Origin: Prolixibacter sp. NT017
GTDB lineage: Bacteria > Bacteroidota > Bacteroidia > Bacteroidales > Prolixibacteraceae
Length of the DNA: 64,000 nucleotides
Assembly: GCF_009617875.1 (NCBI RefSeq)
Contig: NZ_BLAV01000001.1
Location: 2,046,001-2,110,000 of the forward strand
Direction: 5' to 3'
The position numbers were made by a program, and so were the translations under genes. The notes under the pieces are model-generated. The model was not told the origin of the DNA. It worked only from the letters and a program-made list of their open reading frames with translations, and did no database searches. Positions 1-64,000 of this stretch are shown in pieces (the stretch's first letter is position 1; each line of letters starts with the position of its first letter).

Positions 1-829
1 GCAACGATTCGGGGATTTGTGGCAGGAAAGTCCAGAACCACTTTTGAAAAGCTTCCCGATCGAGAACGCGCAGCATCAAATCGGCTTCGATAAGTGATGG
101 CGAGAGGAAATCATCACCTCCCGGTTCCCAGGCCGCTGGTATATTTTTATCGTTCTCATAATAAAACAGCGCTCTTTCTTTCAGTAAGTTTTCGAATATC
201 GAATCCCGGGTTACTTTGGCATAATCGAGCGCCAGCAACAATCCCAGTGCCGTGTTTTCATGAACACCTCTCCGAATGGGATAGTACAATCCCGGCAGGT
301 AAAAATGGTAACGTTGAACGATCTCCTGCGCCAATGGCGCCAGTATATTCGCCCACTCTTTTCCGTTTGGATTGTCCCAGGTCAACAATTCGGCCTGAAG
401 CTTGAGCAGCCATCCCCATCCGTAGGGCCGTTCGAAACTTTCACGCCCCGGTGCCTGAAAATAGGCAACCTCGGTTTGTATATTCTCTTTCGTAAAATGC
501 CGGTTCAACACATCGATGATCTGCTTTCGCTGTGGTAAGTCGGGATACATTTTCAACAAACGAACAAGTAACCAATGACCGTGCACAGCTGAGTGCCAGT
601 CGAAACAACCATAAAAAGCAGGATGCAACCGGTTAGGCGTTTGCGCATCCTGGGGCCCGTTCATGGTATGACTGATTTTATTCGGATAAATCTTATCGAC
701 ATTCTTCAGGACCAGATCGGCAAACTGCGCTGCCTTTTCTTTTGTGAGTTCCGGCACCACCGGTGTTTGAGCTTTTGACATATTCATAAAACTGGAAAGA
801 AACAGAAGAAGCAAAAATAATTTTCTCAT
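1..829 (-). CDS. DUF2891 family exported protein, 3' end cut off by window
   Basis: Reading the minus strand from an ATG at 829 gives an uninterrupted frame to the window edge. It opens with a hydrophobic signal peptide (MRKLFLLLLFLSS) ending near SKAQT. The mature part contains NGPQDAQTPNRLHPAFYG followed by CFDWHSAVHGHWLLVRL and later RPYGWGWLLKLQAEL, which I recognise as DUF2891, an alpha/alpha-barrel-like family of unknown activity common in Bacteroidota. About 276 codons are visible and the C-terminus is missing. The region to the right (830-1122) is non-coding, so this gene diverges from the RimK fusion. The family assignment is firm; no enzymatic role can be given from sequence. Confidence 0.85.
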   Translation of the reverse strand, partial: MRKLFLLLLFLSSFMNMSKAQTPVVPELTKEKAAQFADLVLKNVDKIYPNKISHTMNGPQDAQTPNRLHPAFYGCFDWHSAVHGHWLLVRLLKMYPDLPQRKQIIDVLNRHFTKENIQTEVAYFQAPGRESFERPYGWGWLLKLQAELLTWDNPNGKEWANILAPLAQEIVQRYHFYLPGLYYPIRRGVHENTALGLLLALDYAKVTRDSIFENLLKERALFYYENDKNIPAAWEPGGDDFLSPSLIEADLMLRVLDREAFQKWFWTFLPQIPESL

Positions 830-989
830 TATCTGAAGGTTTATATCGGTTAAATCAAATGAATTGTCCGGATGATGAACTTCTCGCCTGGTTTCCCGTA
901 AAGGGAAAAAACGAAAAAGCGCGAAAAAAATTAAGCATTTTTATGGTAAGGGTAACGTAAAACACGCATGAAATCCAAAAAAAAGATTT

Positions 990-1023
990 ATTTGCACCTG
1001 CAAATCAGTCGTTGGGAAACGAC
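990..1023 (+). promoter_or_regulatory. Two adjacent perfect hairpins in the 830-1122 intergenic region
   Basis: Two short perfect inverted repeats sit next to each other: ATTTGC-ACCT-GCAAAT at 990-1005 and GTCGTT-GGGA-AACGAC at 1008-1023. Each has a 6-bp stem and a 4-base loop. Neither is followed by a T-run, so they are not terminators. They lie about 100 bases upstream of the RimK fusion start and could be a 5' UTR structure or an operator. The rest of 830-1122 shows nothing clear except a possible 22-codon leader frame. Confidence 0.4.
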
Positions 1024-1044
1024 TATAAAAAACCAATTATCAAT

Positions 1045-1113
1045 ATGATGACGAGCGATATTCAGGCAAAAAATCTGAATTTACAGACTATATATGAATT
1101 GAATATCGAATGA
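1045..1113 (+). other. Possible 22-codon upstream ORF
   Basis: An ATG at 1045 (with a second ATG directly after it) opens a 22-codon frame, MMTSDIQAKNLN...ELNIE, which ends with TGA nine bases before the ATG of the RimK fusion. There is no convincing Shine-Dalgarno sequence before it. It may be chance, or a leader peptide translated together with the hairpin leader just upstream. Low confidence. Confidence 0.2.
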
Positions 1114-1122
1114 AGATTTAAC

Positions 1123-2505
1123 ATGATAAACGAAAACAAGATTATTGTTGGAAGCGAAGAGTGGTGTTCTCTTCCTGATTTAAACATTCCGGCCATTAAA
1201 GCCCGGGTTGATTCCGGTGCTAAAACCTCTTCCATTCATGCCATCAACATTCAGCCTTTCAAGAAAGAGGGTATACCGTGGGTGAATTTCGACATTCCTC
1301 CTATTCAGAATGACGGAAAGACCTCCGTTCATTGTGAGGCAGAAATCGTCGACCGCCGTACGGTGAAGAGTTCCAGCGGCATCAGCGAGCGCAGATATGT
1401 GATTAAAACATCTGTAGCGTTGGGTGAGGCATCGTGGGAGATTGAACTGACGCTGGCCAACCGCGACTCAATGGGTTACCGCATGTTGCTCGGACGTGAG
1501 GCAATGAGCGGCCGTATGCTGGTCGACCCCGAAGCCCGCTTTTTGTTTGGTCAGAAATCAACGGCACACCTGAACGAGTTATACCAGCCAAATCAGCCGG
1601 CTCGACAAGGTTTGAAGATCGGGCTTTTGGCTTCTGATCCCAACCTCTACAGCAATCAGCGCATCATGGAAGCCGGCGAAGCGCGTGGCCACGAGATGCA
1701 TTTCCTGAACATTCGGCACTGTTATATGAAGCTCGATGCCACCAATCCGGAAATTCACTACAGGGGAGGACGGATTTTGAATGATTTGGATGCGGTTATT
1801 CCACGCATCCGGCCCAGCCAGACTTTCTACGGATGTGCGTTGACCCGCCAGTTCGAGGCGCTTAAGATATTTACGCTCAATTCGGCGGCAGCCATCAGTC
1901 AGTCGCGCGACAAGCTTTTCTCGCTGCAGTTGTTGCTGCAAAATGGTCTGGAAATTCCGACGACCGGTTTTGCCAACTCGCCGCTCGATACCTCTGATTT
2001 GATTAAGATGGTAGGTGGTTCGCCCTTGATTGTGAAGTTGCTGGAAGGTACGCAGGGGAAAGGCGTTGTGCTGACCGAAACCAAAAAGGCAGCCGAGAGT
2101 GTCATCAATGCCTTCAAGAGCTTGCATGCCAACATTCTCGTTCAGGAGTTTGTCAAGGAAGCCAACGGAAAAGATATCCGCTGTTTTGTCATCGATGGCA
2201 AAGTGGTGGCGTCTATCCAGCGGGAAGCTGCTCCCGGCGAATTCCGGGCCAACCTGCACCAGGGCGGAACGGCTTCGGTGGTGAAAGTGACGCCTGAAGA
2301 AAAACGCATCGCCATCAAGGCGGCCAAAACCATGAACCTGAAAGTGGCGGGTGTAGACATCATCCGTTCGGCAAAGGGACCGCTCTTGCTGGAGATCAAT
2401 TCGTCGCCCGGACTGGAAGGCATCGAGTCGGCGACTAACAAGGACATCGCTGGGAAAATGATTGCCGCCATTGAAAAACATGTGGGCTGGAAAGCCGAAA
2501 GGTAA
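1123..2505 (+). CDS. rimK: Retropepsin-like domain fused to RimK-type ATP-grasp ligase
   Basis: This 460-residue protein has two parts. Residues about 8-150 match the RimK-associated ATP-dependent zinc protease/retropepsin-like family (PF05618), with the DSGAKTSS motif at D30, the expected aspartate of an aspartyl-protease-like fold. Residues about 160-455 are a RimK ATP-grasp ligase, ending in the metal-binding [11 protein letters not shown] motif (E424, N426). RimK enzymes add glutamate residues to the C-terminus of ribosomal protein S6 or make poly-glutamate. Many genomes encode the two parts as separate neighbouring genes; here they are one chain. The ATG at 1123 is the only good start, and a strong terminator follows at 2536. 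Substrate is not predictable from sequence. Confidence 0.9.
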
Positions 2506-2535
2506 CCGGTCCGGTTTGAACAGAAATAAGAAGAG

Positions 2536-2569
2536 ATGCTATGCCGAAGAGGTATGGCATTCTTTTTTT
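2536..2569 (+). terminator. Rho-independent terminator after rimK
   Basis: A 10-bp stem (2536-2545 with 2551-2560, two G-U wobbles) and a 5-base loop are followed by TCTTTTTTT. It lies 31 bases after the stop codon of the RimK fusion on the same strand. Confidence 0.85.
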
Positions 2570-2697
2570 CTTACCAATCCAACATCCCCCGGACATATCG
2601 GATGCAAATACCTGCCTTGATCGTGTTCTTCAAGAAATAATTGTGATCTTTTAACAAATTTGCGCTCATATTATTCCTCGGTCAAAGAATGATAGCT

Positions 2698-2705
2698 TAT
2701 TTTTG
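2698..2705 (+). promoter_or_regulatory. Candidate -7 element for the lipid A deacylase gene
   Basis: TATTTTTG at 2698-2705 matches the Bacteroidota -7 consensus TAnnTTTG. No TTG is found at the expected -33 spacing, so only half of the promoter is supported. The start codon is about 94 bases downstream. Confidence 0.35.
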
Positions 2706-2798
2706 CGTTTTACATATTATATCTTTAAAATGACTAAATGGACTGATTGGACGCATTAAGATCACAAAGCCGTCGACAATCAACGGTAAACAGAAGAC

Positions 2799-4139
2799 AT
2801 GAGACGGTGTGTAACGCGTAAAATATACTGGTGGAAGACAATCGCTCTTTTTAGCATCACACTCTTCTTGTCTGACAGGGCATCGGCCGAAGGATGGAGC
2901 CGCAATTCGCACCCGGTTTGCAAAGCCGATACCACCGATACAACTGCTCACCTTCGCAGCGTTCCCCAAAAACCACATAGTCTTATTCATCAAATTGGCA
3001 TTGAAGTTGACCCGAATTATATTTTCCTCACCAACTCGTTTCTGAATGGCGAAAATGTGAAGGGCACCCGCTACCAAAAATCATTCTCGGCCCATCTGAA
3101 ATATTCATTCCAGTTCGATTCCCATTCGGCTTACAGCCGGATTTTCGGAAAACCCTACCAGGGAGCCGGATTGTCATGGTATACTTTTGGCGATAAGAAA
3201 TATTTGGGAAACCCCATGGCACTATACCTGTTTCAGGGTGCGCAGATAAGTCAGTTCACCCCGAAGCTCTCACTTAACTACGAATGGAATTTCGGGTTAT
3301 CATTCGGGTGGCAACCTTACAACAAGGAAAGCAATCCGTACAACACCATGATTGGCTCAAAACTCAATGCCTACATCAACGCAGGTGTGTACCTGAACTG
3401 GATACTTTCTCCAAAATTCGATCTGACCAGCGGGGTCTCGTTTACTCATTTTTCCAACGGAAACACACAGTATCCCAACGCCGGACTGAATACCATCGGG
3501 TTGAAAATGGGACTGGTTTATCGTGTAAACAGGGAGCATTCTCTTTCACTTCCTGAACCATATCAACCCCTTATTCCCACATTCCCCCGCCATGTTAGTT
3601 ATGATATGGTTTTGTTTGGGGCCTGGCGCTGGAAAGGAGTAGCAGCGGCTGATATGGAGGTTCTCGTACCGCGTAAATACACGGTACTGGGCTTCAGTTT
3701 TGCCCCCATGTACAATTTCGGATACAAACTCAGGGCCGGGTTATCGGTCGACGGTGTGTACGATGGCAGTGCCAATGTGTATGCCAAAGATGTCGCTAAC
3801 AATTTCTCGTCTGGTGCCACACTGTTTCGTCCCGAGCCACCGCCCCCACGGTTCGTATTCATCACTCCCTCCTTCAGCCGGCAATGGTCGGTGGGAATTT
3901 CCGGACGGGTGGAATATGTAATGCCCTACTTCTCCATCAACCTGGGCACAGGCGTGAACGTACTGAACAATGTGGGGGACCTCAAATCGGTTTACCAGGT
4001 GCTGGCACTCAAAATTGCTGTTACCCGCAGCTCATTTATTCACATTGGATACAACCTGAAAGATTTCCATGAGCCCAACTACCTGATGCTGGGCATTGGT
4101 TTTCGTTTTCATAACAAATATCCCCGCTTACACCGCTGA
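2799..4139 (+). CDS. Acyloxyacyl hydrolase, PagL-type lipid A deacylase
   Basis: A 446-residue outer-membrane protein with an N-terminal signal (IALFSITLFLSDRASA). The central barrel carries FTHFSNGNTQYPNAGLN, in which H217 and S219 form the His-x-Ser signature of the PagL family; PagL removes the 3-position acyl chain from lipid A in the outer membrane. Alternating hydrophobic/aromatic strands run throughout, and the chain ends in GIGFRFHNKYPRLHR, compatible with a terminal beta-strand. It is longer than the roughly 170-residue proteobacterial PagL, as is usual for Bacteroidota members. The TGA stop lies where the downstream 41-bp repeat array starts. Family assignment is good; that the substrate is lipid A here is inference. 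Confidence 0.82.
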   Translation: MRRCVTRKIYWWKTIALFSITLFLSDRASAEGWSRNSHPVCKADTTDTTAHLRSVPQKPHSLIHQIGIEVDPNYIFLTNSFLNGENVKGTRYQKSFSAHLKYSFQFDSHSAYSRIFGKPYQGAGLSWYTFGDKKYLGNPMALYLFQGAQISQFTPKLSLNYEWNFGLSFGWQPYNKESNPYNTMIGSKLNAYINAGVYLNWILSPKFDLTSGVSFTHFSNGNTQYPNAGLNTIGLKMGLVYRVNREHSLSLPEPYQPLIPTFPRHVSYDMVLFGAWRWKGVAAADMEVLVPRKYTVLGFSFAPMYNFGYKLRAGLSVDGVYDGSANVYAKDVANNFSSGATLFRPEPPPPRFVFITPSFSRQWSVGISGRVEYVMPYFSINLGTGVNVLNNVGDLKSVYQVLALKIAVTRSSFIHIGYNLKDFHEPNYLMLGIGFRFHNKYPRLHR

Positions 4140-4144
4140 TTTCA

Positions 4145-4825
4145 TATCTCCGAAAACTAAGGAGCCAACTCAGGAACAAATTTGGTACTCCCCGAAACTG
4201 AGGCAGCTCATTGCAGCGTGATGAGCACCTCCCGGGAACTGAGGCAACTCATTGCAGTGTGATGAACACCTCCCCGGAACTGAGGCGTAAAATATGCAAG
4301 CTGATTTCATACCTCCGGAAACTGAGGAGCCAACTCACGAACAAATTTGGTACTCCCCGAAACTGAGGCAGCTCATTGCAGCGTGATGAGCACCTCCCCG
4401 GAACTGAGGCAACTCATTGCAGTGTGATGAACACCTCCCCGGAACTGAGGCGTAAAATATGCAAGCTGATTTCATACCTCCGGAAACTGAGGAGCCAACT
4501 CAGGAACAAATTTGGTACTCCCCGAAACTGAGGCAGCTCATTGCAGCGTGAATGAATTGCTTCCCGCCAGCCAAGTATTACATCCAACCCAAATGAATGG
4601 CCTGTGGTCAGCCAGATGCCCCTTTTAATTTAAATGAGCGACCTGCCGACAGCCAGATGCCCCTTTTAATTTAAATGAGCGACCTGGCGACAGCCAGATA
4701 CTCCACTCAATTCAAATGAACAACCTGGCGGCAGCCAGATGCTCCATTTAATTCAAATGAACAGCCTGTAGCCAGCCAGGTACGTTCTCCAGACTAAAAG
4801 AACTGCCTGGCCAGAGCCAGGCGAT
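4145..4825 (+). repeat. Array of ~17 hairpin-forming units with a 41-bp period
   Basis: Two abutting repeat blocks share one period. Block 1 (to about 4551) carries the motif ending CTGAGG (first copy CTAAGG) at 4157, 4198, 4239, 4280 and 4322, spaced 41, 41, 41 and 42, and the whole 165-bp group of four is repeated 2.5 times from 4136. Block 2 carries GCCAG at 4611, 4652, 4693, 4733, 4775 and 4816 (spacing 40-42). The phase is roughly kept across the junction. Units of both blocks share ATGARC followed by ACCT or GCCT, then a short hairpin: CCTC/GAGG in block 1, CTGGC/GCCAG in block 2, best formed at 4805-4822 (GCCTGGC-CAGA-GCCAGGC). Every reading frame of the 165-bp group meets a stop, so the array is non-coding. 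Confidence 0.85.
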
Positions 4826-4880
4826 ATGTATGAACGAAAATAGTCAACATAGCCCCCCGGGAATGATCATACTAATTTAA

Positions 4881-4910
4881 TTGGCCATACCGGAAGCTTC
4901 GTTATTTTTG
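4881..4910 (+). promoter_or_regulatory. Bacteroidota promoter for the MFS gene
   Basis: TTG at 4881-4883, a 19-base spacer, and TATTTTTG at 4903-4910 match the TTG-N19-TAnnTTTG consensus exactly. The ATG at 4919 follows after 8 bases, so the transcript would be leaderless or nearly so. Confidence 0.8.
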
Positions 4911-4918
4911 CACGCGTC

Positions 4919-6115
4919 ATGGGGAGCTCGTACAGCCAAAATATTTTCCGGCTTTACATCATCAAGTGCGCCAAATGGTTCATGCTGGTGATGCCCATTG
5001 TCGTCCCCTTCTACCAAAGCAACGGCCTCAGCATGCACGACGTGTTTTTCCTGCGGGCCATTTATTCGGTTGCCATCGTTCTGCTCGAAATACCTTCCGG
5101 TTACTTTGCCGATGTGTGGGGACGAAAAACCACGCTGGTAGCCGGTACAGTCATGGGTGCCATTGGCTTTGGCATTTACAGCTTCTCGTACCGTTTTGGC
5201 GAATTTTTAGTGGCCGAAATGGTTCTGGGCGTTGGACAAAGTCTTATCTCCGGTTCCGATTCAGCTTTGTTGTATGACTCATTGAAAGCCGAAAAACGGG
5301 AATCGGAATACCTGAAACTGGAAGGACGTGTAACCTCCATCGGGAACTTTGCCGAAGCCATTGCCGGCGTGTTGGGCGGATTGCTGGCTACACTCAGTTT
5401 GCGTTACCCTTATTATGCCCAAACGTTGGTAGCTTTTGCAGGCGTTCCGGCGGCCATTTCGCTAAGAGAACCTCCGCGCGACGACCGTCACGCGAAACCC
5501 GGTTGGAAAGATATTTTCCAGGTGGTCAATCATTCGCTGATCGAAAACAAACCGCTGCGGACAGCCATCCTCTACTCTTCGGTTATTGGCACCGCTACCC
5601 TCACCATGGCCTGGTTCGTGCAGCCTTTCTTTAAGGAAATAGCACTGCCGCTCTCGATGTTTGGTGTGCTTTGGACGGTTCTGAACCTGTTGGCCGGACT
5701 GGTTTCGATGATTGCTTACAAGTTTGAGAATGCGCTAGGGCGGAAAAATACGGTATTTCTCATCCTCATATTTATTACCGGTTCGTATATCGCCATCAGT
5801 CAGAACATGACGGCCTGGGGTATCGCTATTCTGGTGGTCTTCTACTTTGTGAGGGGAATTGCCACGCCCATCCTAAAGAACTACATCATTCAGTACACCA
5901 CATCGGCCAACCGGGCCACCGTGCTGTCTGTACGCAGCTTTATCATTCGAATCATTTTTGCAGGAGTCGGACCATTCCTGGGTTGGTACACCGACCAGTT
6001 CTCACTGGGTTCCGCACTGGCCATTGCCGGCATGGTCTTCTTCACCGCCGGATTTGTCGTTCTGCTACCGTTCCTGCAAAACCGTATCCGCATAAAGCGA
6101 ACAAATAACCGGTAA
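4919..6115 (+). CDS. MFS transporter
   Basis: A 398-residue polytopic membrane protein with about 12 predicted helices. The loop between helices 2 and 3 has GYFADVWGRKTTLVAG, the classic MFS motif A (G-x-x-x-D-x-x-G-R-[RK]). The first half carries the expected helix-5-like GNFAEAIAGVLGGLLA. The start at ATG 4919 is fixed by the promoter that ends at 4910. It converges with the MBL hydrolase gene, the two stops being 2 bases apart. The substrate cannot be deduced; the neighbours give no hint. Confidence 0.85.
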   Translation: MGSSYSQNIFRLYIIKCAKWFMLVMPIVVPFYQSNGLSMHDVFFLRAIYSVAIVLLEIPSGYFADVWGRKTTLVAGTVMGAIGFGIYSFSYRFGEFLVAEMVLGVGQSLISGSDSALLYDSLKAEKRESEYLKLEGRVTSIGNFAEAIAGVLGGLLATLSLRYPYYAQTLVAFAGVPAAISLREPPRDDRHAKPGWKDIFQVVNHSLIENKPLRTAILYSSVIGTATLTMAWFVQPFFKEIALPLSMFGVLWTVLNLLAGLVSMIAYKFENALGRKNTVFLILIFITGSYIAISQNMTAWGIAILVVFYFVRGIATPILKNYIIQYTTSANRATVLSVRSFIIRIIFAGVGPFLGWYTDQFSLGSALAIAGMVFFTAGFVVLLPFLQNRIRIKRTNNR

Positions 6116-6117
6116 CC

Positions 6118-6882
6118 TCAATCAAATTCCAGTATCTCGCCGTCGAATCCCAGCTCCACACCATCGGGCAACTCTTCTGATACATCTTTGTGTAATCCCA
6201 TTTGGTGACTGATGTGCGTGATGTATGCTTTGCGCGGACGAATTTTCCCAACGATCTCGATGGCTTCACTCAGGCTCAGGTGCGAAATGTGCGATTCTTT
6301 CCGCAAGGCGTCAATCACTACCACCTCTACTCCCTTCAGCTTCTCCAACTCCTCGTCAGCAATCGTGCTAAAATCGGTGAGGTAGGCAAATTTCCCCACC
6401 CGAAAACCATAAACCGGCAACCGGTGGTGCATCACCCGAATGGGAATGATGTCGAGCGAACCAACGGTCAAAACTGAACCATCGATGGGCACCAGGTTCA
6501 TCTGAGGCGTGCCGGGATATTTTTCTTCCGAGAAAACGTAGTCGAAGATGGAGCGCAGGTTCTTATCAACGCGCGCTTCGCAGTAAATATCAATGGGTGC
6601 CTTCCGAACCCAGTTAAAACTACGGATATCATCGAGACCGAAGATGTGGTCAGCGTGCTCGTGTGTTAGCAAGATAGCATCGATATTCTGCACTTTCTCC
6701 CGCAACATCTGCTGACGAAAATCGGGGCCGGCATCCACCACTATGCAGGTGCCGTTGTCTTCAATCATTATCGAACTTCGTAAGCGCTTATCGCGCGAAT
6801 CGGTTGAACGGCAAACTTCGCAATTGCAGGCGATTACCGGCACTCCCTGCGAAGTTCCTGTTCCCAGTAATGTTATTTTCAT
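6118..6882 (-). CDS. MBL-fold metallohydrolase, PhnP-like phosphodiesterase
   Basis: 254 residues. The metal site motif HEHADH is at residues 74-79, and an N-terminal C-x-C-x-x-C (C19, C21, C24) matches the structural zinc site of PhnP, which opens cyclic ribose phosphate esters in phosphonate degradation. Later histidines (HHRLP, HISHLSLSE, THISHQMG) complete the dinuclear site. There are no phn genes nearby, so the true substrate may be another cyclic nucleotide or phosphodiester. It lies 15 bases downstream of a BASS-type transporter on the same strand and is probably cotranscribed with it. Confidence 0.85.
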   Translation of the reverse strand: MKITLLGTGTSQGVPVIACNCEVCRSTDSRDKRLRSSIMIEDNGTCIVVDAGPDFRQQMLREKVQNIDAILLTHEHADHIFGLDDIRSFNWVRKAPIDIYCEARVDKNLRSIFDYVFSEEKYPGTPQMNLVPIDGSVLTVGSLDIIPIRVMHHRLPVYGFRVGKFAYLTDFSTIADEELEKLKGVEVVVIDALRKESHISHLSLSEAIEIVGKIRPRKAYITHISHQMGLHKDVSEELPDGVELGFDGEILEFD

Positions 6883-6897
6883 GTTGAATTTTACGTT

Positions 6898-7824
6898 TTA
6901 CGCTCCTCCCGACTTTTCGCGGTAGCGGAATGACAGGTACATCAGGTAAGGCACCATCATCATCCCCATAACGGCCGGAGGAATTCCGCCCCTCGGCGGC
7001 AGCAAGGTGAGGCTGACAGCAATGGCAAATCCGTTATTTTTGAGCGAAGCCAGCAACATTCCACTGATTTGCTTCGGTCCGTTAAAACTCTTTGCCCAGC
7101 GTTTCAAAGCCCAATCTGCCGCAAGGCTGATTCCAAAAGTAGCAAAAAAAGTGACGGCAGCCACGGGTAAAAGCAACATTGGATCGGTTAAGAAAACATC
7201 CTGGTTGGAGCCAATGACCGTATAAATGACCAGGGCAAATCCGAGGTTGACAACCTTCCCGCGAAGGTAAAACACCGGCTTTTGAATGGGTTTCGCCAGC
7301 AGGAAGCGGGAAGCCACCATGGGAATAACGAGCAGGATGACCAAAATACGACCAATAATTTCGGGGGAAACAGAAACGCCCGGAGCGAAAACCATCAGCA
7401 TCACCGGAATCAGGATGAACGACGCCAGGTAGCTGCCCAGTACACCGAACACGGCAAATGCCACATCGCCGCGAAGAATAAACGCAAACGGAATAACGCC
7501 TGTTCCGGCCGGTGCAGCTGCAATGATCACAAATCCCCAGAAGAGTTCCTTGTCGGGCGTAAATAACCAGGCCAGCAAAATAATGAGCGTTCCCAACACC
7601 AAATAACTGGCTGAGATACCAAACAGCATGGGACGAATGAGATTGCGCAGCGGGAAAAATTCCTTGAGGGTTATCCCCGTAAGGGAAAAAGCCAGCACAA
7701 TGGCCAGAAGCGGTAAAACCAACGGTCGTAATGTTTCCGCACCCGCCGGAGCGAGTAAACCGACAATAACTGCGAGAGAAAATTGGGTATTGCGGAGAAA
7801 CAAAAAGCGGAGAACGTATTTCAT
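6898..7824 (-). CDS. BASS/SBF-like membrane transporter
   Basis: A membrane protein of 308 residues with about 9-10 hydrophobic helices, resembling the bile acid:sodium symporter/arsenite-permease-like superfamily (FVIIAAAPAGTGVIPFAFIL; SGMLLASLKNNGFAIAVSL). A longer frame starts at a TTG at 7854, but the ATG at 7824 (MKYVLRFLFLRN) is a better start. It reads toward the PhnP-like gene with 15 bases between them and diverges from the methyltransferase gene. The pattern of an Asn-containing repeat in each half fits ion-coupled organic anion transport, but the substrate is unknown. Confidence 0.7.
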   Translation of the reverse strand: MKYVLRFLFLRNTQFSLAVIVGLLAPAGAETLRPLVLPLLAIVLAFSLTGITLKEFFPLRNLIRPMLFGISASYLVLGTLIILLAWLFTPDKELFWGFVIIAAAPAGTGVIPFAFILRGDVAFAVFGVLGSYLASFILIPVMLMVFAPGVSVSPEIIGRILVILLVIPMVASRFLLAKPIQKPVFYLRGKVVNLGFALVIYTVIGSNQDVFLTDPMLLLPVAAVTFFATFGISLAADWALKRWAKSFNGPKQISGMLLASLKNNGFAIAVSLTLLPPRGGIPPAVMGMMMVPYLMYLSFRYREKSGGA

Positions 7825-7882
7825 AAATTCGGTTACCGACTTCAATCCATACAAACAAGCCGGCGAAAATATTGTTTTTCGC

Positions 7883-7890
7883 TACCTTTG
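7883..7890 (+). promoter_or_regulatory. -7 element for the RsmI-family methyltransferase gene
   Basis: TACCTTTG at 7883-7890 fits TAnnTTTG and is followed 5 bases later by ATG 7896. No TTG is present at the normal -33 distance. The element overlaps a longer upstream reading frame, and so argues for the ATG 7896 (or 7905) start. Confidence 0.55.
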
Positions 7891-7895
7891 CGCCC

Positions 7896-8609
7896 ATGAA
7901 GAAAATGGCTAATCTGTACCTTATACCAACTACGCTTGGCGATACTGAGCCAGGCCATGTTGTCCCCGCCACATTGGTGGACACTGTGCGTTCACTTCGC
8001 TTTTTTATCGTAGAGAACGTGCGTACTGCCCGCCGCTACCTGAAGAAGCTGGACCGCGATATCGACATCGACGCGCTGGAGTTCATGGAGCTGAACAAAC
8101 ACACCGATCGGAAACAGCTTGAACGCTTTCTGCATCCCGTTTTAAACGGAAACGATACCGGCATTATTTCGGAAGCCGGCTGTCCCGGTGTAGCCGATCC
8201 GGGCGCCGACGTGGTGAAACTGGCGCACGAAAAAGATATCCGGATAGTTCCGATGGTTGGACCTTCTTCTATTTTGCTTTCGCTGATGGCGTCCGGAATG
8301 AACGGACAGAACTTTGCCTTTGTGGGCTACCTTCCCATCCCGAAAGGAGAACGGCAGCGGGCTATCAAAGATTTGGAGCGCCGTTCGGCCACCGAACACC
8401 AAACGCAGATTTTCATTGAAGCGCCTTACCGGAACATGAAATTGCTGGAAGATATCCTGCAGGCTTGTCACGACCAAACACGGCTTTGCATTGCCGCCGA
8501 CATCACACTGGAAAGTGAATACATCAAAACGCAGACGGTGGCACAATGGAGAAAAGGATTGCCTGAACTGCATAAACGACCGGCGATTTTTCTGCTCCAT
8601 AAAGACTGA
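7896..8609 (+). CDS. SAM-dependent methyltransferase, RsmI/tetrapyrrole methylase fold
   Basis: About 237 residues. The N-terminus ANLYLIPTTLGD is the first strand of the tetrapyrrole-methylase fold; EAGCPGVADPGADVV is the RsmI-type nucleotide-loop signature (normally SDAGTPxISDPG), and VGPSSILLSLMASGMNG follows as in RsmI. RsmI 2'-O-methylates C1402 of 16S rRNA. Bacteroidota usually have a canonical RsmI plus this shorter paralogue, so I call only the family. The ATG at 7896 was chosen because the promoter -7 box overlaps the longer TTG-initiated frame from 7872. It diverges from the BASS-like gene. Confidence 0.8.
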   Translation: MKKMANLYLIPTTLGDTEPGHVVPATLVDTVRSLRFFIVENVRTARRYLKKLDRDIDIDALEFMELNKHTDRKQLERFLHPVLNGNDTGIISEAGCPGVADPGADVVKLAHEKDIRIVPMVGPSSILLSLMASGMNGQNFAFVGYLPIPKGERQRAIKDLERRSATEHQTQIFIEAPYRNMKLLEDILQACHDQTRLCIAADITLESEYIKTQTVAQWRKGLPELHKRPAIFLLHKD

Positions 8610-8648
8610 TTTCAAATACGATAGTTGTACCTGCTTAACAACAGCCGT

Positions 8649-8677
8649 TTGATTTTGGCCACAAATCAATATATTTG
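8649..8677 (+). promoter_or_regulatory. Promoter for the second BASS transporter gene
   Basis: TTG at 8649-8651, an 18-base spacer and TATATTTG at 8670-8677 match the Bacteroidota consensus. The start codon is 20 bases downstream. Confidence 0.6.
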
Positions 8678-8697
8678 GGCACTGAAAGTCTAAGCCA

Positions 8698-9705
8698 ATG
8701 TTTGAAGATTCTCTGGAAGTTCTGGATCATGTGCGATTGCATTTTAGTCCGGCCGGCATTCTGGCACTAAATATCGCACTCGCCTTTATCATGTTTGGTA
8801 TAGCGCTGGATATTCATATTTCCGATTTCCGCAAAATTATTACCCGACCGAAGTCGACTTTAACAGGAATCGTCTCTCAGTTCTTGCTGTTGCCGGCACT
8901 GACCTATTTGCTGGTTCTCTTTTTGCATCCTACCCCAACCGTGGCCCTGGGAATGATTCTCGTAGCATCCTGCCCCGGTGGAAACATTTCCAATTTCATC
9001 TCTTCGCTGGCAAAGGGAAATACGACGCTGTCTATCGGTTTATCAGCTATTGCGACCCTTTCAGCTACTTTTATGACGCCATTGAACTTTGCCTTCTGGG
9101 GAAGCCTTTATACGCACTTTTACAACCGCCACGATGCCGAGGCGCTACTGCGTCCGTTGCACATCGACTCCGGGCAAATGTTCCAAACCGTTTTCATTCT
9201 ATTGGGTATTCCACTGGTACTGGGACTCATTTTCGCCCGCCGTTTCCCGCGTTTAACGGTTAAAATACGCGGTCCTATCCGGAAGCTGAGTGTTGGTATT
9301 TTCATCGCTTTTGTGGTGATTGCGCTGGCCAAGAATTTCGAATTCTTCATTCAGTTCATTCATCTCATTTTCATCATCGTATTAATTCACAATGCTCTGG
9401 CTTTGGTGACAGGATACAGCGCCAGCAGCCTGATGAAACTGCCGCAGACCGACCGGCGAACCATTGCCATCGAAACAGGGATTCAAAATTCCGGACTGGG
9501 ACTGGCACTCATCTTCAATCCCAAAATATTTCCACCCGACATGGAACTTGGCGGAATGGCCATCATTGCTGCGTGGTGGGGCATCTGGCACATTGTCTCC
9601 GGTTTGAGCCTGTCGTGGTTCTGGTCGCGAAAGCCGGTGACCGACGAAGCAGAGACAGAACAGTTGGTAAATGTTCACCATCACAGCCACGCGGAAGGAA
9701 AATAG
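8698..9705 (+). CDS. Bile acid:sodium symporter family protein
   Basis: 335 residues with about 9-10 membrane helices. VASCPGGNISNFISSLAKGN is the strongly conserved Na+-site segment of the BASS/SBF family, and a second crossing motif (ETGIQNSGLGLAL) lies in the C-terminal half. The tail is hydrophilic and histidine-rich (NVHHHSHAEGK), which is unusual and might bind metal. It is followed after 7 bases by the acyltransferase gene and probably shares its transcript. Members carry bile acids, pantoate, pyruvate or other organic anions; the substrate here is open. Confidence 0.85.
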   Translation: MFEDSLEVLDHVRLHFSPAGILALNIALAFIMFGIALDIHISDFRKIITRPKSTLTGIVSQFLLLPALTYLLVLFLHPTPTVALGMILVASCPGGNISNFISSLAKGNTTLSIGLSAIATLSATFMTPLNFAFWGSLYTHFYNRHDAEALLRPLHIDSGQMFQTVFILLGIPLVLGLIFARRFPRLTVKIRGPIRKLSVGIFIAFVVIALAKNFEFFIQFIHLIFIIVLIHNALALVTGYSASSLMKLPQTDRRTIAIETGIQNSGLGLALIFNPKIFPPDMELGGMAIIAAWWGIWHIVSGLSLSWFWSRKPVTDEAETEQLVNVHHHSHAEGK

Positions 9706-9712
9706 GTAAATT

Positions 9713-11062
9713 ATGGGTAAGATTTATCGCTATTCCATCGGTTATGATATGGTCAGAGGATTTGTCAAAACGGCCCATCGTCTCTTCTACCGGAAGGTTA
9801 TCGTAACCGGAAAAGAAAATATCCCTAAAGACAAACCCATCATTTTTGCTCCAAACCACCAGAACGCATTAATGGACCCACTGGCGTTGGTTTGCACGCT
9901 TCCCTCGCAGATTATTTATCTGGCAAGGGCGGATATATTTAAAAGCGCCACAAACCGTCCCTTTCTTCGTTTTCTGAAGATTATCCCGGTTTACCGGATT
10001 CGTGACGGAGTAGAGAACCTCGGAAAAAATGAAAAAACATTCCGGCAAACCATCGAGATTCTCCGGCACAACACGCCTCTTTGCCTTTTTCCGGAAGCAC
10101 GGCACACCGATAAGCGGACTTTGCTTCCCCTCAAAAAAGCGGTTCCCCGTATCGCTTTTCAGGCAGAAGAAAGTGGTGGATTAGGAAAAGATTTGGTCAT
10201 CATCCCGGTAGGTATATACTACAGCAATTACCAGGAGCCTCAATCCATTCTTCAAATCAACTACGGAAAACCGTTACAGATAAATGAGTTTCTGTCTTCC
10301 TACCGGGAAAATCCGCAACGGGCGCAACTGGAATTTCGGGACGCTCTCCGGGCTAAATTGTCGCCGTTGATGATTGACATCCGGGACACCGAACATTACG
10401 AACTGTATGAAACGATTCGTCGTTTGTACCGGACAACTATGCTCAAAGAAGAAAATCTTTTGCCTGATGTATGGGAAAATCTTTTTCGGGCGGACCAACT
10501 GACCATTCAGAAACTGGAAACCGCTGCCAAAGAAGACAATTCTTTTCTTCAGTTGCTTACGGATAAAGTACAGAAATACGAAAGGTTACAGCACAAGCAA
10601 AAAATAAAAGAAGATGCACTGAATAAAAACTTGCTCACGCCGGCTCAGGCAATTTTCACTGCTGTTGGCTTTCTGCTGACATCTCCGGTCATTGCTTTTG
10701 GTTGGTTGCACCATGCACTTCCCCATTATCTTCTAAAAAATCACGTAAACAACAAAATTGAAGATTCGCAGATGCGCAGTTCTTTCTACTTCGTGTTGGG
10801 AATGCTGGCATTTTCGGCCATGTATGTGGTTGGATTATTGACTTTGGGACGACTGTTTCCCGGATGGTGGAAAGTGCTTTATCTTATCGCGATGCCGCTG
10901 AGCGGTGTTTTTGCTTACCGGCTCATTCGTAGATGGAAGATTTTTCGAAACCGGCTTCGTTTACGATTTGGACTACCGAAAGAGAAACAAAAGTTGCTGT
11001 TGGATAGCCGACAAGAGATTATCTCCTTTTGTCAAAAGGCATTTCCCGCACAAAGCCAATAA
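9713..11062 (+). CDS. PlsC-like glycerophosphate acyltransferase with C-terminal membrane domain
   Basis: 449 residues. The acyltransferase block spans residues about 25-220: NHQNALMD with H49 and D55 (spacing HX5D, as in the Gpt2/Sct1-like branch rather than the HX4D of PlsC), FPEARHTD at 127-134 (the FPEG motif), and VIIPVGIYYSNY. Residues about 310-420 hold three to four hydrophobic helices. The family transfers fatty acyl groups to glycerol-3-phosphate or lysophosphatidate at the inner membrane. It starts 7 bases after the BASS gene and converges with the YciB-Nudix gene, whose stop is 2 bases away. Confidence 0.85.
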   Translation: MGKIYRYSIGYDMVRGFVKTAHRLFYRKVIVTGKENIPKDKPIIFAPNHQNALMDPLALVCTLPSQIIYLARADIFKSATNRPFLRFLKIIPVYRIRDGVENLGKNEKTFRQTIEILRHNTPLCLFPEARHTDKRTLLPLKKAVPRIAFQAEESGGLGKDLVIIPVGIYYSNYQEPQSILQINYGKPLQINEFLSSYRENPQRAQLEFRDALRAKLSPLMIDIRDTEHYELYETIRRLYRTTMLKEENLLPDVWENLFRADQLTIQKLETAAKEDNSFLQLLTDKVQKYERLQHKQKIKEDALNKNLLTPAQAIFTAVGFLLTSPVIAFGWLHHALPHYLLKNHVNNKIEDSQMRSSFYFVLGMLAFSAMYVVGLLTLGRLFPGWWKVLYLIAMPLSGVFAYRLIRRWKIFRNRLRLRFGLPKEKQKLLLDSRQEIISFCQKAFPAQSQ

Positions 11063-11064
11063 AA

Positions 11065-12159
11065 TCAAGCCAATGCGCTGTTCTGATCGCGCAACTGTTC
11101 CATCATCTTAAACTCGAATTCGAAGTTAGGTGTAAATACATCTTTGCCCAGATTCTTCTCGATCTGTGAACGGCTCCAGAATTTTCCTTCGGTAACTTCG
11201 TCCGAGTGTAATCGGATTTTTTTGTAATCGTAAGAAGTATAACTGTACACCAACTCGGCTTCCACGTCGGTCTCCCATTTGTAACTGGCCATCGGGCGTG
11301 CCTGAAAGTCAGTCAAACCAATTTCCTCGTAAGCTTCACGCTTCAAAGCCGTTTCAACCGATTCGCCAAACGAGATGTGTCCGCCAACGGCTGTATCCCA
11401 TTTACCGGGCTGTACCAGCTTGTCTTCCGGCCGCTTTTGCAAATAGATATGTCCTTTGGGATTGAAAACATGAAGATGCACTACCGGATGCAAAATCTTC
11501 TGACCATTATGACAAGCTGATCGGGGCGCTTTCCCAATGACTTTCCCTTCCTCATCGACTACCGGCAACCACTCTTCGTCGTCAGCAACCACCGGCATTT
11601 TTCTCTGCTGCCGCTTATTGCGAAACCATTCAATCACAAAATAGACCGCGAAAATAATGTAAAACAATCCGCCGCTAATGAACGCCCAGGCTGCTTCGCT
11701 CATGTAAAAGGCTGAGAAAATAATCAGACCGGTGTGTGCCAGGAAAATCCAAAACATATTCCGGAGATTCCGCTGAAACTGCGCCTGTTGTTGTTCGTTG
11801 AAAGAGACATCCTTCATGTAACGGCCGGCCATCATCTGTACGATGTTCAGTTTCCCAAAGGCCGAAACACCCAAAACGGCACAAAGAATCAATTCAATCA
11901 AAGCCGGCTTCAACTTGAAAAAGATGTCGTTATCGAGCAGAATGGATATCAGCGAAAGCACGACCAGCAAAGCGGTGTCAATCAGTACAAACTTTTCGAG
12001 CCTGCGCTCCTTGATTCCGGTTACGATTAGCTCGATCAGTCCAACGCCTACCGCCACCGCAATACCGATTTTCGTTCCCCAGATTTCATCCGCAAGAATA
12101 AAAACAAAAAGCGGAATGAAACCCGGCAGCAATTTTTTGATGAGATCCGTGCGCGTCAC
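11065..12159 (-). CDS. YciB/IspZ-like membrane domain fused to a Nudix hydrolase
   Basis: 364 residues starting at GTG 12159. Residues 1-185 have five to six hydrophobic helices and begin LIKKLLPGFIPLFVFILADE, resembling the intracellular septation protein A (YciB/IspZ) family. After a basic linker (NKRQQRK) residues about 195-360 form a Nudix domain of the isopentenyl-diphosphate-isomerase-like subgroup, with a complete Nudix box: G260, E266, R274-E275, E278-E279, G281. WLPVVDEEGKVIGKAPRSA at its start is typical of YfcD-like Nudix proteins. The fusion would tether a diphosphate hydrolase to the inner membrane. No ATG start is available near the N-terminus; the GTG start is inferred from the conserved beginning. 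Confidence 0.82.
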   Translation of the reverse strand: MTRTDLIKKLLPGFIPLFVFILADEIWGTKIGIAVAVGVGLIELIVTGIKERRLEKFVLIDTALLVVLSLISILLDNDIFFKLKPALIELILCAVLGVSAFGKLNIVQMMAGRYMKDVSFNEQQQAQFQRNLRNMFWIFLAHTGLIIFSAFYMSEAAWAFISGGLFYIIFAVYFVIEWFRNKRQQRKMPVVADDEEWLPVVDEEGKVIGKAPRSACHNGQKILHPVVHLHVFNPKGHIYLQKRPEDKLVQPGKWDTAVGGHISFGESVETALKREAYEEIGLTDFQARPMASYKWETDVEAELVYSYTSYDYKKIRLHSDEVTEGKFWSRSQIEKNLGKDVFTPNFEFEFKMMEQLRDQNSALA

Positions 12160-12178
12160 GTCGTCAGTTTATGGATTG

Positions 12179-12204
12179 AAAAAAACCGCGGTGAAGTTCC
12201 GCGG
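12179..12204 (-). terminator. Rho-independent terminator after the FKBP gene
   Basis: On the minus strand ACCGCGG-AACTTCA-CCGCGGT (7-bp perfect stem) is followed by a run of T (seven A on the plus strand at 12179-12185). It lies 8 bases after the FKBP stop. Confidence 0.85.
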
Positions 12205-12211
12205 TCAGTAT

Positions 12212-12769
12212 TTAAAATTGTCGTTCGATTATCACCGGATTGGAGGTACTCTTTATCACTTTGTAGACCGTGACATGAAACACGAGTGTCGAATACGCGG
12301 GGACACCTGACTGCGGCGTTCCTCCGTACCCCAACGTAGATGGAATAATCCATACGGCTTTTTCGCCTTCTTTCATTTGCAGAATAGCCTCTTCCCAGCC
12401 TGTAATTACCGATCCGGCACCTACCGTAAAAGTAAATGGTTCGTAATCACCTGAAGAGTCAAAAACATACCCGTCCTGAACTCCGGTAGAATCGGTACTC
12501 TCGATCAAATTTCCGGTATAGAATACTTTCACCTGGTCACCAACGGCGATGGAATCCGCCCCGGCAGGAGCATCCTGCTCTTTGATGACATAAAGTCCCG
12601 AGGGAGTAGGCTGTGCATCCGGATAATACTTGGCTACGTACTTATCCCGCAATTCCAATTCCAGTTCCCTGGCTTTCTGACGGCTTGTCTTGCTACAGGA
12701 AACAAACCCTACACCCAATACAACAGCCAGCAATAAAAACTTTAAACCCCTACGTTTCATATATTTCAT
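12212..12769 (-). CDS. FKBP-type peptidyl-prolyl isomerase lipoprotein
   Basis: 185 residues. The N-terminus is basic, then hydrophobic, ending in GFVSC with lipidated C25. The FKBP domain covers residues about 75-175: GDQVKVFYTGNLIES, a FTFTVGAGSVITGWEEAIL core and MKEGEKAVWIIPSTLGYGG, containing the usual active-site residues of FKBP isomerases. An ATG at 12769 and another at 12760 (MKRRGLKF) are equally possible starts. It is a periplasmic-facing, membrane-anchored proline isomerase likely helping envelope protein folding. A dedicated terminator follows. Confidence 0.88.
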   Translation of the reverse strand: MKYMKRRGLKFLLLAVVLGVGFVSCSKTSRQKARELELELRDKYVAKYYPDAQPTPSGLYVIKEQDAPAGADSIAVGDQVKVFYTGNLIESTDSTGVQDGYVFDSSGDYEPFTFTVGAGSVITGWEEAILQMKEGEKAVWIIPSTLGYGGTPQSGVPAYSTLVFHVTVYKVIKSTSNPVIIERQF

Positions 12770-12887
12770 TCGTTAACTATTCAAACTTCCGCTTAACGGT
12801 CTTTCCAATTTCCTTTCCGACCGATTTAAAAATTCAGCGCTAATTTATTAAAATTCGGTGCATCTAGCCCATTTCCTTTCCCCGATT

Positions 12888-13934
12888 TCAATTTCCCAGT
12901 TTCCTGTGCTCATCTTTCAATTTAGCAGAAAATTCAGGTAACAACTCTTCGAACTTCTGAACGGTCTCGGCCAGCGATAACTTCGATTCTCCTCCTGAGG
13001 CGTTCATATGACCTCCACCGTTAAAGTGCAGGTTGGAGAATTCGTTGGTGGGAAAACCTCCTTTCGAACGAAACGATATTTTTACCATGTCCTCCTTTTC
13101 GGTGAACAACGCGGTGAAAATAACGCCTTTAATCGACAGCGGATAATTGACAAATCCTTCCGTATCCCCGGGCACAAAATTGTAACGCTCCAGCTCTTCC
13201 ATGCTCAACGAAATGTACGCTGCATGGTATTCCGGGAATACTTTCATTTTCTGGTCCAGACTGTATCCCAAAAGTCTCATCCGGTCGGCCGAGAAATTGT
13301 TGTATATCAAATCGTGAATCCGGTCCTTATCCACTCCTTTTTCCAGCAAGCGGCTCACCACTTCGTACATATCCGGTGACGAAGCGTTATAACTGAAAGA
13401 GCCGGTATCGGTAGACAAACCAGTAAACAACGCTTCCGCTGCATCTTTGTCGAGGTATTCGCATAAATCGAGACTTTCGACAAAGCGGTAAACCAACTCG
13501 GCGGTCGAACTGGCTTCGGTATGCGAAAACATCAACTCCGTCACATCAGCAGGATCGGGATGATGGTCAATCAACACAATCGGGCTGGTCACTTTCTCAA
13601 TGAGTGGTCCCAGTTTTCCGGCCCGGTCGGGAGCATTGAAATCGAGCAGGAACACCAAATCAGCTTTTTCAAGAATTTGCTGACTGACATCCGGTTCATG
13701 CTCATATACCTTCACTTCATTTGTACCGCTCACCCACTTCAAAAAGGCAGGATAATCAGTCGGCGAAATGACCGTCGGAGCATAACCCGCGTTCTTTAAA
13801 ACGCGCCACAATCCCAAACAGGAACCAACAGCATCACCGTCCGGATTTACATGTGGAATAATCACGATGTCCCGGACATTTTCACTCAACACTTTCTTAA
13901 CTTTCGCTATTGTTTCAGGGGATAATCTCTTCAA
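12888..13934 (-). CDS. nrnA: NrnA-type DHH phosphoesterase (nanoRNase/pAp phosphatase)
   Basis: About 348 residues. The DHH domain shows IIPHVNPDGDAVGS near the N-terminus, LDFNAPDR, and VLIDHHPDP; the DHHA1 domain ends with FNGGGHMNASGG. NrnA removes 2-4-mer RNAs and dephosphorylates pAp. An upstream TTG at 13964 also opens the frame, but it sits inside the -7 promoter box at 13962-13969. The TTG at 13934 is preceded by AAGAGG seven bases upstream and makes the better start; no ATG exists in the vicinity. Confidence 0.85.
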   Translation of the reverse strand: MKRLSPETIAKVKKVLSENVRDIVIIPHVNPDGDAVGSCLGLWRVLKNAGYAPTVISPTDYPAFLKWVSGTNEVKVYEHEPDVSQQILEKADLVFLLDFNAPDRAGKLGPLIEKVTSPIVLIDHHPDPADVTELMFSHTEASSTAELVYRFVESLDLCEYLDKDAAEALFTGLSTDTGSFSYNASSPDMYEVVSRLLEKGVDKDRIHDLIYNNFSADRMRLLGYSLDQKMKVFPEYHAAYISLSMEELERYNFVPGDTEGFVNYPLSIKGVIFTALFTEKEDMVKISFRSKGGFPTNEFSNLHFNGGGHMNASGGESKLSLAETVQKFEELLPEFSAKLKDEHRKLGN

Positions 13935-13961
13935 AATTGACCTCTTTTTAAACGTAAGACG

Positions 13962-13969
13962 CAAAGATA
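13962..13969 (-). promoter_or_regulatory. -7 element for nrnA
   Basis: On the minus strand TATCTTTG fits TAnnTTTG. Transcription would start about 20 bases before the TTG start codon at 13934. It overlaps the longer 5' reading frame and so helps to fix the start. Confidence 0.5.
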
Positions 13970-14098
13970 GGAATATTGGTTGTTTCGTACCTGCACATTT
14001 TGAAATATTTCAGTGGACGTTCTCCGGATTGACCTTTAAAAATTCGGATAAAATCATTTCTTCAACTTATCGATACTATGTTTAACAGCAACTCATTA

Positions 14099-14131
14099 TT
14101 GACGGTCAGTTTCCGCAATTTCCTAATTTTG
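14099..14131 (+). promoter_or_regulatory. Candidate promoter for ndk
   Basis: TTG at 14099-14101, a 22-base spacer and TAATTTTG at 14124-14131. The spacer is at the long end of the accepted range. It would give a 5' UTR of about 115 bases before the ATG at 14253. Confidence 0.4.
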
Positions 14132-14252
14132 ATTGAAGAGAAATCGGAGTGATTTTCTCGCAAAAATATCGCTTGTCATCCGTTCTAAATAAATGTGTCC
14201 GGTGAACTCATCGGTGATACGGATGTTTCTATTCGCAACTAAATTTATCAAC

Positions 14253-14720
14253 ATGGCTGGAAATACTACGCTAACAATGATTAAGCCGGGGGCCGTTCGC
14301 CGGAATTTAATTGGTCCTATCCTCGGAATGATTACTGAACACGGTTTCAAGGTGGAAGCGCTTAAACTAACGAAATTATCGGCCCGGCAGGCTGCCAAAT
14401 TTTACGAAGTTCACCGGGGAAAGCCTTTTTACGACGGACTGGTTACCTACATGTCATCTGGTCCGATTGTGGCTGCCATTCTCAGAAAAGATAACGCTGT
14501 AACCGAATTCCGGGAGCTCATCGGCAACACCGACCCGGAAAAAGCAGACGAAGGTACCATCCGGAAATTATTTGCCGAGTCGCTTTCGCACAATGCAGTT
14601 CATGGCTCCGATAGTGACGATAATGCGATGAAAGAAGCTGCCTTTTTCTTTTCGGAAACCGAAAGATTCTGTCCCGAAGAATGGCATTGTGACGAAGACG
14701 TTCAAGAGTACCCGCAATAA
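14253..14720 (+). CDS. ndk: Nucleoside diphosphate kinase
   Basis: 155 residues. The start MAGNTTLTMIKPGAV is canonical, and NAVHGSDS contains the phospho-accepting H117. Ndk transfers the gamma phosphate of ATP to nucleoside diphosphates through this histidine. A longer frame begins upstream at 14193, but the extra 20 residues have no counterpart in the family. A strong terminator follows. The length and motifs are those of ordinary bacterial Ndk. Confidence 0.95.
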   Translation: MAGNTTLTMIKPGAVRRNLIGPILGMITEHGFKVEALKLTKLSARQAAKFYEVHRGKPFYDGLVTYMSSGPIVAAILRKDNAVTEFRELIGNTDPEKADEGTIRKLFAESLSHNAVHGSDSDDNAMKEAAFFFSETERFCPEEWHCDEDVQEYPQ

Positions 14721-14744
14721 AATAATTGTTCTTACGCGTTTACT

Positions 14745-14779
14745 AAAACCTGTTTTCACTGGAAGCAGGTTTTTATTTT
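14745..14779 (+). terminator. Rho-independent terminator after ndk
   Basis: AAAACCTG at 14745-14752 pairs with CAGGTTTT at 14766-14773, and is followed by a T-rich tail. It could also work on the opposite strand. Confidence 0.8.
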
Positions 14780-14884
14780 GAATAAATATTCATCTTACTG
14801 AAAATCATATCTCCCAAAGTGTTCTGCCCATTGTTCCGAAAATCATTATATTGAAAGCGCTTAATCAATAGACTTACCCAAATC

Positions 14885-16222
14885 ATGAGAAATCACTTGT
14901 ACTTCGTCACCTTTGTGGCGGCCCTGGGCGGACTAATGTTCGGATTCGAAACTGCCGTCATTAACGGAACCATCTTTTACGTGCAGCAGTTCTTTGGTTT
15001 TTCCGAAGCCATGAAAGGTGTGGTCGTCAGTACGGCACTGGTTGGCTGTATCATTGGCGCGCTGTTCATCGGAAAACCGGGCGATATTTTCGGCCGGCGC
15101 CAAATGATGAAACTGATGGCTGTGATGTTCCTGCTATCGATGATTGGAGCCGGCCTGGCGACCAATCTCACCGTCTTCATTACGGCCCGCTTAATCGGGG
15201 GAATTGCCGTTGGAGGTGCATCGGTACTGACTCCCATGTACATTTCGGAAATTGCGCCACCCAAATTGCGCGGTCGTTTGGTGGCCACCAACCAGCTGGC
15301 TATCGTATCCGGAATTTTGTTGGCGTTCTTCTCCAATTACATCATCGATAGCATAGGTGCTGCCAATTGGCGCTGGATGTTCCTGGCCGGAACCATTCCG
15401 TCAGGCGTTTACTTCCTGCTGTTGTTCTTCATCGAAAGAAGTCCCCGCTGGCTGGTCAAAATGGAACGTGTTGAAGAAGCACTTCACGTTATTCGGAGGG
15501 TTAATCCGCACGAAAATCCAGAAACCCTGATGCATCAAATCAAGGATTCGCTGAACCAGGAGGTCATGAAGAAATACTCGTTCATGTTTAAACCTCCGTA
15601 CCTGAAGTTGGTCCTCATTGGAATTGCCGTTGGGATGTTTAACCAAATGGCCGGAATCAATGTCATCATGTATTACTCGACCGATATTTTCCGGGTGGCT
15701 GGTTTCTCCGGTGAGTCCGCGATGTTCCAGTCGGTACTGATTGGCGTCACGAACCTGGCATTTACCATCATCGCGATGATATTCATCGATCGTTTCGGAC
15801 GTAAGTTTTTGCTTTATGTCGGAGCAACAGGTATGTCGGTATTCCTCGGATTATTTGCCTGGTCGTATATCACCGGTAACTATGCGGGATACCAATTGCT
15901 GGCTTACCTCGTTGGATACATTGCCTTCTTTGCCTTCTCGCAGGGAGCTGTTATCTGGGTTATCCTATCGGAGATGTTTCCGAACAATGTCCGCTCAAGA
16001 GGTGCGGCTATCGGCTCTTTCTCACACTGGTTCTTCAACTTTGTGATTGCACTGCTTTTCCCGGTTATATCGGCCAAAATTGGCGTCGGATGGGTGTTCG
16101 CCTTCTTCTTCGCCGCTACGTTGCTGAGCCTCCTGTTCTATCACTTCGCGTTAGTCGAAACCAAAGGCAAATCGCTGGAAGAACTGGAAATGGAAACGAT
16201 TGGCAAGCGGGTTTCTTCATGA
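14885..16222 (+). CDS. Sugar porter family MFS transporter
   Basis: 445 residues and 12 helices. Family marks are GGLMFGFETAVINGT in helix 1, GDIFGRRQMM after helix 2, RLIGGIAVGGASVLTPMYI, the central loop start ERSPRWLV (PESPRWL signature), NQMAGINVIMYYS in helix 7 and VETKGKSLEE after helix 12. These are features of proton-sugar symporters such as XylE. It is followed by a terminator and then a polyol dehydrogenase gene, so the pair may serve uptake and oxidation of a pentose, hexose or polyol. That link is inference. Confidence 0.92.
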   Translation: MRNHLYFVTFVAALGGLMFGFETAVINGTIFYVQQFFGFSEAMKGVVVSTALVGCIIGALFIGKPGDIFGRRQMMKLMAVMFLLSMIGAGLATNLTVFITARLIGGIAVGGASVLTPMYISEIAPPKLRGRLVATNQLAIVSGILLAFFSNYIIDSIGAANWRWMFLAGTIPSGVYFLLLFFIERSPRWLVKMERVEEALHVIRRVNPHENPETLMHQIKDSLNQEVMKKYSFMFKPPYLKLVLIGIAVGMFNQMAGINVIMYYSTDIFRVAGFSGESAMFQSVLIGVTNLAFTIIAMIFIDRFGRKFLLYVGATGMSVFLGLFAWSYITGNYAGYQLLAYLVGYIAFFAFSQGAVIWVILSEMFPNNVRSRGAAIGSFSHWFFNFVIALLFPVISAKIGVGWVFAFFFAATLLSLLFYHFALVETKGKSLEELEMETIGKRVSS

Positions 16223-16245
16223 TTTCCTATAACAGATAATATTTC

Positions 16246-16291
16246 AAGACGCAATTTTCAAGGCCGGATGCTTTGATATTGCGTCTTTTTT
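16246..16291 (+). terminator. Rho-independent terminator after the sugar porter
   Basis: AAGACGCAAT (16246-16255) pairs perfectly with ATTGCGTCTT (16278-16287), followed by TTTT. The loop is 22 bases. Confidence 0.8.
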
Positions 16292-16470
16292 CATACCTTA
16301 TCCTAATCATAACGATTAAGATTGACAGGTACCAAATACATCAAGACGCCTTTTTCGAGAAATATATTTTTTGCTGATATCCGGCAAATGGAGTTTTCAA
16401 CTCTTCTTCCGGTACAGGTAAAAATATCTTTTTTAAGAGAGGCAATAATGAAAACCGAAATATTATCGCC

Positions 16471-17538
16471 ATGAATAAATACATGAAGACCTTTGCATTG
16501 ACCGGTAAAGAAAAGATGGAAATACAGGAACGGCCAATGCCGGAGATTGCCAATGATACAGACGTTTTGATACGAATGATACGCGTGGGAGTTTGCGGTT
16601 CCGATATGCACTATTACAAAGAAGGCGGTATCGGAAGTCAGGTTATCTCCTATCCGTTTACCCCCGGTCACGAGGGCGCTGGCATTGTTGCTGCCGTTGG
16701 CAAAGGTGTGAAGCATGTTGCTGTTGGCGATCGGGTTGCTATCGACCCGGCGATGCCATGCGGGCATTGCGATCAATGTGAAGCCGGACGACCGCATACC
16801 TGCCGCAATCTTAAATTTTTGGGCAATCCCGGTCAGGCTGAAGGTTGCCTGTCTGAATATATCGTCATTCCTGAAGGCTCGTGTTTTCCCATCAACAACC
16901 GCCTGGGATTCGATGAAGCCGTTATTTCTGAGCCGCTGGCTATCGGTTACTACGCAACCAAGTTAGCTGGTGATTTAAGAGGAAAATCCATTGGAATTCT
17001 GGGCTTTGGACCTATCGGGATGAGTGTATTGCTACCAGCTCAGGTTCAGGAACCAGCAAAAGTATATGTGACCGACAAACTGGAACACCGACTGAAAATT
17101 GCCCATGAAACCGGTGCCAACTGGACGGGCAATCCGGATGAAACGAATATCGTGAGCGAAATCATCCGACTGGAACCGTTACAGCTGGACTACGTCGTTG
17201 AATGTTGTGGAAAACAAGAAGCCGTTGACCAGGCGATTCAGCTTTTAAAGCCCGGAGGAACATTGCTGATTGTTGGAATCCCGGAATTTAGTCACTGGTC
17301 CTTTCCGGTCGATGAACTTCGCCGTAAGGAAATTACTATTCAGAATGTTCGCCGCCAGAATGGCTTTACCCGCCCGGCGCTCGACCTGATTGCCGATAGT
17401 ACCATGGACGTTACCCCCATGGTTACCCATCATTTTCCGTTTGAAGAAACCGACAAAGCTTACGCCACCGTTGCCAATTATGAAGACGGGGTAATGAAGG
17501 CGATGATTGACTTCTCTGCCGGACGTTACGACGATTAA
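16471..17538 (+). CDS. Zinc-dependent sorbitol/xylitol-type dehydrogenase
   Basis: 355 residues of the medium-chain dehydrogenase superfamily. VGVCGSDMHYY and PGHEGAG carry catalytic zinc ligands, CGHCDQCEAGRPHTC the four cysteines of the structural zinc, and GILGFGPIGMSV the Rossmann dinucleotide motif. The aspartate at the end of the second strand (YVTDKLEHR) suggests preference for NAD. The HYYKEGGIG segment is typical of sorbitol/xylitol/threonine dehydrogenase relatives. ATGs at 16471 and 16483 are both possible starts. The neighbouring sugar porter suggests a sugar alcohol as substrate. Confidence 0.85.
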   Translation: MNKYMKTFALTGKEKMEIQERPMPEIANDTDVLIRMIRVGVCGSDMHYYKEGGIGSQVISYPFTPGHEGAGIVAAVGKGVKHVAVGDRVAIDPAMPCGHCDQCEAGRPHTCRNLKFLGNPGQAEGCLSEYIVIPEGSCFPINNRLGFDEAVISEPLAIGYYATKLAGDLRGKSIGILGFGPIGMSVLLPAQVQEPAKVYVTDKLEHRLKIAHETGANWTGNPDETNIVSEIIRLEPLQLDYVVECCGKQEAVDQAIQLLKPGGTLLIVGIPEFSHWSFPVDELRRKEITIQNVRRQNGFTRPALDLIADSTMDVTPMVTHHFPFEETDKAYATVANYEDGVMKAMIDFSAGRYDD

Positions 17539-17594
17539 CAAAACTCACTTTCGAGAAAAACAGGCGAAGGCATTTCCAGACAGATCAGGAATTG

Positions 17595-17602
17595 TATCTT
17601 TG
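17595..17602 (+). promoter_or_regulatory. -7 element for recQ
   Basis: TATCTTTG at 17595-17602 fits TAnnTTTG and is 16 bases before the ATG at 17619. The longer TTG-initiated frame from 17592 overlaps it and is therefore unlikely to be translated. Confidence 0.55.
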
Positions 17603-17618
17603 GGAATTTTTCACATCC

Positions 17619-19730
17619 ATGATATACGAAACCCTCAGGAAATACTTTGGCTACGAAACCTTCAGGCCTTTACAGGAAGAGATTATTCAGTCGTTGATCG
17701 ATGGTCGCGATTGCCTTGCCATTATGCCCACTGGCGGTGGAAAATCGCTCTGCTTCCAGCTGCCGGCACTGGTCAAAAAAGGAACAGCCATTGTAGTCTC
17801 ACCACTCATCTCCCTGATGAAGGACCAGGTAGACGCTTTGCGCGCCAATGGTATTGGAGCAGCTTACCTGAACTCAACGATTTCGGCCACTGAATCGGTT
17901 CAAATTTTCAAGGATGTGATTTCCGGGAAAATCAAGTTACTGTATGTTTCGCCGGAAAAACTGCTTTCGCAGGATTTTTACCGCCAAATCAAAACCATCG
18001 ACATCAACCTCTTTGCTGTCGACGAAGCGCATTGTATTTCGCAGTGGGGACACGATTTTCGCCCGGAATATACGCAGCTGAGCTTTCTTTCGCGCGAATT
18101 CAAAGCGCCCATCATTGCCTTAACTGCCACCGCTGATCGCATCACTCGAAGCGACATTGTGCAGCAACTGGGCCTGCGAAACCCGGAAACATTCATTAGT
18201 TCGTTCGACCGCGAAAATCTGAGCATTTCCGTTCTTCCCGGAAGGGAGAAATTTGCCAACATCAAACGGTTCATTTCACAACGAAAGAACCAGGCCGGCA
18301 TTATCTATTGTCTGAGCCGGAAACAAACGGAGCAGCTGGCGAACAAACTCAATGGTGAGGGGTTGAATGCGGTGAGTTATCACGCCGGCATGACCGACAT
18401 AGCGCGCCAAACAGCCCAGGATGATTTTATCAACGACCGGGTACAAATTGTATGTGCTACAGTCGCTTTTGGCATGGGCATCGACAAACCGAATGTTCGC
18501 TGGGTGATTCATTACAATCTCCCGAAAAACCTCGAAAGCTATTACCAGGAAATCGGACGCGCGGGGCGCGACGGACTTCCGGCAGATACGCTGTTGTTTT
18601 ACTCCTACCGGGATGTGCTTACGCTGAAGCAGTTCATCGAAGAGAGCAAGCAAAAGGATTTGTTGACGCAGAAACTGGAACGCATGCAACAGTTCGCCGA
18701 TGCGCGAACCTGCCGGCGAAGAGTTCTGCTCAATTATTTCAACGAAGCGTATGATAAGGACTGTGGCAATTGCGATGTGTGTCAGAATCCGCCTGCTGTT
18801 TTCGACGGTACGGTCATTGCACAGAAAGCACTTTCTGCCATTGCCAGGGTAAAAGAGCAAGTCTCCTCCGGCTTGTTAATTGATATTCTTCGGGGGTCAG
18901 CCCGAAAAGAACTGATTGAAAACGGCTGGGCTGAAATCAAAACGTATGGCGCCGGCCGCGATATTTCCTACCGGGATTGGCAGGAATACCTGCTTCAAAT
19001 GCTCAACATGGGCTTGTTCGAAGTAGCTTATAACGACAGTAACAAATTGAAATTAACGCTGCTTAGCCGCGATGTTCTTTTCGACGGAAAGAAAATCAAC
19101 CTCGTTTCCCCCGAAGAAGCGGAAAACCGCTGGCAACAGCAACAGGGAAAACAACAGGTTCAAACGAAAGTGGAAGAGCTGAACAATGCATTGTTTGAAC
19201 ACTTGCGAACCGTCCGGAAAGAGTTGGCTGCCGAACGAAATGTTCCGCCCTACATCATCTTCTCCGATGTTACGCTGAAACAAATGGCAACATCCAAACC
19301 GACTACTGAATTTGCTATGCGGCAGATTTCGGGTGTTGGTGAATTCAAGTACGAGCAGTTTGGAGTCATCTTCATTCGCGCCATCATGGATTTCAACCAG
19401 TTTGGCAAAACCAATGAAAAGCAGTCGACCAACCGTTATCAAAAAACGTATGACTTCCTGCAAAAGGGATATACGCCGGAAGAAATAGCCGAACGATTAA
19501 ACCTGAATATTGTAACGGTTTGCTCCCATCTGGCCTATTTGTACGAGAGCGATTACGATATTTCGTTGCATGAGTTTCTCGACAGGAAGGAGTTGCAGCA
19601 GATTGAAGAAGCCTTGCTCACGCCTGGCTTGAAACATGAATTGAAACCGGTTTATGAGCAATTAAACGGTGAGATTCCTTACCATAAGATCCGGCTGGGA
19701 TTGAGTATCGTTAAAAAAGAGCAAGGCTAG
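17619..19730 (+). CDS. recQ: ATP-dependent DNA helicase RecQ
   Basis: 703 residues. Walker A is MPTGGGKSLCFQ, Walker B VDEAHCISQWGHDFRPEY (the RecQ DEAH box and aromatic loop), motif VI YYQEIGRAGRDG. The zinc-binding region has cysteines in ARTCRRR and CGNCDVC, followed by RQC and HRDC domains (about 525-605). The last ~80 residues (GYTPEEIAERLNLNIVTVCSHL) form a helix-turn-helix_40-type domain found in several Bacteroidota RecQs. RecQ unwinds recombination and replication intermediates. Its stop overlaps that of the convergent GH26 gene by 4 bases (CTAG). Confidence 0.95.
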   Translation: MIYETLRKYFGYETFRPLQEEIIQSLIDGRDCLAIMPTGGGKSLCFQLPALVKKGTAIVVSPLISLMKDQVDALRANGIGAAYLNSTISATESVQIFKDVISGKIKLLYVSPEKLLSQDFYRQIKTIDINLFAVDEAHCISQWGHDFRPEYTQLSFLSREFKAPIIALTATADRITRSDIVQQLGLRNPETFISSFDRENLSISVLPGREKFANIKRFISQRKNQAGIIYCLSRKQTEQLANKLNGEGLNAVSYHAGMTDIARQTAQDDFINDRVQIVCATVAFGMGIDKPNVRWVIHYNLPKNLESYYQEIGRAGRDGLPADTLLFYSYRDVLTLKQFIEESKQKDLLTQKLERMQQFADARTCRRRVLLNYFNEAYDKDCGNCDVCQNPPAVFDGTVIAQKALSAIARVKEQVSSGLLIDILRGSARKELIENGWAEIKTYGAGRDISYRDWQEYLLQMLNMGLFEVAYNDSNKLKLTLLSRDVLFDGKKINLVSPEEAENRWQQQQGKQQVQTKVEELNNALFEHLRTVRKELAAERNVPPYIIFSDVTLKQMATSKPTTEFAMRQISGVGEFKYEQFGVIFIRAIMDFNQFGKTNEKQSTNRYQKTYDFLQKGYTPEEIAERLNLNIVTVCSHLAYLYESDYDISLHEFLDRKELQQIEEALLTPGLKHELKPVYEQLNGEIPYHKIRLGLSIVKKEQG

Positions 19731-20773
19731 TTTGGTGCAGAATGTTCCCGGACAAATTCTTTCCATTCGGTCAGCGTAAGCGTGTTGGGAGCATCGTACA
19801 CCGCATCGATGTCGGCCGCTTTATTCTTTTCGGCCAGGTAACCACTCCAGCACATAAACCAGCAGTACTTCGGCTGATTAGCCAATGTATCTGGTGGCGG
19901 CAACTTCCCCACTTCGCCTAAACCAATAGGCTTTCCGTTTGCCAGCTTCAGTAAATTGTCGTAATCGGAGCGTTGAAAGTTTTCGCTGTACACATCGGTT
20001 GCCAATACATCTACCACATCGTCGCCGGGATAAAAATCGGTATACGGCTTCACGTTGTTTCTGATTTCGGTTCCGTTGAAAACCCAAATCAGGTTATTCA
20101 GATGATGTACATTGACGAAGCGGTCGAACAACATCCGATAAAGCTTTTTGTATCTCTCGGGATTGCCACACCACCAAAACCAGTCACCATTCGGTTCGTG
20201 ATACGGGCGCCATAAAACCGGGACACCAGCGTCGCGAAGTTCGGCCAGATAACCCGCAATAACATCAACCTGATGGCACCAGCGCTTGTGCAACCTGGTT
20301 CCGGGCGTTAAGAGTTTATTCCACTGTGCATCGGTCATTTTGGCCATCACATTATCATCAAAAGTTCCGGGCTCGTCATCAATCGGACGGATGGCATGCC
20401 ACATCAGGGTAATCACGAAACCTTCGTGATATTTACGAATGGCTTCTTCCATGTTTCGCTGCCGGAAATTAATGCCATCGAGTGAATTGGGAAGACTTTG
20501 GCCAAATTCCTGTCCCCACACGGCCGGATAATAACCGGTCAGCATTTTGGCTTCCTCTGTTCGTCCGGAAATAAACACCGGGTGATTGTGTTGTCCCGTC
20601 AACGTATATTTTCCACTAACATCGTATAACAGCTGCAGCAACTGTTTTGCCTCAGGCGAAGCATCGGGATTTACTGTAAATGGACCGGGCGTCCACTCAA
20701 GTGAAAACTCCTCTTCTCTTTCGCAACCGGAAATGAAGCTCATCAATACAAGGAAAAGGAATAATTTTCGCAT
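19727..20773 (-). CDS. GH26 beta-mannanase-like lipoprotein
   Basis: 348 residues. The signal ends in FISGC (C17), so the protein is lipid-anchored, possibly at the surface. The GH26 core shows VLWRPYHEPNGDWFWW with the acid/base E193 and IGLGEVG with the nucleophile E287. GQHNH and VWGQEFG segments are also typical. GH26 enzymes mainly cut beta-1,4-mannans. It stands alone, with no SusC/D or other mannan genes beside it, and converges with recQ, sharing the CTAG stop overlap. Confidence 0.88.
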   Translation of the reverse strand: MRKLFLFLVLMSFISGCEREEEFSLEWTPGPFTVNPDASPEAKQLLQLLYDVSGKYTLTGQHNHPVFISGRTEEAKMLTGYYPAVWGQEFGQSLPNSLDGINFRQRNMEEAIRKYHEGFVITLMWHAIRPIDDEPGTFDDNVMAKMTDAQWNKLLTPGTRLHKRWCHQVDVIAGYLAELRDAGVPVLWRPYHEPNGDWFWWCGNPERYKKLYRMLFDRFVNVHHLNNLIWVFNGTEIRNNVKPYTDFYPGDDVVDVLATDVYSENFQRSDYDNLLKLANGKPIGLGEVGKLPPPDTLANQPKYCWFMCWSGYLAEKNKAADIDAVYDAPNTLTLTEWKEFVREHSAPN

Positions 20774-20895
20774 ACCCGAGAAAGTTTGGCACGCATCGCT
20801 GGCAAGGAGAGTGCCGGTTTAGTTTCCGTTTAGGTGGCCATTTATCAATGACCAGTGAAAGATAGGAAATTAATACAATTCATCGAAGTGCGGGG

Positions 20896-21837
20896 TTACT
20901 GCAACAGGTTTTCGGGAAAGCTTCCGGCATAATGTAAGCCAATTCCCCGCGCTTTCAACTCTTTACTTACCCGATCGACAATCCGTTGGTTTCGTTCACT
21001 TTCCACCGCCCGGCGAATGATAATCTCGTCGATTTGCTTTGGGTAATCGGTAGCGGCCTGCATATAAATGCTTAAATCGTTTTGCGTGTTATCTCCTACG
21101 AGTATGAATTTTTTTGCCGGAAAAAGCTGAATGATCTCCTCCAGAATTTCCAGCTTATGCAAATCTTTTCGTGGCAGTTTTCTACCCGTCAACACATGAC
21201 GCATTTTCCGGAAATGTTTCAGAAAAACGGGACCGGGTGGCAAGTTATTCTGCCGCAGAAAACGGTAAATCAACGGATACAGATTCTGTTCGCTATTCGA
21301 TAGGTAAAACAGTGCTGCCCCATTTTCGTGCAAACGGTTGATCAATCGAACCACGTTATCCACGGTTTTCCGCTTTTCGACCCTGGTCAGCATTAAGGTC
21401 TTAAATTTCAAAAGCTTTTTTGAAATAAAGGAGTGAATCAACGTATCGTCAATGTCTGAAATCACCAGGGTATGTGTATCGAGATGACGAACCTGCCGGG
21501 TGAATAAATTCTCCGGAATATATACTTCGGTATTTCCCAGAATGTGGACCTCCTTCAGGCATGTTGGTGTTTTCCTGAATTTCCGTTTACCAAAGAAAAG
21601 TCCATTCCGGTCTGTTTTCATTTCAATTGTGGCCGAGTCGAATACTAACTGCACTTTGCATCCCTGACAGCGGTTAGCCAGATACAATGCAGCAATTCGG
21701 CGAAAGGTTTCCATCCGGGAATAGTCCGTAAACGAAAACTTCCGGTAATAACTATAGATAAGCTGACCGAACACAAGGGTTGTGCTACCGTTTGAAATGG
21801 CATGAAAACTAAGCAATACCGGTTTCTTCTTCCTCAT
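20896..21837 (-). CDS. APP1-type phosphatidate phosphatase-like protein
   Basis: 313 residues. TLVISDIDDTLIHSF (around residue 130) is the HAD-like DxDxT catalytic motif; FYLSNSEQNLYPLI and KKFILVGDNTQNDLSIY match the APP1 catalytic domain (DUF2183) of yeast phosphatidate phosphatase. The N-terminal ~100 residues are a beta-rich domain seen in bacterial homologues. The ATG at 21837 is preceded by a near-perfect AGGAGG, rare in this genome, and overlaps the end of the kinase gene by 29 bases, a translational-coupling arrangement. An in-frame TTG at 21855 is less likely. Confidence 0.82.
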   Translation of the reverse strand: MRKKKPVLLSFHAISNGSTTLVFGQLIYSYYRKFSFTDYSRMETFRRIAALYLANRCQGCKVQLVFDSATIEMKTDRNGLFFGKRKFRKTPTCLKEVHILGNTEVYIPENLFTRQVRHLDTHTLVISDIDDTLIHSFISKKLLKFKTLMLTRVEKRKTVDNVVRLINRLHENGAALFYLSNSEQNLYPLIYRFLRQNNLPPGPVFLKHFRKMRHVLTGRKLPRKDLHKLEILEEIIQLFPAKKFILVGDNTQNDLSIYMQAATDYPKQIDEIIIRRAVESERNQRIVDRVSKELKARGIGLHYAGSFPENLLQ

Positions 21838-22723
21838 CTTCACCTCCTGGTACAATTATCCTGACAGCTGACTCTATCGTCGATATAGTTAAGTGGTCTA
21901 CTTTCCCGATGTACTCTCCGTCAATCTGAAAATCAACTTCCCGATCGATTTCAATTTCCGCCTCTTTGCAGCTGATTACATCAGAATACATCTCTTCGTC
22001 GAGAAACAGCTCAAACTTGGTTAGTCCGAGATTGATCAGCTCCTCGAGCTGTATTTCCTGAAAATTACATATTTCGAAGCGCCCATCAGACATCGAGCCA
22101 TTCAGCGACAAATAAACACCGGTTCCAAACCTCCGGGCATTGGCAAACGCCAGCATATAGCCCTCTTTCCGGAAGGTTTCCCCGGGCGTTTTGATAGTAT
22201 ACTGCATCTGCTCGCTCTCCTGAAAAGCCCGGAAAAGATGCCTGGCATATCCGACCATCCGGCGGTCGCCCGACTGAGCATAGTTTTTCACGATGAGCGC
22301 ATTAACGCCAATATCCCCCAGGTGAATTCCCAGATATTTTTCATTAAAGCGAAGGAGATCAACCGGTCGTGAAACCTGCCCCTTTACGGCCAGTTCCAAC
22401 GCTTCAGGAAGAATTTCAGGAATCGTCAACTCGGTCGCCAATCCGTTAGCCGACCCCAACGGCAAAATACCTATCGGAATGTCAGTGTTTATCAGGTTTC
22501 TGGCGACCAGCAAAACCGTCCCATCACCACCACAGGCAACAACTCTGTCAGGACGGTACCAGTCTATTTCGGCTTGCAACGTTTCATCATCATTCTCGCC
22601 GGTTGTGTACCGAAACTTGAAGTCAAATTTCTCCTTCACCGAAAGCCAGTGAATGCGGAGGATTGTTTCATCCTTATCAATTCCTCCGGAAACAGGATTC
22701 ATGACAAACAGAATTTTTTCCAT
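21809..22723 (-). CDS. Diacylglycerol kinase-family lipid kinase
   Basis: 304 residues with the DAGK catalytic signature: ILFVMNPVSGG at the N-terminus, VVACGGDGTVLLVARNL (GGDGT ATP loop) and IGILPLGSANGLA. The C-terminal beta-sandwich ends in an acidic tail (PGGEDEEEETG). YegS/BmrU/DgkB relatives phosphorylate diacylglycerol or similar lipids. The following overlapping gene encodes an APP1-like phosphatase, which would run the reverse reaction. Confidence 0.88.
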   Translation of the reverse strand: MEKILFVMNPVSGGIDKDETILRIHWLSVKEKFDFKFRYTTGENDDETLQAEIDWYRPDRVVACGGDGTVLLVARNLINTDIPIGILPLGSANGLATELTIPEILPEALELAVKGQVSRPVDLLRFNEKYLGIHLGDIGVNALIVKNYAQSGDRRMVGYARHLFRAFQESEQMQYTIKTPGETFRKEGYMLAFANARRFGTGVYLSLNGSMSDGRFEICNFQEIQLEELINLGLTKFELFLDEEMYSDVISCKEAEIEIDREVDFQIDGEYIGKVDHLTISTIESAVRIIVPGGEDEEEETGIA

Positions 22724-23023
22724 TCAGCCAGGTTCAATGATTTCTAACAGCAGATTATAAATGGAAAATAACGATTGTTTACCGGAAGAACAAATATTTT
22801 CCTCCCGGCACAGACAGACGTCAGCCCGACTTTATCATTTGTGTCCATACCTAACAAAAATCCATTAATATACCTACAAGACAATGGAGTACTCCTTAAG
22901 GAAACAAAGAGGTACCATATCGGGAGGGATACATCCGGGGAAGGTATACATAAAACGTGTCCAAACTTCCAGGCAACTCGCTGCCAGTTTTTTTGGGAGG
23001 AAAAATGTTCTCTAAATGAAAAA
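22724..23023. other. Intergenic stretch without clear features
   Basis: Between the lipid kinase start and the end of a 52-residue gene on the minus strand. Short frames exist on the plus strand but have no signal, motif or start context. I see no terminator or repeat here. Confidence 0.4.
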
Positions 23024-23182
23024 TTATTCTCTGTAATGAATGTTTTCGATATCGGTCGTTCCTTTACTGGATATCACATCCTTGATGTCATTCCATTCCC
23101 ACGCAATCACCAACAGGAATACAATCAGCACTCCTGCCAGAAAAAATAATAATTCGCGTGGTGTTACTCGTTTAATCTTCAT
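23024..23182 (-). CDS. Small single-span membrane protein, 52 residues
   Basis: An ATG at 23182 opens a 52-codon frame: a basic start (MKIKRVTPREL), a hydrophobic segment of about 20 residues (LFFLAGVLIVFLLVIAWEW) and a charged tail (NDIKDVISSKGTTDIENIH). The N-in topology would follow the positive-inside rule. I do not recognise the family. The composition is convincing for a real small membrane protein; it stands alone between the SUMF1-like gene and the lipid kinase. Confidence 0.6.
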   Translation of the reverse strand: MKIKRVTPRELLFFLAGVLIVFLLVIAWEWNDIKDVISSKGTTDIENIHYRE

Positions 23183-23298
23183 GGTCGATTGTTTTTCGGA
23201 TCTGAGTCTAATACTATTTATACAACAATAATTTAAATTATAAAGTAACTTTAAACCATCGGACGAGCAATTGTTTAAACATTACCTCTAACAAACAC

Positions 23299-23336
23299 AA
23301 AAAGGACAGCTCGCCTGATTATCAGGTAGCTCTCCC
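23299..23336 (-). terminator. Rho-independent terminator after the SUMF1-like gene
   Basis: On the minus strand a long imperfect stem built on GGA..AGCT..CCTGAT pairs with ATCAGG..AGCT..TCC and is followed by TTTTT. It is about 130 bases after the SUMF1-like stop. Confidence 0.7.
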
Positions 23337-23466
23337 TTTTCACACCATGGGCAAGATAGGAATATAGCCGGAGCTGCACAAGGATTTTAATAAGTTATAT
23401 ACCTCTAAAGACATGTTTCTATCAAATAAGACGTATAGATAATTTGCTCTTCTATTCTGCTAACTC

Positions 23467-24399
23467 TCAATCGTCACTCAGTGCGCACCGGAACCCCATA
23501 TTGAATAACGAAGTTTCAATCGAGTTCATCGACCGTGCCGAAACGGTATAGCTGTAGGCACCATTGACATCGAAAAAGAATGAACCACCCCGAATGACGC
23601 GCACATTCTGATTGGGCTGAACGGTATACCCACCGCCTGGATAAGCTTCATAAACATCGGCACACCAGTTCCATACATTACCGCCCATATCAGTCAGGCC
23701 GCAAGCAGTTTCACCATAATAACCTACCGGTGAAGTATAAACGAAACCATCAGCTCCCTGTCGATCTGTTATTTGGTTTCCCTGCCACACATTGGCCTGA
23801 TATTTACCATCGACAATCAATTTGTCACCCCAGCTGTACGTCGATTTATTTTCTCCGCCACAGCGTGCTGCATATTCCCATTCCGCTTCTGACGGCAATC
23901 GCTTTCCGGCCCATTCGGCATAAGCCAAAGCATCGTTCCAACTAACCTGTGTCACCGGATGATTGTCGGGAGCCTTCGGGCCATCGGGTCCAAAAGGATA
24001 TTCCCAGATAGCTCCCCGAACCAGTTCCCACTGACCTTTCTGAAAATTAAATACACCCGCATTTCCAAAATTCTGAGCATCGGTAATGTAACCGGTGCTT
24101 TTTATAAACCGCCTGAATTCAGCAACCGTTACCGGCGTTCTATCCATATAAAAGGATTTGACCGTTACCTGATGAACGGACTTTTCATTCGACAAGCCTT
24201 TTCCCGAGCCCATCATAAACGTTCCGCCAAGAAAGTGAACCATACCTGATCTATTAGTTTTGGGCTGGTGTACTAGCTGCTTTAATTCTTTTTTGAATGT
24301 TGGAGATTTGCTTTCGGTAATGGTCGTATTCTTCCGTTGATAACATCCCGAAACAGACATCGAAATAATAAATGAGAGTACAAACAATCGGTTCGACAT
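23467..24399 (-). CDS. SUMF1/EgtB/PvdO-family lipoprotein
   Basis: 310 residues, signal ending SVSGC (C19). The formylglycine-generating-enzyme-like domain spans residues about 50-308: GGTFMMGSG, HPVTQVSWNDALAYAEWAG, RLPSEAEWEYAARCG, DMGGNVWNWC and RVIRGGSFFF. In true FGEs the segment after RGGSF carries the two copper-binding catalytic cysteines; here it reads FFDVNGAYSYT with no cysteine. So sulfatase activation is unlikely, and a binding, gliding-related (GldJ/GldK-like) or other role is more likely. No sulfatase gene is nearby. Confidence 0.85.
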   Translation of the reverse strand: MSNRLFVLSFIISMSVSGCYQRKNTTITESKSPTFKKELKQLVHQPKTNRSGMVHFLGGTFMMGSGKGLSNEKSVHQVTVKSFYMDRTPVTVAEFRRFIKSTGYITDAQNFGNAGVFNFQKGQWELVRGAIWEYPFGPDGPKAPDNHPVTQVSWNDALAYAEWAGKRLPSEAEWEYAARCGGENKSTYSWGDKLIVDGKYQANVWQGNQITDRQGADGFVYTSPVGYYGETACGLTDMGGNVWNWCADVYEAYPGGGYTVQPNQNVRVIRGGSFFFDVNGAYSYTVSARSMNSIETSLFNMGFRCALSDD

Positions 24400-24565
24400 A
24401 AGCTTAGTTTAGAGGTTGATTGATTCTTTCGTTGAAACAGTTCGCCATATCAAACAACTACCGCAATATGATGACGATTCCGTTTCAATCGTTAAAATAC
24501 ACATTCGTCGGATACAATATCTGCCGAATTTAGTATCTTTTCAAAATAATTGAACAACACCTGTT

Positions 24566-25000
24566 ATGCCGAATAAGCCTTTCCTTTTACTCCTTGCCTT
24601 TACTGTGTTCTTCATTTTTCGCCCCAGCACAACTGTGGCTTCCAATCCTTTAAAACCTTACTTGTGGAAAAATGTGGTCGTGCTCTATCAGTTAAAAGCC
24701 GATCCGGTAAAAGAAGAATCGGCTTTCCAGCAAACCATCGACAAAAATTTTCAGCGGTTCAAGCAGGACAAACTGGTATTCATTGACTTAACAGGAAAAA
24801 ATACGGGGAAATTACATGCACAACTAACTCCTGAAGCACTCGAAACCATCAGAAAACGTTTTAAGACAGAGGCAAACCAGTCGATGTATATCATTGTCGG
24901 AATGGACGGCTGGGAGAAATTTCGTCAGACCGGACGCTTCAATCCAAGTGAATTTATTGACATAATAATGCAATATTCTTCTTCCAACTCCGAAAAGTAA
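24566..25000 (+). CDS. DUF4174-containing exported protein
   Basis: 144 residues with a signal peptide (FLLLLAFTVFFIF ... TTVAS). The mature part begins LKPYLWKNVVVLYQLKAD and contains VFIDLTGKN and MYIIVGMDGWEKFRQTG, which match DUF4174, a thioredoxin-like fold lacking the CxxC. No cysteine is present in the mature domain, so redox activity is unlikely. The next gene on the same strand is a second small exported protein. Function unknown. Confidence 0.75.
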   Translation: MPNKPFLLLLAFTVFFIFRPSTTVASNPLKPYLWKNVVVLYQLKADPVKEESAFQQTIDKNFQRFKQDKLVFIDLTGKNTGKLHAQLTPEALETIRKRFKTEANQSMYIIVGMDGWEKFRQTGRFNPSEFIDIIMQYSSSNSEK

Positions 25001-25056
25001 TTAACAATCACCTCGTCGCTATCACTTGATTTCCTTGCAATTGAACAATATATTTC

Positions 25057-25077
25057 TAACAATTGCCGAAATTGTTA
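25057..25077. promoter_or_regulatory. Perfect 8-bp inverted repeat, possible operator
   Basis: TAACAATT-GCCGA-AATTGTTA between the DUF4174 gene and the 219-residue gene. No T-run follows, so it is more like a protein-binding site than a terminator. Confidence 0.3.
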
Positions 25078-25202
25078 ATAACTGTTAAATGATTTTCTGG
25101 CATTGTGCCTCCTTTTTGCCGTAACTTTTTTCAAACCTAAGGAAACTAAGTGGCTATACTCATTCAAGCCAATCATTCTAACGGGCATCTTTTAAAACCC
25201 CA

Positions 25203-25862
25203 ATGATGAAAAAAAGAGCCATAACCGGGATGATGGTCTTTATATTTCTTTTTGCTTACCCCGGGAAAGCCGGTGTTGTGGATGATTATTCTTCCCCCCA
25301 AAATTCCCCTGAAAAGCTGATCGAAATCGAGACATCCCTTAAAAACAGCCCTGCCACCCAACGACTGGTTAAGCACTGGCTGATTGGAGATACCGAAGGT
25401 TACATTACAGCCTGGTATTACCATGATAAACTATTCCTGATCGAGGAGTCCAGTTCCGAAGAGGGAGGTATGATGAAACAGTCGTATTTCATCGACGGTC
25501 AGCAACTGCTGATGGCTTCGTTTCTGCGGATGGAATACGGATACGGTTCACAGCCGGATGAGGTACGATTCCTCGATACACGCCGCTGTTATAACGATGG
25601 CGCCCTGCAAACGATGTTCCGCCGTTCAGACTTTCTCAGGCACATGGCCAATGATTGGAATACGGCCATCAACGAAGAAACCAATACTCCCTTCGAAAAA
25701 GTCGATTTCCGTCAGGGAGCTTACTATGCCACCGATTTGAGACAATTGGAATATCTGCGTTTGAGATGGGAGAAACATGGCGTGCTGTTGCTGATGGAAC
25801 ATGCATCCAATATGCAGGACCAACCACTGGAAGCTACTGCTCCCTTGCTGGCGCAAAAGTGA
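25203..25862 (+). CDS. Exported protein of unknown function
   Basis: 219 residues. A signal peptide (ITGMMVFIFLFAYPGKAG) precedes a mature part rich in charged and aromatic residues, with ITAWYYHDKLFLIEES and MKQSYFIDGQQLLMAS suggesting a beta-rich, lipocalin- or MORN-like sheet. I do not recognise a family. Two adjacent ATGs (25203 and 25206) can serve as start. It converges with the ABC ATPase gene, 5 bases apart. Probably periplasmic. Confidence 0.65.
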   Translation: MMKKRAITGMMVFIFLFAYPGKAGVVDDYSSPQNSPEKLIEIETSLKNSPATQRLVKHWLIGDTEGYITAWYYHDKLFLIEESSSEEGGMMKQSYFIDGQQLLMASFLRMEYGYGSQPDEVRFLDTRRCYNDGALQTMFRRSDFLRHMANDWNTAINEETNTPFEKVDFRQGAYYATDLRQLEYLRLRWEKHGVLLLMEHASNMQDQPLEATAPLLAQK

Positions 25863-25867
25863 ACCAA

Positions 25868-26872
25868 TTACAGTTCACGTAAATACCGGCATAGATGATA
25901 AACCGAGTAGAATGTTTTTTCACCGTCTGTTGTTCGAACCTGCCAGCAAGGCGGTTCTGACCGGACGGTGATTTCTATTTCGGTATCCGCATCATTGTTC
26001 ACTTCCAGCCCGTTTCTTTCCAGCGCCTTCTGTGTCCACAACAACTCGGTCCCCGTTCCTCTCAATCGGGCTGTCAGTTTTGGATGCCGTTTGATACGAA
26101 AATCGCCTTTTTCCATGTCGAAAACCAGATCCGATTTTTGGAACAGCAATGGAAATTGTCCGTTTAAAATCAAGTCTTCCGGTGCTCCTTGAACCACATC
26201 ATCCTGCAGCATCAGCCAAATCATATCAACCTCACTGACAGCGATGTTCAAATCGTGGGTTGAGAAAATAATGGTCGTATTTTTCTCCCGTGCCAGGTGG
26301 TGAAGGATGCTGACAACTTCATATTTGTTTGGTACATCCAGGAATGCGGTTGGCTCGTCGAGCACGATGATATCGGTATCCTGAGCCAGGGTACGGGCAA
26401 TCATGGCCCGTTGCCTTTCGCCGTCGGAAATTTGATTGATGGGCCGAGACTGATATCCATTCAGTCCAACCATTCGAATGGACTCGTTAACTATTTGACG
26501 ATCCTCTTCGGTTAGCTTTCCAAACCAGTTCGTATGAGGAAACCGTCCTAAAGCTACCATTTCAAACACGGAAAGATTGGCAACCCGAATGATTTCGGTG
26601 GAAACAAAACTCAGCATCGTAGCCAGTTCTTTTTCCCGGTAGGAAGCGATGGATTTTCCGGAAACGGAAATATCGCCGGATATAGGCGGCTGGAAACCGG
26701 CTAATGTTCTAAGTAACGTACTCTTGCCAATGCCGTTACCTCCAATGAGTGCCACCAGCTCTCCCCTTTCAGCGCCAAGCGAGATGTGGCTCTTGACAAC
26801 ACGCTCTTTGCCACGCGAATCGCGGTAACCAACCGATACCCGGTTCAGTTTTATGGTCTTGCTGTCACTCAT
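25868..26872 (-). CDS. ABC importer ATPase, FecE/BtuD type
   Basis: 334 residues. Walker A GGNGIGKST is at 44-52, the signature loop is ISDGERQR (in place of LSGGQ), Walker B is IIVLDEPT, and the H-loop is STHDL. The last ~90 residues extend past the usual ATPase end with an extra alpha/beta region (ETLLW...VRSEPPCWQVRT) of unknown role, seen in other Bacteroidota members. Its ATG overlaps the permease stop (TAATG). It powers import of an iron complex, haem or corrinoid together with the two genes upstream. Confidence 0.92.
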   Translation of the reverse strand: MSDSKTIKLNRVSVGYRDSRGKERVVKSHISLGAERGELVALIGGNGIGKSTLLRTLAGFQPPISGDISVSGKSIASYREKELATMLSFVSTEIIRVANLSVFEMVALGRFPHTNWFGKLTEEDRQIVNESIRMVGLNGYQSRPINQISDGERQRAMIARTLAQDTDIIVLDEPTAFLDVPNKYEVVSILHHLAREKNTTIIFSTHDLNIAVSEVDMIWLMLQDDVVQGAPEDLILNGQFPLLFQKSDLVFDMEKGDFRIKRHPKLTARLRGTGTELLWTQKALERNGLEVNNDADTEIEITVRSEPPCWQVRTTDGEKTFYSVYHLCRYLREL

Positions 26873-27933
26873 TAACTCAGGGCTCCTACTGTTTTATTTC
26901 TTAAGATAATCCAGATGACCACCGGAATTCCAAGTAGTGCCGTCACCGAGTTGATAGGCAATGTCGATTCCGAACCGGGAAGCTGTGAGACGATATCGCT
27001 GAAAAGCATGGTTGCTGAACCGAGCAAAATCGTACCTGGAATCAAGCGTTGGTGGCGAGCCGTTTTTAAAGCCATCCGCACGATATGCGGCACGGCGATA
27101 CCGATGAAGCCAATGGGGCCACAGAATGCTGTGATACTTCCGGCCAAAATACAAGTCGAAATAAAAATCAATACGCGGGCCAGTTGCACATTCATGCCCA
27201 TGCTGCGGGCATAATCTTCACCCAGCAAAAAAGCATCGAGTAGCTTGGCAGAAATAATGGCCAGAAACAGTCCCAACAAAACTCCGGGTAACAATACCTG
27301 AAGCTGTGCATTGGTTACGCTACCCAAACTTCCCATGGTCCAAACCACGAACGATTTCAACATCGATTCGCTACTGAAATACTGCATGATGTTCACGATC
27401 GCCGAAGTCGCAGCGGAGAAAAGAATACCCAATATCAGAATGGTCATAATGTCTTTTACCCGGGCTGAAACGGCCAGAATCAGCATGAGTATCACCGCTG
27501 CACCAATCCAGGCTGCTCCGGCAACCGACCACGCTCCCATGACACTAAAAGCTCCGGTTGCAAACAAGCTTCCGGCGCCCAACACCAGTAAAGCGACACC
27601 TAAACTCGCTCCGGAGCTGATGCCCAACACATACGGTCCGGCCAATGGATTCCGGAAGACCGTCTGCATTTGCAGACCGGCAACGGACAGTGCTGCTCCC
27701 GCCAGTAAAGCGGTCAATGCTTTGGGAAGACGAAATTGACGAACGATGGTCACAAGTTGCGAATCAACCTGACCGGGAGCAAAAAGCGCCTTTATTATAT
27801 TACTTAGGGAAATATGATACGAACCGATGAAGAGATCGAGCACAAAGAATACAATCACCAGAACAGCCAGAAGAAAAAGGCCCCCGTCCGGACGAAAACT
27901 CCGTTTCATCTTTGTTTCTTTTGCTTGCTCCAT
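26872..27933 (-). CDS. ABC importer permease, FecCD/BtuC family
   Basis: 353 residues with about ten helices. LPKALTALLAGAALSVAGLQMQTVFRNPLAGPY-type sequence marks the conserved FecCD start (shown in part: AGLQMQTVFRNPLAGP), with GISSGASLGVAL and FCGPIGFIGIAVPHIVR following. It forms the homodimeric channel of type II importers. The start ATG is 4 bases after the stop of the binding-protein gene, and its own stop overlaps the ATPase start, so the three are one operon. Confidence 0.93.
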   Translation of the reverse strand: MEQAKETKMKRSFRPDGGLFLLAVLVIVFFVLDLFIGSYHISLSNIIKALFAPGQVDSQLVTIVRQFRLPKALTALLAGAALSVAGLQMQTVFRNPLAGPYVLGISSGASLGVALLVLGAGSLFATGAFSVMGAWSVAGAAWIGAAVILMLILAVSARVKDIMTILILGILFSAATSAIVNIMQYFSSESMLKSFVVWTMGSLGSVTNAQLQVLLPGVLLGLFLAIISAKLLDAFLLGEDYARSMGMNVQLARVLIFISTCILAGSITAFCGPIGFIGIAVPHIVRMALKTARHQRLIPGTILLGSATMLFSDIVSQLPGSESTLPINSVTALLGIPVVIWIILRNKTVGALS

Positions 27934-27936
27934 CAG

Positions 27937-29085
27937 TTAGTTTAATTGCCGGTAAAAATACAATTTTCCGTCGTTCTCTTTATCGGGATGGAAAATGCGG
28001 ACCAAATCCCTAAGAATCAAGTCGGGCCTGACAACGCCTTTTTCCCAATAATCGTTTCCGCCTCCGGCACTCACCCGGGCATTGTTGTTATAAACATTGT
28101 GCTTTTTTACCGGTGGTAACGACGAAAAACGACTATCGACAGATAGCAAGTCCTTCATCGAGTTGGCTGTTCCGCTGTTAATCCAGAAGTCAGCCGATTT
28201 GGCTTTCATGAACACATCTTCGATAGACACCACAAAAGCATTTCGCGAGGTGTTTTCATGCCAAAGATATTCGCCGCCGGCATCGTGAATCAGATTGGCC
28301 AAATTGGATTTTCCTCCGGCCATCCACCAGTTATCTTTCCAGGGCAAACCCGTCAACACCTTCGGACGATAATCTACATCAGCCATTTTCTTCTTAATCT
28401 GCTGATAATTCTTGTCAATCCGGTTAAACCATTTATTTGCCTTTGCCTCTTTTCCGTATATCGCTCCAATGAACTTTATCCATTCGCATTTGGCCAGCGG
28501 AGTACTTTCCAGGTACTCTCCCACCAACATCACCGGAACGCCCAAATCTTTCAATTTATTCAGTTGGGCACTTACTTCGCCGTCTACTCCGTAAGTTAAC
28601 ACCAAATCAGGCTTCAGGCTTAGTAACAGTTCGTAGTTCAGTCCCTGCGCATAGCCAACTTCCGATAACTGCTTATTGTGATATCGTTGAATGATAGACG
28701 AATCGGAAACCAGGTTAATATCGGGAATTCCGACCAGCGAGGAAGTTTCGTTCAGCGCTTCGAGAAAGCCCAGCTGCGTAGTAGAAAGACACACAACCCG
28801 CCGAACGGGCGTGCGAACAACATTCTTGCCTTGCAATGAAGCCGGTATTTTTCGATTTCGGGGTACCAGATAATAACTGTAGGAAACACCGGACGACTTC
28901 TGCCAGGGATTCAGAACCGTCAGCTTTTCGTAGGTATTAAAATCTTCAATCGTAAATCCCCGGGCATATTTCGCTGACGTAGAAACAAATGTACTTTTCC
29001 CTTCCGGTGAAGGGTGTTTTTTCGATTTACATCCATAAAATAAAAATGAAATGGATAAGGCCAGAAATAAGAGTTTACGAAGCAT
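27937..29085 (-). CDS. ABC importer substrate-binding lipoprotein, BtuF/FepB-like
   Basis: 382 residues, lipobox LFYGC near residue 19. The two helical-backbone lobes show VRRVVCLSTTQLGFLEAL and KPDLVLTYGVDGEV at the N-terminal lobe, and WWMAGGKSNLANLIHDAGG in the C-terminal lobe, typical of class III binding proteins for iron-siderophores, haem or cobalamin. It is the first gene of the operon. The upstream 48 bases hold a -7 box and a perfect palindrome. The substrate cannot be fixed: no TonB receptor or cobalamin riboswitch is seen. Confidence 0.9.
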   Translation of the reverse strand: MLRKLLFLALSISFLFYGCKSKKHPSPEGKSTFVSTSAKYARGFTIEDFNTYEKLTVLNPWQKSSGVSYSYYLVPRNRKIPASLQGKNVVRTPVRRVVCLSTTQLGFLEALNETSSLVGIPDINLVSDSSIIQRYHNKQLSEVGYAQGLNYELLLSLKPDLVLTYGVDGEVSAQLNKLKDLGVPVMLVGEYLESTPLAKCEWIKFIGAIYGKEAKANKWFNRIDKNYQQIKKKMADVDYRPKVLTGLPWKDNWWMAGGKSNLANLIHDAGGEYLWHENTSRNAFVVSIEDVFMKAKSADFWINSGTANSMKDLLSVDSRFSSLPPVKKHNVYNNNARVSAGGGNDYWEKGVVRPDLILRDLVRIFHPDKENDGKLYFYRQLN

Positions 29086-29101
29086 CCGGTGAAAATTTTC
29101 C

Positions 29102-29131
29102 CAAAGGTAAGCCTAACTTTCGTTAACGAAA
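29102..29131 (-). promoter_or_regulatory. Promoter -7 box and 14-bp palindrome for the ABC importer operon
   Basis: TACCTTTG (minus strand, plus coordinates 29102-29109) fits the -7 consensus. Just upstream, TTTCGTTAACGAAA at 29118-29131 is a perfect palindrome covering the place where the -33 region should be. This layout is that of a repressor or activator site. Confidence 0.5.
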
Positions 29132-29133
29132 AA

Positions 29134-31350
29134 TCATCGTCCGGTTCTTAACCGGACTTTCATCACTTCTCTGACTTTGTCGGTTTTTACAGCGATAAAG
29201 TAAATTCCTGAATTGTGATCACCAATGGAAACCCTGACCGGTTCGTTCGTCAGGTAGCGAACCTCCTGATGTAACGTTCTTCCCATCATGTCCATAATCG
29301 ATACCACAGCATTTCCTTCCGGTCCGTTGTTCTGCAAATACACATAATTATTCAATCCACCGGTCGGGTAATAAACCTCGAACTGTTTATCATGAAGATT
29401 CGTATCTACGACATCCAGCCCAAGCACTGAACAAGCGTGTGCTTTAATTAGAAGAGAAGTGTTAATGCCAATGGACGAAATCTGATTGAAGGGAACCCAC
29501 GCCCCGTTATAGAAAGCATAAGCCGTGTTTACCCCATTCGTCACAGCATCACGGGCTGGTGCATTGAAAACAGCAATACTGTCTTGAATATTATTGTAAT
29601 CGAGATCGTAACCTACGTAAAACGTACCGGTGGTTGTTACTGGATTTGTCAACGGAATGTAATTCATCGATGAATCCTGCAAAGTATTTATCGAAACCAC
29701 CTGTGTTGCAATGACATGATTGGGCAAACCTGTTGCCGGATCGGCATCATACATATTCAGATTGAAATATCGTCCCGAGGATATCGGACTGGTAGCTGCC
29801 TGACTGAAAGCGATAGCCACCGCCTGCAATTCAGCCTGGGTCGATTGATCAAACTTTTCAGCGTAAGCGGTAATCCCCAATGAATTTTTCCCGGTTATAT
29901 ACCCTGAATTGTCTGACAACTTTTGCTTTACATACTTTTCGCCGTACTGAACATTGGAAAACAGCCCGCACGGATTGGGATTTGTTGCATAAGGGTCCAA
30001 ACCATCGACAAACGTTTTACCGGTATTGTTCGGGTCCAGCCAGGTAGCCAGTCGCATGGTGTCGGCACTATAATAACTCCATTGCTTATTCAGCATGGCA
30101 AAATAGTCATTTACCGGATCAGCACAGGTAGCTGCACCTCCTGTCAATGTTCCTATCAACTGATGATCGGTATTATCAATTATTAATCCACTTCCGGAAG
30201 AACCGGCCTCGGTCGTTCCTACATCCCAGCGATGAATGAGCCAAAAAGCATTGGAAATGTATTTAGTCGAAAAGGAGCCGACGCCCGGAGCATTATAGTC
30301 ACGCGATATCTTCTTCACATCTCCATTGGGATGATGAATGACAAAAGTCCGTGAAGGAGGTAAAGCGCTGTTATTCCAACCCGAAAAATAGGGCCGGTAA
30401 TTAGCCGGAGGCATGGTTTGCATTTCAACCAAAGCAAAGTCCAGCGAATCAGAGCGCGCTCTTAGTATAGAACCAGAAACGGTTTGATCGACATACCCGT
30501 CAATGCTTCCCCGACTCAGACCACAATCGGGACTTTCATAATTAAAATAGAATACGGTTTGCTCAGCATCGGATTTTGAGCCAATGCAATGGCCCGCCGT
30601 TATCAAGTAAGGGGTTCCATCCCCGGACGTATTGTTCACCATGGTTCCGGAACAGAGTTCACTTCCGGCAATAATTAAACGAACCTCGGATTGCTTTTGC
30701 GTTGCGATATAATCCGCATCGGCTTCGGTACAATAAACATCGACGTTACACAAACCTGCTTGTCCCAGCGGCCGGTCGCCAAATGCATTCTTGTAATCGT
30801 GATTAACCTTGGTAATACGCAGTTCACCCGAAAACTCGGCGTCTGCCGGTTCATCGTACTCTACCACCATTTCATCGCCGGCCAACGGACGAACAGCGAA
30901 TGTTCCGTATCCCGACTCATTGTTCGCCGTAAAGGCCCCCAACACTTTTTGATGATTGGGACTATAAATAAAGAGTTTAGCGTGATCGGGCAACTTAAAC
31001 CGATCGAAAATGAGATTCAGTGAATAAGCTCCCTGCGATAAAATCTTTACCCTCCAGATTTTTGTGCCGTCACTGGCAACCGTCCAGTTTCCAGAATTTT
31101 TAGGAGTGATATCGACGTTGAAAGTATGAGCAAACTTGTAGGGCTTCAGCCGTAATCCACTTTTGGGCTCAGCTCTCATCAATTGCTGGTTGGAAACATG
31201 CTCCATCTGAACCACCGGAACCATGGCAGCCGCTTTTTCTTTTAAAGAAAAGGAAGCGGGCTGACCTCCATAGGAAATCTGTGCCGTCATGACCTCCGGG
31301 GAAAGAGCCAATCCAAAAGCCAGTAAAATGAGAATCACATGCCTGTTCAT
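29134..31350 (-). CDS. Secreted trypsin-like serine protease with type IX sorting domain
   Basis: 738 residues with a signal peptide. The protease part has YLITAGHCIG (His), DSLDFALVEM (Asp) and GTTEAGSSGSGLI (Ser), and many cysteines, as in lysyl endopeptidase/Achromobacter protease I. An N-terminal pro-region of about 190 residues precedes it. The last ~75 residues (LQNNGPEGNAVVSIMDMMGR ... GIYFIAVKTDK) are a type A T9SS C-terminal sorting domain, so the protein is exported and surface-attached or released. Specificity for lysine is probable but not proven by sequence. Confidence 0.88.
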   Translation of the reverse strand: MNRHVILILLAFGLALSPEVMTAQISYGGQPASFSLKEKAAAMVPVVQMEHVSNQQLMRAEPKSGLRLKPYKFAHTFNVDITPKNSGNWTVASDGTKIWRVKILSQGAYSLNLIFDRFKLPDHAKLFIYSPNHQKVLGAFTANNESGYGTFAVRPLAGDEMVVEYDEPADAEFSGELRITKVNHDYKNAFGDRPLGQAGLCNVDVYCTEADADYIATQKQSEVRLIIAGSELCSGTMVNNTSGDGTPYLITAGHCIGSKSDAEQTVFYFNYESPDCGLSRGSIDGYVDQTVSGSILRARSDSLDFALVEMQTMPPANYRPYFSGWNNSALPPSRTFVIHHPNGDVKKISRDYNAPGVGSFSTKYISNAFWLIHRWDVGTTEAGSSGSGLIIDNTDHQLIGTLTGGAATCADPVNDYFAMLNKQWSYYSADTMRLATWLDPNNTGKTFVDGLDPYATNPNPCGLFSNVQYGEKYVKQKLSDNSGYITGKNSLGITAYAEKFDQSTQAELQAVAIAFSQAATSPISSGRYFNLNMYDADPATGLPNHVIATQVVSINTLQDSSMNYIPLTNPVTTTGTFYVGYDLDYNNIQDSIAVFNAPARDAVTNGVNTAYAFYNGAWVPFNQISSIGINTSLLIKAHACSVLGLDVVDTNLHDKQFEVYYPTGGLNNYVYLQNNGPEGNAVVSIMDMMGRTLHQEVRYLTNEPVRVSIGDHNSGIYFIAVKTDKVREVMKVRLRTGR

Positions 31351-31474
31351 AGAAGGGGAAGTATTTATAAAAGTAAATATAAGAAACTTCGTTAATCAAA
31401 AACGGTCGCTTTTCACGCACATAGCTATTTTGTTTACCGGAATCGTTAATTTTATCCACCAAATCGTACTTGCT

Positions 31475-31500
31475 GGTGATATTTCTTCACCGGTAGTGAA
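31475..31500 (+). promoter_or_regulatory. Two mutually exclusive hairpins before the editing-domain gene
   Basis: GGTGA (31475-31479) can pair with TCACC (31487-31491), while TTCAC (31486-31490) can pair with GTGAA (31496-31500). The two stems share bases and cannot coexist. They lie 19 bases before the ATG at 31519. Stems are only 5 bp, so this may be chance. Confidence 0.2.
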
Positions 31501-31518
31501 AAGCGCAAATTATTTATT

Positions 31519-31932
31519 ATGAAAGTCTTGGTTATTTATGCCGACCGGTTCGCTTACGAGCCTGCCATTAAGAATCTGGAAGAAGTGGAAACCATTGAAA
31601 AAGGTGCAGCCCACGAAAATTGTATTGTTGCTTTCATCCAGATGGAAGAAAGCGACGAAGAGAAAACCGTGGCCAGCCGTGAGAAAAAACTGGTGAACCA
31701 TTTGAAATGGACCGCCCGCAAAAATGACACGCAGTATATTGTTCTGCACTCATTTGCTCACTTGTCGGAATCCAAAGCTTCGCCCGAATTTACCAAGGCC
31801 ATTTTCGACGCAGCCGAAAAACGTCTGCAGAATGCTGAATACCAAACAGCGCAAACGCCTTTCGGCTACTTCCTCGATTTGGATATCAAAGCCCCGGGCC
31901 ACTCACTGGCACGCATCTGGGCTACGTTGTAA
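31519..31932 (+). CDS. Free-standing archaeal-type threonyl-tRNA synthetase editing domain
   Basis: 137 residues that match the whole of the archaeal ThrRS N-terminal editing domain (PF08915): ENCIVAFIQMEESDE, then HSFAHLSESKASPEF, TPFGYFLDLDIKAPGHSL. This fold is related to D-aminoacyl-tRNA deacylase, and in archaea it clears Ser-tRNA(Thr). There is no synthetase attached, so it would act in trans or has another substrate such as D-aminoacyl-tRNA. The ATG at 31519 is certain from the conserved MKVLVIYADRF start. It converges with the glycosidase gene, 2 bases apart. Confidence 0.8.
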   Translation: MKVLVIYADRFAYEPAIKNLEEVETIEKGAAHENCIVAFIQMEESDEEKTVASREKKLVNHLKWTARKNDTQYIVLHSFAHLSESKASPEFTKAIFDAAEKRLQNAEYQTAQTPFGYFLDLDIKAPGHSLARIWATL

Positions 31933-31934
31933 GA

Positions 31935-33794
31935 TTAACTTTTTCTTCGGAGCAACACTACCCAATCCTTATCGCCGTCGGAAGGAGCACGTCCGAAATC
32001 AATCCAACCGTCTCCGGTGGTCGTTTCCATTGTTCCCTTTTGCAAGGCACCGCCGGTACGCGGATTGAACCATGAGACATTATAGATTTCTCCCGGATGG
32101 CTCACCTTAAAGCGTGACCAGGTTGTTCCTTCACCAAGGTAAATCACGTATGTTTTTCCGGCATCAGCCAGACAATAGGATTGCTCCCGGTCGTTGGTAA
32201 TAATCAGGTTATCGGCTGGCTGCATGTTCTGGAACGGAACATATTGCTGGAAAAAGTCCATAGCGATTTTCGTCTGCTTCCACAGGTTCTCACGCGAGCG
32301 CCAGTTTTCGCAGTTCAGGTCGTTATTCGGGAACTTGTATCCGAAGTACCACTCCACTCCTGCTCCGCCAGCCATCAGGCTCCCCCACAAACATTGGTGA
32401 CGTAACGTATCATGCTGTGCGTCGTTGCGGTCAGGTAAAGCGCCTTTCCACGCAGGACCAACTTCATCCATGGTAAGCACCCATTTGTGTTGGGTTGTAT
32501 CGGAATTCTGCCACCATTTCTTTGTCACCTGGTGAACGTCATACGGGTTACCTACCTGCAACGAAACGCCGTCCAAAGATTTAAATCCGAGCATGGGAAT
32601 CAATACTTTGTCCCGGTTGGTATTATCGGAATGAGTATGAATCACAATCGGATGATGATAAGGATCAATTTGAGCCAGGTAAGACGCCATCGCCTTGCGC
32701 TGAGCATCATTTTGCCCATTCGGCGTCCAGTCTGCCGGGCCGTTTTCCTCGCCTAAATTCCAAATCAAAGCCGGATGATGACCGAAGCGGGCAACCAGTT
32801 CACGGTAGTATAACTTTCGTTGCGCATCGGTATTTCCGTTATCGAGCAAGGTCTCATTCTCTGTTTCCTGCGTCACCAGATGTTGCGAAATCCCCAGCGA
32901 ATCCATATGATTGAAAACGATTTCCCATTGGTCGAGTTTGGAGCAGTCGAAGCGGTAACGCTCGTTTCTGCGCGACCAGGGCCACACGTCATCACCGTCA
33001 CCCTGCACATTCATGGTCAGGAAATAGACAGAATTCATTCCCTGCGAAGCGAGATAGTTCAATGCACCGATAATTCCTTTTCCTTTGTCGCCGTGCCAAA
33101 CGGGATCGCCGGCATGCCAATCTTTCACATGCGGTTCATATTCATGCAACGCAGAACCGGAGTCCGCTTCTCCCGTCTTGGTCTCTTTCTGTCCCGGCTT
33201 GTAGGTATCGTCAAATCCTGCGTATGCCAGAAAATTTTCAGGACTATCCGCACCTGCCTTCAGAAAGTATTTTCCTGAACCCGCAAAACGAAGGTAATGT
33301 CCGCCGGTGTATTCAAGACGTCCCTGTGCCCGGAAGTCGCGTCCGGTTTTATCTGTCGGGGCAACTTCAAAACTACCCTCAAACCCGTTGGGATTGACCA
33401 TTTCCCCTTTCACATCCGCTTTATCGGCAATGGCGACGTTTCGGCCTTTTACAAACGAAATTTTGTAATTCCACGTGCCGGTTTTATCGGGGCAAAACCG
33501 AACTTCCCATTTGTTCCCATACACCGCTCCTGATTCGGCAGCATTCCCATCGGCTGCAAAAAAGCCCGGTACTACATACGTTTTGTTTCCATTGGTAAAA
33601 GTGGCTTCCAGACAGTAGTCAAGAAATGGATTGTCGGCTGAAAACTCAGCAACTAACGGTCCTGTGACCATTAAAGTAACAGTATGCCATTGTTTTAACT
33701 GCCCGGTAACTTTCACAGCAGGTTCGCGATGGTGGTGGCAGCTTGTCAGCGAAAACACAGCAATTGCCAGGTAAAGCAAGAATATTCTCCTCAT
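31935..33794 (-). CDS. DUF5060-type glycoside hydrolase-like lipoprotein
   Basis: 619 residues; signal ends SLTSC (C19). Residues about 30-145 form an N-terminal beta-sandwich (DUF5060), followed by a TIM-barrel with IWNLGEENG (E349/E350, likely acid/base) and LTMDEVGPAW (E444, likely nucleophile), and a C-terminal beta-domain resembling the putative collagen-binding domain (YNVSWFNPRTG). The layout suggests a retaining clan A glycosidase. The substrate is unknown, and no polysaccharide genes stand beside it. Confidence 0.8.
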   Translation of the reverse strand: MRRIFLLYLAIAVFSLTSCHHHREPAVKVTGQLKQWHTVTLMVTGPLVAEFSADNPFLDYCLEATFTNGNKTYVVPGFFAADGNAAESGAVYGNKWEVRFCPDKTGTWNYKISFVKGRNVAIADKADVKGEMVNPNGFEGSFEVAPTDKTGRDFRAQGRLEYTGGHYLRFAGSGKYFLKAGADSPENFLAYAGFDDTYKPGQKETKTGEADSGSALHEYEPHVKDWHAGDPVWHGDKGKGIIGALNYLASQGMNSVYFLTMNVQGDGDDVWPWSRRNERYRFDCSKLDQWEIVFNHMDSLGISQHLVTQETENETLLDNGNTDAQRKLYYRELVARFGHHPALIWNLGEENGPADWTPNGQNDAQRKAMASYLAQIDPYHHPIVIHTHSDNTNRDKVLIPMLGFKSLDGVSLQVGNPYDVHQVTKKWWQNSDTTQHKWVLTMDEVGPAWKGALPDRNDAQHDTLRHQCLWGSLMAGGAGVEWYFGYKFPNNDLNCENWRSRENLWKQTKIAMDFFQQYVPFQNMQPADNLIITNDREQSYCLADAGKTYVIYLGEGTTWSRFKVSHPGEIYNVSWFNPRTGGALQKGTMETTTGDGWIDFGRAPSDGDKDWVVLLRRKS

Positions 33795-34178
33795 ACGATA
33801 TAATACTTATTTAGTATAATAACCTGAAAAATATCTGAATTATTGTCTCAATTTCCGGTCTTTGTAACCTTCGAAAATGGTCTATTGGCTTCTACCTGTC
33901 ATTCCTGTGAAACGAACGAAATAAACTTTGAACTCACTCTTCCCTGTCTCTCACATGCCTTATCATCTTCATGCAGAATGAGTTCACAGGCGAAAATTTC
34001 TTCCGCTAAACGCGTCACTTTTAAATTACTGTATATGGGTGTATAGATATCCGACCCGGGATATTGGGTCACGATAAAGCACCTCATAACTGCATTGTCT
34101 CGTCCTTTTCAGCAACCAATTTAGAAAAAGAGTCGCTAACCACCAACCAAACAATAAATTATCTTCAATAAACGGGAT
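33795..34178. other. Intergenic region, no convincing gene
   Basis: A 62-codon minus-strand frame (34087 to 33899, MRCFIVTQYPGSDIYTPIY...) lies here but has no recognisable domain, signal or ribosome binding site; I rate it about 0.2 as a gene. No terminator is visible after the antiporter gene. Confidence 0.4.
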
Positions 34179-35378
34179 TTAATCTTCAGTGCTTGTGCTC
34201 ATCCGGGTGCGCCATTGTGCCAGCGCCCACCCCATCACCAGGCTGGTAACCAGAATGGCGATTCCCAGGATTCCGCTTTCTATCTCATGTACTTTGAATG
34301 CTTCCGGGATATCGAAGAAAAGAAGGATGGAAATCAATCCACGAGGAGCGATAAAAACTTCGGGAAGAATATTTTTGCCGACAACGGTCCGGAATATGAC
34401 AAAACGGATCATGTAGAGGATGAACAGGAAGGCGAAACTAAGCAACAGCACTTGCCAGCTCAGCACATCGCCAATGGAAATAGCCATACCGAACACCACA
34501 AAGAAGAATGACCGGACCAAGAAGGAGGTTTCTTCCGTGATCATCTTAAAACTGTCGAACAGGACACCAATGGCCTGGTGATCGAAGTACTTCGACAATT
34601 TTCCGCGGATAAACAGAAACTGGTTGCGCAATACCAGCCCGAATACCAGAATGATGAGCAACGAAGAAAGGTGAAAAATTTTTCCTTCGGCATACAGCAG
34701 GATCAGCAGCGATAAAAACAAAAAGAATTTCGTTTTGATGACCACCAACTTCTGAAAAATATAAAGCAGGATAAAACTACCGATGAAAGCAATCAACACG
34801 GTAAGACTCAGGTTAGCCGTCACATTTCCGACTATTTCCCAGAAACCGTTCGCATTGGCATTCTCCAGTAAAATATAGAAAGCCATAATACCGAAAATAT
34901 CGGAAAGCGTACTTTCATATATCATGAATTCCCTACGCGTACGCGTCATTTTGTGTACACTGGGAATAACAATGGCTGAGCTAATGATAGCCAACGGGAG
35001 TGAATACAAAAGGGCTACGGTGAGTTCAAGTCCCTGAATAACAAACATCATCATTCCGGCAAAACCGAAAGTAGTTATATTCAATGTGAGGAAGGCCACT
35101 AAGGTCGATTTCCAGATAACCGGCCACCGTTCGGGCGAAAGCTTTAAATCCAATGCCGCTTCCAACACAATCATAATCAAACCGACGACACCCAATAGTT
35201 CCAACGTTGGCATGAATGATTCCTGAAAATCAGACAAGTCGAAGAAATATTTCATCACCATTCCCAGTCCAATCAGCATCAAAACACTGGGAATATTGGT
35301 TTTATTACTCAATACATTAAAAATGAATGAGGTAATGACAATCAGACAAATGACTATGATAAGATGATAGGTATCCAT
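34179..35378 (-). CDS. Cation:proton antiporter, CPA1/NhaP-like
   Basis: 399 residues, 11-13 hydrophobic helices. NKTNIPSVLMLIGLGMV is the typical first crossing, ESTLSDIFGIMAFYILLE holds the family ESxxxD ion-binding motif, and FIAPRGLISILLFF matches the conserved arginine helix of NhaP. It would exchange Na+ or K+ for protons. There is no C-terminal regulatory TrkA domain. A strong terminator separates it from the butyrate kinase gene. Confidence 0.9.
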   Translation of the reverse strand: MDTYHLIIVICLIVITSFIFNVLSNKTNIPSVLMLIGLGMVMKYFFDLSDFQESFMPTLELLGVVGLIMIVLEAALDLKLSPERWPVIWKSTLVAFLTLNITTFGFAGMMMFVIQGLELTVALLYSLPLAIISSAIVIPSVHKMTRTRREFMIYESTLSDIFGIMAFYILLENANANGFWEIVGNVTANLSLTVLIAFIGSFILLYIFQKLVVIKTKFFLFLSLLILLYAEGKIFHLSSLLIILVFGLVLRNQFLFIRGKLSKYFDHQAIGVLFDSFKMITEETSFLVRSFFFVVFGMAISIGDVLSWQVLLLSFAFLFILYMIRFVIFRTVVGKNILPEVFIAPRGLISILLFFDIPEAFKVHEIESGILGIAILVTSLVMGWALAQWRTRMSTSTED

Positions 35379-35428
35379 GTTGGCAGAAATATCGTTTGGT
35401 TCTAAAATAATATGAAACCATTAAATAT

Positions 35429-35470
35429 AAAAAAGGTTGTCACCTATTAACGCAGCGACAACCTTTTTTT
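35429..35470 (-). terminator. Bidirectional-looking terminator after buk
   Basis: A 13-bp perfect stem (35429-35441 with 35457-35469), AAAAAAGGTTGTC and its complement, with T-runs in both directions. On the minus strand it lies 24 bases after the buk stop. Confidence 0.88.
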
Positions 35471-35494
35471 AATGTATCGTAGGTTTTCCTTAAC

Positions 35495-36574
35495 CTAGCG
35501 GGCGTAAACCCTTACTTTTGCTTCACCCCGTACCACGTTCAGCGCATTCATGGCTAATGCCTTCATTTCATCCTGTCCCGGGTAAATGTAAACCTGAGTA
35601 ATGAAGTCGACGCGTTCGCGAATCAGCGACATCAGAGTTTTATCGTAAGCCATTCCACCGGTGATCAGGATACCATCCACACGACCTTTCAGTACCGTAG
35701 CCATTTCTCCAATCGCTTTTGAAACCTGGTAAGCCATTGCATTGTGGTAGAAAATAGCACGCTCATCGCCTTCGTTCACGGCCATCTCCACATCGCGTGC
35801 ATCGTTAGTTCCAAGGTAAGCGACAAAACCAGCTTCACCGGTAATCATTTTCTTGATCTCGTCTTTCGAGTACTTATTACTGAAACACATATCGACCAAC
35901 TGACCGGCCGGCAACGTGCCACTTCTTTCCGGAGAAAACGGTCCTTCACCGTCGAGCGCGTTGTTGGCATCAATGACGCGACCGTTGTTGTGCGCACCGA
36001 TAGAAACGCCTCCGCCCAAATGAACTACAATAAGATTCATGTCGCTGTAAAGTCTGCCCAGCTTGGCCGCATGCTGACGAGCAACCGCTTTCTGGTTCAA
36101 GGCATGAAATATGGACCGACGCTCGAAGTTGGGATGTCCACTTACCCGCGCAATGTCATTCATCTCGTCAGTCACTACCGGATCAGCAGTCAGTGCCATG
36201 GCATTCGGAATTTCCTGCGCCAACTCGTAGGCAATCATCGAACCCAGGTTCGAAGCGTGCATTCCGCTAATGCCGACTTTGCAATGCTCCACCATCCGTT
36301 CGTTAATTTCGTATACGCCGGACTCCAGCGGATAGGTCAGTCCTCCCCGACCAATAATCGCTGCCATATTGTTCAAGTCAATGCGGTCAGCTTTCAGTTC
36401 TTCCAGAATAGCGTTTTTCCGGAATTCGTACTGTTCGGTTACCGTTTTATACTGGTCGAGCTCTTCTTTTGAATGACGAAGTGTTTTCAGGAAAATACAC
36501 CGGACGTCCTCGTACACCGCAATTTTAGTAGAGGTTGAACCGGGATTAATGACCAAAATATTTATATCTCTCAT
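35495..36574 (-). CDS. buk: Butyrate kinase
   Basis: 359 residues. The acetokinase fold begins INILVINPGSTSTKIAVYED; ASNLGSMIAYELA, HLGGGVSIGAHNNG and GEGPFSPERSGTLP are butyrate-kinase-specific segments. The enzyme makes butyrate and ATP from butyryl phosphate. It lies 12 bases after ptb, and the pair ends at a strong terminator. Branched-chain acyl phosphates are an alternative substrate in this family. Confidence 0.93.
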   Translation of the reverse strand: MRDINILVINPGSTSTKIAVYEDVRCIFLKTLRHSKEELDQYKTVTEQYEFRKNAILEELKADRIDLNNMAAIIGRGGLTYPLESGVYEINERMVEHCKVGISGMHASNLGSMIAYELAQEIPNAMALTADPVVTDEMNDIARVSGHPNFERRSIFHALNQKAVARQHAAKLGRLYSDMNLIVVHLGGGVSIGAHNNGRVIDANNALDGEGPFSPERSGTLPAGQLVDMCFSNKYSKDEIKKMITGEAGFVAYLGTNDARDVEMAVNEGDERAIFYHNAMAYQVSKAIGEMATVLKGRVDGILITGGMAYDKTLMSLIRERVDFITQVYIYPGQDEMKALAMNALNVVRGEAKVRVYAR

Positions 36575-36586
36575 GTTCTGTATAAT

Positions 36587-37492
36587 TTACTTAGCCAACA
36601 TGGCTGCCAAAGCAATCGAATATAACTTGGTTTCGATGGAATCGCCGCGGGAAGCCAACACAGCGGGCACTTTTGCACCAACTAATGAAGCAGCCGATTC
36701 GGCGCCAGCCAGTTTGGTATTGGTTTTATAGAATACGTTACCGGAATTCAGGTCGGGGAACAGAAGACAATCAGCCTTCCCGGCAACGGGACTTTTGATT
36801 CCTTTTATTTGCGCTGCTTCCTCATCAACAGCTGCATCCAAAGCCAACGGACCATCAACCACGCAGCCTTTAATCTGGCCGCGTTCATTCATTTTCGACA
36901 GAAGCGCTGCCTCGGAGCAGGACTGCAAACCAGGTAATACCAATTCAGTTGGTGCAATAGCAGCTACTTTCGGATTCTCTATTCCCAGAGCAGTAGCCGT
37001 TTGTACCATATAGTTAATCATCTGTACTTTCTGCTTCAAATCCGGCTCGGGAATAATCGCCACATCACTGGCAATAAGCAGTTTGGGATGATTAGGAATT
37101 TCCATTGCAGTTACGTGACTCAAAACCGCACCCGGAGGCAACAGTCCATTTTCCTTGTTGAGAATGGCGCGCATGAATTTATCAGTGCTCACCAGGCCTT
37201 TCATGATAATGTCGCCTTCACCGTTGTTAATCATTGTCACCGACTCAGTAGCAGCCAGCTGATCGTTGGGCTGATGAACAATGGTAAACTTGGCCGGGTA
37301 AATATTTTCGTGACGACAAACTTCTTGGATAACTTCCTTATCTCCCACTAAAATGCCGTCAATCAATCCCAGATCGATGGCTTTACTGATGGCTACAATC
37401 GTGTGTTGGTCATTGGCGTATGCCGCAATTAACTTGCGCCGTGGACGGCCTTTTACGGCCTCAAAAAGATCTTCCAGTCGATTAATTACCAT
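36587..37492 (-). CDS. ptb: Phosphate butyryltransferase
   Basis: 301 residues of the PTA_PTB family. GDIIMKGLVSTDKFMRAIL, LPPGAVLSHVTAMEIP and ADCLLFPDLNSGNVFYKTN are characteristic. It converts butyryl-CoA (or a similar short acyl-CoA) and phosphate to acyl phosphate, feeding the adjacent kinase. The start ATG 37492 is in good context. The 330 bases upstream contain the terminator of the acetate kinase gene, so ptb-buk probably has its own promoter, which I could not identify. Confidence 0.92.
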   Translation of the reverse strand: MVINRLEDLFEAVKGRPRRKLIAAYANDQHTIVAISKAIDLGLIDGILVGDKEVIQEVCRHENIYPAKFTIVHQPNDQLAATESVTMINNGEGDIIMKGLVSTDKFMRAILNKENGLLPPGAVLSHVTAMEIPNHPKLLIASDVAIIPEPDLKQKVQMINYMVQTATALGIENPKVAAIAPTELVLPGLQSCSEAALLSKMNERGQIKGCVVDGPLALDAAVDEEAAQIKGIKSPVAGKADCLLFPDLNSGNVFYKTNTKLAGAESAASLVGAKVPAVLASRGDSIETKLYSIALAAMLAK

Positions 37493-37721
37493 AGAATAAT
37501 CTGTTTAGCAAATTTCATTAAACGAGTTCGCATCGAAACGGCGACAGCTTTTGTCATTATCTCCTACGTATCATAACAATCAACTACACAAAATGACTTC
37601 AGAACTTATCTATCCGTTTACACATGTTGAAATTACGAAATGAAAACATCTCAAAACCTATGAAATGTTAGGATTTCGCCTGACCTGACATGCTGTTAAA
37701 CTATTTCTTTCAGGATGATAG

Positions 37722-37771
37722 AAAAGCCCCGGCCGGATAAGAAAATTTCTCTTATGCCGTGGCAGGGCTTT
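37722..37771 (-). terminator. Rho-independent terminator after the second acetate kinase gene
   Basis: On the minus strand a long imperfect stem beginning AAAGCCCTG and closing GGGGCTTTTC; the T-rich end follows. It lies about 55 bases after the ackA stop at 37825. Confidence 0.75.
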
Positions 37772-37824
37772 ACAATTCAAAACTTTCGTTGAAAATCTCG
37801 AAAGGAAATATCCTTAATTTAAAA

Positions 37825-39030
37825 TCATTCTACATTAACAAGGTTGTATGTTTCCCGGGCAATCACCAGTTCTTCGTTTGTGGTCACGGTCATCACCGTC
37901 ACATGAGAACCCGGAATGGAAATGATTTCATCCTGTCCATGCAGCCCTATATTCTTTTCCTCATCAAAAATAACCCCGAGGTATTGCATATCCCGACAGA
38001 CCAAATCCCGTACATAATCGTTGTTCTCGCCAATTCCCCCGGTAAATACCAGAATATCGAGACCGTTCAACTCGGCAGCATAAGCACCAATGTACTGCTT
38101 CACCCGGTTAGCATACATTTTCAATGCGAGTCGCGCCCGGTCGTTTCCTTCGCGGGCAGCTGTAGCCAAGTCGCGCATGTCGGACGAAAGTTGCGAAACA
38201 CCTTTCACGCCACTCTCCTTGTTCAGCATGTCATTCAACTCGTTGCTGTCCATTCCTTCGCGGCAGCCGATATACAACAGCGCGCCCGGATCGATGGAAC
38301 CGCTTCGTGTTCCCATCATCAACCCTTCGTTGGGAGTAAATCCCATGGAGGTATCAACTGACTTGCCTCCGTTGATCGCTGTGATAGAAGCTCCATTTCC
38401 CAAATGGCAGGTAATGATTTTCTGATTTCTGATATCGCGGTTCAGAAATTTACAGGCTTTCTCTGCCACGTATTTATGACTGGTTCCGTGAAAACCGTAA
38501 CGACGAACGCGCAACCGCTCGTAATAATCGTAGGGCAATGAATAAAGGTAAACATCCGGCGTCATGGTTTGGTGGAACGCCGTGTCGAAAACAGCTACCT
38601 GCGGAACTCCGGGGAGCAACTCTTCCATGGCTTTGATTCCATCGTAATTGCCAGGATTGTGCAACGGAGCCAGTTCGAAACAGTCGCGGATGCCTTTTTT
38701 CACATCCTCATCGATGATGCGGGCCTCGGTAAATGTTTCACCTCCGTGCGCTACGCGATGCCCTACCGCTTCAATATCTTCCAGCTTATTCAAAACACCG
38801 ACCTCCGGATCGGTAAGCGTCTTCAGGATAAGCCCTATACCGGTTTTGTGATTTTTGATTTCGGTCTTCACCAGGTAATCTTCCTGGTTCGGAACCTTGT
38901 GCAGCAAACAGCTTCCTTCGATACCAATGCGGTCGAGAATGCCTTTGGCCATCAAGTTGTCGCTTCCGCGAACCGAAAGCAGCTGGTATTTGATAGACGA
39001 ACTTCCACAGTTCAGGACAAGGATGTTCAT
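37825..39030 (-). CDS. ackA: Acetate kinase, copy 2
   Basis: 401 residues. MNILVLNCGSSSIKYQL, VFDTAFHQTM, RYGFHGTSHKYVA, HLGNGASITAI and FTGGIGEN are all present, the standard acetokinase signatures. It makes ATP and acetate from acetyl phosphate. A terminator separates it from the other acetate kinase gene upstream, so the two may be expressed differently. Length is that of a full, intact enzyme; the sequence is clearly divergent from copy 1. Confidence 0.93.
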   Translation of the reverse strand: MNILVLNCGSSSIKYQLLSVRGSDNLMAKGILDRIGIEGSCLLHKVPNQEDYLVKTEIKNHKTGIGLILKTLTDPEVGVLNKLEDIEAVGHRVAHGGETFTEARIIDEDVKKGIRDCFELAPLHNPGNYDGIKAMEELLPGVPQVAVFDTAFHQTMTPDVYLYSLPYDYYERLRVRRYGFHGTSHKYVAEKACKFLNRDIRNQKIITCHLGNGASITAINGGKSVDTSMGFTPNEGLMMGTRSGSIDPGALLYIGCREGMDSNELNDMLNKESGVKGVSQLSSDMRDLATAAREGNDRARLALKMYANRVKQYIGAYAAELNGLDILVFTGGIGENNDYVRDLVCRDMQYLGVIFDEEKNIGLHGQDEIISIPGSHVTVMTVTTNEELVIARETYNLVNVE

Positions 39031-39055
39031 TTTGGTTTGATTTATTGGTTTGAAA

Positions 39056-39085
39056 AAAGCGCCGGCATTTTTAAACCGACGCTTT
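39056..39085 (-). terminator. Rho-independent terminator between the two acetate kinase genes
   Basis: On the minus strand AAAGCGTCGG pairs with CCGGCGCTTT (one U-G wobble), followed by more T. It lies 15 bases after the stop at 39100. Confidence 0.8.
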
Positions 39086-39099
39086 TATATTTAGCTTCA

Positions 39100-40305
39100 T
39101 CAATGATTCTTGACGATAGTTTCGGTATCCATAGCAATCACAAGCTCTTCGTTGGTTGGGACGACAATCACTTTTACACGTGAGCCTTCTTTGCTGATGA
39201 CCTGTTCCTTTCCGCGAAGACCGTTGTTCAGGTTTTCATCGATTTCGATGCCGAGGAATTCCAAATCTTCACAAACTCCTGCACGGGTGACGTCAGCATT
39301 TTCGCCGATTCCTCCGGTGAACACCAGGGCATCAACGCCTCCCATGGCTGCCGCATACGAACCGATGTACTTCCGGATACGGTAATCATACATCTTCATG
39401 GCCAGCTGGGCACGTTCATTACCATTTTCCAATGCAGCAATTTCGATATCGCGGGCGTCGGACGAAACGCCGCTGATTCCTAACATTCCTGCATGTTTAT
39501 TAAACAAGGTTGAAGCCGACTTGGTGCCGATTTTCTCTTTGTCCATGATAAACGTGACAGCTCCCAAATCGATATCTCCGCTTCGGGTTCCCATAATTAA
39601 ACCTTCGACCGGCGTGAATCCCATGGAAGTATCGACTGATTCTCCGTTTTTCACGGCACAAACTGATGCTCCGTTTCCAAGGTGACAGCTGATAATCTTC
39701 GAGTTCTCCTGATCGAGACCTAAAATCTCAGCAGCGCGTCGTGCCACATAGCGGTGACTGGTTCCGTGGAAACCGTAACGACGAATACCATATTTCGTGT
39801 ACAACGCATATGGAATTCCGTACATGTAAGCGTGCTGCGGCATGGTTTGATGGAAAGCCGTATCGAATACGCCCACCTGAGGAACTTCGGGCAACAGCGC
39901 CTGCATGGCGTAAATACCTTTCAGGTTAGGCGGATTGTGCAACGGAGCCAGCTCTACGCATCGCTCCATTTCTTCAATCACCTCATCGTTGATGAAAACA
40001 CTGCCTTTGAAGGCCTCTCCTCCGTGAACCACACGGTGGCCTACCGCATTGATTTCCTCGAGACCCGCCAGACATCCGTGTTTCTGGCTAGTTAAAACAC
40101 CCAGCACATATTCAATCCCGATTTTGTGATCGAGAATTTCACCTTCAAACTTGACCTTATCGCCCGACTCCTTCTCATGTTTCAGGAAAGAGCCCTGCAT
40201 ACCAATCTTTTCTACAACACCTTTGGCCAGCACAAGTTGATCAGCCATGTTGAAGAGCTGGTATTTGATGGATGAACTTCCGCAATTAAGTACTAATATC
40301 TTCAT
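39100..40305 (-). CDS. ackA: Acetate kinase, copy 1
   Basis: 401 residues from ATG 40305 (MKILVLNCGSSSIKYQL), which aligns with the start of the second copy; an ATG at 40344 would add 13 unrelated residues. All acetokinase motifs are intact (RYGFHGTSHRYVA, HLGNGASVCAV, FTGGIGENADVT). It follows the pta and hbd-like genes on the same strand, 72 bases after the latter, and is the likely main partner of Pta. Confidence 0.93.
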   Translation of the reverse strand: MKILVLNCGSSSIKYQLFNMADQLVLAKGVVEKIGMQGSFLKHEKESGDKVKFEGEILDHKIGIEYVLGVLTSQKHGCLAGLEEINAVGHRVVHGGEAFKGSVFINDEVIEEMERCVELAPLHNPPNLKGIYAMQALLPEVPQVGVFDTAFHQTMPQHAYMYGIPYALYTKYGIRRYGFHGTSHRYVARRAAEILGLDQENSKIISCHLGNGASVCAVKNGESVDTSMGFTPVEGLIMGTRSGDIDLGAVTFIMDKEKIGTKSASTLFNKHAGMLGISGVSSDARDIEIAALENGNERAQLAMKMYDYRIRKYIGSYAAAMGGVDALVFTGGIGENADVTRAGVCEDLEFLGIEIDENLNNGLRGKEQVISKEGSRVKVIVVPTNEELVIAMDTETIVKNH

Positions 40306-40377
40306 TTGATTGTTTTCTTTTTGTTCCGGCAGCACGGGATTCATGCCTGGTTACCGGTAAAACTCCGCCGCAGCGAA

Positions 40378-41358
40378 TTAAACATTGAATGTTTTGAAAT
40401 GCCCGTTATCGATAATATTCCCATCCTCGTCGTAGGTATAGAATCCTGCACCGACCTCACGGCCCATGCGCTTGGCACGGACCAATCGTTTCAAAATGGG
40501 AGAAGGTTTGTATTTGGTCCTGCCAAATTCGCTGTACAGGTTGTCCATCCAGCGAACCATCTTATCCAGTCCGAGAATATCGGCCAGTTCGAACGGACCG
40601 AACCGCATTCCAAAACCAATTTTCATCACCTTGTCAATGTCGGGAAGTTCTCCGACGCCTTCCATCAGTACCTCGCAAGCTTCGTTCAGCAACGATGAAA
40701 AGAGACGAATCGAAATCAAGCCGGCAGCTTCTTCTACCGGAATCACCAGTCGATTCACCATTGTAACAAACTTCTTCACTTTCTCATACACATCTTCCGA
40801 CGTGTATAACCCTTTTACCACCTCACATACACGGGCTTCAGGCGACTGCACAAAGAAGTGCAGACTCACACAACGCTCGCGGTATTTCAGTTCCGAGGAA
40901 AGCTCGGTAATAATAATGGTCGTCGAGTTGGTACCAATGATACACTCCGGACTCACCACTTCCTCGATACGACGGAAAACTTCTTTGCGCTCATCCACTT
41001 TACGTTCCTCATGAGACTGAGAACGAATCGCTTCGATGACAAAGTCACAATCAGCCAATTCTTTGTAATCCAGGGTTCCCTTGATGCGAGCCATGATTGC
41101 CTTCTTCTCGCCTTGGGTCATCCCCCAGTTATTGATACGCTGATCGAGCACCTTGCTCATCTGATCATACGCTTCCCGAATCTTTTCTTCCGAAAGCTCG
41201 ATGAAAACTACTTCAATGCCGTACACACTGGCAATCCGGGCAATGTTCTGCCCTACACTGCCGCATCCAACAATTCCAATTTTCGAAAACAGTGTCTTAA
41301 TCTGCTGTTTTTGACTGAGTCCATAAAGTTCAATGGGCTCGACCTGAATTTCTGCCAT
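40378..41358 (-). CDS. 3-hydroxyacyl-CoA dehydrogenase, HBD-like
   Basis: 326 residues. The Rossmann motif GIVGCGSVGQNIA is at about 28-40; the catalytic histidine lies in VSLHFFVQSPE (the usual GxHFFNP with changes), and the C-terminal domain has GFGMRFGPFELADILGLD. It begins with about 25 extra residues before the fold. In fermenters such an enzyme reduces acetoacetyl-CoA to 3-hydroxybutyryl-CoA or works in reverse. Its place between pta and ackA links it to acyl-CoA fermentation; crotonase and thiolase genes are not in the window. Confidence 0.82.
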   Translation of the reverse strand: MAEIQVEPIELYGLSQKQQIKTLFSKIGIVGCGSVGQNIARIASVYGIEVVFIELSEEKIREAYDQMSKVLDQRINNWGMTQGEKKAIMARIKGTLDYKELADCDFVIEAIRSQSHEERKVDERKEVFRRIEEVVSPECIIGTNSTTIIITELSSELKYRERCVSLHFFVQSPEARVCEVVKGLYTSEDVYEKVKKFVTMVNRLVIPVEEAAGLISIRLFSSLLNEACEVLMEGVGELPDIDKVMKIGFGMRFGPFELADILGLDKMVRWMDNLYSEFGRTKYKPSPILKRLVRAKRMGREVGAGFYTYDEDGNIIDNGHFKTFNV

Positions 41359-41429
41359 TTTATATCGAAATCAAATATGAAATATCTATGTAGACTTTCC
41401 CCTTCCGGGAAATCCGAACTACTACTTAA

Positions 41430-42422
41430 TTATTGTGCCTGATTAGCAGTTATGGCCACCATGTTCACAATATCGCTTACCGAACAACCGCGTGACAAAT
41501 CGTTGATGGGAGCAGCCATTCCCTGCAATACCGGTCCAACCGCTTCGGCACCAGCCAAACGCTGCACCAGCTTGTAACCAATGTTTCCGGCTTCCAGTCC
41601 CGGGAATACCAGCACGTTGGCCTGACCAGCCACTTCACTTCCCGGAGCTTTCAGTTCGCCTACCTCTTTCACCAGGGCAGCATCCAACTGCATCTCACCG
41701 TCAATTTTCAGGTCGGGTGCCATCGACTGTGCCAGTTTGGTTGCCTGGGCAACTTTGTCCACCAGGTCATGTTTGGCACTTCCTTTGGTCGAGAATGAAA
41801 GCATGGCAACTTTGGGGTCCAATCCAACAATGGCTTTGGCAGTTTTGGCTGTCGTTACCGCAATTTCAGCCAGCTGTTGCGCATCCGGATCAGGCATTAC
41901 GGCACAATCGGCAAATACCAGCACGCCATCGTGACCAAATGATTTGTCTTTCAAAAACATCATGAAAGCTCCGGATACCACACTCACACCGGGCATGGTT
42001 TTTACGAACTGAAACGCCGGCCGCAACACATCGCCGGTTGCGTTAATAGCACCGGCAATCTCGCCGTCAGCATCGCCTGCTTTGATCATCATCGGACCAT
42101 ACACCAACGGATCATTCAGCATTTCCAACGCCTCTTCCTTGGTCAAACCTTTTTTCTTCCGGATTTCCACCATCATATCGGCATAAATATCGCGTTTGCC
42201 GCTCGTCTTCGGATTGATGACTTCGGCTCCTTCGATTTTCGCGCCACACTTTTCCGCCTCGTGTGCAATCTTACCCGGATCGCCCAACAACACGATTTTG
42301 GCAATTCCTTCTTTCAGGATAATGTCAGTGGCTTTTAGCGTTCTAATCTCCTCTCCTTCCGGCAGGACAATTGTCCGGTTCAACTTCCGGGCCTGCTCTT
42401 TAATCTGATTCAATAATTCCAT
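41430..42422 (-). CDS. pta: Phosphate acetyltransferase
   Basis: 330 residues, the short single-domain form. RTIVLPEGEEIRTLKAT, DGEIAGAINATGDVLRPA, FADCAVMPDPDAQQLAEI and ANVLVFPGLEAGNIGYK are all Pta signatures. It makes acetyl phosphate from acetyl-CoA. It is the first gene of the minus-strand cluster and diverges from the FAD/Fe-S dehydrogenase across a 397-base region with a long inverted repeat. Confidence 0.95.
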   Translation of the reverse strand: MELLNQIKEQARKLNRTIVLPEGEEIRTLKATDIILKEGIAKIVLLGDPGKIAHEAEKCGAKIEGAEVINPKTSGKRDIYADMMVEIRKKKGLTKEEALEMLNDPLVYGPMMIKAGDADGEIAGAINATGDVLRPAFQFVKTMPGVSVVSGAFMMFLKDKSFGHDGVLVFADCAVMPDPDAQQLAEIAVTTAKTAKAIVGLDPKVAMLSFSTKGSAKHDLVDKVAQATKLAQSMAPDLKIDGEMQLDAALVKEVGELKAPGSEVAGQANVLVFPGLEAGNIGYKLVQRLAGAEAVGPVLQGMAAPINDLSRGCSVSDIVNMVAITANQAQ

Positions 42423-42471
42423 TTACTATATGTCGTTTAAAACTTTTGACTTCAATCTTCAAAAATTACTG

Positions 42472-42479
42472 CAAAATTA
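42472..42479 (-). promoter_or_regulatory. -7 element upstream of pta
   Basis: TAATTTTG on the minus strand fits TAnnTTTG. No TTG at -33 is evident. The 5' UTR would be about 45 bases. Confidence 0.4.
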
Positions 42480-42667
42480 CAGAAAATAGCCTGTCCTTAA
42501 AATGTAACAAAGTCATGTTTTCGTTAATGAATGGTAACTTATTCAAACGAATGTTGGGTTTTTACCATCTCATTCTCATTTGATTCAAGCTACTTCGTTT
42601 TTTTCACATCGTCAGGTTTGTTCGTCATGTTTTAGAAATGGTCTCGTTAAATATTCAATTTCACGAC

Positions 42668-42718
42668 GTTTTGGTAGGTTGTATGACAACTTCAATTCTA
42701 AAACAAAACTACCAAAAC
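42668..42718. promoter_or_regulatory. 10-bp inverted repeat with nested stem between divergent operons
   Basis: GTTTTGGTAG (42668-42677) and CTACCAAAAC (42709-42718) are perfect inverted copies 31 bases apart, and the spacer holds a second stem GTTGT-ATG-ACAAC (42678-42690). The element sits in the 397-base gap between pta and the dehydrogenase gene. No T-run follows on either strand. The rest of the gap (42480-42667, 42719-42819) shows nothing definite apart from a weak TATCTTAG at 42792. Confidence 0.45.
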
Positions 42719-42819
42719 CACACTCTTATCCCTAATTTTCAAAGCGTTTAATGAGTATAAATAATTTAAACCACGCGTGTCCGATCTTTTGTATCTTAGC
42801 TTCACCAAATCATTAAAAC

Positions 42820-45735
42820 ATGTCAAGTACCGAACCATTCGAATCACTGGCCCGTGAATTGGAGGGCGAACTATTTACCGATCAGGTACATCGCGTCATA
42901 TATGCAACCGATGCTTCCTCCTACCGGGAAAAGCCGATAGCTGTTACCATACCGAAGAATAAATCCGATATCAGTCGAATTTTGAAATACGCCCGGGAGA
43001 ATCAGCTCTCTGTCATTCCCCGCGCTGCCGGAACATCTTTGGCCGGACAGGTCGTGGGCAGCGGCATCGTGATGGATATTTCAAAGCACATGGACCGCAT
43101 CCTGGAATTTAACCAGGACGAAAAGTGGGTGCGTGTAGAACCGGGTGTTAACCTGGCGGAATTGAATCTCTATCTGAAACCTTACGGGTTGCAATTCGGA
43201 CCGGAGACTTCAACGGCCAATCGCTGCCGTATCGGTGGTATGTTGGGCAATAACTCCTGCGGCCTCCACTCACTCATCTACGGAAGTGTGCGCGACCATA
43301 TCCTGGAAGTGGAAGCCTTTTTAGCGGATGGTTCCGAAGTTACTTTCGGTCCGCTGAGCAAAGAAGAATTTGAAGCCAAGTGTGCCGGTAACCCTGAAAA
43401 ACTGGAAACGAAGATCTACCTCCAGTTAAAAGAGATGTTGGAGAAAGAAGATACCCGCAGGAAAATAGAAGAAGTGTACCCGGAGAAGAGTGTGACCCGC
43501 CGAAACATGGGTTATGCCATCGATATTCTGATGGATACCGACCCGTTTATCGGTAACGGTGTACCATTTAATATAGCGAAACTGCTGGCCGGCTCCGAAG
43601 GAACACTAGCGTTCTCAACCTCTATCAAGCTGAATTTAATTCCGCTTCCACCGAAAGTAAAAGGCGTGATTGCCGCTCACTTTTCTTCACTGGAAGATGC
43701 TTTCCGCGGAAATATTGTAGCGCTGAAACACCAGCCGGGTGCCATCGAAATGATGGACGATATTATTATTGAGTGTACCAAAGAGAACATCGAGCAACGC
43801 AAGAATAGGTTCTTCCTGCAAGGCGAACCGAAAGCCGTGCTGGTAATTGAATTTGCGCGGGAAACCAAAGAAGAGATCGAAGCCATCCACAAGGCGCTTG
43901 TGAAAGATATGGAAGACGCCGGTTATGGTTATCACTTTCCACTCATCTTTGGTGACGAGCAGATTCAGCGGGTCTGGAACCTGCGTACGGCGGGTCTTGG
44001 ATTGCTTTCCAATATTCCGGGCGACCGGAAAAGTACGACCGTCATTGAAGACACAGCGGTTAGTCCCGACAAACTACCTGAATACATGGCCGAGTTCCAG
44101 CAGGTGCTCGACGGTCACGGATTGCAATGCGTTTTCTATGCGCACATCGCTACCGGGGAAATCCATCTGCGTCCGTTGCTCAATTTAAAAGACAAAAACG
44201 ATCAGGAGCTGTATTCCACACTGGCACAGGATGTAGCCGAATTGGTGAAGAAATACCGGGGTTCCCTTTCGGGAGAACATGGCGATGGCCGCCTGCGTGG
44301 TTCGTTCATCCCATTCATGTTCGGTGACGAAATTTACGGCTTGTTCAAGGAATTGAAGAAAACCTGGGACCCGTGGAATATTCTCAACCCGGGAAAAATT
44401 ACGGATGTGCCGCCGATTACGCAGAACCTTCGGTATAACCTCAACAACCATTACCCGGAAGTGGAAACCGTGAGTGACTTCTCGTCGACGAAAGGCTTCC
44501 TGCGGGCAGTAGAGAAATGTAACGGTTCGGGTGATTGCCGTAAATCGGAAGTCGTAGGTGGAACCATGTGTCCAACGTTCATGGCTACCCGCGACGAAGA
44601 CAAGTCAACGCGCGGACGCGCCAACATTCTGCGGGAATTCCTGCACCATTCCGAAAACGATAAGCCGCTCGACCATCCGGAGATATACCAGGTGCTCGAT
44701 TTGTGTATCTCGTGTAAGGCCTGTAAAGCAGAATGTCCTTCCAACGTCGACATGGCGAAATTCAAAGCCGAATTCCTACAATATTATTATGACGAGCATG
44801 GAGCGCCGCTTCGCTCGAAACTGATCGCCTGGTTACCCCGTATGAGCGGTTTGGCCTCAGCGGTTGCGCCGCTGGCCAACTGGAACATGAACATGGGCCT
44901 CACCAAAAGGCTCATCGGTTTTCATCCGAAACGTTCGATGCCTGCCTTCACCAGCAAAACATTAAAGGGCTGGGCCAACAAAAACCGGCAACCGGAAGGC
45001 TCGAAAGGAAAAGTATATCTCTTCGCCGATGAATTCACCAATTACCAAGAATCGGACATCGGTATTAAAACTATTCTGTTGCTGACAAAACTGGGTTATT
45101 CAGTAGAGATTCCGAAACATCGTGAAAGCGGCCGGACGTTCCTGTCGAAAGGATTCATGCGTGAGTCAAAGAAAATTGCCAACGACAACGTGCGCATGCT
45201 GAAGGATAAGATTTCGGTGAAAACCCCAATGATTGGTATCGAGCCGTCGACTATCCTTACCTTCCGGGACGAATACCCCGAACTGGTAGAAGAGTCATTG
45301 CGCGAGGCTGCGGTTTCATTGGGAGAGAATGCCCTGTTATTCGAAGAGTTCTTCGTGCGTGAAATGGAAAAAGGCAACATCACGGCAGAGCAGTTTACCA
45401 CGGCCCAGCGCGACATCAAACTGCACGGACACTGCCAGCAAAAAGCGGTGGCCTCAACCACGCCAACCAAGCAGATGCTTTCGCTGCCGCCCAATTACCA
45501 GGTGAGCGAAATCAAATCGGGGTGCTGCGGAATGGCCGGTTCATTCGGTTACGAAAAAGAACACTACGAGCTATCAATGCAGATTGGCGAAATGGTGCTC
45601 TTCCCGGAAGTACGGAAATCAGCCGGCGAAACCATCATCTCCGCTCCCGGAACCAGTTGCCGCCACCACATCAAAGACGGCACAGGCCGAAAAGCCATTC
45701 ACCCTATCGAAGTCATGTACGACGCATTAGCATAA
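42820..45735 (+). CDS. FAD-linked oxidase/Fe-S oxidoreductase fusion (YdiJ/D-lactate dehydrogenase-like)
   Basis: 971 residues. Residues about 35-260 are an FAD-binding type 4 domain (PRAAGTSLAGQVVG, GGMLGNNSCGLHS), 280-530 an FAD-oxidase C-terminal domain (SGEHGDGRLRGSF), 575-660 a ferredoxin-like module with two cysteine clusters (CNGSGDCRK, CISCKACKAECPSN), and the C-terminal part carries CCG-type motifs (HGHCQQKA, SGCCGMAGSFGYE). This layout is that of E. coli YdiJ and relatives, which oxidise D-2-hydroxyacids and pass electrons to Fe-S centres. Opposite the pta-ackA cluster, a D-lactate oxidising role is plausible. A strong terminator follows. Confidence 0.9.
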   Translation: MSSTEPFESLARELEGELFTDQVHRVIYATDASSYREKPIAVTIPKNKSDISRILKYARENQLSVIPRAAGTSLAGQVVGSGIVMDISKHMDRILEFNQDEKWVRVEPGVNLAELNLYLKPYGLQFGPETSTANRCRIGGMLGNNSCGLHSLIYGSVRDHILEVEAFLADGSEVTFGPLSKEEFEAKCAGNPEKLETKIYLQLKEMLEKEDTRRKIEEVYPEKSVTRRNMGYAIDILMDTDPFIGNGVPFNIAKLLAGSEGTLAFSTSIKLNLIPLPPKVKGVIAAHFSSLEDAFRGNIVALKHQPGAIEMMDDIIIECTKENIEQRKNRFFLQGEPKAVLVIEFARETKEEIEAIHKALVKDMEDAGYGYHFPLIFGDEQIQRVWNLRTAGLGLLSNIPGDRKSTTVIEDTAVSPDKLPEYMAEFQQVLDGHGLQCVFYAHIATGEIHLRPLLNLKDKNDQELYSTLAQDVAELVKKYRGSLSGEHGDGRLRGSFIPFMFGDEIYGLFKELKKTWDPWNILNPGKITDVPPITQNLRYNLNNHYPEVETVSDFSSTKGFLRAVEKCNGSGDCRKSEVVGGTMCPTFMATRDEDKSTRGRANILREFLHHSENDKPLDHPEIYQVLDLCISCKACKAECPSNVDMAKFKAEFLQYYYDEHGAPLRSKLIAWLPRMSGLASAVAPLANWNMNMGLTKRLIGFHPKRSMPAFTSKTLKGWANKNRQPEGSKGKVYLFADEFTNYQESDIGIKTILLLTKLGYSVEIPKHRESGRTFLSKGFMRESKKIANDNVRMLKDKISVKTPMIGIEPSTILTFRDEYPELVEESLREAAVSLGENALLFEEFFVREMEKGNITAEQFTTAQRDIKLHGHCQQKAVASTTPTKQMLSLPPNYQVSEIKSGCCGMAGSFGYEKEHYELSMQIGEMVLFPEVRKSAGETIISAPGTSCRHHIKDGTGRKAIHPIEVMYDALA

Positions 45736-45742
45736 AACACAC

Positions 45743-45773
45743 AAAAGCCGGGACACTTCATCCCGGCTTTTTT
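45743..45773 (+). terminator. Rho-independent terminator after the FAD/Fe-S dehydrogenase
   Basis: AAAAGCCGGGA pairs perfectly with TCCCGGCTTTT across a 7-base loop, ending in six T, 8 bases after the stop. Confidence 0.92.
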
Positions 45774-45850
45774 CCTGAAATTCTCAATCTAGTCCTTATA
45801 ATGACGATGGATCATATGCAATTTCTGCCGGGAAACTATAACGCTCGAAT

Positions 45851-45976
45851 GAGAACCGTATAAAGCTTCAATGAGAACCGTATAAAGCTTCGACGAGAAC
45901 CGTATAAAGGTAGTATGGAGAACCGTATAAAGATTTGAAGAGAACCGTATAAAGACAAGAAGAGAAACGTATTATT
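45851..45976. repeat. Direct-repeat array, 15-bp motif every 22 bp
   Basis: GAGAACCGTATAAAG occurs exactly at 45851, 45873, 45895, 45918 and 45940, with a degenerate sixth copy (GAGAAACGTATTATT) at 45962. Spacings are 22, 22, 23, 22 and 22, about two helical turns, so all copies face one side of the DNA. The 7-8-base spacers differ. The 22-bp period is not a multiple of 3, so it is not a peptide repeat. After it, TTTCTGAAAGC occurs twice (from 45975 and 45992). The remainder of 45977-46234 shows nothing else. Confidence 0.85.
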
Positions 45977-46234
45977 TCTGAAAGCTGTTTTTTTCTGAAA
46001 GCCACAATCATATTTTTAATGACGATGGGTGTGGTATACGTCAAAATTATTAGCCACTGAACGCTCAGAGAATATATCAAAAACATAAATGGCTTTGTGC
46101 ACTTTTGTGAAAACCTTGTGACTATTCACCTACTCCCCGTTTTTCACCTTTCCCGTCTCTAGCAATTTTAAACAGCAGACTTCACCAATTTCCTACCTTA
46201 ATCTACTGGTTACATTAAATCCGATTAATTACAC

Positions 46235-46242
46235 TACCTTAG
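46235..46242 (+). promoter_or_regulatory. Candidate -7 element for the DEAD-box gene
   Basis: TACCTTAG is a 7/8 match to TAnnTTTG, 24 bases before the ATG at 46266. No -33 TTG. Confidence 0.3.
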
Positions 46243-46265
46243 CCACCTTGATCTACAGAAAATAT

Positions 46266-47543
46266 ATGACATTTAAAGAATTAGAGATTATTGAACCTAT
46301 CCTGAAAGCGCTTGCTGCTGAGGGATATTCGAAACCCACCCCGATTCAGGAACAATCCATCCCCATTTTATTGAAAGGAAGAGACCTGCTCGGTTGTGCA
46401 CAGACCGGCACCGGCAAAACTGCCGCTTTCGCCATTCCCATCCTGCAGCATCTATATCAAAAAAGGAAACAACATAACGGACAGCGCAAAATTAAAGCGC
46501 TCATTGTTACTCCCACGCGGGAACTTGCCATTCAGATTGCAGAAAGCTTTTCGACATATGGCCGATATACCGGTATCCGGAATGCAGTCATTTTTGGCGG
46601 CGTAAAACAAGGCCCGCAGGTTCAAACGCTCAAAAGAGGCGTCGATATTTTGGTCGCCACGCCCGGTCGGTTGCTCGACCTGATGAACCAGGGATTTATT
46701 TCCTTAAAAGATATTGAATACTCGGTGCTGGATGAGGCCGACCAAATGCTGGACATGGGCTTCATCCACGATATTAAAAAGATTATTGCTCAATTGCCGG
46801 CGAAACGGCAGTCGCTGTTCTTCTCGGCCACCATGCCACCGGATATTGTCAAGTTGTCGAACAAACTGCTGGGCAATCCGCAGAAGGTCACTATTCGGCC
46901 CAAACAAACTACGGCCGAAAAGGTAGAACAGTCGGTATACTTCGTCAACAAACAGGGCAAACCCAAATTGCTGGTGCACCTGCTCAAAAATGAACCGGTT
47001 GACTCGGCCCTGATTTTTACCCGAACCAAACACGGAGCGGATAAGATTGTCAGGTTACTGGGGAAAGCAGGCATTGATGCAGGAGCCATTCACGGGAATA
47101 AATCACAGGGTCAGCGTCAACGGGCGCTGGGGAGTTTCAAAAGCGGCCAGATGGGCGTTTTGGTGGCGACCGACATTGCCGCCCGCGGCATCGATGTGGA
47201 AGAATTATCGCTGGTTATCAATTACGACCTGCCGAACATTCCCGAAACCTACGTTCACCGCATTGGCCGGACCGGACGGGCCAGCGCCAGTGGTATGGCC
47301 ATGTCGTTTTGCGATACCGAAGAGAAAGCGTACCTGCGCGACATTCAGAAACTGATTGCACAGCAAATTCCGGTGGTAGCAGAACATCCGTATTTGAGTG
47401 AGGAAGGCGAAGCGCCGGCCATACAACCGGCCAAATCGCAACGCTCGTTTCAGCGCCAGCGGCAAACCAACCGGAACAACAACGAAGGAAGAAACGACCG
47501 CCCCAAACGGAAACGGGTTTATTCGCAGAAAAGAAATTCGTAA
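46266..47543 (+). CDS. DEAD-box RNA helicase, RhlE-like
   Basis: 425 residues. Q-motif PTPIQEQSIP, Walker A AQTGTGKT, PTRELAIQ, LDEADQMLDMGF, SATMP, ATDIAARGIDV and HRIGRTGRA are all present. The C-terminal ~45 residues are basic and rich in R, N and Q (RQRQTNRNNNEGRNDRPKRK), an RNA-binding tail as in RhlE. The ATG at 46266 is preferred to an upstream TTG at 46248, which would coincide with the expected transcription start. RhlE helicases act in ribosome assembly and RNA decay, often in the cold. Confidence 0.93.
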   Translation: MTFKELEIIEPILKALAAEGYSKPTPIQEQSIPILLKGRDLLGCAQTGTGKTAAFAIPILQHLYQKRKQHNGQRKIKALIVTPTRELAIQIAESFSTYGRYTGIRNAVIFGGVKQGPQVQTLKRGVDILVATPGRLLDLMNQGFISLKDIEYSVLDEADQMLDMGFIHDIKKIIAQLPAKRQSLFFSATMPPDIVKLSNKLLGNPQKVTIRPKQTTAEKVEQSVYFVNKQGKPKLLVHLLKNEPVDSALIFTRTKHGADKIVRLLGKAGIDAGAIHGNKSQGQRQRALGSFKSGQMGVLVATDIAARGIDVEELSLVINYDLPNIPETYVHRIGRTGRASASGMAMSFCDTEEKAYLRDIQKLIAQQIPVVAEHPYLSEEGEAPAIQPAKSQRSFQRQRQTNRNNNEGRNDRPKRKRVYSQKRNS

Positions 47544-47563
47544 CAGAACGAAAAAAACAAGAT

Positions 47564-47609
47564 AAAAGCCTTTCCCCGCCTCTGGCAAACGGGAAGGGCT
47601 TTCTCTTTG
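47564..47609 (+). terminator. Rho-independent terminator after the DEAD-box gene
   Basis: AAAAGCCTTTCCC pairs with GGGAAGGGCTTT (47591-47602), one mismatch, followed by a T-rich tail. Confidence 0.8.
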
Positions 47610-47680
47610 TTATAGCTACGTCATATCAGGAAAATAGCTAACTTAGTTCTTTGATCAACAAACAACTAAATCAGCAAACC

Positions 47681-48274
47681 ATGAAATCAGAACAACATCA
47701 GGAAGAGCAGCCCATTGAAGTTTTTTCCGGATTATCACGACTTATTCAACATTTTGTATTCCGCCCCGGAGCGCTACTCATCCTTTGGGGTTGGGTGATG
47801 TTTTATAGTTATGCGATGAATTACCTCACCCAAAAGATTCTGATGGCTTCCCGAACACAATCGTTGTTGGGAAACCTGGGCATCGTATTGGGAGCGGTCG
47901 CTTTCATCATCACGATCTTTTACTTACTGCGTCAGGCTAAACCAGTAGCCAGGCAGGGAATTTACATCCGGTACGTTTGGGTTTCCCTGTTTGTCAGCCT
48001 GGTGCTCATTAACCTCATTCAGTATAACGTACTGCAACAGATCAATTTCGAACTGCAGCATCCCATCTTCATGGTCATTATTGCCTTTGCGATTGTGGTT
48101 AGCGGAAGCATTCTAAAGTATCCCTTACTTCTTGCAGGAGGCATCATCTTTGGCATTCTGGCATATGTCGCATCCATGATGTCGTTAACCGACCAACTGC
48201 TGGTGGAGGCCATTGGCTGGCTGGTGGCTTTTATCCTGCCGGGACATATCAGGTATCTCCGGCATAAGGACTAA
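47681..48274 (+). CDS. Polytopic membrane protein of unknown function
   Basis: 197 residues from ATG 47681. After a glutamate-rich cytoplasmic start (MKSEQHQEEQPIEVF) there are about six hydrophobic segments covering nearly the whole chain, ending with a basic tail (PGHIRYLRHKD). I do not recognise a family. An upstream TTG at 47651 also opens the frame, but gives no better start. It is followed by the patatin gene with its own promoter. Confidence 0.7.
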   Translation: MKSEQHQEEQPIEVFSGLSRLIQHFVFRPGALLILWGWVMFYSYAMNYLTQKILMASRTQSLLGNLGIVLGAVAFIITIFYLLRQAKPVARQGIYIRYVWVSLFVSLVLINLIQYNVLQQINFELQHPIFMVIIAFAIVVSGSILKYPLLLAGGIIFGILAYVASMMSLTDQLLVEAIGWLVAFILPGHIRYLRHKD

Positions 48275-48323
48275 ACTTTAGACTTTCTATTCATTTTCTA
48301 ATTATAATAACAAAAGAGGCAAG

Positions 48324-48354
48324 TTGGTTTAGTAGCATTAATTCAATAAATTTA
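48324..48354 (+). promoter_or_regulatory. Promoter for the patatin gene
   Basis: TTG at 48324-48326, a 20-base spacer and TAAATTTA at 48347-48354 (7/8 match). The ATG is 23 bases downstream. Confidence 0.5.
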
Positions 48355-48377
48355 CTCTCCAACCAATTAACCTTATC

Positions 48378-49454
48378 ATGAAAAAAGTGCGCATCCTATC
48401 GCTCGATGGCGGCGGTATCCGCGGCATGATTCCGGCTACGGTTCTGGAATACATCGAAAACCAATACATCGAAAAGAGCGGTAATCCGAATGCCCGCCTG
48501 GCCGACCTCTTCGATTTTATTATCGGGACCAGCACCGGGGGAATCCTCACCTGCTTTTACCTGACGCCCAATCCGGAAAAAGGAGAAGACCAGCCGAAGA
48601 CCAAATACAAGGCGTCACAGGCTCTGGAGTTTTATTCCGAAAAAGGCTATCGCATCTTCAATGCCTCCAAACACTATCCGTGGTTTGGTTTGCGTCAGTT
48701 GTACAACGCCAGCAAATATACCGCCCGGAACCTGGAGTCCATCTTTGCCGAAGAGTTTGGTGAGCTGAAGATGAGTGAACTAGTGAAGCCGTGTCTCGTG
48801 ACCACGTACGACCTGGCTGCCAAATCATCTTTCTTCTTCAGTAGCCGCGAACCGGAACACAAACAACGGGAGTTCTATGTGAAAGATGTGGCCCGTTCCA
48901 CCTCTGCCGCTCCTACGTACTTTCCCTCAGCCTTGATTAAAAATCTCGTCACCGGTAAGGAGATGGTGAACATCGACGGCGGTGTGTATGCCAACAACCC
49001 GACCATGTGCGGGTACGCCGAATGCCGGAATTCCGTCTTCCCGCAGGTGACTTATCCCTCAGCCGACCAGATGCTGATACTCTCCATCGGGACGGGCGGC
49101 GGACAGGTCGATTTCCCGGCATCGGAGAAAAGCGGCAACTGGGGACTGCTCAAGTGGGCCAAATCGATGCCCGACATCATGATGGACGGCAGCTTTGATA
49201 CAGTGGACTACCAGATGAAACGGTTGTTTGGCTCGCTGGCCGAAGAACATCAGTACAACTACAAACGCGTCGATGTTCCGCAGGATAAAAGAAACTATGC
49301 AAAAGATATGGCTGACGCATCGCCGGCCAATATCGAGGCACTGAAAGAGGCGGGCCAGGAAGCATTAAAGGCTGCTCAGAAAAACCATGAACAGTACAGC
49401 CTGGATAATTTCATCGACAGGCTGATGGCCAACGCGCCTGACGAAACAAACTGA
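48378..49454 (+). CDS. Patatin-like phospholipase
   Basis: 358 residues. The oxyanion loop is DGGGIRG (10-16), the nucleophile S52 is in GTSTG, and the catalytic aspartate D200 is in DGGVYANNP. These give a complete Ser-Asp dyad for a lipid acyl hydrolase. The family includes the CBASS effector CapV, but there is no cyclase, ubiquitin-like or peptidase gene beside it. It is followed after 28 bases by a CPBP-like membrane protease gene, which probably shares its transcript. Confidence 0.9.
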   Translation: MKKVRILSLDGGGIRGMIPATVLEYIENQYIEKSGNPNARLADLFDFIIGTSTGGILTCFYLTPNPEKGEDQPKTKYKASQALEFYSEKGYRIFNASKHYPWFGLRQLYNASKYTARNLESIFAEEFGELKMSELVKPCLVTTYDLAAKSSFFFSSREPEHKQREFYVKDVARSTSAAPTYFPSALIKNLVTGKEMVNIDGGVYANNPTMCGYAECRNSVFPQVTYPSADQMLILSIGTGGGQVDFPASEKSGNWGLLKWAKSMPDIMMDGSFDTVDYQMKRLFGSLAEEHQYNYKRVDVPQDKRNYAKDMADASPANIEALKEAGQEALKAAQKNHEQYSLDNFIDRLMANAPDETN

Positions 49455-49482
49455 CCAAACAGATAAAACCAATTCTGTCCTG

Positions 49483-50247
49483 ATGAAGTGGATAAAGAAT
49501 TCCATATTGACCATCCTGCTATTGAGCTCTTACCTGCTCTTTTCCTATTATTATTTCAACGGTTGGTGGTACTCCTCCATCGGGACGGCGCTTATCCTGT
49601 TTTTCAGTTACCTCCTTTGGGGTAAACAGTTTCGCCGGGTGACCGGTACCAAAATATCTCACACCACCTTCCACAAAACAGTTCTGCTGACGTTCATCGT
49701 GATTGTCGCCTCCATCCTACTCATTCAACACATCGGTAGCCGACATATGGCGGCCATTATGTTTGCCGACTGCCGAAACTATTTCCACGATATCTTCTAC
49801 ATTCTCAACGAAGAGGTCATCCTGGGCGCGATTCCATTCTATCTGCTTGTTCGCAAATGGAAAATCAATTCGCTATTAGCCACTGGCGGCCTGGCCCTTT
49901 TCTTTGCTGTCGCTCATTTCGCCTTCTACCGATGGATATTCCTGCAACGGGGAACGCTCGAACTAACAACACTAACCACCTTGTTCCTGGTAGCCTTCGT
50001 GCGGAACTGCCTAATCGTTCTCAACGGGCATATCGGGTACTCGTGGGCCTTGCATTTCGGATGGATGATGGTGATGTTCGGGAACCGGCTGTATTTTGTC
50101 GAAACGAACACCAGCATAACCGAGCCCGAACGCTTCAATATGTTTCTGGGCTCACCGGAAATGATTAGTATCAGCTTAATCCTCGCCGTGGTTAGTTTCG
50201 TCTACCTAACGGGAAGGGATAAACGAATAAAGAAGATGAATATCTGA
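49483..50247 (+). CDS. CPBP/Abi-like intramembrane metalloprotease, degenerate motif 1
   Basis: 254 residues with about seven hydrophobic helices. NEEVILG (E110-E111) stands in the position of the CPBP EExxxR motif but has glycine in place of arginine; FAVAHF (F141-H145) is the FxxxH motif, and LHFGWM carries the third histidine. The glutamates and histidines expected to bind zinc are kept. CPBP proteins include Rce1-type proteases and phage/bacteriocin defence proteins. It sits directly after the patatin gene. Confidence 0.65.
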   Translation: MKWIKNSILTILLLSSYLLFSYYYFNGWWYSSIGTALILFFSYLLWGKQFRRVTGTKISHTTFHKTVLLTFIVIVASILLIQHIGSRHMAAIMFADCRNYFHDIFYILNEEVILGAIPFYLLVRKWKINSLLATGGLALFFAVAHFAFYRWIFLQRGTLELTTLTTLFLVAFVRNCLIVLNGHIGYSWALHFGWMMVMFGNRLYFVETNTSITEPERFNMFLGSPEMISISLILAVVSFVYLTGRDKRIKKMNI

Positions 50248-50328
50248 ATAGGCAACCATAGCAGTACGCTTGAAGCAGCTGATTTTGTTAAATTTATAAA
50301 TCAACAATTAACCACAAACCCAATAACC

Positions 50329-50724
50329 ATGACCAAAACCTACAAATACAAGGAAATTACCCGAGACATTATCGGCGCTGCCATGGAAGTACACAAGACA
50401 TTGGGAAACGGTTTTCAGGAAGTCATCTATCAACGGGCGCTGGAAATCGAAATGCATAACATGGGATTGAACTTTCACCGGGAATTTGAAATGCCTATCT
50501 ATTATAAGAAGGAACACATCGGGACCCGCCGTGTCGATTTCCTGGTGGAAGAACAAATTTCAGTCGAATTAAAAGCTATCACTCAATTGGAAGACGTTCA
50601 TCTGGCGCAAGCTAAAAACTACCTGGAAGCTTATCGTATCGAGGTAGGATTACTCATTAATTTTGGCAGCAAAAGTTTGCAGTTTAAAAGATTGCTTAAT
50701 TCGAAATACAACGAAACTGTCTGA
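50329..50724 (+). CDS. GxxExxY family PD-(D/E)xK nuclease-fold protein
   Basis: 131 residues. The name-giving motif is G28-F-Q-E31-V-I-Y34, and the nuclease-like core has D70 in RRVDFLV and E80-L-K82 in SVELKA (PF13366). The biological role of the family is unknown; copies are scattered across bacteria. The last two codons and the stop lie within the left arm of an inverted repeat that bounds the next 563 bases. The gene and the repeats may belong to one element. Confidence 0.88.
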   Translation: MTKTYKYKEITRDIIGAAMEVHKTLGNGFQEVIYQRALEIEMHNMGLNFHREFEMPIYYKKEHIGTRRVDFLVEEQISVELKAITQLEDVHLAQAKNYLEAYRIEVGLLINFGSKSLQFKRLLNSKYNETV

Positions 50725-51278
50725 ACCCGGATTACACAGATGAAATTGTCTGAACCCGGATTAACCAGATTAATGGATTACACAGATGAAAAGACACTGC
50801 ACATAAGCTGCACCAGCTCCAATGATTTTGCAGCACCTCCGAACAAAGCGCCCGTAGAGACGCAATGCTTTGCGGCTCTCTGTCTGAACCTCGATGACAC
50901 AGATTAATGGATTATGCTGATGAAATCGTCTGAACCCGGATTAACCAGATTGAAGGATTACACAGATTAAAAGACACTGCACATAAGCTGCAGCAGCTCC
51001 AATGATTTTGCAGCAGCTTCGAACAAGGCGTTCGTAGAGACGCAATGCTTTGCGGCTCATTTATCTGAACCTGGATTACGCAGATTATTGGATTGCACAG
51101 ATGAAGAAGCACACATAAGCGACACACCCCCCATTAATTTGCAGCACCTCCGAACAAAGTGCCCGTAGAGACGCAATGCTTTGCGCCTCTCTTGTTTGAA
51201 TCATAATGACGCAAATGAAAAACCACCGCCCCCAATCTGCGCAATCTGGTTAATCAGCGTAATCCCGGTTCAGACAGT
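50716..51278. repeat. 563-bp segment with 19-bp terminal inverted repeats
   Basis: ACTGTCTGAACCCGGATTA at 50716-50734 and its inverted copy at 51260-51278 agree at 18 of 19 positions. Further copies of the GTCTGAACC(C)GGATTA(A/C)C(C)AGATT family lie inside at 50747, 50929 and 51063. No target-site duplication is seen (CGAA on the left, TACT on the right). The segment is non-coding. It looks like a MITE-like or repeat-mosaic element. Confidence 0.65.
50827..51191. repeat. Three copies of a ~54-bp repeat containing an AGAGACGCAA palindrome
   Basis: Copies at 50827-50880, 51007-51060 and 51138-51191 read TTTGCAGCA..TCGAACAA then CGTAGAGACGCAATGC TTTGCG. The second half is an imperfect palindrome (AGAGACGCAA against TTTGCGGCTCT). 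A fourth copy lies at 52069-52110, past two small genes. The copies differ at several positions, so they are not recent duplicates. Confidence 0.75.
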
Positions 51279-51331
51279 TACTCCATTCTGAAAAACATGA
51301 AATGTCCGCGACAGGGATTGATTCATTTTGT

Positions 51332-51339
51332 TAAATTTG
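51332..51339 (+). promoter_or_regulatory. -7 element for the 79-residue gene
   Basis: TAAATTTG fits TAnnTTTG, 37 bases before the ATG at 51377. No TTG at -33. A near-identical stretch (ATTTTGTTAAATTTA) precedes the GxxExxY gene at 50282. Confidence 0.4.
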
Positions 51340-51376
51340 AAAAGAAGCATCAACAGACATACATACATCATAGCCT

Positions 51377-51616
51377 ATGCAAGTCACAATAGATAATGTC
51401 AATTACAAAGCCATTATTGCAAGCGATCTTCAACGAGATGGGATTGGAATTGAGCTGCACAATGCCGACAAAAATCAATTCATCGCTGAGATATTTCGAA
51501 ATGATAAATTGAGAAAAATTCAGTTTAACTCAACCGATTGCCAATTACCCCTTGAAGTCCTAAAACAGTTGATTGAAGAATTTGAAACGTGCATTGGTCG
51601 TGAATATCAGGACTAG
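51377..51616 (+). CDS. Small cytoplasmic protein of unknown function
   Basis: 79 residues with no signal or membrane segment. A pattern of two or three strands (VTIDNVNYKAIIASDL, GIGIELHN, FIAEIFRND, LRKIQFNS) is followed by an amphipathic helix (LEVLKQLIEEFETCIG), an alpha/beta layout. I do not recognise it. The coding sequence is visibly more AT-rich than the neighbouring genes. It is 30 bases upstream of another orphan gene. It may be an immunity or antitoxin-like protein, but there is no direct proof. Confidence 0.6.
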   Translation: MQVTIDNVNYKAIIASDLQRDGIGIELHNADKNQFIAEIFRNDKLRKIQFNSTDCQLPLEVLKQLIEEFETCIGREYQD

Positions 51617-51646
51617 AAATCAGCTTAGAAACCTCATCATTGCCAA

Positions 51647-52063
51647 ATGAATAAATTAAGCCAACAGGAATATTCAGATATTATTAAAACCGGATTGCTA
51701 ACTCGATTCCCGGAATTCAAAAGGTTCGTTAGGTATGTCGATGATGTACTCATTATCGAGATACCAAGTCCAATGAAGACGCAGTTGTTCTGGATTTCAA
51801 CGCAGGATATGGAAATAACAATCGGTTTTGATAATGCAAATGGTGATTGCAGTTGGCATACCCATATGAGTCTGTACGGAGCTTATGAAATAGATGATGA
51901 ATTAAGAACCTTGATTCACTTGTTGACAGACATTTTCGAGGGAAATGAGCTTTTAGTTCTCGAAGACAACGAAGTTATCTACCTGACGAAAAACCCGGAA
52001 GATGAATTAAAGAACAATGAGGATAACAAAATCCTTGATTTCAAGAAGTGGAATGAAATCTAA
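51647..52063 (+). CDS. Orphan small protein, immunity-protein-like
   Basis: 138 residues, acidic, no signal. The middle contains FDNANGDCSWHTHMSLYGAY followed by a helix (LRTLIHLLTDIFEG) and ELLVLEDNEVIYL, a layout that recalls single-domain immunity proteins of Bacteroidota polymorphic toxins, though I cannot name the family. It is AT-rich like the gene before it, and is followed 5 bases after its stop by a repeat copy that also occurs three times upstream of the pair. No toxin gene is adjacent. Confidence 0.6.
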   Translation: MNKLSQQEYSDIIKTGLLTRFPEFKRFVRYVDDVLIIEIPSPMKTQLFWISTQDMEITIGFDNANGDCSWHTHMSLYGAYEIDDELRTLIHLLTDIFEGNELLVLEDNEVIYLTKNPEDELKNNEDNKILDFKKWNEI

Positions 52064-52068
52064 AATGA

Positions 52069-52110
52069 TTTGCAGCACCTCAGAACAAAGCGCCCGTAGA
52101 GACGCAATGC
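52069..52110. repeat. Fourth copy of the AGAGACGCAA repeat; otherwise featureless gap to 52405
   Basis: TTTGCAGCACCTCAGAACAAAGCGCCCGTAGAG-type sequence (first 42 bases of the unit) directly follows the orphan gene. Beyond it, ATCTGCGTAATCACATTAATC (52118 on) resembles the end of the inverted-repeat segment at 51230-51260. The rest of 52140-52405 shows nothing I can name. Confidence 0.6.
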
Positions 52111-52405
52111 AACCCATCTGCGTAATCACATTAATCAGTGTCATCATGGAATTTTCCCTAAAACAGGTTTCCATCAGCATCCGGCCGAAAAAACTGTGGA
52201 AGAATGTATTGCCAAACTGTAACAAAACATCGGCTCCGGCTGTCTAATGGGGTAACAGGCAAGTAATGAAGGGCCAGCGGGCCTACTGCATTTTTCAACT
52301 TTTACCTGTTAAATAATAAAACAAATTGAGTATTTTAGTTCCGGTGGAAGTCGCGCTTTTGGCGGCGACCAACCAACTAAAAGGGTTTACCTTAACGATA
52401 CAGAT

Positions 52406-54142
52406 ATGACGATGACGCTTTTTAACCTCACATGGTTGAAGCATTTTCTCGCGATATTCTTCCTGACCTTCATCCACGAGGATGCTGCCATACTGGCGGC
52501 GGGGTTCTCGCGTGTCGAACATCACGTACCGCTCGTGTTGGTCTATACTGCCGTTTTCACAGGAATTGTCGCCGGCGATGTATTCATTTATCTCCTCGGA
52601 CGGTTTGCCCAAAAGAACGCCTGGCTGCGTCGCAAAATCATTGGCCCCAAGGTCGAACGCCTCCACAACTGGATTGAATCGAACCTGACAAAGGTACTCA
52701 TCATGTGCCGCCTTACACCGGGCCTCCTCTTCCCTACTTTCGTGGCCTGTGGTTGGTTTAAAATTCCACTGGGACGGTTCACCCTTCTGTCGGCCATCAC
52801 CGGTGGCGTGTATACCTCCATCGCCCTCACGCTGGTGATTGTCTTCGGCGATTTGGTGCTGGTGCACCTGAACTACTGGGCGTGGATACTCGTCGCCATC
52901 ATCGTTATTGTATTCGCCTCCACCAGCCTGCTGAAACCGAAGTTCGCCAAGGTTACCGAACGGGCCCTCGACGACGACGAAGCTCCCTCATTTTTGAAAA
53001 TGCTGAAAACATATAAGCCCGGACGGAAAAACAGGCATACCGGGATGCCGTCACCCGACGGACTGAAAAGGTTCGTCTCGCTGGCTGAACGCCTCCCCAA
53101 CGGATTATTTTATTTACCGGTCGGATTACGCTGGTTATTCCTCTCGGCGCGCTATCGCTCACTGACCCTGCCCACGGTATCGAACCCCATGATTGAAACC
53201 GGTGGTTTCTGGGGCGAGTCGAAGAGCGATATCATGGAACAGGTTGGCGACGAACACCAGCAATGGGTGGCCGAGTTTGTGACCTTCGAACGAAACGGCA
53301 AGGGCGTGGATGCCGATTTGCAGGACGCGCTTTCGCTGATGAAGAAAAAAGGCCTGGAGTTCCCGGTCGTGGTGAAGCCCGACGTGGGCTGGCAGGGATA
53401 CGGCGTGCGCCTCGTGGAAGAGGATGCACACCTGCTTCATTACCTGAATGAATACCCTACCGGGGAAAAACTGCTACTGCAGCGTCCGGTGCAACACGAC
53501 GGCGAAGCGGGTATCTTCTACGTCCGGTACCCCGGCGAGGAACACGGTAAGGTGATTTCGGTGACGCTGCGCTATTTCCCGTATGTGTATGGCGACGGAA
53601 CATCGACCCTGCGCGACCTCATCCGCAACAACCCGCGGATGAAAACCCATGCCGATTATTACCTGGGCGGAAAAACCGAGCACATGAGCCTCGAGAAGCA
53701 GTACCTCGACATGGTACCGGCCGACGGTGAACTGATTCGGTTATCGTTTATCGGGAGTATCCGCGTAGGCGGCCTCTACCGCGATGCCAGTCATTTGATT
53801 ACGCCGGAGCTGAGCGCCCGCATCGATGCCATCGCGCAAAGCATGCCGGAGTTCTACTTTGGCCGCTTCGATGTGCGCTTCGAATCGACCGAGCTGCTGC
53901 AAAAAGGCGAAGGATTTTCCATCATCGAAATCAACGGTGCCGGCTCGGAAGCCATCAGCGGCTGGGACCCCGAGGTTTCCATCTTCAAACTGTACAAAGC
54001 GTTGTTCAAATCACAGAGCCTGCTCTTCAAAGTAGGTCACCTGAACCGTTCGCGCGGGTACAAACCCATGACGGTAAAGGATTTCCTGAAAGCTGCCGCC
54101 AAACAGAACAAACTGATTGATCAGTATCCGCCGGCAAGCTAG
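52406..54142 (+). CDS. DedA/VTT membrane domain fused to an ATP-grasp ligase domain
   Basis: 578 residues. Residues about 10-185 are a DedA-family domain: EDAAILAAGF with the early acidic pair, GDVFIYLLGRFA and the RLTPGLLFPT/GWFKIPLGRF block corresponding to the RFxPG membrane motif; four to five hydrophobic segments follow. A basic linker leads to an ATP-grasp domain at about 265-560: VVVKPDVGWQGYGVRLV (nucleotide lysine near 321), LLLQRPVQHDG, YGDGTSTLRDLIRNNPR, and the metal-binding EINGAGSEA near 507. DedA proteins flip lipids such as undecaprenyl phosphate; ATP-grasp enzymes join a carboxylate to an amine. The combined role is unknown. ATG 52406 or 52412 may start it. Confidence 0.88.
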   Translation: MTMTLFNLTWLKHFLAIFFLTFIHEDAAILAAGFSRVEHHVPLVLVYTAVFTGIVAGDVFIYLLGRFAQKNAWLRRKIIGPKVERLHNWIESNLTKVLIMCRLTPGLLFPTFVACGWFKIPLGRFTLLSAITGGVYTSIALTLVIVFGDLVLVHLNYWAWILVAIIVIVFASTSLLKPKFAKVTERALDDDEAPSFLKMLKTYKPGRKNRHTGMPSPDGLKRFVSLAERLPNGLFYLPVGLRWLFLSARYRSLTLPTVSNPMIETGGFWGESKSDIMEQVGDEHQQWVAEFVTFERNGKGVDADLQDALSLMKKKGLEFPVVVKPDVGWQGYGVRLVEEDAHLLHYLNEYPTGEKLLLQRPVQHDGEAGIFYVRYPGEEHGKVISVTLRYFPYVYGDGTSTLRDLIRNNPRMKTHADYYLGGKTEHMSLEKQYLDMVPADGELIRLSFIGSIRVGGLYRDASHLITPELSARIDAIAQSMPEFYFGRFDVRFESTELLQKGEGFSIIEINGAGSEAISGWDPEVSIFKLYKALFKSQSLLFKVGHLNRSRGYKPMTVKDFLKAAAKQNKLIDQYPPAS

Positions 54143-54169
54143 GAAGACATCAAACAATATTCGATAACT

Positions 54170-54198
54170 GCAGAGACAAGGCAATGCCTTGTCTCTGC
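54170..54198. repeat. 29-bp perfect palindrome, possible terminator
   Basis: GCAGAGACAAGGCA and its exact complement around a single central A, followed by TATTTTG on the plus strand. It lies 27 bases after the DedA-ATP-grasp stop. The outer (G)(T/C)AGAGAC...GTCTCT(A/G)C frame matches the palindromes further upstream. The rest of 54199-54500 holds G/C-rich repeat debris (CCCCTAAAGGGGATTTGGGG at 54437 on) but no gene. Confidence 0.7.
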
Positions 54199-54503
54199 TA
54201 TTTTGTATCACTATGAATAGGTTGGTGTAAGGTTGGGACAGGTGCTGGTCAATGATTTGTCGGTGCTTCATTGCCCCACCCAACCTCCCCAAACGGGGAG
54301 GCTTAGGTCCCCATTCCATTAAAGGCTTCGATGATTATCGTGGATAGATGTGATTAGCGTTATAAATGACAGCAGCTTTCAACGTCGTGTCGCAATAGCG
54401 CCAGGATATATCGTGGTATTCACCCCTCTGTCCCCTAAAGGGGATTTGGGGCCGCTGCAAATGACGAACTGAACGCTACAAAGGCAACCTAATAACGATG
54501 TAG

Positions 54504-54523
54504 GGCCACGATATATCGTGGCC
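54504..54523. repeat. 20-bp perfect palindrome GGCCACGATATATCGTGGCC
   Basis: Self-complementary over all 20 bases and preceded by GTAG. A related form with ACAT in the centre lies at about 54630-54650 and again at 55384-55403. Confidence 0.75.
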
Positions 54524-54570
54524 GGGCACCCAACTTCTAAAATTACCGGCAATCGGGCAGTGAATCGGTC

Positions 54571-54718
54571 AGGATATATCCTGACCCTACAATGCAAACG
54601 CACATACCCTATATCGCAAGCGCTGTAGAGCCACGATACATCGTGGCCGCATGACAAACACCGGAAATGTTTGGGGGTAGCGCGTTGCAACGGTCACGAC
54701 ATGTCGTGCCTCTACGGG
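54571..54718. repeat. ~147-bp direct repeat, left copy
   Basis: Nearly the same sequence as 55327-55473, in the same orientation, 756 bases apart. It holds AGGATATATCCT, the GGCCACGAT/ATCGTGGCC palindrome and a GGTCACGACATGTCGTG half of a third. Differences from the right copy are scattered. Confidence 0.8.
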
Positions 54719-54767
54719 ATACGTCCTAAAACTTTTGTATCTCTTCGTTAACCGGATAAATATTTAT

Positions 54768-54775
54768 TATATTTG
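54768..54775 (+). promoter_or_regulatory. -7 element for the small lipoprotein gene
   Basis: TATATTTG fits TAnnTTTG; a TTA rather than TTG lies 17 bases upstream. It would give a 5' UTR of roughly 150 bases. Confidence 0.35.
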
Positions 54776-54928
54776 GGTAAACCGCATTACCGGTAACCCA
54801 TTACGATTACCAGGCAGCGAACTAACTTAGGTTTTTAGCGATATCGTTTTCCGTCGATTCCTGCATAACAGGATTTTAAGCGGATGAACGCATCGTTGCA
54901 TCACATCAACTATAAAAACAAAAATAAA

Positions 54929-55285
54929 ATGACCAACAAGACGACCTTAAAGATGATGCTGATTTTCGTAGCTATCCTGGCTACCTTCAGCAGTTGCAAA
55001 AAAGACGAAGTAAGCCTAAGAACCGGCGCATTAAAAGTGAACTTCAAACCCAATAACAACTATCTCCCGGTTATTGACTATACCATTACCCTCGAGAACA
55101 ACACGTCGACGGCGATATCCGGTCTCGATAAAAACCTGTTCGAGGGAGTGCTTACCGTCAAAGACCTGAACCCGGGTAACTACTACTTAAATTATCACTA
55201 TACCATTGCCGACAGGTACTACTCGAAGCAGGTACTGTTTCAAATTCATTCGGGCAAAACAACGGAACTAACTTACCAGTTGTAA
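54929..55285 (+). CDS. Small lipoprotein of unknown function
   Basis: 118 residues from ATG 54929; the frame also extends 15 codons upstream to 54884. Hydrophobic signal ends in FSSC (C23), then KKDE. The mature part (LKVNFKPNNNYLPVIDYTITLENN, shown in part as LPVIDYTITLENN; GNYYLNYHYTIAD; KQVLFQIHSGKTTELTYQL) is a predicted beta-sandwich of immunoglobulin or transthyretin type. It stands between two ~147-bp direct repeats. Function unknown. Confidence 0.7.
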   Translation: MTNKTTLKMMLIFVAILATFSSCKKDEVSLRTGALKVNFKPNNNYLPVIDYTITLENNTSTAISGLDKNLFEGVLTVKDLNPGNYYLNYHYTIADRYYSKQVLFQIHSGKTTELTYQL

Positions 55286-55326
55286 GCCGGGTACTGACGG
55301 ATGGATGGTATTTGGTTGCTGGAATG

Positions 55327-55473
55327 AGATATATCCTGCCCCTACAATGCAAACGCACATACCCTATATCACAAACGCTGTAGGGCCACGATACATCGTG
55401 GCCGAATGACAAACACCGGAAATATCTGGGGATAGCGCGTGGTAACGGTCACGACATGTCGTGACCCTGCGGG
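55327..55473. repeat. ~147-bp direct repeat, right copy
   Basis: Second copy of 54571-54718. It contains the complete 20-bp palindrome GGTCACGACATGTCGTGACC at 55447-55466. Confidence 0.8.
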
Positions 55474-55508
55474 AAAAACGGTCATCAACCAACGTACCAT
55501 AACAGCAA

Positions 55509-55529
55509 AGCCGGGGAAATTACCCGGCT
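55509..55529 (-). terminator. Terminator-like hairpin after the GH20 gene
   Basis: AGCCGGG pairs perfectly with CCCGGCT across a 7-base loop; on the minus strand only TTTG follows, so it is a weak terminator. It lies about 35 bases past the GH20 stop. Confidence 0.5.
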
Positions 55530-55564
55530 CTGCGTGTTTTGCATTTTATATCGTTGAATATTCG

Positions 55565-57175
55565 CTATTCCTCTCCTTTGTGGTAATCGATACCATCCAG
55601 CTGCCAGCGTTGTTCCATGTTGTGCAGGGCGTCGAGAAAGCGTTGATAGTTTTTATCGGGCAGCGGCGTCCAGCCTACTTCAGCGTAAGCGGCTAACCGG
55701 GGGAATACTTTCAGATCCATCGACTTTGTGGTGGGAATCCATTCGCTCCACATCTGGCAACCGAAGCCTAATATCTTCGAATCGTACTTCGGGTCGAGTC
55801 CTTCAGGAATGGGATTGAATGAATAGGCTTTCGAAAGCCGAATCATTTTATAGTTATAATCGAGATATGTCATCCGGTGGTAAGCATTCACCACATCGTA
55901 GCCATTCGAAACCGCCTTGTTGATCAAATCGAGGCTCCCTTTCCAGAATTCGATGATAGCCGATTTGGCGAGCGTCTGTTTTACCTGCGTATCGGCCGAA
56001 TCCTGCCACTCATGCACGTTATCGCCGAGGATTTCGTTCCATCCCATCATGCGATGACCCGTGCTATCGACGAACTGCGAGATGCGGTTGGTGAACCAGA
56101 TTTGCAAATCGGCGGGAGACGTCAGTCCCTCCTTCTTCATCAACGCCTGCATGGCTTTCGATTTCTTCCACGCGTCGTACATCACTTCATCACCCCCGAT
56201 ATGGACCACCTTACCGGGAAACAGGTTGAAAACTTCGGTAAGCACATCCTCGAGGAATTGAATAACGCGCGGATCGGCAATGTTAAACGAGTCGGGCAGC
56301 TTGCCAAATCTCACCGGAACCTCTTTCGTGGTTCCCAACACCCCGAGCCACGGATAAGCCGCAATGGCCGCCGAAGCATGACCGGGCATTTCAATCTCCG
56401 GAACGATGCGAATGTGCCGAGCGGTGGCGTAGGCGATGATATCCTTGATTTGCTCCTGCGTATAGAAACCGCTGTGTGGCTTCCCTTCGCGTTTGTCGCT
56501 GTGGCGGGCTGCCTGCGTGTCTTTCCGGTAGCCGCCCACCGACGTCAGTTTCGGATACTTCTTGATTTCGATGCGCCATCCCTGGTCATCGGTCAGGTGC
56601 CAGTGGAAGACGTTCATTTTCATCAGCGCCATCTGGTCGAGCATACTCTTCACCACATCCACACCTTTGAAATGACGCGATACATCGAGCATAAATCCCC
56701 GCCATGCAAACCGCGGCTTATCGGCAATGGCCACCACCGGAACGGCAGCGTTTTTTCCCTTTTCGGGATGGAACTCAAATGCGGGTGGCAACAGCTGCCG
56801 CAACGACTGGATGCCGTAAAATACGCCGGTACGGGTCGCCCCTTCGATGACAATCCGTTTGGGCTCTACCTTCAGCAGGTAACCTTCGTCGCCCAGCGAG
56901 TCTTTCAGGGTTGCATTCAGCTTCAGCTCGATGCCTTTGCCTTTCGCTTTAATGTGCGGCTTTTCGCCGAAGGCTTTCGCCAGGATACCTGCCAGGTAAG
57001 CGGCTTCGGATTGGGTTGCCTCGCCCGAAACAATGGCCGTCTTCTCCGTCAGGGTGTAGGTACCGTTGCCGGGCACCACGCTCACCGGACGCGGAATGAT
57101 GTTGATCTCCGCCTGCGCGGAAACAGCAACGCCCGCGAGGATGAAAAAGGCCAGTATGAATTTCATTGTTTTCAT
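55565..57175 (-). CDS. GH20 beta-N-acetylhexosaminidase
   Basis: 536 residues from ATG 57175, with a signal peptide ending VSAQA. Residues about 25-150 are the GH20 N-terminal alpha/beta domain (INIIPRPVSVVPG), then the TIM barrel with RGFMLDVSRHF, FHWHLTDDQGWR and the catalytic VHIGGDEVMYD (Asp-Glu pair), plus a tryptophan-rich end (QMWSEWIP). It releases terminal GlcNAc or GalNAc from glycans in the periplasm. It is the last gene of the glycan operon, 155 bases after the NagX-like gene. ATG 57166 is an alternative start. Confidence 0.93.
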   Translation of the reverse strand: MKTMKFILAFFILAGVAVSAQAEINIIPRPVSVVPGNGTYTLTEKTAIVSGEATQSEAAYLAGILAKAFGEKPHIKAKGKGIELKLNATLKDSLGDEGYLLKVEPKRIVIEGATRTGVFYGIQSLRQLLPPAFEFHPEKGKNAAVPVVAIADKPRFAWRGFMLDVSRHFKGVDVVKSMLDQMALMKMNVFHWHLTDDQGWRIEIKKYPKLTSVGGYRKDTQAARHSDKREGKPHSGFYTQEQIKDIIAYATARHIRIVPEIEMPGHASAAIAAYPWLGVLGTTKEVPVRFGKLPDSFNIADPRVIQFLEDVLTEVFNLFPGKVVHIGGDEVMYDAWKKSKAMQALMKKEGLTSPADLQIWFTNRISQFVDSTGHRMMGWNEILGDNVHEWQDSADTQVKQTLAKSAIIEFWKGSLDLINKAVSNGYDVVNAYHRMTYLDYNYKMIRLSKAYSFNPIPEGLDPKYDSKILGFGCQMWSEWIPTTKSMDLKVFPRLAAYAEVGWTPLPDKNYQRFLDALHNMEQRWQLDGIDYHKGEE

Positions 57176-57372
57176 AACCGTTTTGTTTTTTATGGGTTGA
57201 TGGGGAAGAGAATACAAATGGTGAATTCGGATAGAAAGCCCACCGTAACAATCACCCCCACCCCCCGATTTCTCGGGGCTCCCCTGAACGGGAGGCTAGG
57301 GCAACTACAGGTGTTGAACACGTTACATGATTCACTGCTTACTACTAACCAAACATCTTTTTTCTTTTCCCT

Positions 57373-58503
57373 TTATACTTTCAGGAATATCTTTTTCCGG
57401 TACAAAATGTACAGGAACGCCCACACGCAGGCTACGTACCCGACGGCACCGATGAGCCCCGCGATATGATGGGGCGTGAGATGCATCAATCCGCCGAAGA
57501 AGAAGTTGCGCATGTTGCCGAAATCGACGATTTTGTACTGCACTAAATAGATGGTGATGGGGTTCAATCCAATCACCACGAAGAAGAATGCCCACTTTTT
57601 GAAGCCCCACACGTCGATGATGAGGTAAAACACCCCCAACAGGATGAGACTCCATCCGCCGGCATAGAGCATGAATGAACTGGTCCACAATTTCTTGATA
57701 ATGGGAAACCACAATCCCCACAATTCACCGAGTCCCAGCGATACAATGCCCGCACCAATCAGGATGAGCCCTTTCCGCAGCTTGCTCAAACGAACATCTT
57801 CTGAAATAAGCAACCTCCCGGCAAAAACACCCAATAACGCCGTACTTATTGAGGGGATGGTGCTCAAAACACCTTCTGGCTCCATCACTTTCATGTATAA
57901 CGTACCCGGAATCAGCAGACGATCGATAAGGCCTGCGAGGTTTCCTTCCGGTGTGAGCACGCCTGCACCGAATCCCGGAACGGGAATGTACAGCATCATG
58001 AGACAATACGCCAGCAACAGGCCCCAGAACCAGATGATCTGCGCGCGCAGGTTCGTATTCAGGTAGATAATGGCGGCAAAGAACCAGGCAATCCCGATGC
58101 GTCCCAGCACACTTCCCACCCGGAAATGCTCAGCGTCGAGATTGAGAATGCGGTTGTATAGCATTCCGAGGACAATCAGCCACATCATCCGTTTAAACGC
58201 GTGTTTATAGATGCTTACTTTCGAATCACCGCGGGCCAGCCGTTTCCCAAAGGAGAAAGGCATGGAAACACCAGCGAGAAACAGGAAGAGCGGGAATATC
58301 AAATCGTAGAATTGGAAACCCTCCCACTTCACATGATCCATCTGCCCGTGTAAATATTTAAACAGCGGCCATCCGGTCAGGGTTGCCAGGGCATGTATGA
58401 CCCGCTGCCCACCGGTAATCCAAAACATATCGAACCCACGAAGTGCATCAAGCGACAACAGGCGCTGCCGCTTCGGTGTACCGTTCATCTCTTTCATGTG
58501 CAT
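57373..58503 (-). CDS. NagX/HGSNAT-like membrane acyltransferase (DUF5009)
   Basis: 376 residues, about ten hydrophobic helices. The start RLLSLDALRGFDMFWI is the family signature, and the conserved histidine and aspartate of the acyl transfer site lie in HGQMDHVKWEGFQFYDLIFPLFLF. Relatives are heparan-alpha-glucosaminide N-acetyltransferase and NagX, which is linked to chitooligosaccharide/GlcNAc use in bacteria. It would acetylate glucosamine-containing sugars across the membrane. ATGs at 58503 and 58491/58497 are possible. It is 18 bases after the GH16-like gene in the operon. Confidence 0.85.
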   Translation of the reverse strand: MHMKEMNGTPKRQRLLSLDALRGFDMFWITGGQRVIHALATLTGWPLFKYLHGQMDHVKWEGFQFYDLIFPLFLFLAGVSMPFSFGKRLARGDSKVSIYKHAFKRMMWLIVLGMLYNRILNLDAEHFRVGSVLGRIGIAWFFAAIIYLNTNLRAQIIWFWGLLLAYCLMMLYIPVPGFGAGVLTPEGNLAGLIDRLLIPGTLYMKVMEPEGVLSTIPSISTALLGVFAGRLLISEDVRLSKLRKGLILIGAGIVSLGLGELWGLWFPIIKKLWTSSFMLYAGGWSLILLGVFYLIIDVWGFKKWAFFFVVIGLNPITIYLVQYKIVDFGNMRNFFFGGLMHLTPHHIAGLIGAVGYVACVWAFLYILYRKKIFLKV

Positions 58504-58521
58504 AGCGTTTATCGGTTGGAT

Positions 58522-59283
58522 TTACTTCCGGAATTCGAAGCCGGAGAGGACCATTTCTACCTCTTTGCCATCGGTCGGAGGATTTCCGCGGTACAGCCAC
58601 AGGTTGATCTTCGCAGCCTCCTTGCCGGGCTTCGGATTGTCGGCGCCGGTATAAGTCCATTGTGTCATCAGCTGATCCACCGGTGGATTATCGCCGACGT
58701 TCCCCTGATAGCTGGCAAACACCACGCTGTCAGGTTGCCAGTTAAACCAATGCGTCGACTGCTCCCCGGTTTGATCGAGATAATAGCGGTGATGATTGCC
58801 CGGATGCCACCCTGGCTGAATCACAAACTGCGAATCTTCGGTGGTGTCTTTGGCCCACTTCGAAAACTCGATATCAATTTCGGAGCTATCATTGGCATAG
58901 GTGAACAGCCCTCCAACTACATTCTTGTCGAAACCATCTACCCGGCTGGCTACATGAAAGATGTACGTTCCGTAACCATGCGATTCCAGCAGGGAAATCT
59001 TGGCGCAGTTCCACCGTCCGTCGCGGTGGGTAATTTTCAGGTGCAAATTCCCGCTGTCATCTAGCCATACGTTCTCTTTGGAATCAGAAAAGTAGTTGGG
59101 ACCCGGTCCCTGCCTTGTATCTTTGCTGTTCCCCACCCGCCAGTCGTAGCCGGAGAAGTGAATAATACGCGTACCGTCGACCATCCGGTCGTTATTTACA
59201 GTCTTTTTGGTTTTGTTCCCGCATCCGGCAAGAAACAGGACAGCTACGACCAGAAAAATCCAGTTAGTTTTCATCTTTTTCAT
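58522..59283 (-). CDS. GH16-like lipoprotein
   Basis: 253 residues from ATG 59283 (or 59274). The lipobox is LFLAGC (C21). The jelly-roll core has GPNYFSDSKENVWLD, HGYGTYIFHVASRVDGFDKNVV-type sequence and the catalytic EIDIEF (E-x-D-x-E), the GH16 signature. GH16 enzymes endo-cleave beta-1,3/1,4-glucans or galactans, including endo-beta-galactosidases acting on keratan and mucin O-glycans. With GH20, NagA and a sialate esterase in the same operon, a LacNAc-type host glycan is a reasonable guess. Its start overlaps the end of the nagA-like gene. Confidence 0.78.
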   Translation of the reverse strand: MKKMKTNWIFLVVAVLFLAGCGNKTKKTVNNDRMVDGTRIIHFSGYDWRVGNSKDTRQGPGPNYFSDSKENVWLDDSGNLHLKITHRDGRWNCAKISLLESHGYGTYIFHVASRVDGFDKNVVGGLFTYANDSSEIDIEFSKWAKDTTEDSQFVIQPGWHPGNHHRYYLDQTGEQSTHWFNWQPDSVVFASYQGNVGDNPPVDQLMTQWTYTGADNPKPGKEAAKINLWLYRGNPPTDGKEVEMVLSGFEFRK

Positions 59284-60457
59284 TTTTTGTTTGGTTAAAC
59301 ACGACCTTTCCGGCCCGGATGGTTTGTACAATCTCCATCCCTTTTTCGGTTTGTTCGTACAGCACCAGGTCAGCAGGCGAACCTTTGCGGAAAGGTATTT
59401 GCGATTCTCCCTGCAACAGCTCCATCGGCTTGAGCGAGGCTTTGTTCCATGCCGTTTCCAACGTCAGTAATTCCTTCCCTGCCATCTGATTAACGCACCA
59501 CAGCAGCGATTGCGCCGAACCGGCCAGCAATTTCGGTTGATCGGCCATGCAAAGACGGCCTTCCGGGCTGAGAATCACATCTCCGCCGATATGACTATGG
59601 TAGTTCCCCGGCGGCAAACCGGCAAAATGGGTACAATCACTTATCAGGATGGAGGTTTCGGGCTTCACCTTGAAAACAACCTTGAGAAAGGACTCGGGCA
59701 GGTGAAAACCGTCCCCAATGACGGTGGTCCACAACGCATCCTGTGCCAACTGTTCCCAAATGTAGTTGGGATGGCGTGGCAACATCAGGTGAGCGGCATT
59801 CCCCAGGTGCGTCGACAACCGTGCACCAGTGGCAACCGCTCCGGCAATCTGTTCCGGTGTCGCCCCCGTATGGCCTATGGACACCACAACGCCGCTTTCG
59901 CTGCAACGGGAGATGAACTCTTCCGATCCTTCCCATTCCGGCGAAAGGGTGATAATTTTAATTCGTCCCTCAGCGGCTTCCTGCCACTGCTGAAACAAGT
60001 CCCAGTCGGGTTTTCGCACTAACTCCGGGTCATGTGCCCCGCGAGCGCCTTCTTCTTTCGATAGAAACGGCCCTTCGAGGTGAATACCGCCAATGGCTGC
60101 ATCGACATCGGGGTACGAATGACAGGCGGAGACAATCACTTTCAGCGCTTCGGAAATCGCTTGCGGGGTATTCGTGATCAAGGTCGGGAAGAAGGTCGTT
60201 ACGCCTTGCTCCGCCAGCAACTGAACCGCACGATAAACATCGGACGCCAGTAACGGAGCGGTATTGAAATCGACACCGCCGTAACCGTTTACCTGCAAGT
60301 CCACTAAACCGGGCGCGATAAAAGGGTGTTTCCCCTTCCCTTCCGGAAGTTGAATCACTTCGGCTATCTTTCCGTCGCGAATACCGATGTGCACCAGTTT
60401 TCCGCTCCGGTAATCGAGGCCTTCGAGGTACATGTGGTTGTCGTTTGATTGGTTCAT
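59264..60457 (-). CDS. nagA: N-acetylglucosamine-6-phosphate deacetylase
   Basis: 397 residues of the amidohydrolase superfamily. FIAPGLVDLQVNGYGGVDFN, GIHLEGPFLSKEEGARGAH, VSIGHTGATPEQI, STHLGNAAH and the catalytic aspartate in LISDCTHFAG follow the NagA order, although THLGNAA and SDCTHF differ from the usual THLFNAM and TDA. It turns GlcNAc-6-P into GlcN-6-P. The partner deaminase nagB is not in the window. Divergence at these sites leaves open another N-acyl-sugar substrate. Confidence 0.85.
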   Translation of the reverse strand: MNQSNDNHMYLEGLDYRSGKLVHIGIRDGKIAEVIQLPEGKGKHPFIAPGLVDLQVNGYGGVDFNTAPLLASDVYRAVQLLAEQGVTTFFPTLITNTPQAISEALKVIVSACHSYPDVDAAIGGIHLEGPFLSKEEGARGAHDPELVRKPDWDLFQQWQEAAEGRIKIITLSPEWEGSEEFISRCSESGVVVSIGHTGATPEQIAGAVATGARLSTHLGNAAHLMLPRHPNYIWEQLAQDALWTTVIGDGFHLPESFLKVVFKVKPETSILISDCTHFAGLPPGNYHSHIGGDVILSPEGRLCMADQPKLLAGSAQSLLWCVNQMAGKELLTLETAWNKASLKPMELLQGESQIPFRKGSPADLVLYEQTEKGMEIVQTIRAGKVVFNQTKNEKDEN

Positions 60458-60510
60458 GGTATTATCGTTAGCTAAACAGCTGGTTTATCTATCCATTCAT
60501 TGTCATCTTT

Positions 60511-61986
60511 TTATTTCGCTTCGTCATTCAGTGCCGACAACAGTTCATCCGCTTTCGCCGACTCGTCACCGGGAATCAGAAATCCGGTTACCACATACAA
60601 CACCAACGAGGTGAGCATGGGTGTCGCCACTTCTCCCGCCAGGGAGAAATCAGGCAGCAGTTTCGTGACCACAAAAGCCAGCAATCCGCCAATGATAGAC
60701 ACAATGGCTGCGGTACTTCCGCTCCGTCTGAACACCGGCAGCAATCCCAGAATCATCGGGATAGCAATCGGCCCCAACAACGAGGCAAACCAGGAAACAA
60801 TCAGGCCGAATACTCCGCCAAAGTGCCGGAAGTTGATCGCCACGATGATCGTAAACAAGGTAAACGAAAAGGTGGTGATTCGTGCCATGATAAGCGCCTG
60901 TTTCGGAGTAAAATTCCGTACACGCGGAACAGCCACGGGCAAAATATCACGGGTAATCACCGCTGAAACGGTATTCGAATCGGAAGAAGTCATCGATAAC
61001 GTGTTGGCAAACATCGAAGCGAGTACCAATCCGAGCAATCCGGCCGGAAGGAACTTCATGGCCATCATACCATAGGATAACGTTGGGTCAGCCAAATCTT
61101 TAAAAAAGAGCGGTGCCGCAAACATCGGGAATAACAGAATCAACGGCCACACAAAATAGAGGACCGACGACAAAACACCGGCTTTACGGGCCTCACCTCC
61201 CGAAGAAGAGGAGATGAAACGGGTCGCCAGGTTCCAGGTTCCGCCGCTATAGCTGAAGAAATCGATGACCAGCATCGCCATAGCGAACGCGGGTGTGTAG
61301 GGATCGTTAAACAAATGCGAGTTCGCTTCCGGCAACCGGTGCCACAGCGTAAACACTCCCGAAAACCCGTCGCCCAGTTTTCCGAGAATCATCACAAACA
61401 TGGTGATTCCGGCCGCCAGTTGAATCATGAACTGGGCAAAGTCGTTCCACACATCCGCCCACAAGCCGCCAATGGTAATGTACATCAATGACACACCTCC
61501 GGCCAGAATAATTCCAACCGTCAGCGAAGTGCCGGTAAATACATTCAATAATACAGCGATCGCAGCCAGCTTGCCTCCCACATCAAATACCTTGATAATG
61601 GCTCCGCTCCAGGCGATGATTTGCTGCGTGGTGAGGTTATACCGGGCCAGCAGGTATTCCGTAGGCGACTGAATACCGGTCTTGATGCGTAGCTTGGCCC
61701 AACGCGGCGCTACCCACAAGGCAGCCATCAATGTAGCCAGGCCCACACCGCAGGCCCACCAGATATAAAGGTTAAATCCGTGCGTATAGGCGATTCCGGC
61801 GTAAGCCACAAACACCGCCCCACTGTATCCCGACACATGGTGCGAAACACCCGAAAGCCACCAGGGCAGTTTTCCGCCGGCGGTAAAGAAATCGGCCGAA
61901 TTCTTCACTTTGCGGTAAGCGCTCAAGCCGATCACCACCAGCACCAAAAAATACATCGCCAAAACGATCCAGTCAATCAATTGCAT
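60511..61986 (-). CDS. Sodium:solute symporter, SSS/SGLT family
   Basis: 491 residues, about 13-14 helices. ADFFTAGGKLPWWLSGVSHH, IQSPTEYLLARYN, GGLWADVWNDFAQFMIQL and the late SMTSSDSNTVSAVITRDI are SSS signatures of sugar and sialic-acid-type carriers. In this operon it is the likely importer of a monosaccharide released by GH20, such as GlcNAc or sialic acid. It sits 53 bases before nagA and 58 after the esterase gene. Confidence 0.9.
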   Translation of the reverse strand: MQLIDWIVLAMYFLVLVVIGLSAYRKVKNSADFFTAGGKLPWWLSGVSHHVSGYSGAVFVAYAGIAYTHGFNLYIWWACGVGLATLMAALWVAPRWAKLRIKTGIQSPTEYLLARYNLTTQQIIAWSGAIIKVFDVGGKLAAIAVLLNVFTGTSLTVGIILAGGVSLMYITIGGLWADVWNDFAQFMIQLAAGITMFVMILGKLGDGFSGVFTLWHRLPEANSHLFNDPYTPAFAMAMLVIDFFSYSGGTWNLATRFISSSSGGEARKAGVLSSVLYFVWPLILLFPMFAAPLFFKDLADPTLSYGMMAMKFLPAGLLGLVLASMFANTLSMTSSDSNTVSAVITRDILPVAVPRVRNFTPKQALIMARITTFSFTLFTIIVAINFRHFGGVFGLIVSWFASLLGPIAIPMILGLLPVFRRSGSTAAIVSIIGGLLAFVVTKLLPDFSLAGEVATPMLTSLVLYVVTGFLIPGDESAKADELLSALNDEAK

Positions 61987-62044
61987 GGGTTAGCCTTTCT
62001 GTTATTATGCTTTTATGGTTGTTTTTACTATCGTGAACGAAGCA

Positions 62045-62890
62045 TCATTTTGTCTCCTGCTTCCCGGAGCTAATCTGAAGGTATTTGTCAGCGTACCGTT
62101 TCCCCAATATTCGTTGCGACTTGTTGTTGAAATGGATGTAATCGGGGTTGCAGGTCAAATCGCTCGTAGGAACTACGTAGCAGTTTTTCAGATCATTCGG
62201 TACGGTCTTGACAATTTCATTGATCTCCGCCCATCTTTTCGCCCGTAAGGGTGGACGCGTATATGATCCCAGCTCTCCCATAATGATGGGCAGGGAATCA
62301 TCGCCGATGAATGTGCGGAAACGGGTCAGCACCGTCTCTACTTTCTTTTTGTATACCGGTATTTTGGCCGGGAAGGCATCGCTTTCGCCCTGATGCCAGA
62401 GAATCCCCTTGACCACGCCGTATTTCATCGCCGTTCCGGTCTTATCCTTGAAATTGCTCCAGAGGTGGACGCCATTGAATATGGAATCATCCATCCAGTA
62501 TTGAATGGAACTGCCGCCCACTGCCGTTGGAACCAGCCCGATCGTGATGGAATCGCCCACATGTTTCAGTAATTCGCGTGCAAACGAAAGGCCGGAATCC
62601 ATTCCCGTTACCTTGGGCTGATACAGGTGTAACGGCTCTTTTGCCACGACCCATTTATCCTGCAGGTTCATCGCTAAAATGCGTGGATTCGGAACGGTAT
62701 CCTGCGGCTCCACTACGCCACGCCCCGCCATGTTCGACTGACCGGCCATGATAAAGATCCAAAAGTTCTTCTTCGCAGGCATCTCTTTCGGATACACTAC
62801 CTTCTTCGGGAAATTGGCCGTCTTGCTCTGCGCCATTCCATTCATCCACAAGGCCATTCCGGCCATCAGCAATACCAGGTATCTCTTCAT
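62045..62890 (-). CDS. Sialate O-acetylesterase-like esterase (SASA domain)
   Basis: 281 residues, signal peptide MKRYLVLLMAGMALWMNGMA. FIMAGQSNMAGRG carries the nucleophilic serine, GGSSIQYWM and ILWHQGESDA the oxyanion residues, and DYIHFNNKSQ the Asp-x-x-His pair, all SGNH/SASA (DUF303) features. It would remove acetyl groups from sialic acid or from xylan-like sugars. The GH20/nagA operon favours acetylated sialoglycans or GlcNAc polymers. It follows the truncated GH20 gene after 16 bases. Confidence 0.88.
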   Translation of the reverse strand: MKRYLVLLMAGMALWMNGMAQSKTANFPKKVVYPKEMPAKKNFWIFIMAGQSNMAGRGVVEPQDTVPNPRILAMNLQDKWVVAKEPLHLYQPKVTGMDSGLSFARELLKHVGDSITIGLVPTAVGGSSIQYWMDDSIFNGVHLWSNFKDKTGTAMKYGVVKGILWHQGESDAFPAKIPVYKKKVETVLTRFRTFIGDDSLPIIMGELGSYTRPPLRAKRWAEINEIVKTVPNDLKNCYVVPTSDLTCNPDYIHFNNKSQRILGKRYADKYLQISSGKQETK

Positions 62891-62906
62891 ATTTAACGTT
62901 TTATAA

Positions 62907-64000
62907 TTACCGTACGTTCGCTACGGCTTCGTATATGTTTTTTAGTTTTTCGTTCCGGATATGATTCTGTTGTTTGATTTCATCGGGATACAGGAAACCT
63001 TTGTTCAACTCGGCGAAGCGGGCATTCAGGTCTTTCGATTCATCCAACAGCTTCTTCAGCTTCGGCAATATCACTTTTCCCATCTCCCGGTTATACTGAT
63101 CCGATTCATAGACTGATTCCACTTGTTTAAAGGCCAGATAAAAGTCCCTTAAGTCGAGCATCAGCCGCAAATGAGCGAACTCTTTCTGATGATCTTTCGG
63201 AGTCAGTGTTGCCATCATCGCTTTCGCCGCGTCAACACTCTTCCTGATGGAGTCAAGCTTCGCCACATCTTCCGGCGTATCCACTTTTACTAAATTCGGG
63301 GAGACGAGCAGTATTTTCCAAAGCTTCTCTCCCTCTGCTGCGGTCAAACCAAAGCGGTCCTGTGCATACTGCACCACAAACTTCTCCGGATTGAGCGGCT
63401 CGGCCTGCTTCAACGACTGCGCATAGGCAGCAACCAGGATGTGGAAGCCGGACAACGGATAGACATTACGAATCGCATGCATATCAATCACCTCGTAATT
63501 GGTATCCCAGGTAAAACCATAAACGCCTGAAGTGGACCAGGAGGTCATGACCATTCCCTGGTAACCGGCTTTTCGGGCATACGGGATGAAATCGTGCTGA
63601 TTATTGAAATGCTTTTGCCAATCGGTGGTGTACCAGTTATCGGGATGGCTGCGAATGGCCGGCGAGCCCCAGAACGTGAGTCCCTGGTCGAGTAACTTGC
63701 CAATATCGCCGAAGTGATTGATTTTCCAACCGTAGTTCCAATCCACATACACGGTTTGTTTGGGCAGCTGTTTGACGGCTTCGGGGTACTTCAACACGAT
63801 ATCGGACCATAGCACCGGGATTTTCCCCAGGCTTACCACAATTTTGCACATCTCGGCGATGTAATCGGCAAACAATTTGCCCTTCCCCTCTTCTGCAGCC
63901 TTGGCCGAGCAGATGGGACAATGCCCCAACAACCGGGTTTCGTCGCCACCAATGTGAATGTATTTTGACTTGTGCAGCGATGCCATATCAGCAAACAGAT
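62907..64000 (-). CDS. GH20-type hexosaminidase, N-terminal part outside window
   Basis: The frame is open to the window edge; the C-terminal ~364 codons are visible. SKYIHIGGDETRLLGHC contains the GH20 catalytic Asp-Glu pair, followed by CPICSAKAAEEGKGK, VLWSDIVLKYPEAV and VYVDWNYGWKINHF. The long C-terminal helical part (about 130 residues, ending ENIYEAVANVR-like) is not in the other GH20 of the operon, so they belong to different subgroups. It is the most upstream operon gene visible. Confidence 0.85.
   Translation of the reverse strand, partial: LFADMASLHKSKYIHIGGDETRLLGHCPICSAKAAEEGKGKLFADYIAEMCKIVVSLGKIPVLWSDIVLKYPEAVKQLPKQTVYVDWNYGWKINHFGDIGKLLDQGLTFWGSPAIRSHPDNWYTTDWQKHFNNQHDFIPYARKAGYQGMVMTSWSTSGVYGFTWDTNYEVIDMHAIRNVYPLSGFHILVAAYAQSLKQAEPLNPEKFVVQYAQDRFGLTAAEGEKLWKILLVSPNLVKVDTPEDVAKLDSIRKSVDAAKAMMATLTPKDHQKEFAHLRLMLDLRDFYLAFKQVESVYESDQYNREMGKVILPKLKKLLDESKDLNARFAELNKGFLYPDEIKQQNHIRNEKLKNIYEAVANVR

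Follow-up and report, generated by a model that had tools for sequence, protein, structure and literature searches.

Several described ligases have folds close to the ATP-grasp domain considered here, namely cyanophycin synthetase, RimK, LysX/ArgX and D-Ala-D-Ala ligase; their substrates are peptides or amino acids, and they are not known to carry a DedA domain. MprF, the aminoacyl-phosphatidylglycerol synthase and flippase, may be viewed as an analogue in its mode of action, in that it combines amino acid addition to a lipid head group with a flippase in a single protein; it uses aminoacyl-tRNA as donor and forms esters on phosphatidylglycerol, and its domains are unrelated to those of the DedA–ATP-grasp fusion. 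Bacteria that make aminolipids can get by with less phospholipid, and Toll-like receptors are among the targets of some of these lipids; a cerilipin-type ornithine-taurine lipid was first reported in 1976.

The DedA family includes undecaprenyl-phosphate flippases; in those of COG0586 both arginines at the tip of the second re-entrant segment are essential, and a DedA group nearly devoid of positive tip residues may move uncharged or positively charged lipids (PMC10127716). The main text of that study names DedA fusions with rhodanese, PAP2 and pyridine-nucleotide-disulfide domains, and ATP-grasp zero times. OlsBA, OlsF and GlsBA acylate the amino group and the hydroxyl of aminolipids (PMC11631085, PMC10191378), with PF13444 as the common domain of the N-acyltransferases (PMC11631085). 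Two kinds of two-part head group are known, serine-glycine and taurine-ornithine (PMC12493201), and a glycine-serine-ornithine tripeptide lipid comes from Chitinophaga (PMC8433624). The flavolipin pathway has been called unknown, the suggested route being addition of serine to a glycine lipid (PMC10191378), and taurine transfer to ornithine lipid is mentioned with no enzyme name (PMC12493201). The available portions of the open-licence literature name no enzyme for adding a second amino compound to ornithine or glycine lipid heads, and hold no account of a DedA–ATP-grasp fusion or of an ATP-grasp enzyme acting on an aminolipid head group. The gene described here joins known domains in a new combination, for what seems to be a step in aminolipid synthesis that still lacks an assigned enzyme.

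The fusion gene and its domains

The window (the whole stretch of 64,000 nucleotides of Prolixibacter sp. NT017 DNA that was analysed) carries one gene in which a membrane DedA domain is followed by an ATP-grasp domain. Its features, in window coordinates, are:

52406..54142, + strand: DedA–ATP-grasp fusion gene, 578 aa, a single open frame
52427..52924, + strand: DedA/VTT membrane domain, residues 8-173 (Pfam VTT_dom, E 1.9e-10, residues 42-135)
52478..52483, + strand: E25-D26, acidic pair in the first re-entrant segment of DedA; ED in 31/31 fused proteins
52709..52729, + strand: R102 to L108, tip of the second re-entrant segment, RxxPGx(L); of the two Arg only the first is retained
52925..53080, + strand: linker, residues 174-225; mostly low confidence, with pLDDT <50 at 174-194 and 196-200
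53081..54139, + strand: ATP-grasp domain, residues 226-578, from fold and sequence matches; pLDDT mostly >90
53099..53155, + strand: hydrophobic first helix of the ATP-grasp domain, residues 232-250, a helix in the AlphaFold2 model
53375..53377, + strand: K324, ATP-binding lysine of KPDxGxxG; 56/56, aligns with the cyanophycin synthetase KP..G..G lysine
53864..53872, + strand: R487 and D489 (GRFD); invariant, 56/56
53927..53935, + strand: E508-I509-N510, metal-binding E-x-N; E508 and N510 56/56, aligns with EIN of cyanophycin synthetase 2

The frame of 52406-54142 is one real gene under purifying selection: full-length copies with 94-99% identity are present in three congeners, against which the window gene has dN/dS values of ~0.02, ~0.07 and ~0.09. 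The uninterrupted frame read in the initial annotation is thus borne out, and both full-length homologues and adjacent separate gene pairs were found (see below). GC content is ~0.55-0.57 within the gene, against 0.40 immediately before it and 0.46 downstream; positions 56000-57500 resemble the fusion gene in this respect, and base composition decides nothing. A search of the 64-kb window for tRNA genes found none.

The AlphaFold2 model of the whole chain has a mean pLDDT of 90, with confident helices in the DedA domain (dropping to 72-75 at residues 151-170). The window protein scores above the Pfam cut-off for PF09335 (DedA/VTT; 41.7 vs 33.9 bits). Among the structural matches listed there was no solved structure for the DedA part, which was not queried on its own. 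The C-terminal part has the ATP-grasp fold, and its best structural and sequence match is the ATP-grasp domain of cyanophycin synthetase (CphA1/CphA2), with which it shares the KP..G..G lysine and E-x-N; RimK, LysX/ArgX and D-Ala-D-Ala ligase are other near folds. These likenesses are distant, with no more than 16% of 279 aligned residues identical to 7wae_A. The score against TIGR02068 (cyanophycin synthetase) is 29.5 bits, short of the equivalog cut-off of 850 and limited to residues 315-512, and that against PF08443 (RimK) is 15.4 bits, short of the cut-off of 21, which one relative (L031) exceeds with 28.7. The helix at residues 232-250 is possibly membrane-associating; among 100 ATP-grasp domains of the family, the most hydrophobic 19-residue stretch lies within the first 45 residues in 66 and elsewhere in 34.

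Conservation of the active site and DedA motifs

Conservation was assessed in an alignment of 56 proteins selected from the loci at hand, of which 31 fused rows cover the DedA positions. K273, K324, E367, R374, R487, D489, E508 and N510 are identical in all 56 proteins. From the alignment, K324, D489, E508 and N510 are assigned as the ATP-grasp lysine, the metal-binding acid and the E-x-N; the lysine and metal site that had been described as intact are therefore invariant in the family as sampled.

In its DedA part the window protein shares with the COG0586 flippases (UptA, YghB, YqjA) the VTT domain, the acidic pair (E25-D26 was equated with the proton-binding acids of COG0586 by visual alignment) and the first tip arginine, R102, which is kept in 31/31 fused rows. 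Unlike those flippases, the clade of the window gene lacks the second arginine and has DedA fused to ATP-grasp. Position 108 is L or V in 12/12 fused rows of the window clade and R in the remaining 19/19. One of the two arginines is retained, and the window clade thus matches the near-uncharged DedA group of PMC10127716 only in part. A role as undecaprenyl-phosphate flippase is disfavoured for the window-clade DedA, the second arginine being gone in 12/12 fused clade rows.

Distribution and domain architectures

The fusion recurs in the genus and family of the window organism, in Rhizobiales, Lentisphaerae, Acidobacteria and Planctomycetes. Within Prolixibacteraceae, fused relatives occur in two other genera (51 and 54% identity), and a third has a partial copy (57% identity) that ends at a contig edge. 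ATP-grasp homologues are carried by 11/149 genomes of window relatives (window genome included), 4 of the 11 having only standalone forms with 31-32% identity.

A scan of named species gave at least 417 confirmed relatives, ranked by similarity to the whole fusion; this ranking inflates the share of DedA among the best 80, in which 17 loci fuse DedA and ATP-grasp, a three-part fusion of alpha/beta-hydrolase, DedA and ATP-grasp is seen in 7, a separate DedA gene lies ≤2 kb away in 36 (for 35 of these the gap is at most 80 bases or the ORF ends overlap), and the same test shows no DedA in 20. DedA and ATP-grasp are adjacent separate genes in many Acetobacteraceae and in all three named Vibrionaceae loci.

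Among 395 genomes sampled from the Bacteroidota, 71 carry the ATP-grasp domain, counting strong ATP-grasp matches and leaving out 20 of 91 genomes with DedA only or a weak ATP-grasp match. Gene content was the basis for taking the phylum of this sample as Bacteroidota and the window's class as Bacteroidia. All 30 carriers outside the window's class have frames of 812-911 aa that match DedA plus ATP-grasp; an alpha/beta-hydrolase part is present in the six loci of this long build that were fetched (L031-L036; Pfam-tested in L031). The 40 other carriers of the window's class (Bacteroidia) mostly have a standalone protein of 340-400 aa. At 12 such standalone loci (L037-L047, L050) a DinB-like gene is near in 9 and a TANGO2 gene in 8. 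ATP-grasp is itself fused to TANGO2 at L043 and L044 and to a LysE-like protein at L047, and L046 has two ATP-grasp paralogues close together. At L048 an alpha/beta-hydrolase+DedA protein lies beside a PlsC-type gene in a genome with neither the ATP-grasp part nor a match to it, so hydrolase and DedA domains also travel without ATP-grasp.

A tree of 100 ATP-grasp domains places the window copy in a 13-row group (support 100/96), together with nine Rhizobiales and one MAG each of Bacteroidota, Lentisphaerae and Thiohalocapsa. The group sits in a mainly proteobacterial part of the tree, apart from the standalone proteins of the window's own class. The simplest reading is that the window gene was probably gained horizontally by an ancestor within its family.

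This probable horizontal origin, with the window gene grouping among proteobacterial copies, and the uninformative neighbours of that gene would both suit a chance fusion with no function, which we rejected as extremely improbable: dN/dS is ~0.02-0.09, the active site is invariant, relatives are widespread, and DedA is fused or adjacent in 60/80 of the best loci (of at least 417, in a ranking that favours DedA). The search for full-length homologues and gene pairs thus places the fusion well beyond one genome, with a conserved active site.

Linkage to aminolipid genes

The six fetched three-domain loci encode a PF13444 N-acyltransferase in 6/6 cases, a PlsC-type acyltransferase in 5/6 and a DinB-like protein in 5/6; at L035, NCBIfam matches the N-acyltransferase to OlsB and the PlsC-type protein to OlsA, both below cut-off. 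In all 30 phylum carriers outside the window's class, PF13444 lies ~3.0-4.3 kb from ATP-grasp on the same contig. Across the phylum sample, PF13444 is present in 56/71 carriers vs 115/324 non-carriers, and across 150 Vibrionaceae genomes, 62 of which carry ATP-grasp (3 broken or partial), in 61/62 carriers vs 51/88 non-carriers; in at least 54 of the 62 it lies within 5 kb, mostly in OlsF-sized frames. Among window relatives, OlsF is found in 11/11 carriers vs 79/138 non-carriers (one-sided p 0.003; Fisher tests and all co-occurrence counts given here ignore phylogeny). In the best 80 of at least 417 named loci, PF13444 is within 10 kb in 20 and ≤2.7 kb away in 19 (BLAST and profile). Of the 60 named loci with no local PF13444, 50 genomes were searched and 48 have PF13444 elsewhere; the other two are MAGs (2.7 and 0.6 Mb). 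Because OlsB is widespread among alphaproteobacteria, this count is weak there.

Physical linkage to PF13444/OlsF genes, present in many relatives, is absent at the window gene. In the window, a search for marker genes found only the fusion itself, and at none of 12 window-clade loci did the fusion prove to have a PF13444, DinB-like or TANGO2 gene close by; nor was a PF13444 gene found near nine loci of window relatives or the 12 standalone Bacteroidia-type loci. The window genome does encode an OlsF-like protein of 604 aa at C1:3079151-3080962 (= L133:9152-10966; E 2e-123, 412.8 bits, below the NCBIfam equivalog cut-off of 620), as well as a GlsB/GlsA pair near C1:4841400-4843300 (L134:8411-10291), both members of which pass NCBIfam cut-offs.

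PF13444 is not strictly required, being absent at E 0.001 from 15/71 phylum carriers, and strict dependence was rejected on this count. Conversely, five genomes of the window's order in the phylum sample all have PF13444 and all lack ATP-grasp, so aminolipid synthesis does not need ATP-grasp. The 15 carriers without PF13444 could suggest that ATP-grasp itself activates fatty acids and N-acylates amino acids in place of PF13444 enzymes, a chemistry stated for acyl-histidine formation in Legionella (PMC11631085); as a PF13444 N-acyltransferase is found in most carriers, often adjoining, that step would be redundant, and we regard this reading as very unlikely.

The OlsBA, OlsF and GlsBA genes are linked to, or co-occur with, much of the DedA–ATP-grasp family, and their products do not extend the carboxyl end, unlike the reaction that we propose for the fusion. 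The linked gene set suggests that the free alpha-carboxylate left by these enzymes is activated and then amidated. A lipid-linked ligase role, as first proposed from the frame and its domains, is supported in kind by this neighbourhood in much of the family. The lipids then named, undecaprenyl phosphate or phosphatidylethanolamine, find no support because the linked genes encode ornithine- and glycine-lipid acyltransferases and, for undecaprenyl phosphate, because one of the two arginines essential in flippases of that lipid (PMC10127716) is missing from the window-clade DedA; the initial annotation was thus right in kind and probably wrong in lipid.

A LysE-like protein is encoded nearby or fused in 8/12 of the standalone Bacteroidia-type loci (Pfam LysE score below cut-off), and LysE proteins export small molecules. 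This would fit an ATP-grasp enzyme whose product is a soluble or small N-acyl compound or dipeptide, with DedA as a mere anchor or exporter. Such a role is unlikely: the ED pair and R102 are kept in 31/31 fused rows, and DedA is thus not decaying into an anchor; where present, the linked PF13444 and PlsC-type acyltransferases point to diacylated lipids.

Other gene neighbourhoods

The window neighbours (patatin, PD-(D/E)XK, unknown proteins, amidohydrolase) suggest no pathway. Upstream of the fusion gene are a patatin-like phospholipase (48378-49454, E 1e-23) and a PD-(D/E)XK superfamily protein (50329-50724, PDDEXK_3, E 9e-39). A run on the - strand at 55565-60457 holds putative genes for GlcNAc/chitin use, with beta-hexosaminidase, NagX-like, GH16-like and NagA-like members, of which only the amidohydrolase is Pfam-supported.

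Other neighbourhoods recur in single taxa. The nine Rhizobiales loci (L053-L061), over the stretches fetched, have a FabZ-like gene in 9/9, ketosynthase genes in 7 and 8 of 9 and an LpxXL-like gene in 6/9 (Pfam FabA and Lip_A_acyltrans confirmed on two genes, one each), a set that we take to be the cluster for very-long-chain lipid A fatty-acid synthesis. Of the best 80 of at least 417 named loci, 22 include a BacA-like gene and 19 an MlaD-like gene, nearly all in Acetobacteraceae and relatives (one of each Pfam-tested). Many DedA/ATP-grasp pairs in L066-L127, mostly Acetobacteraceae, are also near amino-acid permease-like genes, and a Rieske plus ferric-reductase-like membrane protein recurs near ATP-grasp (L068, L111, L122, L126, L129, L154; Pfam-tested on L068 and L154).

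The FabZ-like, ketosynthase and LpxXL-like genes of Rhizobiales and the BacA-like and MlaD-like genes of Acetobacteraceae could indicate a ligase for some other lipid or carrier of the envelope (lipid A, an undecaprenyl-linked sugar or a phospholipid), with DedA handling that lipid, and undecaprenyl-phosphate flippases are indeed known among DedA proteins (PMC10127716). We consider this unlikely. The lipid A and BacA/MlaD neighbourhoods are each found in single taxa only and may reflect common synteny, while linkage to aminolipid genes recurs in different phyla; against the undecaprenyl-carrier version stands the missing second arginine of the window clade.

Proposed reaction and its meaning

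We lean, by a little, towards the fusion being a carboxylate–amine ligase that is bound to the membrane, acts on acyloxyacyl aminolipids and is coupled to a DedA domain that moves lipids. Behind this reading are the observed fusion or adjacency of DedA and ATP-grasp, the intact active site, the fold of peptide-forming ligases, purifying selection and the linkage of large parts of the family to aminolipid acyltransferases. In the proposed sequence, OlsF, OlsBA or GlsBA would first yield, in the cytosolic leaflet, an ornithine or glycine lipid whose alpha-carboxylate is free. The membrane-held ATP-grasp domain would then phosphorylate that carboxylate with ATP to an acyl phosphate, and attack by a further small amine, be it taurine, serine or some other amino acid, would give an amide and hence a two-part head, e.g., ornithine-taurine (cerilipin) or glycine-serine (flavolipin). 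Finally, the DedA domain would carry either the substrate or the product with its lengthened head to the other side of the inner membrane. The identities of the lipid substrate and of the nucleophile, as well as flipping and its direction, are presumed here, and we choose no nucleophile with confidence; the window copy would share the role of its aminolipid-linked relatives.

Gluconobacter cerinus is reported as a maker of ornithine-taurine lipid (PMC4484230), a report at the species level; strain NBRC 3267, connected here through its genes alone, has an adjacent DedA and ATP-grasp pair (L083) and PF13444 elsewhere in its genome (G422). Gly-Ser lipids are reported from Bacteroides and Porphyromonas (PMC10191378), and together with the same-order genomes that lack ATP-grasp this indicates that the enzyme is probably not a general serine ligase. 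Its candidacy as such for flavolipin is weakened, five same-order genomes having PF13444 and no ATP-grasp.

More broadly, and with confidence somewhat short of even, we suggest that a widespread family of DedA-coupled ATP-grasp proteins may build two-part heads on phosphorus-free aminolipids and move them across the membrane, as a one-protein synthase-flippase behind cerilipin-type ornithine-taurine and related dipeptide lipids. If true, this would provide a testable gene for head-group steps of this kind in Gluconobacter, Vibrionaceae, Acidobacteria, Planctomycetes and some Flavobacterium-like bacteria, as well as a subgroup of DedA proteins for which the partner enzyme hints at the cargo.
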